Assembly: GCA_001692895.1 (NCBI GenBank)
Contig: KV748191.1
Coordinates: 496,001-560,000 of the forward strand
DNA length: 64,000 nucleotides
Source of the DNA: Cenococcum geophilum 1.58
Lineage: Eukaryota > Ascomycota > Dothideomycetes > Gloniales > Gloniaceae
Direction of reading: 5' to 3'
A program made the position numbers and the translations under genes. The notes below the pieces were generated by a model. The model saw only the letters and a list, made by a program, of their open reading frames with translations, was not told where the DNA came from and made no database searches. This document shows positions 1 through 64,000 of this stretch, in pieces. Position 1 is the first letter of the stretch, and each line of letters begins with the position of its first letter.

Positions 1-1927
1 GCACGGTCTTCAACTGACGGTGTTGATATAGCGTTGTATCTGTGCAGCTGGTGATGACACTCAGTTCACTTTCCGAGATTGGAACGGTTCGGGCTTTTGT
101 GTCAACCCAAGCTGCTTTATACTGTGGAGTATTTTTGGGCCTAGTATTGCTTCCCATGGATTGAGTTAGGAAGCTTAAAGTTTTAAGGTGGATATGGTTA
201 ATGTTGCACCAATGGTGTTGCATTCTAATAAATAACACGAAAGGGTCATCTTAAAATCAGATGAAATATCAATGGCAAAAATTCTAAATTGGTCGTTTTC
301 AAGTCAATGGTAATGGGAAAACTAAGCAGATTAACCTGTAATCAAGGCTATGTGCGATATATCGATGATTCAGGTTCGATGGCAAATCACTGTTGATAAC
401 GCAACACGACGCTGGCTGCAGATAGCTGGAACAGATTCACCAGAGGCAGGAGGCGTTGAGTTGCCACTATGGAGGCTAACGGAGGAGTCCCGGAAGGGCT
501 AAATGAAAGGCTTCTTCAGCATCCGTAAAACTTCGTTCGTGCGGGATGTTTCTGTTACGCAAACAATGAGCAACGACGTGTAAGGTAGTTTCGGCACGAG
601 TAAAAGTTTTCCTAATGACAGGCATCCAGATGGGGTCTGCAGGCGAGATCTCCAGACTGCATACAGTGGCGTAATTTGCTTGCCGTTGTACCTGTTCGAA
701 ATTGGAACCCGTGGAGAAAGCGGGCCGAGGGCCTCTCCCAGCCTTGCAGAAGGCCGAGAAGTCAAAGCCCGAGGGCGATGACGATGGCGACTGTGACTAG
801 GCCACTGAGCCTATCGGCCTGATCTCCGCGTGCGATGGTTCGGCTGTTTTTGGGGACCACGCATGTTTCTAATACTTCGCCCTCTTAGGACTTTCCTTAC
901 ACAGTATTCCTGCATTGCGAGAGCGGCTCGTCAGCAGGGCCTGCGATACGTCAAACCTTCCGAAGAATCAGGCCTACTGCGAAGACCCAAGCCATAATGC
1001 TATCTCGAGTCCGAGCCAAAGATAAACAGGCCGAGAGCTGCAGCTAGCATTGGCCGGGGAGCGTCGAGCAGAGGGTGAGAAGTTCATATACTTTGCGTGC
1101 CTGTGGGTACGCGCGAGACTCGAGTGATGAGAGGGCCAAAAGGGAGCAGACGGACGCAATTGCATGCGGGGTGTCCAGCTTTTGAGAGTGGTAGCTGCTC
1201 GCCTCGGAGCGCAGAGATGGTGAGGGCGGAGCGGCACTGCTCGCAGCAGTTGTAGCAGTACATGGGGAGGTTGCGTGTTAGCAACGGCCAAGCAAGCGTC
1301 GCAAGGTGGCTCGCAAGGTGGCTCGCAAGGTCTTCCCTCCAGCAGGAAGGGCTGTTACTTGTGGGGGTTGCGAGGGTGCCAGAATAGCGTCAATCTCTTC
1401 TCCGCATGCCCTCTCCCTGATCACACGCAGCCCTTGACCCATTCCAGCTTCATTAGGCCAACGGTCACCTTCTGAGTGTCAAAGAACTGTAGGCCGAAGA
1501 GAGAGCATTACTCTAACTTGGGTTTTGCTTTTGACTTCACCAGCGCTCTTGCCTGAGCACCTTGTAGGACGGGCCTGTTGTCTTACCGTGGGCCTTGACT
1601 CTTACTCGTCTACACCTGCTGCCCAGCCAAGAGCTCCGCACCGCGCACCACACACTGAAAACATCACCCCCGACGACGCCACCAAACCTTGCCTTCCTCC
1701 CTTTAACTTCGCTTCTCTACTATTTCCACCGCAGCCTTACCATGTCGTCACTATTCTAGACGTCCTGCACCGATCCGAGTCGCTTCCGGCCGCTCACTCT
1801 TCCCGGATCTGCTCCCGGCTCCCCGAACCCTCATCCATCTCAATACGCTGGTTACCCTTCAGCGAGCGCGATATATATCACCTCCGCGGTCGCCTGTGTT
1901 ATTGCCAGTTGATATCTGGAGGAGGGA
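1..1927. other. no gene recognised; distal part intergenic, proximal part likely leader of SPT23/MGA2
   Basis: No reading frame here has a recognisable domain or a convincing exon structure. The last 400 bases before position 1928 are pyrimidine-rich with several short upstream ATGs, which would suit a long 5' leader of the next gene. A small 12-bp direct repeat (GCAAGGTGGCTC) stands at 1301-1331, two full copies and a partial third. Confidence 0.5.
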
Positions 1928-4900
1928 ATGGACAACGACTCATGGAGGCCCGTCGTACTTGACGCTGACATGGCAGAATGGGGTGAACACAACTTTACTG
2001 TATTTGATCAGTCCTTCGCTACTGATACACCTTTTACGCAACCAGAATTCTTCAATGACTCTTTCATACAATCTCCCGCTCCCCCAGCAACTCCGATTTT
2101 TGTATCTGATGCAAAACCTGTACATCTGCAAAACGAGGCTCTTTCCCACCAGCCACCCGCCCTTCAACCTCGCTCCATAGACGGAGGCTCCTCTGCATCA
2201 CCAGACAGCTCAATTCAAGACTCCTCGTCCGAATCTTCCCGCAGTCGTAAACGCAAAACCTCTCCTATTGTGGCTGAATCTATGGAATCATTGGATAACG
2301 GTCCTTGGCTTGTGGATCACGATATGAAGCTGGAGTATGGAAATACTGCGTACAACAAGCAACTCATGCATACCGAACGGGAACTTGACTCGATTGGCAC
2401 ACACATGGCCACGAATTTCCCTTCATTCAGTAGTCCAAACAGCCCTGGACCTTTTGGAAGCGGGCCACCTGAGGAAACAATCACGCCTTCAAAGCTTGAA
2501 CACAGTCGCGGTCTTCAGCATATCCCCAGGGTAAGCACCTATTGTCATAGCTGTATGGTGTTGGCTAAGTATTCACATAGGCACCCGCGAACATTGGCAA
2601 GCCCGCATTTTTTATTGGAGATAGCTCACGTGATGGTTCACCTAGCTCTGGTCCAATGATACCAAGCCAAGGCAACTCACCAACTGCCTTTCTTAACAAC
2701 CAATCTCCGTCACCTATTCCTAAAGATGGTGTCGGCATTCACAGTAGCTGGAATCCAACCCCTTCGGATCCGGTATGGACAGATAGCCATACTTCAGGCC
2801 TTCTAGGGATGACGCCTTCACCATATAATAATCCAGCTACAGCCTCATTTAATGCAGCTGATGACCACATCCAGGTAGTGCCTTCGTTTTGGGTCATGAG
2901 TGATTCAAACAAGTCTCGAGTTGAGACTCAGATCAATATGAGAATCACTATCTTTCCCCTCCCCCCAGGAGTAACTACACTTCATCTACCAACACACACA
3001 ATCTCTAAGCCAAAACTCCTAGCCACAGATAAAGACAAAGAAAAATATGAGAATAAACCAGAAACTTTGGAATTACACACAATGCTAGTGTGTGCTAGTG
3101 CCATACAGAAACCTGGACTCTTGGAACAGTTATATCGACGCGCAGCGGGTTTAGAACAAATGCCTCCAAGACGACCGTCCAACGACTCAAATGCTGGGAG
3201 CGAGGATGGAAACGACCCTAGCCATCCCCTAAACGGTGGCGAAGTGCGCATCTGCGAAAATTGCATGAATCGCGAACGCAAACGTGCGGGACGAAAGAGA
3301 GTGAAAAAGGTAGAAGATGAGAAAACCTGGCTCGAGTACGAACAGGACCGAGTAATCGTTTTCAATGACAAAGAGTATAAAGATTGGGAGGAGCCCAAAC
3401 CACCTAAAGATGGGCTTCCTCACACACCAGCGTTCTTCCCGCCAGGCGCCAGACAGATTGATGTTCCAATGCGCATTGCCTGCTACTGCCGACATCAGGG
3501 AGAGAAAACCGGATTCCAGTGAGTTTCCTTGTACGTTTCCAATGCAGCAGCCAAACTAATTACCTAGGGTCATCTTCACACTAAAAAACTCTGAAAATGT
3601 TGTCGTGGCCCAAAGCATCACTTGCGCTATATTGATCACAGATGATCACAAAACGCAAAATATCCCGGGGTCTAATACAAATGCGGCAACTACTGAGATA
3701 TCTCACGTGCAGATGGGTCAAGATATGTACGAAACTGACCAAAGCATGACACGTACTGCCTACCCTAGACCGTATCATTCCACTACCGACCTTCAGAGCC
3801 TGCAGCAGCGGCATTATCCGTCCCATTTCGTGAATCAACAGGCAATCGGACAAGCGACTGGCATACCATCCCATCCAACATGTGCCTCAATGACACCTCG
3901 GAATATGTCACGGCAGGCATCGCCATCAGCTCAGATTGGTCCGAACAAGAAGCGGAAACCCAGTTCTTCGGCCCATCGAAAGATTCCCAGCACATTGAAC
4001 ATGACTAGGGCAGATTCGGCGATCACTAGTTTTCCAAGTGGCCCCAACTCTGCTAGTCTTAACGGAATTCCTCCTACGTCCTTCCCTCCAAACAGTTCAT
4101 ACATACTCTCTCCGGACACTTCAATGGTGCCGACCTCTCTAGCTATGCCTATTCCGATGACTTCTGCAGCACAGGCAACATCTGGTTTAATCACCCCAGG
4201 TCCTCAGACTACAAGCTATGAAAATCTTGCAAACGGTGCTTACTTTTCTGCTCCCAATTCTGCTCATCCAAGCAGGACTGGCAGCCCTGTCTCCGCGTCG
4301 CGACCTGGTATGAGTGCATATCAACACCAACAATTCCAAAACAGCCTCGCAAGCCAATTAATAAACCCACTTAACAATATTCCAGATCCGCCACCTGCCA
4401 TCAATAAAGTCGTTCCTGCAGAGGGTCCACAGTGTGGAGGCATTGAAGTGACCTGTCTTGGTCGAGGATTTTACCAAGGAGTTGAAGTTATGTTTGGGGA
4501 CAATGTAGCCACGACCACCACTTTTTGGGGCCCCAGTACGTTGGTGTGCCTCGTGCCTCCGTCTGCAGTGTCCGGCCCTGTTCGAGTCACTTTGAGGCAC
4601 AAGGTAGAATTAGGGTACTCACCACAACCGATTTTGGCCTCAGATTACAAGTTTACGTACATCGCCGATGACGAACGCCAGCTACTAGAGATGGCCATCA
4701 CAGCTCTTGGTCTCAAGTCTAACGGGACCCGTCAAGGCCAGTTCGATGTATTGCGTCGGATGGCAGCTGGAGGAATGAGCTGGGATGGATCTCCAACTGG
4801 CGGATCTTACACCGGCCAACGACAGCACAGGCAAGCAACAGGTTCCGAAGCCATGATGGACACCGAGGAGTTGCTGCTCGCTATACTAGACATTATTGAC

Positions 4901-6243
4901 ATGGACGAAAGCCCACATCCACCAAAATTCAACTTGAAGCGAAGCAACGGCGCAACTATGCTCTCGATGGCATGCAGCTTGGGTTACACTCGATTTGCCG
5001 CTGGCCTTCTTGCGCGAGGAGCCAATCCTGATGTCAGGGATAATAGTGGTTTTACGCCGCTTATGATGGCTGCTATGCATGGACACGCTCAGATTGTTCG
5101 TCGCCTTATCCTCCGAGGTGCGGACCCCATGACACGCAGTCTTCGAGGTTATCTTGCAGAAGAACTTGCTTCTTCACCAGAAGTTGTCGAGAGCCTTCGT
5201 AGAATACCTCACCATACCAGAACACGCAGCGCTGGAGCTGTATCATTGCGCAGTCGAGCCAGCAGTGCTGTTTCGGTTAGGTCACTATGGGAGGGTCCAT
5301 CTCATACGCCGATCAGCGATTTCTCATCCGGAATAAGTACTGAACCAGACGACAGCAGCTCTAGTGAGGAGGTGGAAGAAAGTGCCGAAGCTGCTTCAGC
5401 GAACGTGTGGGTCCACTCACGACGCAATAGTACCGTACTTCACTCTGCAAATGGCCGTGCTGTAACTTTACAACCTCCACAAGAGCCACCAATCTCACCT
5501 GCAGCCATACTCAACTGGGGAAACCAGTTGGCTGCCCAGATACACCAGTTCCAGCAGAACGTCAACTGGAACTTCCCCACTTTCCAACTACCCCCAATGC
5601 CGAATCTCCCAGATTATCAAACCCATCCGATGGTTCGTCGCATCAGCTCTCTTGTTCCTCACCGAATTCCTCAACGTAACGATTCGTCGTCAAGCGAAGC
5701 GACAGTAGTCGAGGAGCCGGGCTGGCGCAACTATATTCCATTCTCTGCTCCATCTCCACCTCCTTCATATGATCATCTATATCCCGTCCGCGGGGAGGAT
5801 AGCGACGTTGTGAAGAAGCTCAACACCATGGCGGAGACTCTCTTGGATCAGGAGACCTTATTGGATCAGAAAACGGCCGAAGTTGACAGTACTGTTGGCG
5901 AAGCCTCCTCAAGCGTGACGCGCGCCAAAATGGAAACTTTGGACATCAGGATCGGGAAGAAGCCCCTCTCGAAAGAAAAGCAAGAAGAGCTGCGTGAGGC
6001 ACATGCGCAGCAGCTCAAGAAGACACCCAAGGATAATAATCTGTGGTTCTTTTGGGTAAGTTCGGCTCTATCTATTACATTTGAGACTTTTAGCAGTGCT
6101 AACTCCGGAAACAGCTTCCTCTTCTCATTGCAGTCATCCTGCTCATTCTCCACAACTTTGTTCCGGGCTGGTTCTCCACTCTTATGACAATCTCTTCCTC
6201 GGTTCAATCACACGTCTCCGGGCGCATTGCCGGACTAGTTTGA
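1928..6243 (+). CDS. MGA2: Spt23/Mga2-family ER-membrane transcription factor (IPT + ankyrin + C-terminal TM)
   Basis: Four exons: 1928-2530, 2581-3518, 3568-6055 and 6115-6243, giving 1385 residues. An IPT/TIG immunoglobulin-like domain lies near residues 790-875 (key GPQCGGIEVTCLGRGF). Two ankyrin repeats follow at about 973-1040 (TPLMMAAMHGHAQIVRRL). After an acidic/serine linker, the last exon encodes a single hydrophobic helix at about 1344-1362, preceded by LWFFW. This order is that of yeast Spt23 and Mga2. Those are tail-anchored in the ER, released by ubiquitin- and proteasome-dependent processing when membrane lipids are too saturated, and then activate the OLE1 desaturase. The long N-terminal half is low-complexity Ser/Pro-rich and probably carries the activation region. 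The start at 1928 is the first ATG in this frame; an upstream non-coding exon is possible. The family assignment is strong; the detailed regulation is inferred from yeast. Confidence 0.93.
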
Positions 6244-6977
6244 GTGTATCTACCTTGAGGAGTTTCTCGTATTGCTGTTCGAATACCTAACGACATGCAT
6301 TGCACTTATCTGGAAGTTTGACACCTCCTTACTCGACGCTTTGCTTAACATGCACACGAAACTATTACCAACTAATTTTTTTTAATAATCACCACCGCAT
6401 CTTACTTCCCACACCGCTTTCCACTTCCTACCTTTGCTACGCCCATGACGATTTTGTTTCTGCTTTGTTCGATTTCCTCGGCCCTGAATTTTCACGGCTC
6501 CAAGGCGGTGGTTTTGGCATAGCAGGCGCTTCATGGATAGGAGGACCGTTCCCCAAATTGTTTAGGTGCTCTAGCGACTTTTTGATGTTCGCGCTCTACT
6601 TCAAAGCGTGCTGCGCCTCCTTTTTTGAATACGATGAGCGATTTCACTTTTATTTTACAAAGAGGAGGGGGCACGGTTGGAGAGACAAGGATATGAGAAG
6701 TAGGGAAGAGGTGAGAGAAGAAGGACGCATGGGCACGGCCAGGGCAAAGTAGGTTTCAGGCACACAGTGGCACTTGTACTTTTGTATGAAACGTTTGCCG
6801 TTCGATGGATTCGATAACTGCTTCAATAACACTGCCGCTTAGATGATGAATGAACTATAAGTTATTTGGCGTGAAGCATGTAGAGCAGAGCTCTTTACTC
6901 TTGCACGTAGGACTACCAGCAGCATACTCAAGCGGAAGAGTCAGGGGGCACTTTCCATCTGTTTACGCTTCGGCTAA
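6244..6977. other. 3' flank of MGA2; no gene
   Basis: AT-rich sequence with no supported reading frame. It probably includes the MGA2 3' UTR. The first transposable element starts at 6978. Confidence 0.5.
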
Positions 6978-7333
6978 GGGACTGTTCGGTTGCAAAACGT
7001 CAGACTGAATATGAACTGAAAGTCCGGCAGAAAAAGTCCGGCAGAAAGAGCGCGTTCCTTCCTAATTTGGCACGCGTCTGTGGCACGACCGTATGCAATA
7101 TGGAGGCTTCAGATTTAAAATGGAATTTGAATATGGAATTTCGAGCTAGATATTGAAATGACGCCACGAGCTCCATTTCAGAAGCTGTATACGGTAAAGT
7201 TGCCAATATTTTAGCGTACTATTCTGGCGTTTTGCGAGCAGTGAGAGTAACATCAAATTTTTGAGGCTGTGCAGATAAAATCAACAGATTATGAACTGAA
7301 TTTGAGGCCTCCATATTGCAACCGAACGACCCC
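6978..7333. mobile_element. Harbinger/Tourist-like MITE, 356 bp, TSD TAA
   Basis: The left end reads GGGACTGTTCGGTTGCAA. The right end, read on the other strand, is GGGGTCGTTCGGTTGCAA, so 15 of the first 18 positions match. Both ends are flanked by TAA (6975-6977 and 7334-7336). The 3-bp TAA duplication and the GGG-start termini fit PIF/Harbinger-derived miniature elements. There is no transposase frame, so it is non-autonomous. Inside, the 14-mer TGCAATATGGAGGC at 7094-7107 recurs inverted at 7307-7320, and a short AGTCCGGCAGAAA motif is tandemly repeated near 7020-7045. Confidence 0.8.
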
Positions 7334-7483
7334 TAAGATAACTTCCTTCTCGGAGGCGCTGCTAGGCATACTTACGAGTGGAGATGGATCGAGAGATGGT
7401 ATGTACACAGTATGTGAGTGTGTTGCTGGCCTTGCACGTGCGTAAACAACTTGACCTCACCATTTCCGCCAACTCTTGCATCA

Positions 7484-7621
7484 TCGGAAGAGAAAACTTC
7501 CTCCGAGCTCCTTTGCCCACACTCACATAAGCACGCCACGACAAGCCCCATGTCGGAAGAGAAAACTTCCTCCGAGCTCCTTTGCCCACACTCACATAAG
7601 CACGCCACGACAAGCCCCATG
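7484..7621. repeat. perfect tandem duplication, 2 x 69 bp
   Basis: Units 7484-7552 and 7553-7621 are identical over all 69 bases. The unit begins TCGGAAGAGAAAACTTCC, itself containing a short GGAAG/CTTCC palindrome, and ends CAAGCCCCATG. Because 69 is a multiple of three, open frames run through both copies on either strand, but nothing else supports a gene here. Confidence 0.9.
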
Positions 7622-8551
7622 CTGCCAACTGTAACGAACAGGCTTCAATGCTACATTATCATCTCGTAATATAGCAATCCCTCCTTTCCTATGCTCATTG
7701 CTCCAAAAAAAAACAAGTCATGTTGAAAAGATTCCGTAACTTCGAGTTGTGCATCCACTGACACCAACTCCCTGTCGAAATCCATCTTCAGGACTTCCTG
7801 TATTTCAAACCATCTCACCTTCTCCAGGCATTAAATTTCGCGTTTCTCCAAGCCCCAGAATGTCAGAATGTCACCGGCGCACCCGGCGTGGCCATCACTA
7901 AAGCGCCTCCTGCACTCAATCCATCCTCTCCTCCCCACCAGCCCATCCCCAACAACCACCAACTACACGTGCTGCCATTCTTCCCTCTAGCCTCCCTCCC
8001 CGCTCCCTCCGCCCGGAAAGATTCTTTCTAGACCCTCGCTACCCAGATTCCTACCTTCTACATTCTGCATCTCGGCTCCACCGCTTGACTACCGCAAGCC
8101 CCTTGTCCCGCACGAGCCTGCCATTGCAAAACAGCAGCTCTCTGAGTGGCCAAATGAGCATCGCGAAGCTGGATCGTGCGCCTTTGCGCGATGTGGAACG
8201 AGCGAAGAGCATGACAGGCTGGGCAAGATGCACAGATCCGGAAGTCAGGAATATTGGACATCGACCGAGTGACATGACGATCGTGCGCCGGCTCAAGGCG
8301 TCATTGCATATTGAGGATTGGCTAGTCAGAAGGCGAGAGAGAGGGTGTGAAAGGAATGAGTATATATACGGCGTGCATGCCAATGGGTTGCCTTCTCAGA
8401 CAGGACAGAACGGTCGTTTGCAAGTGACACTCTACTCTCGTTACACACTTCTCTCCCTCTCTCTCCACCTCTCATCGTTTGAGCTCTTCTCTCAATCTCA
8501 ATCTCAAACCTCACGGTCGTTTTCCCGCGTCCTCTCAAGCCCTCAGCAGCA
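7622..8551. other. no gene; promoter region of the Ser/Thr-rich gene
   Basis: No conserved reading frame seen. The stretch is CT-rich toward its 3' end, as is usual upstream of fungal transcription starts. Confidence 0.4.
8361..8368 (+). promoter_or_regulatory. TATA box candidate for the gene at 8552
   Basis: A clean TATATATA lies 191 bp before the ATG at 8552 and is followed by CT-rich runs around 8440-8515 that would fit the transcription start region. No other strong TATA-like motif is close by. Confidence 0.5.
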
Positions 8552-9025
8552 ATGGCCTACAGCGGTTCCTCTTCCCTCGGCTCTCTGGCCCCCATTAGCT
8601 CCCTCAGCACCAGCACGCTCAAGCTCTCCTCCTCCTCTGTCCCGTCCGCCGTACCCGTCACTCTCAGCAGCAGCAGCACTGTCAAGCCTAGCTCCACCCC
8701 CACCGTCTCCGCCAGCTCTATCACCATCAAGCCTAGCTCCACCCCCACCGTCTCCGCCAGCTCTATCACCATCAAGCCTTCCACCCCCTCCTCCGTCGCC
8801 GCCAACAGCACCGCCAAGACCAGCTCTGCCAGCGCCACCACCAAGGCTGCCTCCACCACCCCCGTCGCGGTTACGACGACGCGCGCCGCCAACAGGACCG
8901 CTAATGCTACCACTACCACTTCGAAGCCGTCGCAGTTCACTGGCGGCGCGGCCGCTGTGAGCATCGGCCAGATGGTCCCCGTTGCGCTTGTCGCGGGGCT
9001 GGCGCTTTGGGGTTTGGGGTTGTAG
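8552..9025 (+). CDS. small Ser/Thr/Ala-rich protein with hydrophobic C-terminus
   Basis: A single-exon frame of 157 residues, dominated by Ser, Thr, Ala and Val. The last 17 residues (MVPVALVAGLALWGLGL) form a hydrophobic tail preceded by small residues (FTGGAAAVS), as in GPI-attachment signals of fungal wall proteins. There is no obvious N-terminal signal peptide, so the true start may lie in an unseen upstream exon or the tail may be a simple membrane anchor. A 15-residue unit (KPSSTPTVSASSITI) occurs twice in tandem. A TATA box and CT-rich tract upstream, and high third-position GC, support expression. No family can be named; the GPI role is inferred from composition only. Confidence 0.5.
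   Translation: MAYSGSSSLGSLAPISSLSTSTLKLSSSSVPSAVPVTLSSSSTVKPSSTPTVSASSITIKPSSTPTVSASSITIKPSTPSSVAANSTAKTSSASATTKAASTTPVAVTTTRAANRTANATTTTSKPSQFTGGAAAVSIGQMVPVALVAGLALWGLGL
8684..8773 (+). repeat. 2 x 45-bp tandem repeat inside the Ser/Thr-rich gene
   Basis: Units 8684-8728 and 8729-8773 are identical and in frame, each encoding 15 residues starting KPSSTP. A third copy begins (AAGCCT) and then diverges. Confidence 0.9.
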
Positions 9026-10726
9026 ATGTGGCTGCCCGTTTGGTCATCATCGGGAGCACTTTTGGGGCCCGGTTCCAACTATAATTTCATGCCTGACGGT
9101 CTGCCATGTTAACGTTTCCGAAGGCCGAGGGTTCTGGATGATGTTGGAGGATGGTGAGGAAGGGGTGTTGGTGTGTCGTTGATTGTAGTGTAGCGGTTGT
9201 TGTAATATAGCTCTCATATACATCCGCCCGAGCTTCATCCTGTATCTCGTCTTACGCTTCTGTTGATGGGAATTAAGTAATTTGCCGGGGTTTTTGGCTC
9301 GTTAATGCTCATGGGGGAATGGGACGGTAAATGAGAAACGCAGTACATGGCAGCATTGATTGCAGATAATTCGCATTGCAATATATCATTCTACTTCGGC
9401 AAACGATGTATACGCTGTGACATGGAACGTTATTCTTTTGAAACACACACCCGACCATGAGGGTTGGCCACAAAGTGTGATAGTATTCGAGGCCTAAATG
9501 CCTACCAAATAGTACCTTCGTGGCTAAAATTGCCCGTGACTGATTTCGCGTGCGTCAAATCAGAGTTTCCAAGGACCAGGAATATAGAACATACCAGTAA
9601 GAAGAGCCAGAGCCGATTATGTGCCTACTTGATCCTTCCACCATCAGCATAGATTTTGTTCAGTCAACCAAAGACAGCCTACTAGGTACCATTTAAGAGG
9701 CGAGATTATGGTCAAAGCCAGTACTATCAAAGACGACAGTAAGGCAAACCTAAGCTAGAACTGTCACGATATGAAACGCAAACAAAGCCGAGACATGGGC
9801 TATGCAAGCTAAAAATGCAATGAGGAAAAGTACTGTCGACCCGAATCGGGTTGTCTTACCTATTACCCCATGACTCACACTACTTCTGTTGCCTATACCC
9901 CCCCCTTGTTGCTCACCCCCTCCCCATGTATATATAGTTTCTTTTCTTCATGGTTTGAATAGACAGAGTCTTCCTTATCTTCTTTTCATCTGCATTGGAT
10001 CGACAAGTACAACCAGCAGCTATCAATGGGAACGAGTCAAGTTGTTGCTAGCAAGAGATCTTCAAGAACTATTTGACCATATGCGGGTGTTCCGCTGAAG
10101 GTGAAGTGGATTGTAGGATTTTTAGGCACAGAAACCCTTCAACGTTCTGCTGGTAAAATATAAGAGCAGGAATGAAGGCGCTAATCCAAGATGAGCGGTT
10201 TGCATTGTAAAGACTGTTCTGAGAAGGCGAAAAGGGCGAAGATGTGGGAGGATGGAGGGGGTGAGATGGAACATTTTTATTGAGGTATGCCACCAATAAA
10301 TCGTATTTGATTGAAATTTTATGTGTGTTAACGTGTCTTGTAATATACAGATGATACGAGCTACAAAACTGCAATACTTTATACTTGTCTGGGTATCTAT
10401 AAAGGCAGACTGATCCTATCAAATCAAGCATACCTAGACTGAAATAACTTGAATCGGCTAATGAATGACGTTTACTGGAAAACAGACGGCTTTTATAACA
10501 AAGGCCTAATAGAAAGAAAAGATATACATAAATAAGAAAGAGAAAATAAAAGCAAATAGATACTTCGATACAAACTAAATCAACCTAGAAAGCCAACAGC
10601 ATGCTTCTGACTTCCACTACTACATTCTGAATGGATGGTCTGAGAATGATATATGCTTCGCAGAATTTAAATATTCGTAATCAGAAGGGCAATGGTTGAC
10701 CGAGAGACTTCCCAAAGATGTGATAT
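9026..10726. other. 1.7 kb without a recognisable gene
   Basis: Only short, low-quality frames on both strands. The distal part from about 10300 is AT-rich and probably holds the 3' UTR of the RTA1-like gene on the minus strand. Confidence 0.5.
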
Positions 10727-12065
10727 TTAAGCCATTTCCATGGCCTCCTTGCCACTCCCCTTACCACGGAGATCGATATTTAACTTAGTGACTGGTGTGC
10801 TAGCGATAGCGGAGTGGTTGGCCTGCTCAGTTGACTTTGACCGGGGCAGATGTTTCCCAATTAGACCGCGGGATCCCCACAAGTGGAAAGGATCAAGAAG
10901 GCCAGAGATAAAGCTTCGTTTGTTAGCTTTCTGTTCTGCCACTAGCCGGGCAAGTTGTTCGTCGGTCATGTCCCAGAACTGTGTCTTCTTGTCTTTGCCG
11001 GTGCATATTCCCCAAACATCGAAAGGGTCGAACGTAGTGACAATCCAGGGTCTATCATCGCTCCAGCCTGGTCCGTGACGCTCAGTAGCTCCATCCCTGT
11101 CCAAGAACACACGATTCGAGTGAGGTAGTCGCTTGCCCGGATTCCAAAAGTTGAGTATGAGGGTATTCACGAACATGATTGATGCTTCAAAGACCCAAAA
11201 ATAGGCTTCGTTGGTATAGACTTCACCAGCCCAGCCTTCGCAGTATTCAACTATGCGGTAAATGCAGCGGATAGTCACAATTACTGCGCTAACGTAAAGG
11301 ACGTAAAGAACCGTTCTTAATTTTTTGGTCAAAACACCGGCATTCGTAGCTCGGTGCTGAAAGATTGCTGCGAGAACTCCGAAAGCACCAAATAGAGCAG
11401 CCTGGAGAATCAGTGATGCCTTGACAAGATTCGCCCCTAGTTTCCGCTGCGCGTCTGTCATAGTCGAGTTGGCCATGCGCCATGCGCCTTGGCCGATTAG
11501 GATTTCACAAACTGCATCGAGACCGACGAATGTTGTGATTACACGACCCGGATGCATAGGTGATAAATAGGGTATGTAATAAAGTATGCGCGAGAGGGTT
11601 AGGTAGTTGATAAGTGAGTAAACGGGTCTGTGTCATGATAGGTTAGAGGAAAGTCTAGAAAAGGCGCTGGGGAATTCTAGAGGGCGAACTTACGGTCCAG
11701 ACATGATCAATACGGTGCTGACAATTAGGAAAGTAAGATTGTCGGTATGGAATGCTCCGATTTCACGAATGACGTATCCAGACACCATGAGTGCTGCAGC
11801 CCATGGCAGCAATATTGTTGTCCTCCAGGACTTATAACGCCTGGAAAATGTTAATAAAGCTAGAACTACGAAAGGAGGAGTTACAAGCATACACGTTTTG
11901 GTAAGCATGCCAAACTCCCGAAAGAGCGAACAACACGGAAAAGACTATCGGTGCTACCTTGTTAGGCGCATAGAACCACTTACTACCAGGTGCTATGAAT
12001 AGTTAGAAAAATATAAAATAAACTTGTGACTGATAAAACAACATACAGTAGTCTCCTAATCCCAT
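10727..12065 (-). CDS. RTA1-like seven-transmembrane lipid-translocating exporter family protein
   Basis: Four exons on the minus strand: 12065-12047, 11992-11893, 11840-11694 and 11627-10727, giving 388 residues. Diagnostic RTA1 stretches appear in order: YAPNKVAPIVFSVLFALSG, HAYQNVRYKSW, SGYVIREIGAF, and PPVYSLINYLTLSRILYYIP followed by YLSPMHPGRV. About seven hydrophobic helices precede a soluble tail of roughly 120 residues with two similar segments (FDPFDVWG and LDPFHLWG). Yeast Rta1, Rsb1 and relatives sit in the plasma membrane and are linked to sphingoid-base translocation and to resistance to azoles or aminocholesterol. The substrate here is unknown. The very short first exon (19 bp) rests on frame and splice-site fit, so the exact N-terminus is less certain than the rest. 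Confidence 0.88.
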
Positions 12066-12973
12066 GATGAATGTACTTTGACGGCTTTATTCTTAATATG
12101 GAGGAGGTGATGTTAGTACAACTAAGCTTCTGACTTGCTTTGTGTTGTGGGTCCCAAGGCTAATATAAGGAGAGAAGGTGAAACAAGTCGCACTTGCTAG
12201 CTATAAGATTGCAAGTTTCGAGACAACCTATGACCATGTAAGGAGGATATACGACAGCACAAGAAGCAAGGAAGTAATTTATGGAGGCTGTGTAAAAACT
12301 GCAATACGAAGCGGTGAACAGCAGAGAACAGATAAAGGCCTAACACGTTGATACATTTTTGGTTATAAAAATTGACGAAAGATTTTGGCCGTCCGCATAG
12401 CACAAAACAGAAAAAGGGTCACCATTCGCCAAGCCAAGGCCCTGAATGCGAGATATGCGAGACGTATTGCTAGCGGCAAGGCATATTGCTGCTTGGCTGG
12501 CCACACGAGGCAATGCGCAAGGCTGAATCCCGCGAGAGGCAAGCCTCAACGGGATAGACCAGGTGATCTTTTTTTGGACCGTCGAAGGCGTTAATAAACA
12601 CATCAACCCTAACTGTGCTACGCGAATCAGAGATAGAATTCAGCGTTTAGAGAGTCCAGGGCATGTTGGACATGATGGATGACGTGAAACCGCCGTCATA
12701 GCTATCCGGACGTCGAATCAACGCCAGTCTCGCTTATATTCCCTGTTATAGACCCAAGGCCAAGCCTCGCGTGCACCTCTTTCATTTCGAGGTCCCTTTC
12801 TTTCGTAGCTATCAACTCAATCACCAATCACGCTTCTGCACCCGGGTCATTATTTTTAAGGTGTTCGCTGAGGAGAAAGCACGCGCCATTTCATGAACGC
12901 GGCCGGAGATGCCGCGCGAACCTTGGGTGCCGCAGATGATGCAGCTGGCCAGTTTCGTGTCGAGACTGATGTG
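12066..12973. other. divergent intergenic region between RTA1-like gene and TRS130
   Basis: No gene seen. It must hold the promoters of both neighbours. The 80 bases before 12974 are in frame with the TRS130 first exon and may be coding if its upstream ATG is used. Confidence 0.5.
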
Positions 12974-15900
12974 ATGGATGGCTCCTCGAGCTCTAAAGTC
13001 ACGGGTATGCTGCTTGGCTGACTTGCCTATCCTTACCCAGAAACCCCATGCTAAAATGGTCATGCAGTTGAGTACCATGATCCGTCAGGCGTATTTCCTT
13101 TGCTGTCGCCACAGTTGATATCTCGACTGCCACTTAGGAATCTCCATTGGAAATCCCCATCACGTCCCCTCAGGTCTATTGACTCCTTGCATGTGGATCT
13201 TGTGCCAAGTAAAGATTCGCCCGATGGCGGTGCCAACACATTAGCATCTACATCGCAACCAGGTGTATTGTCCCCTGATGGTCTTCAAGGTCCCAGCTCT
13301 GGACAGGGCCCTGCCACCGCTTCAGATGCCGCCGGTAGCTCAGAAATTCAAAGAGTGCCGACGAGGGAGAGGCGCCACCAGATTCCAGGCCTCCGCCAAA
13401 CTCCCTATTTAAAGGTTTATTTGCTAAGATGCGATGACGCTGAAACTTACAAGGCTTCTTCAAGGAAGCTGCTTCGGGATTGGGTGAGGACGCATACCCC
13501 CCCTTCGCAACTTAGCGCTTCATCGAACATGCAAGAGAATCATGATGCGTTTGAATGGCTCATTGTACATGTTGTCCTGCCCGGTACTCCTGCCGCGGGT
13601 CAGCTTCGTGGAAGTGGATCGGCTAGTGCCAATCCTGGAGGGTCAGCAACGGAAAAGCAAAGCGGTGGTTCTCGTTGGACGCGTGGCTCAAGCACTCTGT
13701 TTGAAAAAATACGGGCTGATTTTAACATTTCGTCCAAATCAGCTCCGGATCGTGTTGCCCAAGTGCGGGTGCAAAAAGATGCTGTTCCGCCGCACATGCT
13801 TCCACCCGCTTCAGGGACGGTGAGCCCGCCGCTTAGCGAGAGCCCTCAGGAGCAGAACAATGCTTGGAAGGACTTGATTACAAAGGTCAAGACCTTGATT
13901 TTATTATCGTTCGATCTGCGAGTGAGTCAATATGAGGAAGACATACGAGAGAAGGGGTCACAGCGCGCTCTCCCAGGCTGGAACTTTTGTACTTTCTTCG
14001 TCCTAAAGGAGGGGCTTGCAAGAGGCTTCGAAAGTGTTGGCTTGGTCGACGACGCCCTTGTCGGGTACGATGAACTCTCCGCTGAACTTGACTCGGTCAT
14101 TCGTGAGCAAGCTGGCGAATCCTCCGCAAGTCCTGGAGGCGCGTTTCTCCAGTACACTGAGGATCTTCACCAACAACTATCCGCAATCAACGAGGAGTCT
14201 GAAAAGAGCAGTGAAAATAGATTCAACTCCTCTCATCTCGGGTTTGGCGATAAACCTCTACATTCTGGCAAGAAGAACTACCGAGATCTTATCCTGTCTA
14301 ACAACATCTCTGTGTTTGACTTTAGGTGCTACATATTTTCTCGGCAAGCGTCACTGTTGTTGCGATTGGGAAATTCACACTCTTCGAGATCAGAGCTCAC
14401 CGCGAAATTACAAGCACGACCGTTAGCAAGCGTATCGCAACAGTCTGTCGATGATCTAGGCGTCGGAACCAAATCTGTTCAGGCTTCTAATGATACAGAA
14501 GACCTTAATTCGCTTGCAGAACTCTGTCAGCGTGCTCTGAGTTTCATAACCTCGGTCGCGCGCCTTTTGCGGGATGACTTATCAGCTGGGTGAAAATACC
14601 CCTTTGAGCTATTTTGAGCCATCCTTTGCTAACACTTGCCCAGAGTTAAGTCCAAGTCTATATCTATACATGATTCTGTAATTGATAACATTGTGTCCTC
14701 GTGGACTTTCTCTGTCGCCGAACAAATACTGGACGATACTGGGACACCGACATTACCGATATCCAAATTTAGTAAGGACGCTACAACTGGCTCTTCTGGG
14801 AAAATGCGATCATTTGGTAATCGTTCTGGAGAGCTCAAGATCAATGTGCCTGAGCCGAAGACAATGATGCATCCTGCACGGTCATTTTCTCTATCGAACC
14901 ACCGTAGAACTTCCCTTGCCGAACCGCCTTACGCTCAGACTCCGGCAGCTAGCCAGGTTGTCTTCGACCACAATCGGCTCGATGACCGCCCTGCTGTCCG
15001 GCAGAGCGGTCCCCCACAACCAAGCAAGACAGGCATGGAAGACCTTGCTGCTCTTAGAGCCAAACTTTACCTTCTCCAACGTCGTGTTTTAGAGCATATT
15101 GGAAAATGTTGCGGCTGGCTTATCGGATGGGCGGCCATTGCTTCCGTGCAGGCCGTCCAACAAGAACTCAATGAGATCGACCTCAACGAGTCTGTTAACA
15201 CTAAACCCGAGGGTGAGCAAGGGCTTGAAACCCCCGGGAAGGCCGTACCACCAACGCTTGGTCTTTGCGAAGCGTCTCTTGCTAATGCGGTTTCATCCCT
15301 CGACCAGCTTCGGGCCATGTACGAGGTACGCTATATCTCTCTTTATCTTCAGATACTACGGGACTGATATATTCAATAGAGATTGAGTGATCTTAGTGTA
15401 AAACACTACGTCGTGGCTGGGCAAGTTAAATCCGGAGAAAGAATTCTGGGAGACTTAGCGGCACTCAAATTGTACGTCGTCGGGTATGGTGGAAGTGTGA
15501 AGAACGTAGGCTTACGTGCTGCAGTGAACTTGGTGACTTTGGGGCAGCGGCTATGTACTTTAGCAGAATGGCTCCCTTGTTCGCAGAGAGCAGATGGAAC
15601 TTCGTCGAGACTACGATGCTAAAGATGTATGCGCAGTGTCTCAAGAAGCTAAACCGAAAAGATGAATACGTCCGAACCCTCCTTGACCTGCTGTCAAAGT
15701 CCGCTGCTAGATCAAAATCTATTAGATTACGCAGAACTTCTATGCAATCCAAAAGTCCACCGGAGTCAAACGCCTCTGAGGAAACGCTAGAGTGGCTTGA
15801 TGATGACAGAGTAAATACGCTAGGATTCTTCGAAGAGTTGATCACATATTCAAACCAGTTACCTTACGACATCACGGTTCCTATGTCCAAGTACTTTGGA

Positions 15901-18026
15901 GATATTAGTGTGGAACCGTATGTACGCCATTACGATGATAAAGACGGCTTCCAACTGCGGTTGCAATTTCGCCATTTACTCGAAGACGACGCTATTATTC
16001 AGAAAGCAAGGATACGGCTACTTCATACGAACTCCGGTCAAGGCAAGGATATTTGGCTAGAAAGCGAAAACCCGATACATCTACGGAAGGGGTTTATCAA
16101 AACTTGGCTGAGCTCAAATGTACCTTTCCATTATCCAAAACGTTTACGTTCTCTTTCCTCGCTCACACCATTAGGTTAATACCTCGGGCCCATACATTGT
16201 CGACAAGGTCCTCGTCGAAGCGAAGAAAATAATTTTTCTACATGAGCCATATACCAAGGCTGAGACTTCCACTCCTCTTGGTATCTCCACATCAGTCTCA
16301 GCAACGTCGCTAAGGATTGCGAAGAAGTCACGCGTCCTCTGTTTCCCCCGCATGGAGGCTTTTCAAGCCAAGATTTTCCTATCTCAATTTATACATATCG
16401 ACCAACCTCGGTCGCTCGAAATCGAGTGCTCGAGTGGCTGGAATACTATCCAGAAGGCGGAAATCCGCCTCCGGGCTGCGTCAGCAGGGCTTCGGCTTCG
16501 CACAGCTGATGCAATACTCGTTCATGGAAACATCACCGTTGACAATAAGTCTAGAGCTGGGGTAATTGATTTCTCTAATATGCCAAATAACGCCAATGCA
16601 ACGTTCCGAATTCCTTATGAATTGGAGACCCTTCTTCCCGAGCTTGCTGTTAAGCTCGAAGTGGCTTATTTCACAGCGAGAGGCGAGTTTTTGTTGACTT
16701 CTTTCTCAACTATTCCTATCGAGCTGCCTCTGGACGTCAACGTTCACGACCACTTTAAAGGAGGAGCATTGTTTTCTAGATTCAACATCAAAACTTCCAA
16801 CGATGCTCCGTTAGAAGTACTAGATGTTGGACTCGAAAGCTCGCACGAGTTCGCCGTGCAGCCACCTAGAAATGTCACAACTCCAATGTTTGTCCTTCCT
16901 AAGCAGCCAGTGTCAATCACATACAAAATCACCACGAAAACTCCACTAGGAAAGCTTACACCTCAAAACAAACAAGGGCTAAATAACATCCAGGCTTTAG
17001 CGTTAACGGTAGACTATCGCTGTCTCAAAGAAGTTGTGCTGTCTAGCGCTGAGCATATCTTCACCACCGCTATCGAAGAAAGCTCTCTTCATCGCCTTGG
17101 CCGTCTCCTGGTTCCACTGCTTCTTGATCGCCTAGAACATCGGATATTACCAAGCCAGTTTGAGAAGATTACACTGCTAGAAAAGGCCAACATCGGATCC
17201 TTCGACGATATGGGATGGTATGATTGCATTGAGACCCTACCACAGCTAATACGGGATGATACCAGAAGGTGGTTAAAGAAGTGGCATGAGGTATTTTTTA
17301 GCCAAGCTCCTTATCGATATATGCTAATTCCGGCAGAACAATTTATTCATTCCCATAACCCCTATGAACCGCGACAAAGAGGATGCAACTCGCACCTCTC
17401 GACGCATAGTCATCACCGTCGCTATACCTCGAACCCAAATTGTCCATACCGCTTCTCTTAATGTTCTCCACAAGGAGAGGTACGCAGCTCACTCCGCGCC
17501 TGTAGCAGCTGTCGGGCAAATGCTTTTAGCAGAGCTCAGTATCAAACATACGCGGCGGTGGGGAAATCCCGAAGCGCTTAAGTCAGTCGCGAATCTCCCC
17601 GACGCAAAGGCGCCTATGGATTTTGTGTACGATATAGAAGCCAATCCTGATATCTGGCTTGTCGCAGGTCAGCGACGTGCACAATTCACTGCGAAGGAAG
17701 ATGAGTTGCTCACGTTCCCCGTAATGCTTCTTCCTCTACGGTCTGGAAATCTGCTACTGCCTACCATAGATATAAAACCACGGATCACGACATCTCGAGC
17801 CCAACAGCAACCTATGCCGGTGTCGAGCCAAGCGGGTGCATCGAGCGGGGAATCAACAGAGAACAGCCTCGTTTGCGAGACGGATTATCTCACACGTGGG
17901 GAAACGATCATGGTGATAACTAATGTACAGAGTACAACTGTAGGCGTGAATAAATTTGGGCCTTCGGGGGCTGGGTGGGTATTGTTAGGATCTGAACCGA
18001 GGAAAGTTGAGGAGACGGCATCATGA
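12974..18026 (+). CDS. TRS130: TRAPPII complex subunit Trs130/TRAPPC10
   Basis: Seven exons: 12974-13004, 13068-14589, 14644-15325, 15380-15471, 15525-16119, 16175-17290 and 17337-18026, giving 1575 residues. The N-terminus (KVTVEYHDPSGVFPLLSPQL, then RLPLRNLHWKSP) is the conserved TRAPPC10 opening. Further typical blocks are TPYLKVYLLRCDDAETYK, AFEWLIVHVVLP, PYIVDKVLVEAKKI and the C-terminal beta-rich region with MVITNVQS. In yeast, Trs130 is a TRAPPII-specific subunit of the Golgi exchange factor acting on Ypt31/32-type Rab GTPases. Internal Ser/Gly-rich inserts near residues 60-110 and 170-220 make it longer than the yeast protein. An in-frame ATG at 12893 would add 27 residues; 12974 is preferred because it leads directly into the conserved start. 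The gene ends 156 bp from the stop of the convergent gene on the other strand. Confidence 0.92.
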
Positions 18027-18182
18027 GCGCGAATTGTATGAACTATGGTCTCTACTGAACACTTTGAATGATATATGTCTAACACCGAGATTGTGACCGT
18101 ATCTAAACTACTTTGGAGGTGTTTCAATGTCAGAAGCCCCGCGAATCTGATCAACCCATGCGTCCATGGATCTCTAACACTG

Positions 18183-18791
18183 TCAATTATCGCTGTCAGG
18201 TCCACCTTCGCTCCTAGAGCTTTTCGCCCAGTAGACTTCTGAAGCCGCTAGTAGCCTTTTCTTCATCTGCAAATTATTTGCCTTGGAGGCATCTCTATTG
18301 CCAACTGAAAGTTTCTTGATCCTAAATTCCACACTCTTGGCTAATGCTTCGTCACATATTTCTTTTGTGATATCCGCTCCTGGATTCTGCGTTCGAACCA
18401 TTCCCACCCATTTGCAGTAAGACAGCTTCGCAAGGAGTACTGGAATGAGTGAAGGAACTCTGATCCCTTCCAGACTCGCATCTTTCTCGGGAAGATTCCT
18501 AGCTTGCTCAACGCCGCTCATAATGTCTTGCCATGCAGCCTTTCCTGGTTGTCCGGCCGCTTGTTGGATCAATTCTTCGGTTGATATACCCTGCCCCAGC
18601 GCCTCTTTCACGCACGCTGTCCATTCTTCAACCGCTCTTTCGTAAATCAGAAGGTGTTTTCGAGATCCATTCATCTTCTTTAAAGAGTGGAGGAACCCTG
18701 AGAAGATGTAATTAAAATTCTTTTCCCTAAACATTCGCGCTGTATACTTCGGTCGAAGAAGTGTAAGAGCAGTCATTGCTGGTCGAACCAT
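18183..18791 (-). CDS. conserved-looking hypothetical protein, 202 aa
   Basis: A single uninterrupted frame from ATG at 18791 to TGA at 18183. I do not recognise the family. The protein has mixed, globular composition, many Lys/Arg and Glu, and predicted-looking helical stretches (for example LLIYERAVEEWTACVKEAL and VPSLIPVLLAKLSYCKWVG). The N-terminus (MTALTLLRPKYTARMFREKN) is basic and hydroxylated, lacks acidic residues and could be a mitochondrial presequence, but that is only inference. There is no signal peptide and no clear transmembrane helix. It converges on TRS130, so the two share a 156-bp intergenic end. Its length and even composition argue against a chance frame. Confidence 0.65.
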   Translation of the reverse strand: MVRPAMTALTLLRPKYTARMFREKNFNYIFSGFLHSLKKMNGSRKHLLIYERAVEEWTACVKEALGQGISTEELIQQAAGQPGKAAWQDIMSGVEQARNLPEKDASLEGIRVPSLIPVLLAKLSYCKWVGMVRTQNPGADITKEICDEALAKSVEFRIKKLSVGNRDASKANNLQMKKRLLAASEVYWAKSSRSEGGPDSDN

Positions 18792-19727
18792 CTTAACTTA
18801 AGAGGATAGAGTCAGGTTATTCGGGTGAATAATTTCAGAGAATGAATTGATTTAGGAAGATTCGGACAGCAACTTGAGGCTTCATGGACTTGAAAGAGGG
18901 ATTCCTAAACAGCCGTAAATGAAATACAGAGAATCGACGGCGCGAGTTCACACTTCCACTAGCCGGCTCACCGCAGACTAGCATTTATGAAAGAGCATGC
19001 TGTGCTACACAACATAGTATTGTATTCAATTAGTAGGATGCAGCAACTTCCGTTTGTGATAGATCAGGTCTCTCACTTACGTCTGTGGATGCCACACCGT
19101 TATACAGCTAGGCTGACTCTCATCTTGAAGAATAGTTTCAAGCAAGGGAGATTGTGAAACTTTGTTGTAGATTACAGAAGCGCTCGGCGAATGAATCCTT
19201 TAAGAATTCATAACACAAGAGACCGAATTTGTGTCCGGACATTGAGAAGCTCCCAGAGCTCGTTCACCAAAAGGAAAACTCGGAGCCCCCGCATCCATCC
19301 ATGCAAAGCCTCTCATGCAGTCCTTGATTAAGGGTAAGCAAGTATGCAGCCAGGACAATAGCAAATAAATAACGGGTACGGAGCTGAAGCTGATTCAACG
19401 CTGCAAAAAAGATAATTTCGCATGAAAAAGGCTCATATTGACTAACTAATAACTGTATGAATTGCTCGCAGAGACTGAGATCCTGCATTTTGTACCACTG
19501 TCCAAGCCTCCAACAAGCACCTTACATTTATTGCTGCCTGGCTGCGGTATGTATCAAATCCACCACCAAAAATGCAGTCCCGGAACTTTATTGGCTCGCT
19601 AAGCTCAAGCAGCCCAACTCGCGGGGCTGCTCGCTAAAAGAGTACCATCTCTCCATCCATACACTTCACTCCCATTGTCATAATCCAACTAATCTTTCTA
19701 CACTAAGTTCTATTCTTCCAAAACAAG
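18792..19727. other. no gene; shared upstream region of two divergent genes
   Basis: About 0.9 kb of AT-rich sequence with no supported frame. It lies between the ATG of the 202-aa gene (minus) and that of the F-box/ankyrin gene (plus). The 70 bases before 19728 are CT-rich, a likely initiation region for the latter. Confidence 0.5.
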
Positions 19728-21330
19728 ATGAATCTCTTCGATCTTCCTCTCGACGTCTTTCTATCCATTCTTGAACAAACAGTTGTGACAATTAGCTATT
19801 ATAGGGAGTTAGTGAGGCTGCGATTGGTCTGCAGTATGTATTCCGTCTACAGATGAACAAAGCATCCCTATGGCAGAGTATTAAGACTACGAATCAATTG
19901 CAGAGCTATTCAATGCCGAGATACCACACGCAATTTGCAGGACGCGGTTACTTGAACTCCGTAGACGTCCAAACGTCAGCATGGAGCTCACCTCACTTTA
20001 TCTGTATCAAAGGACTATTGCGGATGGCCCCTTCAGCAAGGAAAATTTCCAGGGGACAATGTATGAGGCCGTCGATACCATTCTGCGAGAAGAAGACATA
20101 CGGCCATCCGAGAATCTAAGGCGGGAGTACTTGCAAACTCTGTGCAGAGGCGCTGCATTTTTCTCCGGACCGTGGATCTTCACTTTTGGCCGGCTTCACC
20201 CGGGCCTGACAGCCCGTTTGATGCAGCGTTCGAGCGAAATTAAAACCAATAGCTTATTTGTCGCAGCAGCGTGTCTAGGAAAGACGGCCCTTATTGCAAG
20301 GCTTTTGCTAGAGGGAGATGCGTTAGTTTCTAAACCAAACCCATACCTAGGCTCAGCGTTAAGATGTGCCGCCATGCAAGGCCACTACGATACTACTAGG
20401 ACTCTTCTCGATGCTGGCGCTGATGTCAATTGCTTGAGACTATTATATAAAGACTTCGCATTAGCTGCCGCAGCATTCGAAGGGCACCGCCACATCGTGG
20501 AGCTGCTGCTCGAGCCCAGATACAATTGCACTACCTTTGGAAAATATTACGAAACAGCAATCTGTCGAGCAGCTCGGGGTGGGCATCTAGAAATCGTGCT
20601 CTTCATGATCCAGCGGGGCAAATTCAACAACTTGAAAGACTTGACCCAGACAATCCTCGGCGAAGCCGCAGGATACGGGCAAGAGAACGTAGTGCAATGG
20701 GCACTCGACAACGGCGCAGAGGTCCATGACAGCACTCAAAGACTATCCAACAAGAGCGCCCTAAATCACGCTGCTCTAAACGAGCAAGAGGACGTAGTGC
20801 AATGGGCGCTCGACAACGGCGCAGAGGCCCATAGCAACATTCAAAGACTATCCAACAAGAGCGCCCTAAACCACGCTGCTCTAAACGGGCAAGAGTCCGT
20901 CGTGCGGTTGCTTCTTCGCCGAGCCCCCTACAACTTCCGCGACGCGTTCTTGCAGACCATGGTTGGCGGATCCGAGCGGACGGCGCGCACGATTTTTAAT
21001 GCTATGATGCAGCCCACTCCATACCGTAGAGGCTGGTCTCCAACGCTCCAGGGGCCGTTTGGTGAGACCTGCTTGATCTGGGCAGCAAAGCACGGCCAAA
21101 CTCACATGATCCATTTCTTGATGGAGAAGGGTGCTGGTGTGACACAGACCGGAGGCGAAATGGCGATGTATTACGCAGCGCGTAAGGGTCATATATCGAC
21201 TGTGCGGGCTTTGGTAGCATATGGAGCAGCTTTGAATTCTTCCAATTCGGCCCGTGATCCGCTGGACCAAGCTCGAGCCGCTGGTCATCATGATCTCGTT
21301 AAATTGCTCATTGAACTTGGAGTGAGATAG
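19728..21330 (+). CDS. F-box-like / ankyrin-repeat protein
   Basis: Two exons, 19728-19833 and 19904-21330, giving 510 residues. The first exon plus the splice yields an F-box-like start (LPLDVFLSILEQ, then LVRLRLVCKLFNAEI). The acceptor at 19903 was chosen over three nearer AG sites because it restores VCKLF and avoids a stop codon. From about residue 130 to the end there are roughly eight ankyrin repeats (for example ALRCAAMQGHYDTTRTLLDA and AAFEGHRHIVELLLE). Two adjacent repeats are a recent duplication (20686-20895). F-box proteins of this kind usually link targets to an SCF ubiquitin ligase through Skp1, with the ankyrin array as the target reader. Such genes form large, fast-changing families in Pezizomycotina. 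The specific target cannot be inferred. Confidence 0.8.
20686..20895 (+). repeat. 2 x 105-bp tandem duplication (one ankyrin repeat)
   Basis: Units 20686-20790 and 20791-20895 differ at about 9 of 105 positions. Both keep the frame and encode 35 residues each, beginning VVQWALDNGAE. Differences cluster in the middle of the unit (DSTQ against SNIQ). Confidence 0.88.
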
Positions 21331-22597
21331 TCTCCTGTTGGGAGTCGGAGATATTTTAGGATACGAGGGAAGGTATTGACACATAAGTTATTTAGTGCCT
21401 AATATGATAAAATGAAAGCACTCTTCTTGGACTCGCAAGTGATACGACTCCACATAAATGAATACGAGGGTACGAAGTTAAAGGCTCTTGTTGTAATATC
21501 GTATTCTGCATCTCTTCTCCTAAATGAACCTGGAAGCATCAACACGTGTCTTCAAGCTCGAAATAAGCAAGATAAGCTTCTTCTATGTAAGCAGCCCTAA
21601 GTAAGCATCCCCCTTCTCTTTTGTCATCTCGTCTCTCAATCCCACTGTTCAAGCCACCGCCAGCCAGCCACACACAAACCTCGTCAAAAGCGGCAAGTGC
21701 TTCCATCTCAGCCAGTTCAGCCCGTTCAAATTACGGGCAGTAAAAGTCGTATAAATAAATATTTATATTAGTGATCCCCGTTGTTAGTTTTTCCATGCAG
21801 TGAGCTCGTACCCCTCGTAGCCACCGATGCCCCGCACCCCTCCCCCACCGCTATCGATAGGCCGCCCTGGCCCTCAGCCAGCCCACACAGCGCAACGACC
21901 GCCAGAGCGCAGGGCGGGCGTCCTTGTACCTACCTCATGCAGCGGGAGCCATCAAGCCCGCTGGATTCTATGCATGGCAGGCAGAAAAGTGAATTACCTC
22001 ACAATGGCGCTCAAGCACCTCGAAGCAGCGCGTGTTTCCCAGCTCCTTTGCTTCTCACCCACGCCAAGCTGCGTAGACGTGGCCCCATCATCACTGCAAG
22101 GGCAGCACGCGGGGGGAAGTTGGGAGGAGGGGTGGCTGCTGGGCTCAATTGCGTGCTTGCAACCGCACATGGTGTCTCGAGCCCAAAAAAAATTTCGAGG
22201 GAGGGGAAGGGAAGCAGGGCGACCCAGGCGTCCCGATCTCGGGTCCAAGGTTGGCCAGGTGGTACCAAAGCTTAGTAGCTTTTTTCTTTTTCTTGGGTCT
22301 CTTATTAAGAAGTTAAAAAGACGGCCGGGTGCTCCCCTTGTCTGGAGATGTTTTTCTTTCTGTAGTGCTTCAGGAATTCAAAGGCCCTAACGAAAAAGGT
22401 CGGAGAGATCACGCGTTCTTGCTACGTACATGACGTGACACAACAACAATTCTGTCCCGTTGCTCCGACTTCTAGCTCTTTGTTCACATCCTACACCAGA
22501 AACCCTAGGATTGTGCTGCAGAGCCTCAATTGCGCGTACTACGCAGCTTAAATACTTACAACTCGAGCTTAGTTGAACTCAGCACAAGCGCTTGACC
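21331..22597. other. no gene; upstream region of the sulfhydrylase gene
   Basis: Several GC-rich frames between 21780 and 22390 overlap on both strands but show no domain or conserved motif. A bZIP/CRE-like TGACGTGA stands at 22431-22438, 160 bp before the next ATG. It could be a regulatory site, but this is a short match. Confidence 0.45.
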
Positions 22598-24399
<1,802 letters not shown>

Positions 24400-25446
24400 T
24401 GCAGAGAAGACGGGAGATGCGGAGGGTGATGCTAAATTGGCCGGGTCTGTCTGAGCGAATCACGTCGATAGAAAGATACCTAGACTGAAATAGAAGTGCG
24501 AGCTACAACTTGATAATGGCCCGAGAAGCCGTGACTACATAGCCGTTAAGTGTACGTCCGTATGGGGAGGGTATGACGGCATGGGCGTATGGTGGAAGAT
24601 GGTGTCGTGGTTGGCTCACATGTGGCAGGCCGAGGAATCGGGAGTGTCGGGGATGTGTTGCAACGGTCTGCTTCTTCGAGCAGATTGTTAGCAGCTCAGC
24701 GGGTTTGTATGGAGAAAGTTCTATGCTAAGGCGCTACTAATCCGTACATGTAACTCCCCTTGTAGTGTGGCTTGAGATGATCGACCCTGTGACACAGTCT
24801 GGGGTAACAAAAAATGCGATCGAGCATGTGAAAAAACAGCCAGCATCATAATCAAGGGTCATGCTTTGCTCGTGAGTCTGACCTACCACAGTGAGATATT
24901 GAGTGCTTTCTCCCTCCGTAATCCGCCTTTGAGGAAATTTCCCCCGTTCATTCAGCCCATACGATAGCTTCCCCGGCCCACTTGCTCTTTTTGGGCGGAC
25001 CGAGGCACGTCACACCTGGTCCAACACCTCGAGTCCTCCCCTAGATGAACAACAAAAAATTCCTCACCACCCCCATTAATTTCTCACCCGTTATTTCCCC
25101 AAAGGTAACTTTCTAACTCCGTCCTTTACCTTTTATACACCAAGAATTTGTACCGGATTTTTCGTTCGAGCTCTTTTAAAATAATACCACCCCACCATTC
25201 CCACAAGCTTTCTCTCCTCCGGGAGGTGGCGTCGTAGCCCTGCATCGTGCTGTAAGTCTCAACTCCTCAACTTCGGGCTCGCCGACGGGCGTTTTCGTCC
25301 TCGAGGCTGATTTGCGAAAAGCGTCGGGTCATCTCTGTTTCCTTCGTCCGAACGTAGATCCTGCGCCACAACCCCAAGCGACAACTTTGAGCGAACTTTG
25401 GCTCTTCGACAAGACGTGAAGCTTCGGAGCTTTGAATGCTGTGAAG
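24400..25446. other. no gene; intergenic and 5' leader of the acyl-CoA synthetase gene
   Basis: No supported frame. From about 24900 on the sequence becomes CT-rich, suggesting the transcription start region and a leader of the downstream gene. Confidence 0.5.
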
Positions 25447-27810
25447 ATGTTTTCGTCGACAAGTCTCTCGCTCGAGCGTGCGGCGGAATTGGCAAAGCCT
25501 CCGCCTCCGGGGAAGCCTCACAGTGTCCCATTGCCAGGGTCGAAGGTGGAAGGCCGCACTGCCATTTATAGGCATTGGAGGTTTCCAAATGAATTGATGA
25601 CAACATTGGATCCTGCGGTGAGAAGTGCTCCGAAATGTCGTTATAAGAGAATGCTGACAATATTGCCTTGAAGATTACGACCGCGCACGAGGCATTCGAA
25701 GCAACGGGTACGCCTCAGCTTCTACCACAGAATAAAGACGAACTAACAAGCTGACACAGCAACACGCTCCCCTAAAAACCGATGTCTTGGCTATCGTCCG
25801 TACGATCCCATAACGAAAACATTTGGACCATACCAATGGGAGGATTACCAGACAGTTCAGAGGAGGAGGGCCAATTTTGGCGCGGGATTGGTTCAACTGC
25901 ACGAGAGGATCGGAGTTACAGAATCAAAATATGGAGTTGGATTGTGGTGTCAGAATAGGCCCGAGTGGCAGATCACCGGTTCGTACGCAAGAGGCCTTTT
26001 GGAAAATGTTAGAGATACTAATTCCAAGGTTGTAGATCTGGCATGCATGTCCCAAGGTTTATATACAGTCTCCATCTACGACACTCTGGGTTCGGACACG
26101 ACCGAGTATATCATCAATCATGTGTCGTTAACATGCGTTGTAACTTCTTTAAGTCATGTCACAACACTTCTGAAGCTGAAGCCTCGGTTGCCATCTCTTA
26201 AGCTTATAGTGGTTCTCGATCCCCTGAGTGCTGGAGAGCTTCCGGGACAATCAAAAGCGGATCTGCTTAATTCGCTCGCCAATGATATGGGTGTGACTAT
26301 CCACTACATCCGGGACGTAGAGGCCCTTGGTGAGCAATCGCCTCGTCCGTATAATCCACCGAGACCCGAGGATATAATTACGATCAACTACACTAGTGGG
26401 ACCACAGGTGATCCCAAGGGCGTCGTATTGACTCACGCCAATTCTATTGCCGCAACAAATTCGACTCTGCTCATTGTTGGAGCATCATCACGGGATGTAA
26501 TATGCTCATTCCTTCCTCTGGCACACATTTACCAGAGAGTAGGAGAGCATACAGGCTTGCTAGCGGGCGCCGCTATTGGATACTTCCATGGTAACATTAC
26601 AGAGCTTGTTGATGACTTGAAGCTTGTGCGGCCAACAATTTTTTCTGGTGTCCCTCGATTGTTCAACAGGTTTGGAAGTGCCATTAAGGAGGCCACAATC
26701 CAGCAACCTGGGTTCAAAGGTGCGTTGTCCAGGCACGTGGTGTCAACGAAGCTCGATGCTTTGAAGAACCAGACTCCAGGAGCTGCCACAAACAAGCATG
26801 CTCTGTATGACAGAATATGGTCGCATAAGGTCGTCTCCGCCTTCGGCCTTGACAGGTGTAAAACCATGACGTCGGGCTCGGCGCCGCTTGATCCATCTTT
26901 ACACCAGTTTCTACGTGCTGTTTTCGCGAACGATTTTGTGCAGGGGTACGGCTTAACTGAGGGTTATGCCGTGTCGTTGGCGCAGCTCCAGGGCGATTTT
27001 TCCGTTGGTAACTGCGGTGCAGTTGTCCCTACAACAGAAGCTTGCCTTCGAGATGTTCCTGATATGGAGTATCTCAGCTCCGACAAGCCGTATCCACGAG
27101 GTGAACTACTCCTCCGTGGTTCATCCCTCTTCCGTGAGTATTATCGAAACGAGGCTGAGACAACCAAAGCCATCGATGAGGATGGCTGGTTCCGTACTGG
27201 AGACATCTGCTCGGTGGATGAGCTCGGCCGGTTTAGGATTATCGACCGTGTGAAGAATGTTCTGAAGCTCGCTCAGGGCGAGTACATCTCTCCGGAGCGC
27301 ATCGAAAACGTTTATTTGGCCAACTGCGGGTGGATGGCCACGGCTTATGTCCATGGCGACTCGCACCAGAGCTTCCTTGTTGGTATCTTTGGCATTGCGC
27401 CAGAAGCTTTCGCAGCGTTCGCCGGGAAGGTACTTGGACAGAAAGTCGAGCATACAGATCTCAAGAAGCTTGAAGATGTCGCACAGGATGTAAAGGTGCG
27501 GAAGGCGGCGCTGAAGGAGCTAGATAAGATCGCCCGTAAGAATAAGTTCAATAGCTATGAGAGAGTGAGGGCTGTTAAGCTGTTCATTGATCCGTTCACC
27601 ATTGAAAACCAGCTTTTGACGCCGACGTAAGTATCTTCTTTACTTTGTTCTCCTTCCTGAGAAGAAAGTCGTTGCTAACGAAGCCATTTGGTCAGGCTCA
27701 AACTCAAACGTCCGCAGACGGCGAAATGTTATCGTGACCATCTGGACGAGTTGTATGACGAAGCGATTAAAGAGGAAGAAGCGAACGGAAAGGTGAAGGC
27801 GAAGCTGTAA
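25447..27810 (+). CDS. long-chain acyl-CoA synthetase, probably peroxisomal
   Basis: Four exons: 25447-25617, 25674-25707, 25760-27626 and 27696-27810, giving 728 residues. The adenylate-forming signature YTSGTTGDPKGVVLTHAN is near residues 279-296. The fatty-acyl-CoA synthetase C-terminal motif (GWFRTGDICSVDELGRFRII, then VKLAQ-like VLKLAQGEYISPE) starts near residue 543. The protein activates fatty acids with ATP and CoA. It ends in KVKAKL; the final AKL fits the PTS1 peroxisome-import signal [SAC]-[KRH]-[LM], and there is no clear transmembrane helix, so a role in peroxisomal beta-oxidation like yeast Faa2 is likely. The first ATG in frame is at 25447. The PTS1 depends on the last intron being spliced as called. 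Confidence 0.93.
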
Positions 27811-28798
27811 GATTTGGAATAGAAGCAGTTGGCGGCTTCTCCGGCGAATATCTTGTATATTTGTTTGCTTGCCGTGGCAAACCTCGGTTGAAGCTTGTGA
27901 CGCATAGCGAGGAGCGTGAGAGGTTCCTAGAAGCCTTTAGTAAATGGCTAACTGCATGGAAGCGCATCCTTTTGCAGAATGGTGCTTACTCCACCATGTT
28001 AGAAAGTTGTTGCATTCGTAAGTGTGTTGAGTACAGCTTAGGCTTTTTGTTGGAGCGGGGCTTTGTAGGGATATGATCCTGGGCAGTCGATAGAATATTA
28101 ATCCCGAAATCCCCCAACTGCATAAACACGTTTTTCCTTCCCTTGTTAACGAGAGGTTATAACTGCTTGTGTCTCTTTCCTGGTAATGCTTCTCGTCTAG
28201 TCTTCCTTTGGTATCAGTTTAGATATCGTTAGGACTGGGAATTAATGGGTTAGTACTGCCTTGTTTAATTTATGGCTAGTTCGTGATACTATTTCAATCA
28301 TGACACTTTTCACGAACAATGAGCTCTACTTGTATGAATTCGCGAGATTTCAGGGGTTGATTAGAGGCAGTAGAATGTGCTGTATTGCCTTCTATTAATG
28401 CTATTGCGATGACTAATGCTGAAAGTGGTACTGAACATGTCTTCATTATACATAATGAATTCGATCAAGAAGAACCTCTTTAATGAGCTGAAGCTACCGA
28501 GAGGCCGAGAAATTTCGTATCCCACATTTCGTTGTCGTGGGGGACATTTGCCGCCGAGGCGCGCAGAATTCTTGGCACCTCCGGACTAGCTCTGAGGGGT
28601 GCAGGTCTCACCTTTAACATCTTTTTTGTCTTCACTCCACTACCTCTCCACTCCAACGCTCGTTCACATACTGTCTTTGAGGGAGAGATTCTGTGAAGGA
28701 GCCTAACTATCATCCAACCATTGGGACGTCTTCCACAACTCTGCGCCCTGAGCGCACTCGCGCCAGTGTCGCAGGAACACTGATATTTTTCTCTAACA
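27811..28798. other. no gene; intergenic between acyl-CoA synthetase and MID1
   Basis: About 1 kb, AT-rich in the middle, with no supported reading frame on either strand. The minus-strand frame across the MID1 start has no conserved features. Confidence 0.5.
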
Positions 28799-30843
28799 AT
28801 GCAGTTCCCTAAGCTCACCCCTCTACAGTCGAGGTTTGCAGCCTCACTGGCCGCTTCAGCTATTCTCGTTATCGTATACCTCGCCTTATCACTTCATCAT
28901 TTTGCCTATGCTGCCGAGCTGGACTCGCTACTCCGGGAGGACCACAATCACCACCGGTTAGATGCACTGCTTCACGCTAAAATCTTGGAGGGACTTGATC
29001 TGGATGATGACACCAATGGTAACGATGAAGGGCATGTGGGATACGAAGCGGAATTTCTCGGCGTTTCAAGGGACATTATAGGGCGGGCGGAGGCTGGAAT
29101 AGACGCGCTGTTCAACAACGTTGTAAACCAGATGGATATCAACCCAGGGTTGACACATAATTATGTTTTCAGTAAAGATCAGGTGTTTGGAAACCACACG
29201 AATCCAGGTGAAGGGCTGCCTTCTGTACTACAGGGTCGAAGCGTTAAGTTGGATGAACACGAAGCTTTTCTCCCTGAGCTAGCGGAAAGCGAGTTAGGGG
29301 AGGAAGAAGATGCAGAAAATATGAGAGAAAGGCTGATCTCTCGACAAGCCCAACAGACTGTGTACATTTCTATCAACACGTGTCGGCAGCCTACTCCTAA
29401 TGGAACAGTATCGAGCAATCCTCCTCAGCTTACTCTCTACATCTCAACGTCGGAAACCAACCAGAAGCCTGGACCTGATTCTACAAATGGACTTGCTACG
29501 CCGCCAATCCCACTTCAAGGAGGGTTCGCAAATTATACGTTTAACGCCACTGGTGATGTTTACATTGGGGTTTCTTCGCCCGAGTTACCGACGAACTTTA
29601 ATGGCAACTGGCACTTCGAGGTAGCAGCTTCGATAGATGGGTTATACCACAACCACAACTGGGATACTCCTTTCCTCTTCTTTGTCGATAGCGACATTAG
29701 TTCCGCTCTGTTTGTTACCGACAACTTGACTAACGCTAATGCGAGTCCTGAATTGGATAGGCAATGGATGGACTTGGGGACACCCTTCACGATGTTTGCG
29801 TTTAGCCAGAATAATACAGCTATTAAAGGGTTAGAAAACTCTTTTTGTGGACTACGTCAACAGGCTACGGTAGAAAACCTACAAGTTACTACGAGTATGA
29901 CAACAAGAGGCATGGGAAACCAGCCAAAGGAACAGTTCTATATACAAGGGCTGAACGGAAGTTCTACCTACTATGGTTACTTAGCTATGATAGGCAACGG
30001 CACAACGGAGGGCCCCAACGTTCCTAATGGTGCAGTCGTCGGTGGCGGAGGTCAGGTATGGCAGGCTATGAATTTCACGACCAAAGCCGGTATGTCCTCT
30101 TAGGAGCAGTTTAAGAGACTCAGTTTTCTAACGTTAGGACAACAGACGAAAATTGCCAAGTCATCTTTAACCTAACCTTCTGCAACGAAGTTGCGTACGC
30201 TGTGCCCGCAAATCCAACAAAATGGAATGTAACAGGCCTCTCGAACCTCTACGACACTCAAGCCGAAGCTTATTATCAAAACTTCACGTACTCCCTCCAG
30301 CAAATTGCCTGTAACACCACTAACACAGCTCAATACTCCCTTGCACGCAACTGCACTGACTGTGCACGGGACTATAAGAATTGGCTGTGCGCAGTACAGA
30401 TTCCGCGCTGCGAGGACTTCTCCTCATCTCTACCCTATCTGCAGCCTCGCAATGTTGCCGCAAACTTTATCAACGGCAGCTCGCCGGACCCGAACTCACC
30501 GGATAGCAATGCCACTCTTAAAGAAAGGATGTCCTCAAATCAATCGCGGAATTGGTTAATCGACAATATAATCCAGCCCGGTCCGTATAAAGAAGTCCTA
30601 CCATGCGAAGACCTCTGCTACAGCATCGTGCAGAGCTGTCCCGCGAAGCTGCAGTTCGGGTGCCCGCAGAGCCCTGCGCTCGCGATGAGCTACGGCAAGC
30701 GCGGCGCGGATCCGGGCCAGATTACGTGTAGCTACTTAGGAGCTGTGTATTACCTCAACGGGTCCGATAGGGGTAGAGGGAGTGTTATAATGGCGTTCGG
30801 AGTAGCGATTTCCGCTAGCTTGGTGATATTGCTTCTAGGTTAG
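28799..30843 (+). CDS. MID1: Mid1 stretch-activated calcium channel subunit
   Basis: Two exons, 28799-30089 and 30146-30843, giving 662 residues. An N-terminal hydrophobic segment (residues about 13-40) acts as signal or anchor. A large extracellular region rich in Asn-X-Ser/Thr sites follows (NATGDVY, NLTNANAS, NGSSTYYG). The C-terminal cysteine-rich domain contains VIFNLTFCNEVAYAVP, NCTDCARDYKNWLCA, PRCEDF, LPCEDLCYSIVQSCPAKLQF and CPQSP, the hallmark of Mid1. The end is hydrophobic (VAISASLVILLLG) and could be a GPI signal or a transmembrane tail. Mid1 works with Cch1 in the plasma membrane for calcium entry during mating, stress and hyphal growth. The order of the cysteines matches the family well. 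Confidence 0.93.
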
Positions 30844-31398
30844 AACTTTGAATGGGTTCTATCCGGCGTTTGGCTTTGATATTATTAGGTTAAGGAAAGG
30901 CGTATGGTGTACGATGCGCTCAAAAGAGGAGGGTATATGCTTGTACGCTCTTAACATGAGTACCGCATCTATAGGCGTTTTGGAATTGAAGCTCTTTTAT
31001 ACCTTAATAACTCGACTACGAAGGAGACAATTTCAGGCTCTTTATCATGATAGGCTGACTGCCAGATTACCCCCTATACACCTTACTGAATCTCGACAAC
31101 ATCAGGGCTCCTAAAGACTTCAGTACATTAACTCAAGTTCAAACAATTTTGCTAATTAGCCATGGCTGTAAATTTCGTAGTCCTATTTCTAAGTTGCTCA
31201 TTTTTATCGAAATCAGAAAGGGTATTCAGCTTTCACTTTCACTTTTTAAGTTCACAATCATTGCTTCTTCCTTCTGGAAGGATGCTCTCTGGAGCCCGTA
31301 GAGTATCACGCCACCTCCATAATCCGTTTCATATAGCCCCAACGCCACCCGCTAAATATACAGCAAAGATAATATTCACAATGAAGCAAATGTGGAGT
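30844..31398. other. no gene; between convergent MID1 and SPT4
   Basis: AT-rich, stop-dense sequence of 555 bp that must hold both 3' UTRs. No reading frame is supported. Confidence 0.5.
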
Positions 31399-31940
31399 TT
31401 AATTGGTTTCATCATTCGCACTTCCGTCTCGCCTGTGTATAAAATGTTAGAGATGTCTAGAATTTCGAATGGGGGTGTTGGGCAAAACTTACGGGACGTA
31501 TTTAATACCCGCATTCTCGACGGCTATGATAACTTCTTCAGGCAGCTATTTGATAATCAGCGTATTTACCATGAATACATTACGCGATCTCTCTTGTTAC
31601 TTCGTGCAATACTGCATAAAGACAAACAGGGATTTCAGTTGGTAATAAGTAAACTCACCGTTCCCTCAACCTTCACTGCGTATACCCCTGGAGCGTATCC
31701 TTCCAACCTTTGCCACCTTGCGACCCAGCTCTTCTTCGTCTCAGCAACGGTGATTAAACCGTCAAATACCTGACTTGTGCACTCGGCGATGGCGTCGGCA
31801 GAGCCAGCTAACTCGAGGAACGGCTCGCAGTTGGGACAACCAGCAGTCATGAAGCGGGCATGGGTCTGAACCACGCTGCAGACCATACAGGCGCGCAGAT
31901 TGCGGTGTTGATTGTTTGGGACAAAGTTGGAGGCCGACAT
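31399..31940 (-). CDS. SPT4: transcription elongation factor Spt4
   Basis: Three exons on the minus strand: 31940-31659, 31545-31493 and 31432-31399, giving 122 residues. The zinc-binding N-terminal part has [18 protein letters not shown] and GCPNC, giving two CxxC pairs. It is followed by [12 protein letters not shown] and [20 protein letters not shown]. The small last exons supply the conserved end ([18 protein letters not shown], then [10 protein letters not shown]). Spt4 pairs with Spt5 to form DSIF, which rides on RNA polymerase II and supports elongation. The start [11 protein letters not shown] is the first ATG; the frame stays open upstream, but without an ATG. The large plus-strand frame over the same bases is a shadow. 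Confidence 0.94.
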
Positions 31941-32487
31941 CTTCTTCCGGCGACCTGGGGCTGGTTGTTCTAAATCGGGTTCTACTTTAGCTGTGATGGA
32001 AGTCACAGATGTAGCAGGGCCGTTGGAGATGTCGTCGAGCCAGGAGACAGTGCGTGGGAGGCGGGTTAACTGGTCGGTGGAGGGGTTTTTGAGGTTTGTG
32101 GTAAGGAGTCACTCGGAGGCCCTGGGTTCTTTCTTTCTTCTCTAGGTAATGAATCTAGGCGGATCAAGGCTGTTCCGTGCAGTGACAGTGGCTTTTCGTT
32201 TCCGGGCGAGGATGTCGCTTCGATTGGTCCAGGGCCAGCTTCCGGGACGCGAGCTTCGAGAATCGCTGGCGGGCAGCAAAGTGCAACACCAACATATTAT
32301 TTCATCTGCCTAGCAGCATTCGCACCACTCCACGCACCGCTGCCGTTCGCTACCAACTCCTTCTCCTGAACTGCACCTTCACCACCTGCTCATTCTTGTA
32401 TTTTCTGGACCATCTTTGCCCGCCTTTACTGCCCTAGGTTCTTTTGTCCGCAGTCCTTGCTATTACCGGACAACGAAGCAAGCAACC
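31941..32487. promoter_or_regulatory. shared divergent promoter of SPT4 and PPT1
   Basis: A 547-bp region between two head-to-head ATGs, with no gene of its own. The PPT1 side is CT-rich from about 32320. No TATA box is obvious on either side, as is common for housekeeping genes. Confidence 0.55.
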
Positions 32488-34257
32488 ATGACGGCCCAAG
32501 AGGAGGCAACAGCGCTGAAGAACAAGGGGAACGATGCCTTCAAGGCCCAGGATTGGGCTACGGCTGTCGAGTTCTATGCAAAAGCAATCGATCTCTATGA
32601 CGAGGAACCGTCCTTTTATACTAACAGGGCACAAGTTCGTTTTCTCACTCTCCACCCCGTGCGCACGCGACCACGGCTAACGATTAGACTTAGGCCCACA
32701 TCAAGATGGAAATGTACGGACTGGCTGTAGCCGATGCATCCAAAGCCATAGAACTAGACCCCAGCAACGTTAAGGTAGGGGACATTTTCCTACGCCCTGT
32801 ATAACCTCCCCCCTTCCTAGACCTAACGTTAGTACAGGCGTACTACCGCCGCGCTTCGGCAAATACGGCAATATTGCATCACCGCGAGGCACTGCGTGAC
32901 TGGAGAGTTGTAATAAAGAAGAGCCCCAATGACCAGGTCGCGAAGATACGAGTTGCCGAGTGTGACAGAATTGTTAAGCGGGATGCGTTCCTGAAGGCGA
33001 TTGAGGTCGAGGATGCTCCCTCCGCATTTGAGGGCTTGGATCTGGACTCGATGGTCGTAGAAGCAAATTATGATGGTGTAAGGCTAGAAAAAGAGATGAC
33101 TCAAGAGTTTATTGAAGATATGATACAGCGTTTCAAGGATGGCAAGAAAATTACACGGAAATACGTTTTTCAAATTATATTGGCCGTTAGAGATATTGTT
33201 TATGCGGAACCTACGATGGTTGAGGTGGATATAGAGTCAGATCACATGCTTACAGTTTGTGGAGATACTCATGGTATGTGGGAAGCAAGTTATTACCCGT
33301 CAATTGTCCTTCAAACTTTTCTTTTCAAGAACTAAGCTAACTCTCCTACTTCCCTAGGCCAATTCTTCGACCTTCTAGAAATATTCCGGCTTAACGGCTT
33401 CCCCAGCGCCACACACTCTTACCTTTTCAATGGCGACTTCGTCGACCGCGGCTCATGGTCCACCGAAGTTGCCCTGACGCTCTACGCCTACAAATGGCTA
33501 TACCCTAAATCCTTCTTCCTGAACCGCGGCAACCACGAAACCGACGACATGAACCGGATGTACGGCTTCGAAGGCGAATGCCGAGCCAAATACACGGAGC
33601 GCGTCTTCAAGCTCTTCTCCGAGTCCTTCTCCGCATTGCCTCTGGCCACTCTAATCGGCAAGAGATTTTTCGTCCTGCACGGCGGCCTCTTCTCCGACGA
33701 CGCCGTCTCGCTTGACGATATCCGCAAGCTGGACCGCCACAAGCAGCGCCAGCCAGGCCAGAGCGGCCTCATGATGGAAATGCTGTGGACGGACCCACAG
33801 CCGACCCCTGGCCGCGGCCCCAGCAAACGCGGCGTCGGCATGCAGTTCGGGCCTGACGTCACGAAGCAATTCTGCGAGAGCAACGGGCTGGAGGCGATTA
33901 TCCGCAGCCACGAGGTGCGGATGGACGGGTACGAGGTCGAGCATGACGGGCGATGCATCACTGGTGAGTTTCAGCCCATTCCCTAACCCCCTCCCCACCC
34001 CCCTGAATAAAAAACCCCCAAAAACCGCCGTGACCGGAGCAGTGTCTAGCTTCAAAAATATCTTGCTTTTTGCTGACTTTGCTCTCTCTCACCCAGTCTT
34101 CTCTGCCCCCCACTATTGCGACAGCACCGGCAACAAAGGCGCCTTCATCAACATCGGCTCCGAGTACAAACTCGCCTACACCCAGTTCGAAGCCGTGCCG
34201 CACCCGGCCGTCAAGCCCATGGCCTACGCCGCCAACGGCCTCATGGGCCTGATATAG
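32488..34257 (+). CDS. PPT1: serine/threonine protein phosphatase 5 (TPR-PP2Ac), Ppt1
   Basis: Five exons: 32488-32634, 32694-32774, 32838-33273, 33358-33963 and 34097-34257, giving 476 residues. Three TPR motifs occupy residues about 5-105 ([20 protein letters not shown], then [11 protein letters not shown]). The PPP catalytic domain follows with all metal-site motifs: GDTHGQFFD, GDFVDRG, GNHE, the distal RSHEVR, and FSAPHYCD near the end. TPR plus PP2A-like catalysis is specific to PP5/Ppt1, which binds Hsp90 through the TPR and dephosphorylates Hsp90 and its co-chaperones. Length matches yeast Ppt1 (513) and human PP5 (499). All splice sites restore conserved residues. It shares its promoter region with SPT4. 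Confidence 0.96.
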
Positions 34258-34985
34258 TGCCCTCCCCCTCTCCCCACTCAAACTCAGGAGGAAAAAAAAG
34301 GTGAGAGGTAAATCTTGCATCCAAACTCCGGTGTTCAGGGCGTCTTCTTGTATACTTAGGCGGATGAGTCTGAGCCATTTTTGAAATAATAATTACTTTT
34401 TTAGGATGGACGGGCGGTGTCTGTAGAGCAGGCGCATATATTAGGATTTTGGTGGAGCTAGGCAGATGGATGGGCGAGGGTTGGCTTTGTATAGTAGCTT
34501 TTTTTTGGCGGGTTTATGAATGAGACGAGGACTGAATAGAACTGAAATATGCAAGCTTCGTTGCTACAGTGCTGCCGAAGTGCGTTAGGGCCTTAGGGCA
34601 TTACCCTTTGAACTCAAACTAACGCCCTGAAGTAAGCCGGGTGGCCATTTAACATGTTGCGTTTGGGAGAGGTCTACTCTCAGGTTTGGATTTTTGCATT
34701 ATCGCAATTCATATTTCTTTTTTGGTGTCGTGAATGCTACTGCACAAAAGCACGTCTAAATGCTGATACTGCACCTAAAAGCCCTTCCCAACCCCTCAGC
34801 ATCCATATAACCCTCCATACTTTCTCCTGTTCCAAAGGTCCGATTAACACTCATATCATGCGCGAATTCCACGCACGCCACGCCCGAACGCCGCGCTGAC
34901 CACAAAGTCACACTATCCCCGAAAATTCCTTTCTCTTACCGAGCACTTAACCTTGACACCAGATTTTAAAATGGAAAGGAACAGG
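34258..34985. other. no gene; between convergent PPT1 and RFC4
   Basis: About 730 bp with no supported frame. It includes the likely 3' UTRs of both genes. Confidence 0.5.
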
Positions 34986-36349
34986 TCATCGTGGCGGCAC
35001 AACAAAGAGTTGTGGTTTCATGTTTATTTTGCAGAGGCGGGCGACGCAGCCGGAGAGCTGGAGGAGGGTTTGCACGCCCTCGAGAATACGCATGTGCGTG
35101 AAGCCGATTTCCTAGAGGGAAAGTTAAAACATCAGCAGATGGAATAGAAGAGGCATGGGATAGGAGAAAGCGTGTAAAAGAGCGAGGGTGCCTTGCTCCT
35201 GTCCAAGGAGGATATGGATAAAGTGGATGTTTACCTTAATGAACTCAAGCTTTGCGTGCTCGGAAAGCGTAGGAATTGTCTTCGTAACTTTGAACATAGT
35301 GCTAATGATGTCATGGCAGGAATATCCGAGGTCCCTAGTTGCATTGTCAGAATAGATAGAATGGAAGAGGGGAAAGCTGGAAGGATTACCAGAGCTCTTT
35401 CAGTGTCAGTAATGCATCGTCTACCCGGCACTCATGGCACGCCTTGATCATCGCTTGCACTTTAATCGGGTGCGGGCTATCCACCACCTTGAACACGTTA
35501 TCCCCGTTCACGAACCCGAATCCCGCGTGTGTGCTCTGCAGGTTGTTGATGGCTTGTCTCATGTCGCCTTCGGCGGAGAACACCAGCGCCGCGATGCCGT
35601 CTTCGGAGAATTCGACCTTCTCGGCCTCGCATATTTGTTGGAGGCGCTTGACAACCTGACCATCAGTGAGGCGGGCGTAGCGAAGGATAGCACAGCGAGA
35701 TTGGAGGGGCTCGATGATTTTGTTGGATTGATTGCAGGCGAAGGCGAAGCGGGTGGTTGAGGAGTAGATTTCCATTGTGCGGCGGAGAGCTTGCTGGGCA
35801 CCGGAGGTCATGCTATATTACCGATTATCAGTCTCATTCATGTGCAGGATGGGCAATCATGGCAGCATGCGGGGAAGCTACGGACCTGTCTGCTTCATCT
35901 AGGATGACGATTTTCTGCCTGCCTTGGGGTAGCGTGACCTTCTTCTGTGCGAAGCCCTTTATGCGGTTGCGGACAACATCAATACCACGCTCATCACTTG
36001 CATTGAGTTCTAGCACGGCTTCTTTGTAGGCGTCGCCGAGCAGTTGTCGGGCGAGACAGAGGATGGAGGTGGTTTTTCCAATACCAGGCATGCCTGATAT
36101 AATGACATGGGGCATATTTCCATCTTTTGCTATGATCTTCAGACGCTCAATTGTCTCTGTGTTGCCCACGATGTCGTCGAGGAAGACGGGACGATACTTC
36201 TCCACCCTGTCACTCTTGTCAGTGAAGGTGAAGTTTTGGTCGAGAAGTTCATAATACCATGGTAATTCGTAATTGGCACCTCCCACAGCATTGGGATTGG
36301 CTTTGATGCCATTGCGGGCAGCTGTTTTGGAGGACTCGGCCTGGGCCAT
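34986..36349 (-). CDS. RFC4: replication factor C subunit Rfc4 (clamp loader ATPase)
   Basis: Four exons on the minus strand: 36349-35886, 35812-35390, 35334-35235 and 35111-34986, giving 370 residues. AAA+ motifs: Walker [11 protein letters not shown], Walker B ILDEADS, RFC-box residues [16 protein letters not shown], and SRC arginine finger [11 protein letters not shown]. The run [20 protein letters not shown] and the phrase [15 protein letters not shown] match yeast Rfc4 (human RFC2) more closely than Rfc2, Rfc3 or Rfc5. Rfc4 is part of the pentamer that loads PCNA onto primer ends and of checkpoint clamp loaders. The start at 36349 is the first ATG; the protein carries a short poorly conserved extension of about 45 residues before the RFC box. 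It ends in [16 protein letters not shown]. Confidence 0.95.
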
Positions 36350-37522
36350 GGTGTTTGTCGACGTAGGTTGAAATCGAGACGCGATGAGGGCCAAACCACT
36401 TTACGCCATTTTCGTTTCCAGATCACGTAGGCCGAACAAGGCATGGCGCAGTTTCATGAGATCACGTGCTAAATAATCACGTGAAAAATCTAGACGACCC
36501 AGGACTTTTGCTTCAAGGGGTAACATTTCTTTGTATCCTTTCATGATAGCCATATTACAATTTGACTGCTCTTTCTTGTCGGCCCAAAGAAAGTTTATTC
36601 AACATTACGTTTGAGAAAAGCCACTGCAAGCCCTTGCTCGCCAATGTTCCGTTCCTGAGTGCCAAAGCGTCGGAGCCGTGTTTCACTCGCCGCCCAGACT
36701 GTTTCGATACACCAAATAGTTGCGAATGGCCTAGCACAAGTTTGCTTCAGCCAGAGGGGTTTGCTGACCTGTAAATAGCATACTTCAGAACAATGAGGAT
36801 GCAGCCGCCGACAGCCATAGCTCATTGAGACGTAGTCACACATGATTTCCACACTCAAAGCTATTCCTTGGTTTTTCCTTGATTCTTTTCCACGGTTTTG
36901 AGAGTTTGCTGCTTGATGATGTTGGTGCTTCCAAATCGAGGCCAGATTTCGCGACGACCAGCTTGTTTGAGCGTAGGGCTTCGGTAATCGCTACCCATGA
37001 TGCTTACCCCGAAGCACCGCCGTCATTTAAGGTGTCGCCAGGCACAGCCACTCTTTTTTCAGCTTCCCCCATACGCAATTGTCGGTGCGCTAGTCAGGAG
37101 GTATTTTGGGCGTGCTGACACTGCATAACACCACGCACTCCGCCCCTTGTCGCGTCCCCCGTTAGGGTTTAAAACTCTCCCTCTGACTTCATTACTCCCC
37201 GTACCGCCGGCCATCCAAAAGTCTGCCGCGTCATCGCCGGTTCGCCACCAGCACGTTCCCTTTTATGTAGCACTCTCTTTTACCTTCACTCTGTTTCCTT
37301 GTATTTACCTGTTACACTTCCCACCCGCCGAATTTCATTTTCTAGCTCCAGTTATCTAGTACCTTAACATATTCGACGTTACATCGATAATCCAGGGTCC
37401 ATCCATCACTCATTCCCCTACGCAGGGTCATAATCACCACCAGGAGCACTTACACCCTCGATTTCCCTTGCCATATTCAACTTCAGCCCATTCTTGTCGC
37501 ACAACGCGACGCTATATCTGCA
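36350..37522. other. no gene; divergent region between RFC4 and the yapsin gene
   Basis: No supported gene in 1.17 kb. Frames around 36560-36860 and 36880-37120 have no recognisable features. The 380 bases before 37523 are strongly CT-rich and look like promoter and leader of the protease gene. Confidence 0.45.
36463..36483. promoter_or_regulatory. paired CACGTG E-boxes upstream of RFC4
   Basis: Two perfect CACGTG palindromes at 36463-36468 and 36478-36483, each preceded by AT (ATCACGTG), 15 bp apart and 114-134 bp upstream of the RFC4 ATG. A half-match (ATCACGTA) sits at 36422-36429. CACGTG is the target of Cbf1-type bHLH factors in fungi. Binding here is inferred. Confidence 0.55.
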
Positions 37523-39203
37523 ATGAAGTACTTGACAGTTACTCTAGTGGCAGGTTTACTGTCTGTCACCGAAGCAATAAATCTGGTTCAGAGAGATGTG
37601 AGTATTCCTGGATACCCTTGTCATGTCCACAGCTCTGGGTCGAGCGACACTTCAAATTTAACCTTTTTTTCGCGAGCGGATTTAGCGGCCATCTTTAAAA
37701 TCGCCATGGTCTTCAACTTCGCGCCTGAATTCCCAAAACCTGCATCATTACCGTTTTTCCTCTAGCTGCTCTTGCTAACACTTTTCAAGGCCGCTCCAGC
37801 AGTTGTCGGTCTAGACATCCAGCGAACACATGTAGAGAACCCGGTCGCACGAGACAGGTTACGACGTAGAGCCGGGACTGTTCTGCAGACGTTAGATAAC
37901 CTCGAAACCCTCTATTTCGCCAATGCCAGTCTGGGAACACCAGCTCAGAAACTCCGTCTGCACATTGACACTGGAAGCAGTGACTTGTGGGCAAACGCCA
38001 AATCATCAGACCTCTGCCAGGAGCAAGGAAACCCATGCGCTGAGTCAGGCACATACGACGCGAACTCCTCGACAACCTACAGCTATGTGAATTCTGTCTT
38101 CGATATTTCGTATGTCGATGGATCTGGAGCCTCTGGTGATTATGCGAAGGATACATTCAGCTTCGGAGGGCAGAGCCTGAAGGGCATGCAATTCGGAATT
38201 GGTTACACATCAACCTCCTCACAAGGCATCTTGGGTATCGGATACACTGTCAATGAGGTCCAAGTCAACCGCGCTGGTGGGAAAGCGTACCCCAACCTTC
38301 CACAGCTTCTCGCTGACAATAAGCTCATCAACTCAAACGCATACAGTTTGTGGTTGAACGATCTTGAAGCTAGCACCGGATCAATCCTCTTCGGTGGTGT
38401 GGATACCGAAAAGTACACCGGAAGCCTGCAGACCCTCCCCGTTATCGCGGAACAGGGTGTCTTCGCCGAGTTTATCATCGCTCTCACCGGCATGGGCGTG
38501 AACGGCAAGGCTGGCTCGCTCTTCGATAACGAGACCGTACCCGTTCTCCTCGATTCCGGCAGCAGTCTCATGTATCTCCCCGATGACCTAGTCACATCCC
38601 TCTACACCCAATTTAATGCCCAGTACGACGACTCGCAAGGCGCTGCTTTCGTCGACTGCAGCCTCGCCGACGACACCACGACGCTCGACTTCACATTCAG
38701 CTCCCCCACCATCTCGGTGCCTATGAACGAACTAGTCATCGTAGCCGGCTACCAGCGCGGCCAGCCCGTCTGCATTCTCGGTAAGCGGCCCCCCTGCAAA
38801 CCCCCCCTAACATCCAAACCCCCCCTAACATCTAACAGGCATCAGCCCCGCCGGCGAATCGACCTGCGTGCTCGGCGACACCTTCCTGCGCTCCGCCTAC
38901 GTCGTCTACGACCTGTCGAACAACGAGATCTCGCTCGCGCAGACCAACTTCAACGCGACCAAGTCCAACGTCATGGAGATTCAGAGCGGCAGCGCGGGCG
39001 TGCCGAACGCCACGGGCGTCCCCAACGCCGTCAGCTCGCTCGCCGTCGGCACCGGCGGCGCCCGCAACGGCGGCCAGCCCAACATCACGGGGACTGGCGT
39101 CGCGGTCGCTACGCAAACGGGGGCGGCGGCTGCGATTAAGACGCAGGCGCCGTGGGCGGGCGCGGCGGTGGCGGCAGGCGCGGGGCTGTTGTTTGCGTTA
39201 TAG
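37523..39203 (+). CDS. GPI-anchored yapsin-type aspartic protease
   Basis: Three exons: 37523-37597, 37790-38780 and 38839-39203, giving 476 residues. A signal peptide of about 18 residues (MKYLTVTLVAGLLSVTEA) is followed by a propeptide with a dibasic stretch (RDRLRRRAGTV). Both catalytic aspartates are present: HIDTGSSDLW near residue 84 and LLDSGSSLMYLP near residue 279. The C-terminus is Ala/Gly/Thr-rich and ends in a hydrophobic run (AAVAAGAGLLFAL), the typical GPI signal of yapsins and opsin-like secreted proteases. Such enzymes act at the plasma membrane or wall and shed or process surface proteins. The first intron is long (192 bp). An alternative acceptor at 37765 stays in frame and would add LLLLTLFK; 37789 gives the usual propeptide start and is preferred. 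Confidence 0.92.
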
Positions 39204-41470
39204 ATAGGGATGGGGAAGGGGGGCAGAGTTGCATAATTTCTGTACACCTTTAGGGATCTACACTGGGCTTCGCATATCTACGGTGCATATACCGGCGTTT
39301 TTTCTTGTTTTTGTGGGAGGCTAGCGGATTCATTCGACATTTTTCTGAGAGCGCTACCTTTTTGGTAGGCATGACAGTGGAGGGCGGGATTAGTTGCGCT
39401 ACTCTTCGCTGCACTGGCACTGGACGATTTGCGGGGAAGAAGAATTTTTCATTTATCTTTCTTGTCTAGATATGATCGAGGGCTTTTTTGAGGCGATGAC
39501 AGGGCTTGCGCAAGCTGGAGCTGTATCATATCATCATATCATGCCACGCTAGATGCACATAGAAGTCGAATATCAGAGGGGTTAGTTCGCTATAGAGACC
39601 AGAATCCTAGAACCTTGACTTTTCGCTACTCGGTCTAGGGAAGTGATAGTTGCGATGACTGCGTGCGGTATAGTGACCGGGTAGGATGGCGGGTAGTCTA
39701 CCTATACCGCCAATCGGGTAGCAGCGCAGTGATGCTGGGCGGAGCTTGTTCGAGGCTCATCTCAGCCTGCGGCGGACCGGCGTGCGCGCGTGTGTGTGTG
39801 TTGCGAAAGCAGGCGCAGACAGTCGTGAGCTTCGCCTGGGTGATCGGCTAAGCGAGCGTCAGATGCGGGTGCCGAACGCGTAAGGTTGGCGGCGCGTGAG
39901 CTCACCCGATGGCTGAGGGGCCGGAGATGGGGTCTGTTTTTGGAATGATGAGGGGGGTTATCGGAAAGGTGAGGGGGTCGGAGTGGCTGTGAAGCGATGT
40001 TCCTCGATGCCTTTTGCGTAAAGGTGGAGTGCCGTAGGTGTAACAGGGGCTGTGAAGGGCTTGAAAGTAGTGGGATAGAATTGTGATATTTGCAAGCTAA
40101 CGCTTGGGTGTTCAGCTCCAGCTTAGTTCCAACATATGTGGAGGTAATGACTGGCACGCCAATATAGATGTAATGGAGCATGTCAGCAACATTTTTGGCC
40201 CTTAGTAATATACTTCAGAATGAACAGGACGAAAGTGTCCTTAATAGTGAGACCCACTGCGGTAATACTGTTAACTATAAGCAGTATTGAAAACCCAAAT
40301 CGGGACCTTAAGGAAGTCGTAATAGATCCCAATCTGGTAAAAGGCAGTCAAAACTCGGGATGTCTACCTGGAGTATACCGGCTTGGCTGCCACTGGTTTC
40401 GCCTCAACCTCGAGCTCATTAAGACCCTAGCCGTCACGTACGGCCTAGTTAGGTGGGGGCGGAGACCGAGGTTCTCTGGGTTTATTATTTGTGCAAGAAA
40501 GAAAAATTCTTCGAGATAGCGAATATAAAAAATACAAGTCACCATTGTCGATATTTGGGGTGTTGGGTGTAGAATGGTTACTGTAGTATGTTCTGAGATT
40601 TGAAGGTCACGGAGCCCTATTTCCGTCTTCCGGCCTGAGCAGTAATTGCATTGATCTACACATTAGGTTGAAGTTGTTGGTAGGGGGGTAGTCGGGTCGA
40701 ACGAGAGCCTGTGATTGGCCAAACCCTTATATATATCCGTGGGCGTAAACCAGCGTGGGAAAGGATAGATTCTTCCTCATAGAGCCTCTCATATTTATTC
40801 CACGCCACGCCTAGTCAGTGATCTGACAGAAGTTAATTTAGCTTGCATACAGTCTAAATATACCGTAAATGACAAAATTTGATAGTTGGTTTGAATTAGA
40901 CAGAAAAACTCTAAAGCCAGGAAAACTAGCTTTCGAATAACACTTAGCGGGTATAGGTATTAAGCTGTTAGGGTAGCATCAAATAGAGAGGTAAAGGATC
41001 TCATTCTGCGATGGTGAGTAGTAGGTAACTAGTTTGACCTAGGAGCAGCTCTATCGTAGTGCCGTTCAAATTCAGAGAAGTTAATAAGACAGTAAGGAAG
41101 AGTGTACTACAGAGCGCCGACACAACGATTAGGAATATAAAATGAAGCCAATAAGTAGCTTTATTGATTAATTTTCCTTAAAATAAAATATATGAAGAAC
41201 GCCTTCAGAGGGTATACCTACTCGGCCCTCCAGCTTTCCCAGTCTGGCAGACTACAGGCTCCAGAAAAACTTTCGTGATTTGCTTCGCAATTCCTACACC
41301 AGCAACCTAATTGGACCCGAACAACGCCGTTTCAACTCGATCCCAAAATGCTTTCCTCAGGGACCCCACACTTCACTCTTATTCCAATTCTATGATACAA
41401 ATACGTGGCGAGAGCCGTACGCACTCTGATAAGTATGCAAAATCGAGCTTGCCGAACGGAGGCGGACAGA
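39204..41470. other. 2.3 kb gene-free stretch
   Basis: No supported gene on either strand. The first 100 bases probably hold the protease 3' UTR. From about 40800 to 41300 the sequence is AT-rich with many stops in all frames. No terminal repeats or transposase remnants were recognised. Confidence 0.5.
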
Positions 41471-42451
41471 CTATACTGGGAGGTTGAATTTCTTGCCTTG
41501 AATGACCCTTGTGGAAGATATATCAGCCAAACATTCCTTACCCAATAATGCAAGAAATTAATAACAACATTGATGGGACATTTCTGTTAATATCAAAATG
41601 GAACTGAGGCTTCAACTCACTTTGTGTAATAGATCCAAAAGAAATCCGAGTAGAGGATAGTCTGGATAATCCCTGCAACAATGGCAATCGGGTCCCAGAA
41701 GCGTGGTTTTTTTTCCGTAAAGGATCGATAGATCCAGTTCGGGATGTAAAGAGCCCTATAAGCTCCAAGCGCGAAGAGATAGTGGGTAGTAATGGTCTCA
41801 GCTTCTCCTGTCCTTTGTAGCATGAAGAGTTGAGGCAGGATTGCAACAGATTCCAGCCATATCGAGAATGCCCACAGGATCTGCTACCAATCAGTTATCT
41901 CCCCCACTGCAAAGTCCTGGATTTCCTTTTGTATACCTCAGGAAATGTATATTTGTATGGGAATAGTATCGCCAATATCGCACTTGCTCCGAGTAGGTAT
42001 TGCACTTTGAAAGTGTCAAGATTCGGATCATGCGTAGGCTTGTAGTCGTTGAGCATCAGGTAGACGGTGTATGCGGAAGTGCTAATAAATATAATCTTAA
42101 AGACGGTGTTGTAGAGGCTTGTCGGCTCGTAAAATGTCCATAGAAGGTCGATATATCGCGTCACGTAGACCATCAGGTAAAGAAATTGGGATTTGAATGA
42201 TATGCCGGACGCGCTCTATAGGGCGGAAGTCAACGCTATGCGCCGCTTCAAAGGGATAAAGGAGGCGCATACGCTTGAAGTCTTCATTTTATGCAGTAGG
42301 ATAAGTATCGATATCAAATGGGACAAGTCCCCTAGCAGTTCACAAGTTAGCAATCGCATCAAACTGCACGAAGCCCTGGAAAGGGGTAGATGTTGGGAGC
42401 TCCCAGCCGTTGCTTCAAGATCGACGTACCCAGTAACCTGAAAATATTCAT
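41471..42451 (-). CDS. ERD2: ER lumen protein-retaining (KDEL/HDEL) receptor Erd2
   Basis: Five exons on the minus strand: 42451-42430, 42331-42273, 42215-41937, 41880-41621 and 41507-41471, giving 218 residues. The protein reads [20 protein letters not shown], then [74 protein letters not shown] and finally [11 protein letters not shown]. Every block is diagnostic of the seven-helix KDEL receptor, which cycles between Golgi and ER to return escaped ER residents. Two very short exons (22 and 37 bp) at the ends were needed to complete the conserved start and the lysine-containing cytosolic tail used for COPI retrieval. Its ATG faces that of the GH85 gene 277 bp away. Confidence 0.95.
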
Positions 42452-42727
42452 AGTGGAGGCTTCGCGGTAAAAGATCCTGATGCAAAGGGTCCCGCAGCTA
42501 TTTTTGTCGTTGGGGAACGCGAGAGTTCAGATGGCTGTCAATAGAACACGAATCAACATTTATTTCGAGACGACAGATGTTCACGCTCGGACCTACAGGG
42601 TGAGTTGCAGCCACGCCGTCCTCAGCTCCTCCGCATGAAACGACGGACAAAATCGACTCCCTAAGCCAATCTGATTGACGAAGATAGCCCGGATGGCCTG
42701 TGTATATTTGCCTATAACTCTTCCATA
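42452..42727. promoter_or_regulatory. 276-bp bidirectional promoter of ERD2 and the GH85 gene
   Basis: The two genes are transcribed away from each other from this short region, so it should carry control elements for both. No canonical TATA box or unfolded-protein-response element was recognised by eye. Confidence 0.5.
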
Positions 42728-45102
42728 ATGAATATACTCGGATGGAAAGATATCCTGCGCCCAATTCGGGATGGTCTTCGCGATTGTTTCCCTCCTCCAG
42801 ACCATGGCCCAACTCCAGAGGAGAGGCGCAAACAGCAGCTTCTAGACTCCTTGAAAGGCTTTACATATTTTGATTACTTTGACCAGATAGAGCGGTGGAC
42901 AGCAGAGTCATCGGATCCTCTTCAGAGGGCGAATACACCTCTCCTTCCACGAGCTCAGTTTACAGAGAAAGATACCCAAGGAAAAGCAAATGTCCTGCTA
43001 TGTCATGACTTCTCGGGGAACTACCACGATTATGAATCTTGTCAAGGTATTGGAATTGATACAGAAATCTATTGCTGCGAGTATCTGCAATTTGTCTCTA
43101 CGTTCATCTATTTTTCGCATAAGCTGGCTTGCGTTCCTCCTCCATCTTGGACCAACACCCTCCATCGGAACGGCGTCAAAGTGCTAGGTACCTTCATTGT
43201 TGAGCCAGGGACAAAAGAAACCGAAAGGATTCTCAATAATAGCGCCGTTGTAAACCCTGAAGGAAGCATTCTACATTTCCCAGTTGCAAGTAAACTTACT
43301 AGAATTGCTCACCACTACGGTTTTGACGGCTGGCTCATAAATATAGAGAAACCGTTTCCAAAAGAGAGCTGGGATGTATACCTGCTCTTATGTTTCCTCA
43401 AACAGTTGAAATCGGAGCTTGGTAGTGAGAGCAAAGTCGTTTGGTCAGTGTTGTTCAAGTTGTTATTCTACTTTCATCCAGCCATGCAAAAACAACTTAT
43501 ACAGTATATCTTTTATTTATTTAAAATATCATTTTAAAATTATGAAAATCTTTGATCTGTCACGTCCTCGAACAGCACTCTAATATTTATGAGAAACGAG
43601 AATGTACACAGTTACCATTACTATCAGATTGTTGACCAAAGTGTCTGCCTAACTAATTTACCAGGTACGATGCGATCACAGTCGATAATAGAATCGATTA
43701 CCAGAATAGCTTGACAGACAATAATCTTTCGTTTGCACAAGAATCCGGCGCAATACTTACAAATTATTGCTGGAAAGAAGAAAGCGCTCTAAAAGCTAAG
43801 CTTCTGGCGGAGAGAAGTCAATTGCGGTTGCAGGATTTGTACTTCGGCATTGATGTCTGGGCCCAGAATACGAACAAGGCCACTAATCCAAGAGTAACGT
43901 ATCCAGAAAAGGGCGGTGGTGGAACAAATACTGGAGTTGCAGTAGCCAAGCTCGCCGAAATTGGACTCTCTGCAGGTATCTTCGCGCCGGCGTGGTCGTT
44001 CGAGCATTTCCCAAAAAATGGTCGCGCCGTCGAGCGTTCCATGTGGGATGGAGAACTCTTGCCAGACGACCTCGATTGTTCCTGTGAGAAAGGCCAGTCA
44101 CACCAAACATCACAGTACTCGCAATACCCGATCACTCGCTTTGCTCATGAGTATCCGGCAGGTTCTGAGCATTTATTCCACACTGATTTCAGCCGAAGCT
44201 TTACCACTCATGGGCGATTGCTCGATGAGATATACGATGGGCAAAAAATGCATTCGCAGCTCGGAGCGCAGTCACTCTTGCCACATCTGCTGCGGCCAGC
44301 GATGCTGGAAAAGCAGGTGGGCAACCAAACAAATATTCTTTACGGGGAGCTTCTTAGTGAACCCTCAAGGCTAGCTGTGTGGGTGAAGAGCGTGGCACCA
44401 GATAACGAATCAAAGCAAAGAGCATACGATAGCAGTCTCCGCCTGTTCAAACTGAACATGCCTGCTGATGGAAGGCTTCAGGTCAACGCTACTTTTAGGT
44501 GTCGCTGGTCTTCTCCCGAACTCCACATCGGCCTCTATCTCAAGCTAGGCAACGAGATCAACTGCATTCCTCTCTGGAATACTGGAGGTCAAATCAAGAC
44601 GTTGAATTTTCCTGTTGGGAGAATTGACGATTCCGATCAATCATCAAATGATCGATTGCATGAACTTGGCATATTTCTAAAAGGATCACGGATAGAGAAG
44701 CCCACCTTACTCGTGGAAGTTATTGAAGTTACGATCGCTCCTATAGCTTGGTCAAAACAGCCATATTTCGTTGAAAATATTCGAATAGAAGCTCGAGGTG
44801 AAGGAGACAGGTCGCACTGGCGGTTGATGTGGGAATACCGTGAGATGGTCAAGAACGAAGAAAAGGCAGACAAATCTGGACAGATTTATGGGTGCCCGTA
44901 TAGCAATATCACCGGACCTTTTGCATACTTTATGCTTGAGTTCGATGGGCATTGCGTTGGTCGGGCATATGCTCTTGAGTTCATATTGTGCAATGCTCTG
45001 GTAGAGAAGGTGAAGAGCGACGTCGGAACAAAGGTCAAAGTTGTTGGGGTACATTTTGCTGGAGAAAGATGCGAGAGCAGCACAATTATATTAAAGATTT
45101 AA
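42728..45102 (+). CDS. cytosolic-type endo-beta-N-acetylglucosaminidase (GH85, ENGase)
   Basis: Two exons, 42728-43443 and 43665-45102, giving 717 residues. GH85 blocks in order: VLLCHDFSGNYHDYESCQG, VSTFIYFSHKLACVPPPSW, NTLHRNGVKVLGTFIVEPG, then GFDGWLINIEKPF. In GH85 the Asn-x-Glu of this last motif is catalytic, here N205 and E207. The splice joins KVVW to YDAITVDN, after which LYFGIDVWAQN and GLSAGIFAPAWSFEHFP follow. The enzyme cleaves the chitobiose core of N-glycans, freeing oligosaccharide from misfolded glycoproteins. There is no signal peptide, so the cytosolic type is expected. The single intron (221 bp) is AT-rich and longer than most here. It shares a promoter with ERD2, another ER-quality gene. 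Confidence 0.93.
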
Positions 45103-45588
45103 TTTCATTATTGCGCTCCTTTAGCTATAGAGATAGACATGTTATATAGATGCTTGGCAAACGCCTTTGTCGTCAGGAATTCGAAATATAATTCATTCAA
45201 CCGGCGCCACGAAACAGGCATTTTAAGCAGGCTGTTGAAGACCTCTATACTATGGTTTGAAGAGATCGCGCGTGATTGTCTAGTTAGGTTTGGAAACGGC
45301 TTCTTATTGACTGCACTAGATCTGACCTGAAGCTGAGGCGCTAGACACTAAAGAGCGCCATCGGAGGCACGACTGGTTCTCAATGACTGAACGGTGCCGC
45401 CTCACAATTTCTAGCGGTAGCAGAGCAGTTGCGCTGTAATTGCCTCGACAAATCTATTTGAGTGGCCCTATCTAAGATTGGTAAAGCCGTGTCAGCCCAG
45501 CCAATGCTTCATGTGCTGAAGAGTTTTGAGACTGGACAGCTGCAGAATGTTGATTGGGTGTGGTTAGCAGCTCCCAGCATAGTTGTCA
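45103..45588. other. no gene; 3' flank of the GH85 gene
   Basis: About 490 bp with only a short frame of 63 codons that has no supporting feature. Confidence 0.5.
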
Positions 45589-46005
45589 TTTGGCGTATGC
45601 ATTAATCCTTTTAACACTTGGCATAAAAGTTACAGTTTTCCCGCTAAAACGATATTAAACGTAGTGCTCTAAATTTACTTTATAGCTTAATAACTTCTTA
45701 ACTATTTGCTTTACTAAAATAATTAAAAATATAAAGTTTAGTAAGTTAAATCTAATAGTACTATTCTTTTTAAAATCTAATTTAAAGTAGTAGAGATATT
45801 ATAATTCGATTTTAATAAGAATAGTATTATTAAATTAAATCCTTAAACTTTATATTTTATATTTTATAATTATTTTAATAAAGTATATAGTTAAGAAGTT
45901 ATTAAGCTATAAAGTAAATTTAGAGTTCTACGTTCAATATTGTTCTGGCGGGAAAACGGGGAAAAATTGTGCCAAGCTTTGAAAGGATTTAACGCATACG
46001 CCAAA
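45589..46005. mobile_element. 417-bp AT-rich foldback/MITE-like element with ~195-bp inverted arms
   Basis: The left end TTTGGCGTATGC is mirrored by GCATACGCCAAA at the right end. The arms remain alignable almost to the centre, so nearly the whole element can fold into one hairpin. The best block, 39 bp with no mismatch, is 45667-45705 against 45887-45925. Both sides are flanked by TCA (45586-45588, 46006-46008), a possible 3-bp target duplication. There is no coding frame. The centre is over 80 percent A+T. The class is uncertain: long arms suggest a foldback or Mutator-type derivative, while a 3-bp duplication would suggest Harbinger. Confidence 0.82.
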
Positions 46006-46115
46006 TCAGCAGGCTGAAATTTCAACGTCAGTGAGCTCCCAGCCTCCTCATCTACCACAAACTCACCTCATCGCGGCGGGCGAATTTTATCGCCAATCTC
46101 TATCACTCACTCGCC

Positions 46116-49100
46116 ATGGCGGACCTGCAAGAGCTGTTTGCCCGCCTCGAAAGTCAAAGTGCAACCTCTTCTGGCGCGTCTGGCGCGAACCAGACGTACC
46201 ACCAGCCGTCCTCACCGATCTTCTCCCCTGTGCCTTCAGGACCGCAGCCTCATCATCAATCGGCTGCTATGTCTCCAAACACCTCAATCACCAACACACC
46301 GGCGCCTGAGCAGAGCAGCTCTGATCGCACAGCTAGCTTGCTCAACCTGCTCAAATTCAACCAGCCCGGCGCCGCTGCACCACACCAAGCTATCGCACCC
46401 GAACACCGGCCATCTCACGCTTCTGTAGAGAACTTGCAAGCACCAGACAATTCCGCACATGAGCGTACGATCTCTGCGTCGGATTTAGTCGCTTCTTTCA
46501 TGCGGAAACCCTCTTCACAGGGCTCGACTCATACCCCAGCGGCTGCTTCTTCCGCACCCAGTGGCAAGGTTGAGCAGGCGCCTTCATCCTCGGAGAATCC
46601 GCAAGACTTGCTGTTGAGATTGCTTAATCACCCAAAGCCTGCTCAATCTGACAGCCTCTCTACTAAGCAAAGCGGTGAAGTCCTCGCTTCAATTGAGACC
46701 TCGAACATGCCTGAGACAGCTGTCGATGATCTCGCTCAGGATCTCGCCGATGCTAGATCAGAGAAGATTTCCTTTAACCCATCGGTTCGGAATCGCACCG
46801 AGTCGCCAACTCTAGTCTTCGGCGGTGACAACGCAGACCAAGCGAGTCCATTTGAGCCAGCTTCGTCAACTCCAAAGGCGTCTATTTTTACTTACGTCAA
46901 CCCGTTTGAGCAGCTGTCAGCTTTGAGCCCACGTAATCGTACACCCGTATCAGATCGCTCAAAGCCCACTGTATCGAAGATAGAAATACTCAAACCCAAA
47001 CACGGCAGAGATACTTCCTCTATCATAACTGGAGACAGCAAAGATCAAAGTGCTGAGAGATCTAGGGCAGCACCGAAGGCTCGGAAACTCTCACCCAGCT
47101 CTGTACAAACCCCGATTACGTCCCCCCCAGTGGCTCCGGTTCCAGATTATCCACCTGCGACTGTATCCGAAGCCGTAAGTGGCGTCGGAGAGAAGGTCGA
47201 CAAGCAAGTGGAGGAAGCCCTTGCACAGGTAGATAAGAAGGCGAACGGTCATTCGATAGCGAAGGCCGAGGATGTGCCGATGGCTAAGGGAGCTGTGAAG
47301 GAAATGGAGAGAGCCATCCACGACACAGCTGTTGAAATAAAAAAAGAGCTTGAGGATGATAAGAATGTTCGCGCACTGGATGAGACTTTGCCAAAGCCAA
47401 TAGCTGAAGCATTGAAAGAAGTCGTTGAGGATGTTGCTCAGGCAGACGTCGCTGACAGCTGGGAGAGCGCCGAAGCGGATGACAGTCCTGCCAAGGAGGA
47501 AGAGCAAACTGTGCGAGTCTATAAATTCCCAATGAAGGCTTTCGCTGCCATCTCCGCCAAGAACCTTCCAGATCGTGCCCTAGCCATCCGCCAGGAAACC
47601 ATGATGGATATCGCCCGACTGAAGAAAGAATTCGATCAGATCGATCGCTCCCTCGTTGCTGCAACCAAGAATTTCATTGTCTACGCTCTTGCGAAGCATG
47701 GCGGCCTTCGCATCATACGCCAAGAGAATGGGTACTTCCGACAGGTGTTCCATGGCTTCAAAGAGCGCATTTTCAATCTCGCCATGTGCACTGCAGCTGA
47801 CGTCCAGCCATCTGAGGATGTCCCTGAGAGCATCCTTGGCATTGGTGTCAACGGAACTGTGTTTTGGGCTTCAGCTCTTGGTTCAAGAGAGGACCAGATT
47901 GATAGCCTTGAAACGCAAGGTCTCATATTTCCTCCCGCCCCTGCCCAAGATGACAACACTTCAGGTGGTCAGTTGAAGACGCGCGCCAAAACTAGCTCTC
48001 GCCATCCAGATTATTTCGCGGTGGGTCGAGGCAAGTCAATCAACATTGTCTGGCCCAAGGTTGCCCGCGACCCAAGGTACACCGATCAGAAGTCTCGAGT
48101 TTGCAACAGCGAAAAATACCTACAAGAACGCTCGCTCAAAATTTTGACTGGAAAAGCTGGCAAAGACTTCGCCTTTAGTGAAGACGATACCGTTATTGTG
48201 TCGTTGGACAAAGCTGGTAAGATGCGGTTTTGGGATGTCCGTGAGCTTACAACCGGAGAGTTTGGCATACCCACGGGAGAATTCCCGCCAATCGAGATTA
48301 AGGAGCCGCTATTAGAATTTACGACCACCTCCCCAAACGCCAAATCGTGGCCGACATCCGTATTCTTCTTTGACAAGGACCGACCATGCGCGAAAGGCAT
48401 TGCTCTAAGATATGTCATGGTTGGTATGAAACAGAACCATACATTCCAGCTGTGGGATCTCGGCCTTGGAAAGGCAGTGCAAGAGATCAGCCTGCCCCAC
48501 GAGAAGGAATCTGATGCTATCTGCAGTGTTGCATTTCATCCGAAAACAGGAATTCTGGCCGTGGGACATCCTACTCGGAACTCCATTTATTTCATTCATG
48601 TTTCATGCCCGAGATATAACCTTCCGATGTCATCCCAGGCCACTTATATCACTCGTCTGGCGCGCAAAGATGCGAAAACGCCACTGCCAACTGTGAATGC
48701 CACGGCCATTATGACCAGTATCCTTGAATATTCATTTGCATCCAAAGGCCAACTGAGGAGCCTGCAGATGCTAAATGATCCCGCGAGCCCTTCCGAAAAT
48801 GACACTCCAGATAACAACCCTCTCTTCGAGCTATATGTCATGCACTCGAAAGGTGTTAGCTGTATGGGTGTTCGAAGATTTGATCTGGGATGGAGGAAAG
48901 ACGGTGAGGCTCTGCACCCTGTCGATGCGGAAGCCGAGGGCATCATCGTAGTCGGTCCCATTAGATCTATCCAGGCTCAGGTTGTTGAGGACACTACTGC
49001 TGCTAGTGAAATAACAGCTCCTCTAACGGGGCCCAGTCGCTCTCCCCGTGAAAGCATCAAGAAAGAGAATAGTGCCTCATCTCGGCAGTCACTGGACCCA

Positions 49101-50728
49101 GAGGCCACCACCAGAGCCTCGACCTTAGCTAAGGTTGAAAGCAAGCAGGATGCTGCAAGAGCTGCTATCATCAACGGTTCCGAAAAGGTGGAGAAGAAAA
49201 AGAAGAAGCGTTCTAACGCTGACACCGCTTCGCAAACGTCGAGTGCAACTCGCACCAATCCGTCAATTGTAACTGCGACATCGTACGCACAAGCTGCACA
49301 GCGTGCCAAGTCACCATCTCCTAAGTCGACACCTGCTGCGGAGCCAGCAGCAATTGCCGAAGTTCCAGAGACAGAGGCGCCCGAGTGGGCTACACGACTT
49401 TTAAGTCAGCATCTCCAGCAGTCTGCCCCTGCCGACCCATCTACTAGCCATATGGAACAAGACATCAAGAAACTTGAAGAGAATATTTCCGCAGAGTTCT
49501 CTAAAGGCTTCACCCGCGAGCTTGAGTCATTGTACCGGCGCTTTGATGAGGATAAGCGCGTCCAAGCGGCAGCAAATGCAGCCAAACAGGATGCAGTCCT
49601 TCGTCTTGTCTCAAGCACCTTGTCAGAGAACGTTGAGAAGAGCCTTACCCGCATTATCTCTAGCAGCATCCAGGATGTAGTCGTACCCAACCTTCAGTCA
49701 ACCGTTACCGCGTCTCTTGACCGAAGACTAACTGAATCCATCTCTACGTCAATCCAGGCTGCCGTTCCCAAGGAAATTAATTCGATCCTTCCGAACGCTG
49801 TGACCAAAACGATGCAAGATCCTGAGGTTCTAGAAACCATCTCTGAGCTTGTGTCCAAAAGGGTTACAAACCAAGTGGAATCAACAGTCTCAGCATGCTT
49901 GGGATCAATCGTAACTCCCGCATTCTCCAACTTTGCTGCTACAATCGAGCACCGCGTCTCTGAGCAGCTTCATCAGGCAGGCGCTCAGCGTCATAACGAT
50001 ACCGCCAAGATCGAGCAGCTTACTAATCTTGTAAGAGGGCTGTCCGAAACGGTGCAGTCTATGGCAGCCTCTCAGTCAGAGTTCCAAGCCCAGATCCTCA
50101 AACATCAACAAGACAGCCCTCATCCTCACACTCGTGACGGCTCTCAAGCAGCATCATCCGCCCAACCTGGCCCTTCGCCAGTCAAGAACCCAGAGGAAGA
50201 AGAGCAAGAGACCATTACGAGGTTGATGTCTGAGGGGGATTTCGAAGCTGGTACAGTCACTGTAAGTAAATTCCGTGTCCGGTGCCTAGGTTGTGTACGC
50301 TAACGTTGTAAGTGGTTGCACTCTACGCGTCCAGCCGAACTCTTCGATACTGTTTTCGTTCGCTGCAACCCTACATATCTTTCACGCGTTTCACCCCTGG
50401 TGGCCTTGTCTACTGCTGCAATCGTTACTCAGGAACTGGAGAGGAATATTCCCGAGCGTCTTGTTTGGTTGGACGCTGTCCTCAATACAATCAATCCTAA
50501 GGTTAGTTTCACTGCTTCCATCGTGTACAATGTGTTTCGTACTAATATATTTAGGACTCTGAGATTGTGGAGATCATCCCGCGTATCATGGAGGTTCTGA
50601 AGGACCGCCTTTCAACCGCGTATATACGCATCAACGAGAGCGATCCCCGCAACCCAATCCTGCGCAAAATTTCTGGGCTGTGCCAGCGTGTCAATGAAAT
50701 CACCTCAACTGCTCTCGCTTCTCGTTGA
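46116..50728 (+). CDS. EDC4/Pdc1-like mRNA-decapping scaffold (P-body protein)
   Basis: Three exons, 46116-50261, 50313-50501 and 50555-50728, giving 1502 residues. A low-complexity Ser/Pro/Ala N-terminal half contains two short repeated motifs (SLLNLLKF, DLLLRLLNHPKP) typical of leucine-rich decapping-factor contacts. Next is a beta-propeller region at about residues 470-970 with WDVRELTTGEFG, HTFQLWDLGLGKAV, SVAFHPKTGILAVGHP and VMHSKGVSCMGVRRFDLGW. A long helical segment follows (DIKKLEENISAEFSKGFTRE onward), and the end is a conserved alpha-helical domain (PRIMEVLKDRLSTAYIRI). This is the EDC4 layout, equivalent to Pdc1 of fission yeast, which brings the Dcp2 decapping enzyme into P-bodies. 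The ATG lies only 110 bp from the foldback element, so the promoter is either very short or partly inside the element. Confidence 0.87.
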
Positions 50729-52632
50729 CATTCCAACATAATCACGCAATTTCTCATCTTATGTGTTCAGTATTGCGGCGTCCGCACTGTCATACTGGGG
50801 TTTTCTGAGATGCGAACTAATACGGACTTCATGCTTGTTTTTAATAGAATGTAGCTCTAGTTGCGCTGGAATACGCCGGCTTGACTTCTTTCTATGATAC
50901 AATGTCATGATTTCCGTTCTTCTGCCTGCTTTGGATTCTCGGCCTTGTCTGCTCTGCTTAACTTCTTTCTTCTTTCTTTCGCACCAACGGCCTCTCCGAC
51001 GTTTTAGGGATGTCTCCTTTTCCTCTTATGAGATCTGCACATTTCTGCGATACGACATGGAAGATTTGGTATATTTCGGCATGGCGGTGTCGGGTTTCGG
51101 GTCTCGGTGGTGGAAATATCGGGAATAGCGACTCTGGGTACCAAAAGGCCTTCTATAAATTTTTCAAAATTCAATTCTTCATGATGATAAAACCCGGTTT
51201 TCGCTTTCTAGGTAGTTTCTCGGCTTTGGACTTTCTCCTTGTTCGGTTGCTAGATTGCTTGCTTTAGGTTTTCCCTGCGGTGCTGGAATGCTCGGGGAAA
51301 AACTGGAGGTGCTGCTGCTTTCTTTGCAGAGGTGCTGGATGCGAGCTATGGCATTCGCAACGAGGGATAGTTACGAAGCCGCGGATCTGCTTTGGCGGAA
51401 GCGGGAACTAATTCTTTTTTTTTGCTTTTTGAGTATGGAATTGGGGTGAGTGTATTATAGTAACGAGGTTGTGCCAGACAGATGAAAATCAGAAGTATTT
51501 GATATTGGCTTCAATGCTGCGTTGTATGTGGAATAGAGTTTTGGAAAAGCCACTAGGCGGGCTACGTAATTCACAACACCAACCTCGGAAAGCTACATAT
51601 GCATTAGGATCCACAGAGAAGGTGATCCGTGCGGAACATCAAAATTGGAAGAACTCGATACGGCTGCAGCGTCTGCTAAATACCGTTTTATAGAGAGAGT
51701 AAGTGTTAGCTACCTAATCTAGAGCGACTCAACCCCAAAGATTGAGTATATATAATAATATTGTATTGCAATCGACTGATTCTATTTGCTGATTCTTATC
51801 GATAAGTTGTGGACGAATTTTACCGTTGCAAGGGAATCAACTACACCGCAACACTACAAGTCTCCAAACGTGCTTTTGCGAAGCAAACTCCAAGAGGGCT
51901 TTCATTTCTTTTCCAACATATGAGCAGCGACTGAAATAGTGATAATACCTAAACTACTCTCCTAGGATTTAATGGTAAAGTTCGCGATATATACTCCAAG
52001 GTAGAAGATCTAATTGTAAGGCATATTGCCCAGGTGTACGGTAGGGAGCAGGCAAGCCGAGCATGAGTCACAAGGAGAGTCGATGGAAGAGGGCGATATG
52101 GTAAAGAGTATGGCAATAGCCTCGTACGGAGACGAACCGATGAGGAGGACAGGAGGGCTGCAAGCCCGAGTAAGGGTTAAAATAACCCTTACACTAATAG
52201 CGTGAGATCACACGTGCACAGATCTTATAGGACAGCGATTGCACATTTCTTTTGCCATTGGAGATACTCCTCCGCTCAATGTGTCGACCTGGTGTCGATC
52301 ATATATCAAGGTTAGATCAGAGGTACTGTCGATCGGTAGTCCGTTCACCGATGAGTAAGTAAAGAATGAGGACTCTGTCTATTCAAACTATGAAGAAAAG
52401 AAGCTATTTATNCATGAGGTAGGTGTCTGAAATAGGAAAGGGAGGGGGGGTCTGTAACTGAAACGGGGGTAGTACAACCGGAATAAGAACAAGGATAGGG
52501 TAATAGGCTAAATCCAACCTGAATCGACAGGTACCCACCTCCTGTACATATATAATCTCTTTTCTTCGTAGATCAATCTACACACGAGTCCCTGACCTGG
52601 CATTTTCCGGTCGATACAACGCGACTACGACG
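50729..52632. other. 1.9 kb without a recognisable gene
   Basis: Contains the likely EDC4 3' UTR, then AT-rich DNA with short frames only. One ambiguous base (n) is at 52412. A TATA-like stretch (ACATATATAATC) near 52548-52559 lies about 75-85 bp before the next ATG and may serve the zinc-finger gene. Confidence 0.45.
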
Positions 52633-53549
52633 ATGATATCTACAGCGCTTAACGTTTCGGCCTCGACAATCTCAATGAACCCATCGACATCCGAGACACC
52701 CAAGTCTGTTTCGAGGACCGCACTATTACCTGAGATCACAAAGAGCAACGATAACCAAGATGACTCAGACTTGTCTTCTCTAGGCTTTGATAATCCTGAC
52801 GGCCCTAACTATAAAGGCCCATACACTGAACAACAACTGGGGCAAAGTTATCATATTACACAAGAATACTCGAGTTACCAGTTGGAACCTCAGGCGCCTC
52901 AAGTATATCCACTAGCAACAGGAGTATGGCCAATTCATCACACCTATAACGAAAATCCCCACCATGAGAATGCATACAATTACCTGGGACGAAATAGTGG
53001 AAGCCAGAACACACTTCCCACTCCCACTCCCCTTGATGAACATTTTCGATCAGTCAATTTACGTGCAGACGGCCCTTTACATAGATCCCAACCTGGATTT
53101 TCACCGTATCCAACTTACAGCAACCAGAGCCAAGGCCGGGACCAGTCAGAAAGCCTAGTTGGCCCTGAAGCACCATCCCCAGCGGCCTCATCGGGAGACG
53201 AAAAATCGACGTCAATAAGTACGCCTAGTAGTAGAAGCAAGCAGTAAGTTAGATTAGTTTACTGCGCATCTTATTGTTAACCTCTCGTAGGAGAAATAGT
53301 TTCACCTGCGATAACGAGGACTGTACCGCTTCATTTAGTAGATTAGCTGATCTCCAGAGGCACCAATCGATTGTCCATACTAAGGAGAAGCTATTCCCTT
53401 GCTCTGTTAATAATTGCTCCCGGGTCAAGGACCGAGGATTCAGCCGACGAGATCATTTGACGGAGCACTTAAGATCTTATCACGCAATTCCCATACCGAA
53501 AAGAAAACCAGGACAGAGAGCGGCCCCAAGCAGTGGAATGATGGGTTGA
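52633..53549 (+). CDS. C2H2 zinc-finger protein, putative transcription factor
   Basis: Two exons, 52633-53243 and 53291-53549, giving 289 residues. The first 205 residues are a Ser/Pro/Gln/Tyr-rich region without known domains. The second exon carries two C2H2 fingers. The first is FTCDNEDCTASFSRLADLQR followed by HQSIVH (C-x4-C-x12-H-x4-H). The second begins FPCSVNNCSRVKDRGFSRRD and has a longer loop (C-x4-C-x15-H-x4-H). A basic tail (PIPKRKPGQR) could aid nuclear import. This pairing of a normal and a loop-extended finger at the C-terminus is common in fungal regulators of unknown target. Codon use is more AT-rich than in the housekeeping genes around it. Confidence 0.78.
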
Positions 53550-54223
53550 ATGGATAGCAACAACCTCATCTGGCCACAATCAATTCCAAAGATGTTGGTT
53601 ACTACTAAGATTGCTGGTGCCTTCAGTATGGTCTAGCGTAGTTTGCTCTCGAATCAATTGTTGTATTCCATGATCTGCACTCGTTAAGGTTGTCTTGGTG
53701 GCAATTTGGGGGCTTAGCAGTATATCCCCTTTAAAAACCACCCTGGTTGAACTGCAGATTTGGACCAGAAACAGGATTACCGAGTGCTATCCCAAGTCGT
53801 CAGCTCTCAAGAACGACAGCCCCAATCTGATCCTCAACTGAGTTTTTCCGATTTTCGATTTCCAGGCATAACAATAGTTATGGATAGAAGAAAGCAGTCC
53901 TCGCCGTATTGGTATCACGTAAGTATCACAATAATCGCAGCCATCAAATTGCCAGTCTTGTTGATATCATGCTCCCATACTCCAAGAAGTCCCCATCACG
54001 CAGAGCCGCAGAACGCCCCAATCCAATCCCACCCAGACACAAGAATCCCAGAACCAGAACCACACCAATAATCCACATGGCGGAGGGTATCAAACCCATC
54101 TATCCGCTCCCCTTCACAAAAACAGCTCCTGGAGACTTTTTGGCGCGGACTGCCAGCGCGAGCAGGTACCAGCCTGGGACCAGCCGCGCTCGCTCGCGGC
54201 GCTTCGAGAGCAGCGCGGGGTTC
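53550..54223. other. no gene; between convergent zinc-finger and MARVEL genes
   Basis: Plus-strand frames starting at 53760 and 53909 show no domain and run into the antisense of the MARVEL gene, so they are not called. Confidence 0.45.
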
Positions 54224-54913
54224 CTACACGTCCTGGTGCATCTCGACCTTGGGGTCACGCCCCATCTGGCCCGTGTTGCGGGTACGCCAGACATGCAGCG
54301 TCGCTACGAGCGTCGTCGCCGCGAAGAACAACCTGCGCGCATCTCGTCAGCACAAAACCGCCATCTCCCTGCACCACACCCCCCCACCCCCCCTTGCCCC
54401 CCTCAACACCCCGGAACTGGGGGCCGTACATACCACTCGAAAGCCGCAAACGCGGTGCCAGCTTTCGCGACGCTGCAGACGGTGCCGAAGCAGACGCGGT
54501 CGCTCAGGAAGACGGCCAGGGCGATGAATCCCGCGAACCAGAACAGCATCGTCAGGGCCTCGGCGGCCAGGATGCCGGATTTGTGCGCGGCGACGGGGAA
54601 GCGCGCGGGCGCGACGACGAGGTAGGCCAGCGCGAGGAGCGTCCAGACGGCGGTGATGAGCAGGAAGTTCACCTCCGACGGCGGGAATTGGTGCCATTGG
54701 CCGGACCACCAGTTCGCGACTGTGGTGGGGGGAGGGTTAGCGGGGGTTTGTCGGTTTGGGTATGGCTGGGTGGAAATGCTCGAATGCTCCACGACGGATT
54801 TTCGGGGGAGAAATGTGGAGGTGAGAAGACGTACCGTATGACGTTAGACCTAATACGACGAGCGCAAAAAGCCCCTGCGCGATGCGCAGAGGTAAAGTGA
54901 AGATGGCGGCCAT
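54224..54913 (-). CDS. MARVEL-domain membrane protein
   Basis: Three exons on the minus strand: 54913-54835, 54719-54434 and 54332-54224, giving 157 residues. There are four hydrophobic helices. Helix one starts at residue 4 (LPLRIAQGLFALVVLGLTSY). Two further helices lie in VNFLLITAVWTLLALAYLVV and TMLFWFAGFIALAVFLSDRV. The fourth spans the last splice (AFEWLFFAATTLVATLHVW). The loop after helix three has a conserved-type Cys pair (CFGTVC). The ALR-Q-like start and four-helix spacing fit fungal MARVEL proteins such as Nce102/Fhn1 relatives, which sit in plasma-membrane eisosome or secretory membranes. The short tail (MGRDPKVEMHQDV) is cytosolic. Exons are GC-rich and the introns (115 and 101 bp) are C-rich. 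Confidence 0.85.
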
Positions 54914-56467
54914 GGCGGAGAGTGTTACGGCCTTAGAAAATGGTGGAGGGCGGCAGATCACTCAGAAGGTTGATGGATGAGTTTGCGGTAAGGATGAGGG
55001 AGAGAAGTGAACAAAGATGATCGTGAAGGAAAGAAAAATGGTCGATTGCGGAAAACCGACAGGAAAGTGTTTGCTATGGATTGCCTCTTCCCTTTGTTAC
55101 CTATCAAGGCTCAGAAACGGGCATTATGCCCACAACCCCGCGGGAGTATTTAGTAGAGAAAGTGTGACGCGGCAGCAGGTCTCTGGCGTGCTTTGAACCC
55201 GTCTCACTAATCCCGCGCAACGTCAAGTGGCTGGGGATGGCGATCTCTGCAGAAGTTTGGGTTTCAAGGCAGGGTGACCCCTCTGGCGGGTATCGTTTGC
55301 GCATGGCCGTAGAGGGGGCCTGGGATCCCTTTAATTGACCTCAGCCACTACGGTGAAGCAGAATGGTGCATTTGCCTGTCGACCGTTGTCCTTGTGCTAA
55401 ATTACGTCTATAATAGTGAGCCCGTTATTGGTGCGAGTGCCATCATGAGAAGGCTGAACTGGTGTTCCAACGTCACTCGGCAGTGATGGAGTATGGCTGG
55501 TGCGCTGGTCGACTGCCATCGCTGCGTCGAGGGCGTGTTCTTCACGAGATCAAAAGCAAATAGAGCAAATGAGTCGAGTGTTTGAGAAGAAGATTGAGTG
55601 AAGGACATGTACGATGTGATTTGTGCTTGATGCATGCATTGAGAGTTGGGCGTAAAATGCCCTATTGTTCTGGGCGAGCAGCAGGGGAGAGTGTCGCACA
55701 ACTGCTGAAGAATGCGACGCCCCATGTGCATCAAGCACGCAGCGCCCCACGCCCCACACCCAATTCAAAAGCTTAAAACATTAGGCTTAAGGCTGAAGCT
55801 GAAGGCTGAAGGCTTAAGTCTCTCTTACGGAACATCAGCTTGCCAGCGCGGGCAGGCCTGATGAATAAAGTGTGCTCCGCCAAGCAGTAAGCATGGCTCT
55901 CCGCAGAGCTTATTTGTAGAGCTTGTCCGCCGAAATGCCCGTAGTACTCGTCGTACCCGTCATACCATACTCTGCTTCCAGCAAAAGTGGACATGTCTCG
56001 CTGTCAAGGGTTAAGTGTCAAACCCAGTTAGCTCTACGCCAATGAAAATCCTTCATTTCCCCAGGTGGAGGGCTCGCTCCGCAAGTCATGTGCTTCCATA
56101 AATACATTTGGTCCGTAAGCATTCTATCGATTCGCAAACGATTTGATATTTTCCTTTACCTATCTCGTATTTATTCGCCGGCACGAACTTCCCGGCGGGG
56201 CTTAATAAATCTTTCTAAAAGTATGCATGGTGGCGCAGTGCTGAGGTCACAACATTTGGGAGACACCAAGTTGGGCCTGGGCCTGGATGTGGCTTGAGCT
56301 GAGCCATCAGCCCTTACGCCAACCAGCTCCTACCGCTAAGTTTATCTTTCTTGTGCTTTCTCCTTAATTTTTGGCATCCTTTCCGACACAATTTCTGCTG
56401 GACGCGGCGGGAATCCTCTATACCATTCTCAACACGATCCTTACCCCAATACTCCACCAGGCACACG
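54914..56467. other. no gene; divergent region between MARVEL and DUF7053 genes
   Basis: About 1.55 kb with no supported reading frame. A cluster of short GGCTTAAG/GGCTGAAG direct repeats lies at 55785-55820. Confidence 0.45.
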
Positions 56468-57577
56468 ATGATTTCCAAGACATCCGTCTTTACGACCATT
56501 ACCCCTCTTCCGGGGAACATCACCCGGGAAGCAGTCATCTCCACCTATCACAACCACATTGAAATGATAGAACTGAATCCACTGGTCGTAGAGCGGTTCA
56601 AATGCAAACCGCCCAGCTTCGCAACCCCGGAAGAGTTCCACGCTATTTGGTACACTATCAAAGGTAACTCATTCTCCGAGGCGCATGACATCACAAACGC
56701 TTGTAGAATCAGCAGCTAAAGGAAATACCCCGCAGACAAGATTTCATACCTGCCGGGAGGCCTAGCGACTGGCTCCGTCAGCTACCACGGCTGCTTCCAC
56801 GATCTCCCAGAAGGTCTCCAAACCCACGTTTACGCTCCCCTCGGTCTCGATATTAAAGCAAAATGGACGGTCGGTGGCTCATTGCCTGGGGAACCGAAAC
56901 AGCCTGCCGAGCTCGGACTTGGAATTCCGAAGGAAGGCCTGTATCTACGGGAAGATGTCAAGATGAAATGCAATGTTATGATGCTTAGTTTCGTCAAGAA
57001 AACTTTCAAGGACGCGCACTCGAAGTTGGTGGATCGGCTTGTTGAAAAAACACATCTTCTTGAAGCAAAGGCTGCAAACGAACGTCTGGGGGCTCGCAGC
57101 CCATCTCTGATGCCGGCCTCACCCGGAATGTTTCCTGGAAGCCCGGCCCCTCACTCAGCAAGCCCCGCGTTTCAACACTTGTCAGTGTACTCCAATGCAT
57201 CCAGCGGACACACCGACAGCCCTCTCGCAAGCCCTAGGTCTCAACACACAAGTCCTGCGCTTCAGCATGCCGCCACATTCGGCCACTCCCAGCAGATGTT
57301 AAGCCCGCAATATGGTGTTGTTGATCCAGCCTACCATGCTGCAAACCCTTATGCTCAGGACCCAAGACTTTCGCAATATCCTGTCGACCCAAGGGATCCG
57401 AGGTTTTCGCAGTATCCTCCCGACCAAAAGGATCCAAGATTTTCGTATTACCAAGACCCAAGGAACTCCTATCAACCGTACACACCGCCGCCAGCGCAGT
57501 TTGGTGCCTTTGAGATGTCCGCAGCTAAGGATGATTCGAAACATGAAGAGCAGACTGGGCCTGCGGAATTAGCCTGA
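56468..57577 (+). CDS. DUF7053-type fungal protein with Pro/Tyr-rich tail
   Basis: Two exons, 56468-56663 and 56736-57577, giving 345 residues. The first 185 residues form one conserved-looking domain: SVFTTITPLPGNITREAVIS, HNHIEMIELNPLVVERF, FATPEEFHAIWYTI, then after splicing DKISYLPGGLATGSVSY, CFHDLPEGLQTHVYAPLGLD, and GLYLREDVKMKCNVMMLSFV. This resembles the uncharacterised fungal family I know as DUF7053, whose fold is suspected to bind lipid-like ligands; the name is from memory. The tail, residues about 205-345, is low-complexity with three near-copies of a DPRFSQYP motif. The acceptor at 56735 was chosen because it restores IKDKISYLPGG. Function unknown. Confidence 0.78.
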
Positions 57578-58943
57578 TAAATGCGGCTTTCTTGTAATGG
57601 AACGAATTTCTTTGATATTTGTACAGATATAGTACCTTCCACTCGCGGTACGCACTGCCGTTGACATGTTCCTTGGGTTACCTCTTAATTCAGTCTCTCG
57701 CATGTCTATTCCAAAACGGTTTTTTATTTGGATTTCCATCTTATGGCGATACCCGTGTTGTTTGGCTAAGGAGACCAGTGCTTTCACAGCTTTGAGAAGT
57801 TTAAAAATATATTCATAAATTGTTTTGTACAAATTGTGAAACTTGTCTTTGGAGGTCTGTATATCGTTCAGCCAACCCTGTGTCTCTGATATTCAGTTTG
57901 GGCTCCATTATTGTGCGGCGTGGCTTCTGTAGAAGTACTTAATGAACCACAGCAGTGCCTTCGGGATATCTAATCGGCCAACAGGGTCAAGCCCGTGGCT
58001 TGCGGAAGTGCCTAAAGACAACTCCTCGTACGTTTATTATTGCAGGTGGTACAACAGGCATCCTGCGTGTGATTCTTCCCAACACTTTTAGATCACATTC
58101 CTAACCGGTAAACTTATAATGATGATTTCCTGTGTTCTTCGGCCTCCACCTCTGATGCGATACTAGGCGCATGGTGGAGGCGTTTTTATCTTAGTTCGGC
58201 ATGGACTCAATCGGCAATTCGGCATTAAGCTAGACGAAAGACCAGCCTCCGCTTTTTCTACCCACAAGCGTCAAGCATGCTGCACCTTTCATTGTACAGT
58301 CATTAGCGAAATCGCCTTCCTACGCTTCTAAAAACTCTTTAACTTCTCGCCAAGGCACTTTTGGACCGAGCCAACCTTTATACGGTTAGACCTCCTAAGT
58401 ATGGATAACCATGCTTTAAATATGCGTTGATATCTTACCGTTCTGTATCTATTACTTAGCGAAATCGCCTTCCACATCCGCAAACTCCGCCAGAGCTTCC
58501 GCCCTGCTTCCGCCCCTGCCCTCACGTTATTGGCCGGATGTTTTGCGAATGCACTCGCAAACGCAAACCACGTTTGTGTCTTGGGCAGTAAGGCTTGAAA
58601 CCCGACCGCCATACTATCTCAAATAGTGTGCGTGTCGGTTCTTGATAAACAAAGTATTGCTCCGAGGGGTTCCGCTAATTGACTGACCTGGTAGGAGCCT
58701 GATTGGTTCTAAAAAGCACGCTAGTGAGCAACCTAGCCTTATTATTACTATAATATAAATGTGTCGAAAATTCTAGATCCTTCGGAAGATTACTATATTA
58801 GAAAGTTTAAGAACTGGAGTAGCAAGTCCTTACTCTATATGTTTAGGAGGGCCCCTCTATGAAATAGAGATCAAAGGAAAAAATATTACAATGAATTTAG
58901 ATCTCGAACATATGAACCTTTCCCAATTATTATCTCCTACCTA
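57578..58943. other. 1.37 kb without a called gene, containing an inverted-repeat copy
   Basis: Holds the DUF7053 gene's 3' UTR, the repeat copy described separately at 58293-58433, and AT-rich DNA just downstream of the receptor gene. A 94-codon minus-strand frame (58328-58612) overlaps the repeat and is probably not a gene. Confidence 0.5.
58293..58433 (+). repeat. left copy of the inverted repeat flanking the NLR gene
   Basis: Matches the reverse complement of about 63752-63900, with shared blocks AGCGAAATCGCCTTCC, AACTTCTC-CCAAGGC, CTTTTGGACCGAGC, TACGGTTAGAC and TATGGATAA. An 8-bp length difference lies after the first block. An exact 18-bp motif (TTAGCGAAATCGCCTTCC) from this copy recurs in direct orientation at 58456-58473. 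Confidence 0.8.
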
Positions 58944-61900
58944 CTACGTAAATTCGAAAATACTTACTACCCCAGACTGCCCTCCGATAACAAGAAGGTT
59001 TCCTCTTACCGCTGAACATCCTCGATAATCATAAGGCAACCAAAGAAGATTCTGACCATCTCGAGCTATCCATTCATCGTTAAGGAAAATATGATCTAAC
59101 GGCTTCTGTGGAAGCGGTAGTAGGGAAGAAGAGGAGCTAGGAGGGATAGCGAGGATCCCTCTATCAGTCTCTAAGCACTGACTATCGCTAGAGAAACGTA
59201 GACTCGAGATAATAGTCTGTAGCTTGAACATCTTCACCCGATCTCCCGTCGCTGCGTCCCAGAGCCTGACCGTCTCGTCGTACGACGCCGACGCCAGCTG
59301 CTTGCCGTCAGGAGAGAAGACAACCGCGTTAACCCAGTTGCTGTGCCCTTCAAGCTTCTTCACCTGCTCTCCCGTCGCTGCGTCCCAGAGCCTGACCGTC
59401 TTGTCGTACGACGCCGACGCCAACTGCTTGCCGTCAGGAGAGAAGGCGACCGCGTTAACCGCGATGCTGTGCCCTTCGAGCTTCTTCACCTGCTCTCCCG
59501 TCGCTGCGTCCCAGAGCCTGGCCGTCCTGTCGTCCGACGCCGACGCCAGCTGCTTGCCGTCAGGAGAGAAGGCGACCGCGTTAACCGCGATGCTGTGCCC
59601 TTCGAGCTTCTTCACCTGCTCTCCCGTCGCTGCGTCCCAGAGCCTGGCCGTCCTGTCGTCCGACGCCGACGCCAGCTGCTTGCCGTCAGGAGAGAAGGCG
59701 ACCGCGTTAACCCCGCTGCTGTGCCCTTCGAGCTTCTTCACCTGCTCTCCCGTCGCTGCGTCCCAGAGCCTGACCGTCTTGTCGTGCGACGCCGACGCCA
59801 GCTGCTTGCCGTCAGAGGAGAAGGCGACCGCGTTAACCCCGCTGCTGTGCCCTTCGAGCTTCTTCACCTGCTCTTCCCGTCGCTGCGTCCCAGAGCCTGA
59901 CCGTCCTGTCGTCCGACGCCGACGCCAGCTGCTTGCCGTCAGGAGAGAAGGCGACCGCGTTAACATCGCTGCTGTGCCCTTCAAGCTTCTTCACCTGCTC
60001 CCCCGTCGCTGCGTCCCAGAGCCTGACCGTCCTGTCGTCCGACGCCGACGCCAGCTGCTTGCCGTCAGGAGAGAAGGCGACCGCGTTAACCCTGGTCGCT
60101 GTGCCCTTCAAGCTTCTTCGCCTGCTCTCCCGTCGCTGCGTCCCAGAGCCTGACCGTCCCGTCGTCCGACGCCGACGCCAGCTGCTTGCCGTCAGGAGAG
60201 AAGGCGACCGCGTTAACCCAGTTGCTGTGCCCTTCAAGCTTCTTCACCTGCTCTCCCGTCGCTGCGTCCCAGAGCCTGACCGTCCTGTCGCTCGACGCCG
60301 ACCCTAGCCGCTTGCCGTCAGGAGAGAAGGCGACCGCGTTAACCCGCCTGCTGTGCCCTTCAAGCTTCTTCACCTGCTCCCCCGTCGCTGCGTCCCAGAG
60401 CCTGACCGTCCTGTCGTACGACGCCAACGCCAGCTGCTTGCCGTCAGGAGAGAAGGCGACCGCCTCAACCAAGCTGCTGTGCCCTTCAAGCTTCTTCACC
60501 TGCTCTCCCGTCGCTGCGTCCCAGAGCCTAACCGTCCCGTCGTATGACGCCGACGCCAGCTGCTTACCGTCAGGAGAGAAGGCGACCGCGCTGACATCGT
60601 TGCTGTGCCCTTCGAGCTTCTGTAGCTCTGCGCTCCAAGATTTTGGGGTTTTTGGCAATCTACAAATCCATTTAGGGACGCGGTCCTGGAACATAGCCCT
60701 AACGATACTCGCCTCTGGACTAAAAATAATAGCAGAAGAGTAGAGCTGAAGCGGTGCCTGATCAGCTATCCATCGATTCTGCAGGAGAAAGCGTCTTGCG
60801 TCGTAAAGAAAACGAGATACTTTGGACCCTTTATTTTCCTAATCCATTGTATGAGTATTGGAAAAGTAGTATATATAGTATTGAGAAGCAGAATAACTTA
60901 CGTCTGTAAGTGAACGCAAAATATTAATCAGGTTGATGCTGTCAGATACATTTCCCATAAGACTTAAAGCTTCAAGCCAGTGAAGCAAGTGCTTCTGGAG
61001 GAATGCGTGGACTGCATCCTCGTCATGTATTCGCTCCCCACTCTGCTCTAAGTGGTGCACCCAGTAACGGCAAGCGTATCTACCATCCGCTGGAAGGCAG
61101 TGCTCGATGGTTTGCGGGTTGATCTCCGTTCGTAGCGTTCCAGGTGATTCCAGAGAACAGATATTTTCCTTAAGGTACTTTGAACCGCTTAAAAGCTCGA
61201 GACACCTATTGGCAAGAACCTTGTTTCGCTCCCTCTCATCAACCCAGAATACGCTATTGCCCCGCTTCTCGGGATCAAGGAGGAATTCGCGGAATGAAAG
61301 ATGGAGTAGTCTTACAGGAGAAGCTGGGTTGGCAGGGATGCTGAGAACAGAATGCAATGGATCTAGTCTGCACTCCACCTTCTCTCTTGGAATCTGAAGA
61401 AGGTTTGCGAGCGAATCCATTGAAAGCGGATCGGCAAGGACAACGATCGAACCGACTATCTCGTGGAACTCTTGGATTAATCTCTTCTCTAAAGCTTTGG
61501 TAAGACCAAGAAGCAACTTTTCCAAAATTGGACAGTACGTTCGGTCGAGTTGCGACGCCTGGCTAGTAGCTTGGTACTCTAATACTGCAGCAAGCTGTTC
61601 TTTAGGATCCCATCTCTTGTCTCCAACGAACCGGCATATGGTTGCTGCAAAGATGAATAATGGAGAGGCTATCTTGGTAAGGGTTCGGACTTCACTTTCA
61701 CCAGGCCAGTCTGATGGTAGCGACGAACCAGCGGAACGTATGTAGTTGAACTCTTCTCTTATCTTTGTGAATTCATCCTCTAGAAAGACCGATATATCAT
61801 GTTCAATTGTGGTTGGAGGTATATCTTGGAGGACTACGTCTTGGTGCGCGTCAGCGGCCATCTTTTTAAAACCAAGCCGAATCGGGAGGTCTGGTCTGCT

Positions 61901-63452
61901 GGTTAGAAAGATCCTCACGCGGACTGCAGTTAACTTTTGTGTTTGCGCCAGGAGATTGAGAAGGTTTCTGATATTGCCTTCTGTCTTTCTGATATCACCT
62001 TCTATCTCACATTCATCTAGTGCATCGACCACAACAACTAACGGAGAGGCGTGTGGAGTAGCCTGGTCAAGCCGTGACAAAGGTTGCAATATAAGCTTCT
62101 CGAACTGTTCTTCTAGTGATTTCGCTGCGATATTAGGTTGCTCGTCGACTGCATTCCTGACGAAGGGGACGATATCGGGGACCGCCAGCACGAGTTGAGT
62201 AGTGATGGTGGTGAAAAACCTAGACGCGTTCCCACGCTCACCCTCGCCCCTTTTAAAGAAGAAGCTGGCCCCTAGCTGGCCTTCATTGGCGAAATATTGC
62301 GCCACCGTCCGAGAAATTGTCGACTTCCCTGTGCCGGCCATGCCGCTCAGCCAAAATATACACTTCCCGTCTGGGTCTTCGGCCCATTCCCTGATTTGGC
62401 GCAGAAGGTCTATTCGAGTGTCGGGGTGACATCTCGCATCGAGCTCATCTGCGTAGGAGTTGAATGCCGCCCCTTCAGCAGAAGGCAGCCTAGCTAAGTC
62501 GATCTTACTTAAGAGCAGATTTACTGACTCTTCAATGCCTTGAAGCCCTTTCAGCTCCTCCAACAATCTTTGGAGTTGTTTTTTGCGCTGACTTGCTTCA
62601 TCCCTGTCGTAGCTGCTTAAGGTTCGGTCACAGTTGCTGGCCTCAATCTCAGCCCGTACTGCGACCTCGTTACATTTGCCCTCAAAATCGCGTACTTCTT
62701 CAGGCTTCCAGAATGCATCTACGGCACGACGAAGCGTGTTCTTCCGGTATATATTAATCGCTCGTGCCAGGAACTCCAGTACATGTGCGTGGAGGTCGAT
62801 CAATGCATTCTCGAAATTTGTCCGCGTTTGGGTATCTGGTAGGATCTGCAGGTAGTCCATGTAGGCCTTCAATCGATGCGTCATATAAAGAGCAGTCTTC
62901 AGACCTGTTAGAAGGGCTGCCATTTGCCGGCTCTCGGATACGGCTGCCTACAAAAAAATTAGAAGATGCTGGCTCAATCTAAACACAGAAAGAGGCAGTC
63001 GTGTTGCTCTATACCTCAAGTAAGAGACGGATCCCCGCCCAGGGCAAGCCAGCATGTATCGGATCTACATTCACAGCGATATCCCCAACCGTCTTAAATC
63101 TATCCAACCACATGATGACTTTGTCCGCCTCCTCTCGCAGCATCACAAGACGTCCTCTAATCGTAAAAGTCCACCTCTTGTCATCACATATTTTTTGTTT
63201 CTTGTGGGCAGCCTTAAGTACGTCTCTAAGTGCTGACCCAATATCATTCGTATTAGGCAGAATATTTTCTTGTATTGTCGCTCGTTCCCGCTCTTTGAGA
63301 AGCCCAAGGGCTTTGTCTAAAAGATTGCAGCTCTGAGTATTTGCTGCTGGTGCACATGGCTGGACAGGAGATGCTCTGGCGTTAGCCGGCGATCGGGAAC
63401 GGGAAAACAGACGGCGTAGTCCCAACCGATCTCTCAGATGAGGGTCCGGCAT
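58944..63452 (-). CDS. NACHT-WD40 (NWD/HET-E-type) NLR receptor, WD40 part with two apparent frameshifts
   Basis: Three exons on the minus strand: 63452-63015, 62947-60902 and 60838-58944, encoding about 1,460 residues. The N-terminal NACHT-associated domain shows [13 protein letters not shown] across the first splice. The NACHT NTPase follows with Walker [14 protein letters not shown] and Walker [13 protein letters not shown] helical region with [17 protein letters not shown] and a linker typical of the family ([13 protein letters not shown]) lead into eleven WD40 repeats of 42 residues. A short propeller-closing tail ends in VSIFEFT. Fungal NLRs of this group control heterokaryon incompatibility or sense non-self. 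Compared with sister repeats, one extra base lies within about 60091-60098 and one at about 59873-59875, so the frame changes twice. The gene may be disabled, or the assembly may be wrong in these repeats. It is treated as a host receptor gene. Confidence 0.88.
59229..60616 (-). repeat. tandem array of eleven near-identical 126-bp WD40 repeats
   Basis: Units begin LEGHS and end GEQVKK. They are almost identical in DNA except at the two residues after LEGHS (ND, SL, RR, NW, DQ-like, SD, SG, SG, IA, IA, NW) and around ASxDx (YDG, YDR, SDR, DDG, DDR, DDR, HDK, DDR, DDR, YDK, YDE). The span of 1388 bp is 11 x 126 plus two bases. Confidence 0.93.
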
Positions 63453-64000
63453 AGCAGTATCTGAAGGGTTCGACTAGCAGGAGCATTGACCGTGCTGGCA
63501 TCTACGGATCAAAACTTGCTCCACTGATGCCTGCTCAGATCGTGCAACGATGGAAGCGGATGACTGAGGGGCGCAGGGCTCCGTTAGATTTTGTCACGCC
63601 AAGCATTCTACAGAGCAAGTCTAGAGCTGCGGGGTTATGCGGATTATTATTGGAGGAGAGACCGATATATTTCGGTCGATACAAACCCTTGCCTAATTGT
63701 GTGGGTGTCGGGTTTTAAGCCTTGCTGCCTAAGGCACAAACAAGTTGCGTTTTATCAATGCGAGTGCTAAAGCAGGATTATCCATATTTAAGAGTCTAAC
63801 CGTATGGGGGTTAGCTCGGTCCAAAAGCGCCTTGGTGAGAAGTTGAAAAAGGGTTGGAAGCGCAGTTGGGGCGGAAGGCGATTTCGCTAGTGACTGTATG
63901 TAGAGGACTTGCTCGGCTCTTAACTGCCGGAGATATCAAGGGAGCTCTCACATCCGTCCGGAGTGGCTTTCGGCATCGAATCATTCACGTTGATGACTGG
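63453..64000. other. upstream region of the NLR gene; no gene
   Basis: No supported reading frame. It contains the right inverted-repeat copy and a near-palindrome (GACCGATATATTTCGGTC) at 63660-63677 about 210 bp upstream of the receptor ATG, possibly a regulatory site or hairpin. Confidence 0.5.
63752..63900 (-). repeat. right copy of the inverted repeat flanking the NLR gene
   Basis: Inverted relative to 58293-58433. The visible match runs from TATCAATGC at 63753 to TGACTGTATG at 63900 with scattered substitutions, roughly 75-80 percent identical by eye. It may be longer than seen here, as divergence at both ends is gradual. Confidence 0.78.

Follow-up and report, generated by a model that had tools for sequence, protein, structure and literature searches.

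The window analysed here, a stretch of 64,000 nucleotides from Cenococcum geophilum 1.58, contains on its minus strand a large gene of three exons. Exon 1 (63015-63452) begins with an ATG at 63452 and is open and in phase with exon 2 (60902-62947), whose reading frame is open throughout; a predicted intron of 67 bp (GT...AG, 62948-63014) separates the two. A second predicted intron of 63 bp (GTAAGT...TTAG, 60839-60901) leads to exon 3 (58944-60838), which holds a linker, a WD40 array, a C-terminal tail and the stop at 58946-58944, and whose frame is broken twice within the array. The first 1,074 codons of this model are open, as far as the break in the fifth unit of the array. The N-terminal domain, which spans intron 1 and lies at 62699-63254 (window coordinates computed from residue numbers), matches NACHT_N (PF17100, E 9.1e-9; 36.0 bits against a Pfam cut-off of 30), overlapped by DUF7708 (PF24809, E 5.6e-10). 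The NACHT-type NTPase domain at 61895-62398 matches PF24883 (NPHP3_N/NACHT, E 2.8e-31) and PF05729 (E 4.2e-6; 27.1 bits against a Pfam cut-off of 26.7), and the Pfam WD40 family (PF00400) is matched in both scanned pieces of the array, between which the frame is broken. No HET domain (PF06985) was found by Pfam in the spliced N-terminus at E values up to 1. Given these three matches and no HET domain, the gene is therefore a fungal NACHT_N-NACHT-WD40 NLR (STAND, NWD) without a HET domain, and it does not belong with HET-E and HET-D among the HNWD genes.

The WD40 array consists of 11 units of 42 codons at 59232-60619 on the minus strand (cut at KLEGHS), from unit 1 at 60619-60494 to unit 11 at 59357-59232; Tandem Repeats Finder reports it at 59231-60621, with a period of 126 and 11 copies. 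The tandem, near-identical array of 11 copies of about 126 bp that had been described earlier is thus confirmed, at 59232-60619 on the minus strand rather than at 59229-60616. Pairwise identity between units averages 0.930 in DNA (range 0.865-0.984) and 0.878 in protein (range 0.786-0.975); both means lie above the within-gene repeat identity of 80% that characterizes HNWD genes, with the lowest protein pair at 0.786. Eleven is the number of units given for the usual functional HNWD alleles of Podospora (PMC12222747; PMC1805685), and here the count of 11 is taken from an assembly that seems to render repeat arrays unreliably. Units 5 and 6 measure 127 bp each and the other nine 126 bp, so that reading falls out of frame at two points and the array runs across three frames, a feature overlooked in the first-pass annotation. 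On either side, the linker before the array (60620-60838, minus strand) resembles one diverged (cryptic) blade as far as its sequence can be read, and the tail after unit 11 (58947-59231, minus strand), which gave no Pfam match, possibly forms two diverged blades in a region of low model confidence. A two-propeller sensor of 1 + 11 + 2 blades is one idea that would accommodate these pieces.

The gene is enclosed by inverted ends, TACAGTCAYTAGCGAAATCGCCTTCC, that lie 5.6 kb apart. The left core, TACAGTCATTAGCGAAATCGCCTTCC (58295-58320, plus strand), and the right core, TACAGTCACTAGCGAAATCGCCTTCC (63873-63898, minus strand), both point towards the gene and are alike in 25 of 26 bases. The longer left arm (58295-58418, plus strand) is 79% identical to the right arm (63768-63898, minus strand) over 132 columns, with an extra arm match of 59 bp at 58559-58617, and no other copy of the long arm was visible to a search of the genome. 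These terminal inverted repeats have the sharp outer boundary of a TIR transposon. TA stands at both ends of the unit; TA belongs to nearly every end of this kind and hence is no independent target duplication, and at these ends no target-site duplication longer than TA was found. Within the unit no transposase was detected and nothing but the NLR was seen.

The end is one of a family. With up to three mismatches the core motif was found at 25 sites in the genome, and a reversed control at none; further searches with a subtype (16 sites) and with the inner part of the motif (45 sites) gave a merged family of 66 distinct sites in 177 Mb. The ends are thus shared in several copies, as in TIR elements, the 66 being counted as ends and not as copies of a whole unit. 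Among 18 compared ends the homology begins sharply at TA, with unrelated-looking bases outside, and runs for 24-38 bp in most matching pairs and for 77-107 bp in a few. Of the 66 sites, 12 have a listed NACHT match no more than 6 kb away on their inner side and none has one on its outer side, against an expectation of 0.38 per side (170 merged NACHT loci, a lower bound, drawn from two lists that contributed 56 matches out of 64 and 150 out of 154). Without the two sites of the window, 10 of 64 sites have an inner NACHT match (P = 4.6e-12); for 54 of the 66, no NACHT match is listed at a distance of up to 6 kb. Where sites neighbour each other within 10 kb, four pairs face inward, none outward and one the same way.

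The loci that carry related repeats were also compared from the side of the gene, using the window and 20 further loci (L009-L028). A weight matrix trained on 33 other sites (score above 20; shuffle maximum 8.6 in 120) recovered nine inward ends at 8 of the 21 loci and one outward end, near L012. Upstream and downstream flanks match each other in inverted orientation at 9 of the 21 loci, six of them below 1e-8 and those at L010, L016 and L025 weak. Direct matches between the flanks occur at only 2 loci of the 21 (Fisher P 0.03 relative to inverted ones), and 126 mismatched locus pairs gave 9 inverted matches and 2 direct ones. Both motif ends are present at three NLR loci only: the window, L036 (5.5 kb) and C22, at which 12 bp of the second end are missing. 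Matching subterminal arms only were found at L013 and L021, and a second end was not found at C4, L010, L012, L016, L020 or L025. The arms of L024, about 470 bp long, start with TA and belong to a different family; the inverted flanks of L014 and L025 likewise look like those of other repeat families. Two further inward-facing pairs, on C2 and C34, span 3.6 kb each, and the 1.9 kb read inside the C2 pair (L042) is RIP-damaged, with no stop-free stretch longer than 61 amino acids.

We read the ends as the probable termini of a TA-bounded, perhaps Tc1-like, element that carries an NLR gene. It is also worth considering that they have nothing to do with the mobility of the gene, and stem from short elements inserted independently or from an inverted duplication that arose long ago around NLR genes. 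Such an origin would agree with the single end at most motif-bearing NLR loci, with a genome rich in transposon remains, and with the longer homology of 77-107 bp common to a few ends. Likewise, the ends at L034, L035 and L037 border RIP-damaged DNA (longest stop-free stretches of 88, 95 and 134 amino acids), and two of the three carry reverse-transcriptase-like pieces, as judged by eye. However, elements inserted at random would face both ways, and what was observed is 12 inner NACHT matches to no outer one and four facing pairs to none; the homology among ends starts sharply at TA, and none of 47 overlapping control segments of the window has inverted flanks. We therefore regard unrelated ends as unlikely, although this alternative keeps appreciable weight, and prefer the NLR-carrying element.

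Whether the receptor is functional depends on how the two breaks, which fall in the adjacent interior units 5 and 6, are to be read. When each of the 21 arrays was aligned to its own unit consensus, 260 frame-shifting indels appeared, and 210 of these were of a single base (134 insertions, 76 deletions), 158 of the 210 in homopolymers. Stops created by substitution occurred at 4 of 9,426 codons in the same arrays. Frame-shifting indels affect 16 of the 21 arrays, sparing L009, L010, L011, L012 and L021, and within the affected arrays the interior holds 243 indels in 16,569 bp, compared with 17 in 4,032 bp of end units. Of the 19 loci with a NACHT match beside the array, 15 gave an alignment free of stops in that stretch and one is split between frames. 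Because the breaks are mostly interior, of a single base and in homopolymers, and hardly any nonsense substitution accompanies them, those across the 21 arrays look like gap-filling errors in repeats rather than decay. The probable source of the window DNA is the published C. geophilum assembly of 178 Mb (here 177.2 Mb in 162 contigs), in which HET, NACHT and WD40 families are reported to be expanded and Illumina libraries were assembled with gaps filled by PacBio RS reads (PMC5023957). In Podospora, short-read assemblies are described as failing to recover such arrays reliably (PMC12222747).

The opposite possibility is that both breaks are real and the gene is a recent pseudogene, its receptor cut off behind the fourth repeat and comparable to pseudogenes or short, inactive alleles in Podospora. 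Two breaks in neighbouring units would fit this, as would a stop in the NACHT region of the nearest paralogue, L009, and the 19 of 64 NACHT matches of the genome that carry at least eight TAG or TAA stops. Such stop-rich matches are what RIP would give, and genuine decay does also occur in this family. In the window, by contrast, the NACHT and other coding parts are open, and both the interior, homopolymer-bound, single-base pattern of the breaks, nearly free of nonsense substitutions, and the use of raw PacBio reads for gap filling in the probable source assembly weigh against decay. We judge a recent pseudogene to be rather improbable. The two breaks are likelier to be assembly error, probably left behind when raw long reads were used to close the gaps of a short-read assembly, and the receptor is probably intact in nature. 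With frame-shifting indels in 16 of 21 sensor arrays, most of them apparently gap-filling errors, pseudogene calls or repeat counts taken from this assembly would mislead. The present or recent activity that the first-pass annotation proposed for an allele-diversifying sensor is unreadable from an assembly in which the frame is broken twice.

The differences between units are concentrated at particular codons. Numbering from the K of KLEGHS as 1, the amino acid varies at codons 7, 8, 10, 13, 16, 20, 22, 23, 26, 28, 30, 39, 40 and 41; codons 7, 8, 10 and 26 and 28 (5 of 42) carry 16 of the 25 extra amino-acid types, and the nine others carry one extra residue each. Silent change is present in 11 codons. 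Hence the clustering noted earlier stands, and the claim that the repeats vary only at fixed binding-surface positions goes too far. V9 and D27 are invariant in the protein and flanked by the variable codons 8 and 10 and 26 and 28. In HET-E and HET-D of Podospora, one study reports strong positive selection on codons 7, 9, 25 and 27 and purifying selection on codons 8 and 26, the centre of each selected pair (PMC1805685). The Podospora codon numbers would correspond to the numbering here minus one, since an invariant V and D sit between the variable pairs here.

With codons 1-8 of unit 5 and 38-42 of unit 6 masked as unsure, pN at codons 8, 10, 26 and 28 is 0.371, compared with a pS of 0.082 over all codons, a ratio of 4.5 (bootstrap 3.1-7.6, a range that overstates the certainty because the units are related). 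In the remainder of the unit pN is 0.022 and pS 0.084, and among the 111,930 possible sets of four codons only 7 have a pN as high as that of the four Podospora-named sites. The array thus diversifies at these codons in the manner of HNWD genes, in agreement with the earlier remark that change at the variable positions is mostly non-synonymous. The same holds beyond the window: from 244 matched stretches at the 21 loci, 151 units clean over their length were kept and 93 dropped, and at all 16 loci with at least four clean units, the window included (5 of the 21 were dropped for too few units), pN at the four sites exceeds both pN and pS in the rest of the unit. Sequencing error in the form of substitutions was considered as the origin of the variable codons and is rejected, since in the five arrays that are free of frame-shifting indels, too, replacement change at the four sites exceeds silent change elsewhere. 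Nor is the array read as a product of RIP, although RIP is a possible source of mutations and the indices of 2.67 and 0.96 nominally point to it: the array is 65% GC with 16 TA and 6 AT dinucleotides, and outside the variable codons the units depart from their consensus at 25 places, of which 14 are C>T or G>A changes and 3 lie in a CpA/TpG context.

A single-sequence AlphaFold2 model of units 7-11 plus the tail (309 residues; mean pLDDT 60.9, pTM 0.60) shows regular strands in the repeats, with block pLDDT of 60-88 over residues 1-180, 51-57 by residue 210 and 25-44 in the tail. When the codons are placed by hand on the printed secondary structure of this model, codons 7 and 8 lie before strand a, in the d-a loop, codon 10 in the start of that strand, and codons 26 and 28 in the b-c turn. 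The d-a loop with the start of strand a, and the b-c turn, form the interaction face of the propeller according to the Podospora study (PMC1805685), and the variable codons of the window array are accordingly placed, by prediction from the model, on the contact face. The variation could in principle be unselected, with conversion homogenising the repeats while relaxed loop residues drift. WD40 surface loops generally tolerate change, the four codons hold few synonymous sites and the units are not independent of one another. However, relaxed codons would replace residues at about the silent rate of the array instead of 4.5 times that rate, the four-site pN exceeds pS in the rest of the unit at every one of the 16 loci, and the codons had been named beforehand in Podospora. 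Relaxation at these codons is accordingly hard to credit, and diversifying selection on them remains our preferred explanation.

The homogenisation of the units can be traced to the individual gene. With the variable codons excluded, 143 of the 151 clean units from the 21 loci have their nearest neighbour in their own locus, and two units lie at a mean distance of 0.087 if they share a locus and of 0.246 if they do not. Among the window units the mean difference is 0.036, and the closest unit of any other compared locus is at least 0.131 away; therefore, homogenisation at the window locus acts within the gene. No exchange of units with another locus was seen for the window array among the 21 loci compared. 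The concerted evolution coupled to diversifying selection that had been suggested from the repeats is thus supported in its within-locus homogenisation and its excess of replacements at four sites.

It is informative to examine what else lies inside the ends. DDE_3 matches, both RIP-damaged, lie just inside 2 of the 66 sites, 1.6 kb inside C5:2778115 and about 0.9 kb inside C11:4051, as judged by eye among the best 150 of 406 candidates; against an expectation of 0.14 matches at up to 2.5 kb (P 0.009), this association is only suggestive. The 901 bases that overlap the C5 match (L043) look RIP-damaged, and no second end was seen there. Among the best 150 of 713 DDE_1 candidates, none was seen by eye just inside an end, and no autonomous element is firmly identified. 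That the NLR is cargo near the edge of a Starship, one of the giant elements whose captain is a tyrosine recombinase, is very improbable: NLR and patatin genes are usual Starship accessory genes and DUF3435 matches are numerous (at least 165, two of them, on C113 and C7, within 6 kb of a motif site though on its outer side), but among the matches listed none was seen by eye within 10 kb inside any of the 66 ends, and the paired ends at NLR loci are about 5.5 kb apart. Looking at the inward side only, which makes this no test, we found a HET domain inside the end at L030, a kinase plus fruit-body-lectin gene at L032, and at L033, one of the 12 inner NACHT sites, a PNP_UDP-NACHT-ankyrin NLR. The chances appear evenly balanced that a TA-bounded, Tc1-like TIR family carries self/non-self genes, namely NLRs, with an inner end at 10 NACHT loci, and perhaps genes of the HET and kinase-lectin kinds, and that the NLR repertoire has spread as mobile one-gene cassettes through transposition together with reshuffling of repeats within each gene.

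Taken as a whole, the explanation that we favour, and consider fairly probable, is that the window holds a diversifying WD40 NLR whose two frame breaks are probably assembly error and which sits in a TA-bounded, NLR-carrying element. Under this explanation, unequal exchange or conversion would keep the units alike and reshuffle them, and selection would retain new residues at the contact points. Binding of a ligand might then lead the NACHT domain to oligomerise and the N-terminal effector to be triggered, as has been proposed for the HNWD receptors of Podospora; by analogy with these, the window receptor may take part in non-self recognition. The gene and its flanks would constitute a 5.6-kb non-autonomous unit resembling a DNA transposon, and such units could have helped to disperse the NLR family through the genome. 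The proposal bears on the way in which fungi come by their large and dispersed sets of non-self sensors. If it is true, carriage as cargo of TIR elements would explain a dispersed NLR family with homogenised units inside each gene, and whether a strain has or lacks a given sensor could be tested directly at the mapped sites.

Several known systems bear comparison with this locus. The best sequence match of the repeats in the PDB is 2YMU, a highly repetitive WD40 propeller, and 2YMU is also among the listed best fold matches, which are mostly WD40 propellers; this protein presumably comes from Nostoc and, to our knowledge, is not an NLR. Like the HNWD genes of Podospora anserina (HET-E, HET-D, HET-R), the window gene combines a NACHT domain with WD40 units of 42 codons and high internal conservation, and its change is focused on the same codons as there. 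Unlike them, it has no HET domain, it lies between inverted TA-bounded ends, and its units are not common to the other compared loci. It likewise resembles the fungal NWD/NACHT NLRs with a NACHT_N domain (PF17100), having the N-terminal domain and the NACHT above Pfam cut-offs and a WD40 sensor. High internal conservation is reported for 21.6% of the WD repeats of NLRs (PMC4986451), so that among NACHT_N NLRs the window array belongs to the highly conserved fraction that only some of them show. The repeats, then, represent a sensor type already well known from fungi, and in this gene no HET domain accompanies them.

The new lead is the placement of the gene between TA-bounded inverted ends common to other NLR loci. 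Among open-licence literature screened by titles and the starts of abstracts, we found no description of NACHT-WD40 genes inside fungal TIR elements. The TA at the ends, their start with CAGT, which is usual for Tc1/mariner elements, and the DDE_3 matches just inside two of the sites all recall that superfamily, whereas the window unit has no transposase, and the assignment is tentative. The nearest concept found is that of the Pack-TYPE transposons of plants (PMC8903248): like these, the window unit is a candidate non-autonomous TIR unit with host coding DNA inside, but here the cargo is a fungal receptor gene with all of its domains, known from the sequence of one genome.

Inverted ends also surround NLR genes elsewhere in the genome. 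At the related array locus L024 (C16:2586900-2596500), arms of approximately 470 bp, starting TAAYGTCCGYCYCTGCGTYGCGG, lie on both sides of the NLR gene and constitute an end family distinct from that of the window, and loci L014 and L025 have in common a short inverted repeat, including AAGGGTGTGGCC and CCCTCCCTGCTAGCG, close to each NLR gene. Directly inside further ends of the window's own motif family lie a HET gene (L030), a kinase-fruit-body-lectin gene (L032) and a PNP_UDP-NACHT-ankyrin gene (L033). Two inward-facing ends on contig C48, at 407598(+) and 450709(-), are separated by 43 kb, with a HET domain 1.2 kb inward of the former; it is possible that this pair and the intervening 43 kb form a larger unit.

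Within the window, an open frame at 19885-21330 (+), ankyrin-repeat-like as judged by eye, contains a duplicated 105-bp unit (20675-20895; 91% identity), and from its sequence reads like a further repeat protein with internal conservation. A perfect 69-bp tandem duplication lies at 7484-7621.

Among the 64 NACHT matches listed genome-wide, 19 contain at least eight TAG/TAA stops, with no more than two TGA stops in each, and intact matches stand alongside them. This TAG/TAA-rich, TGA-poor composition is as RIP would give.
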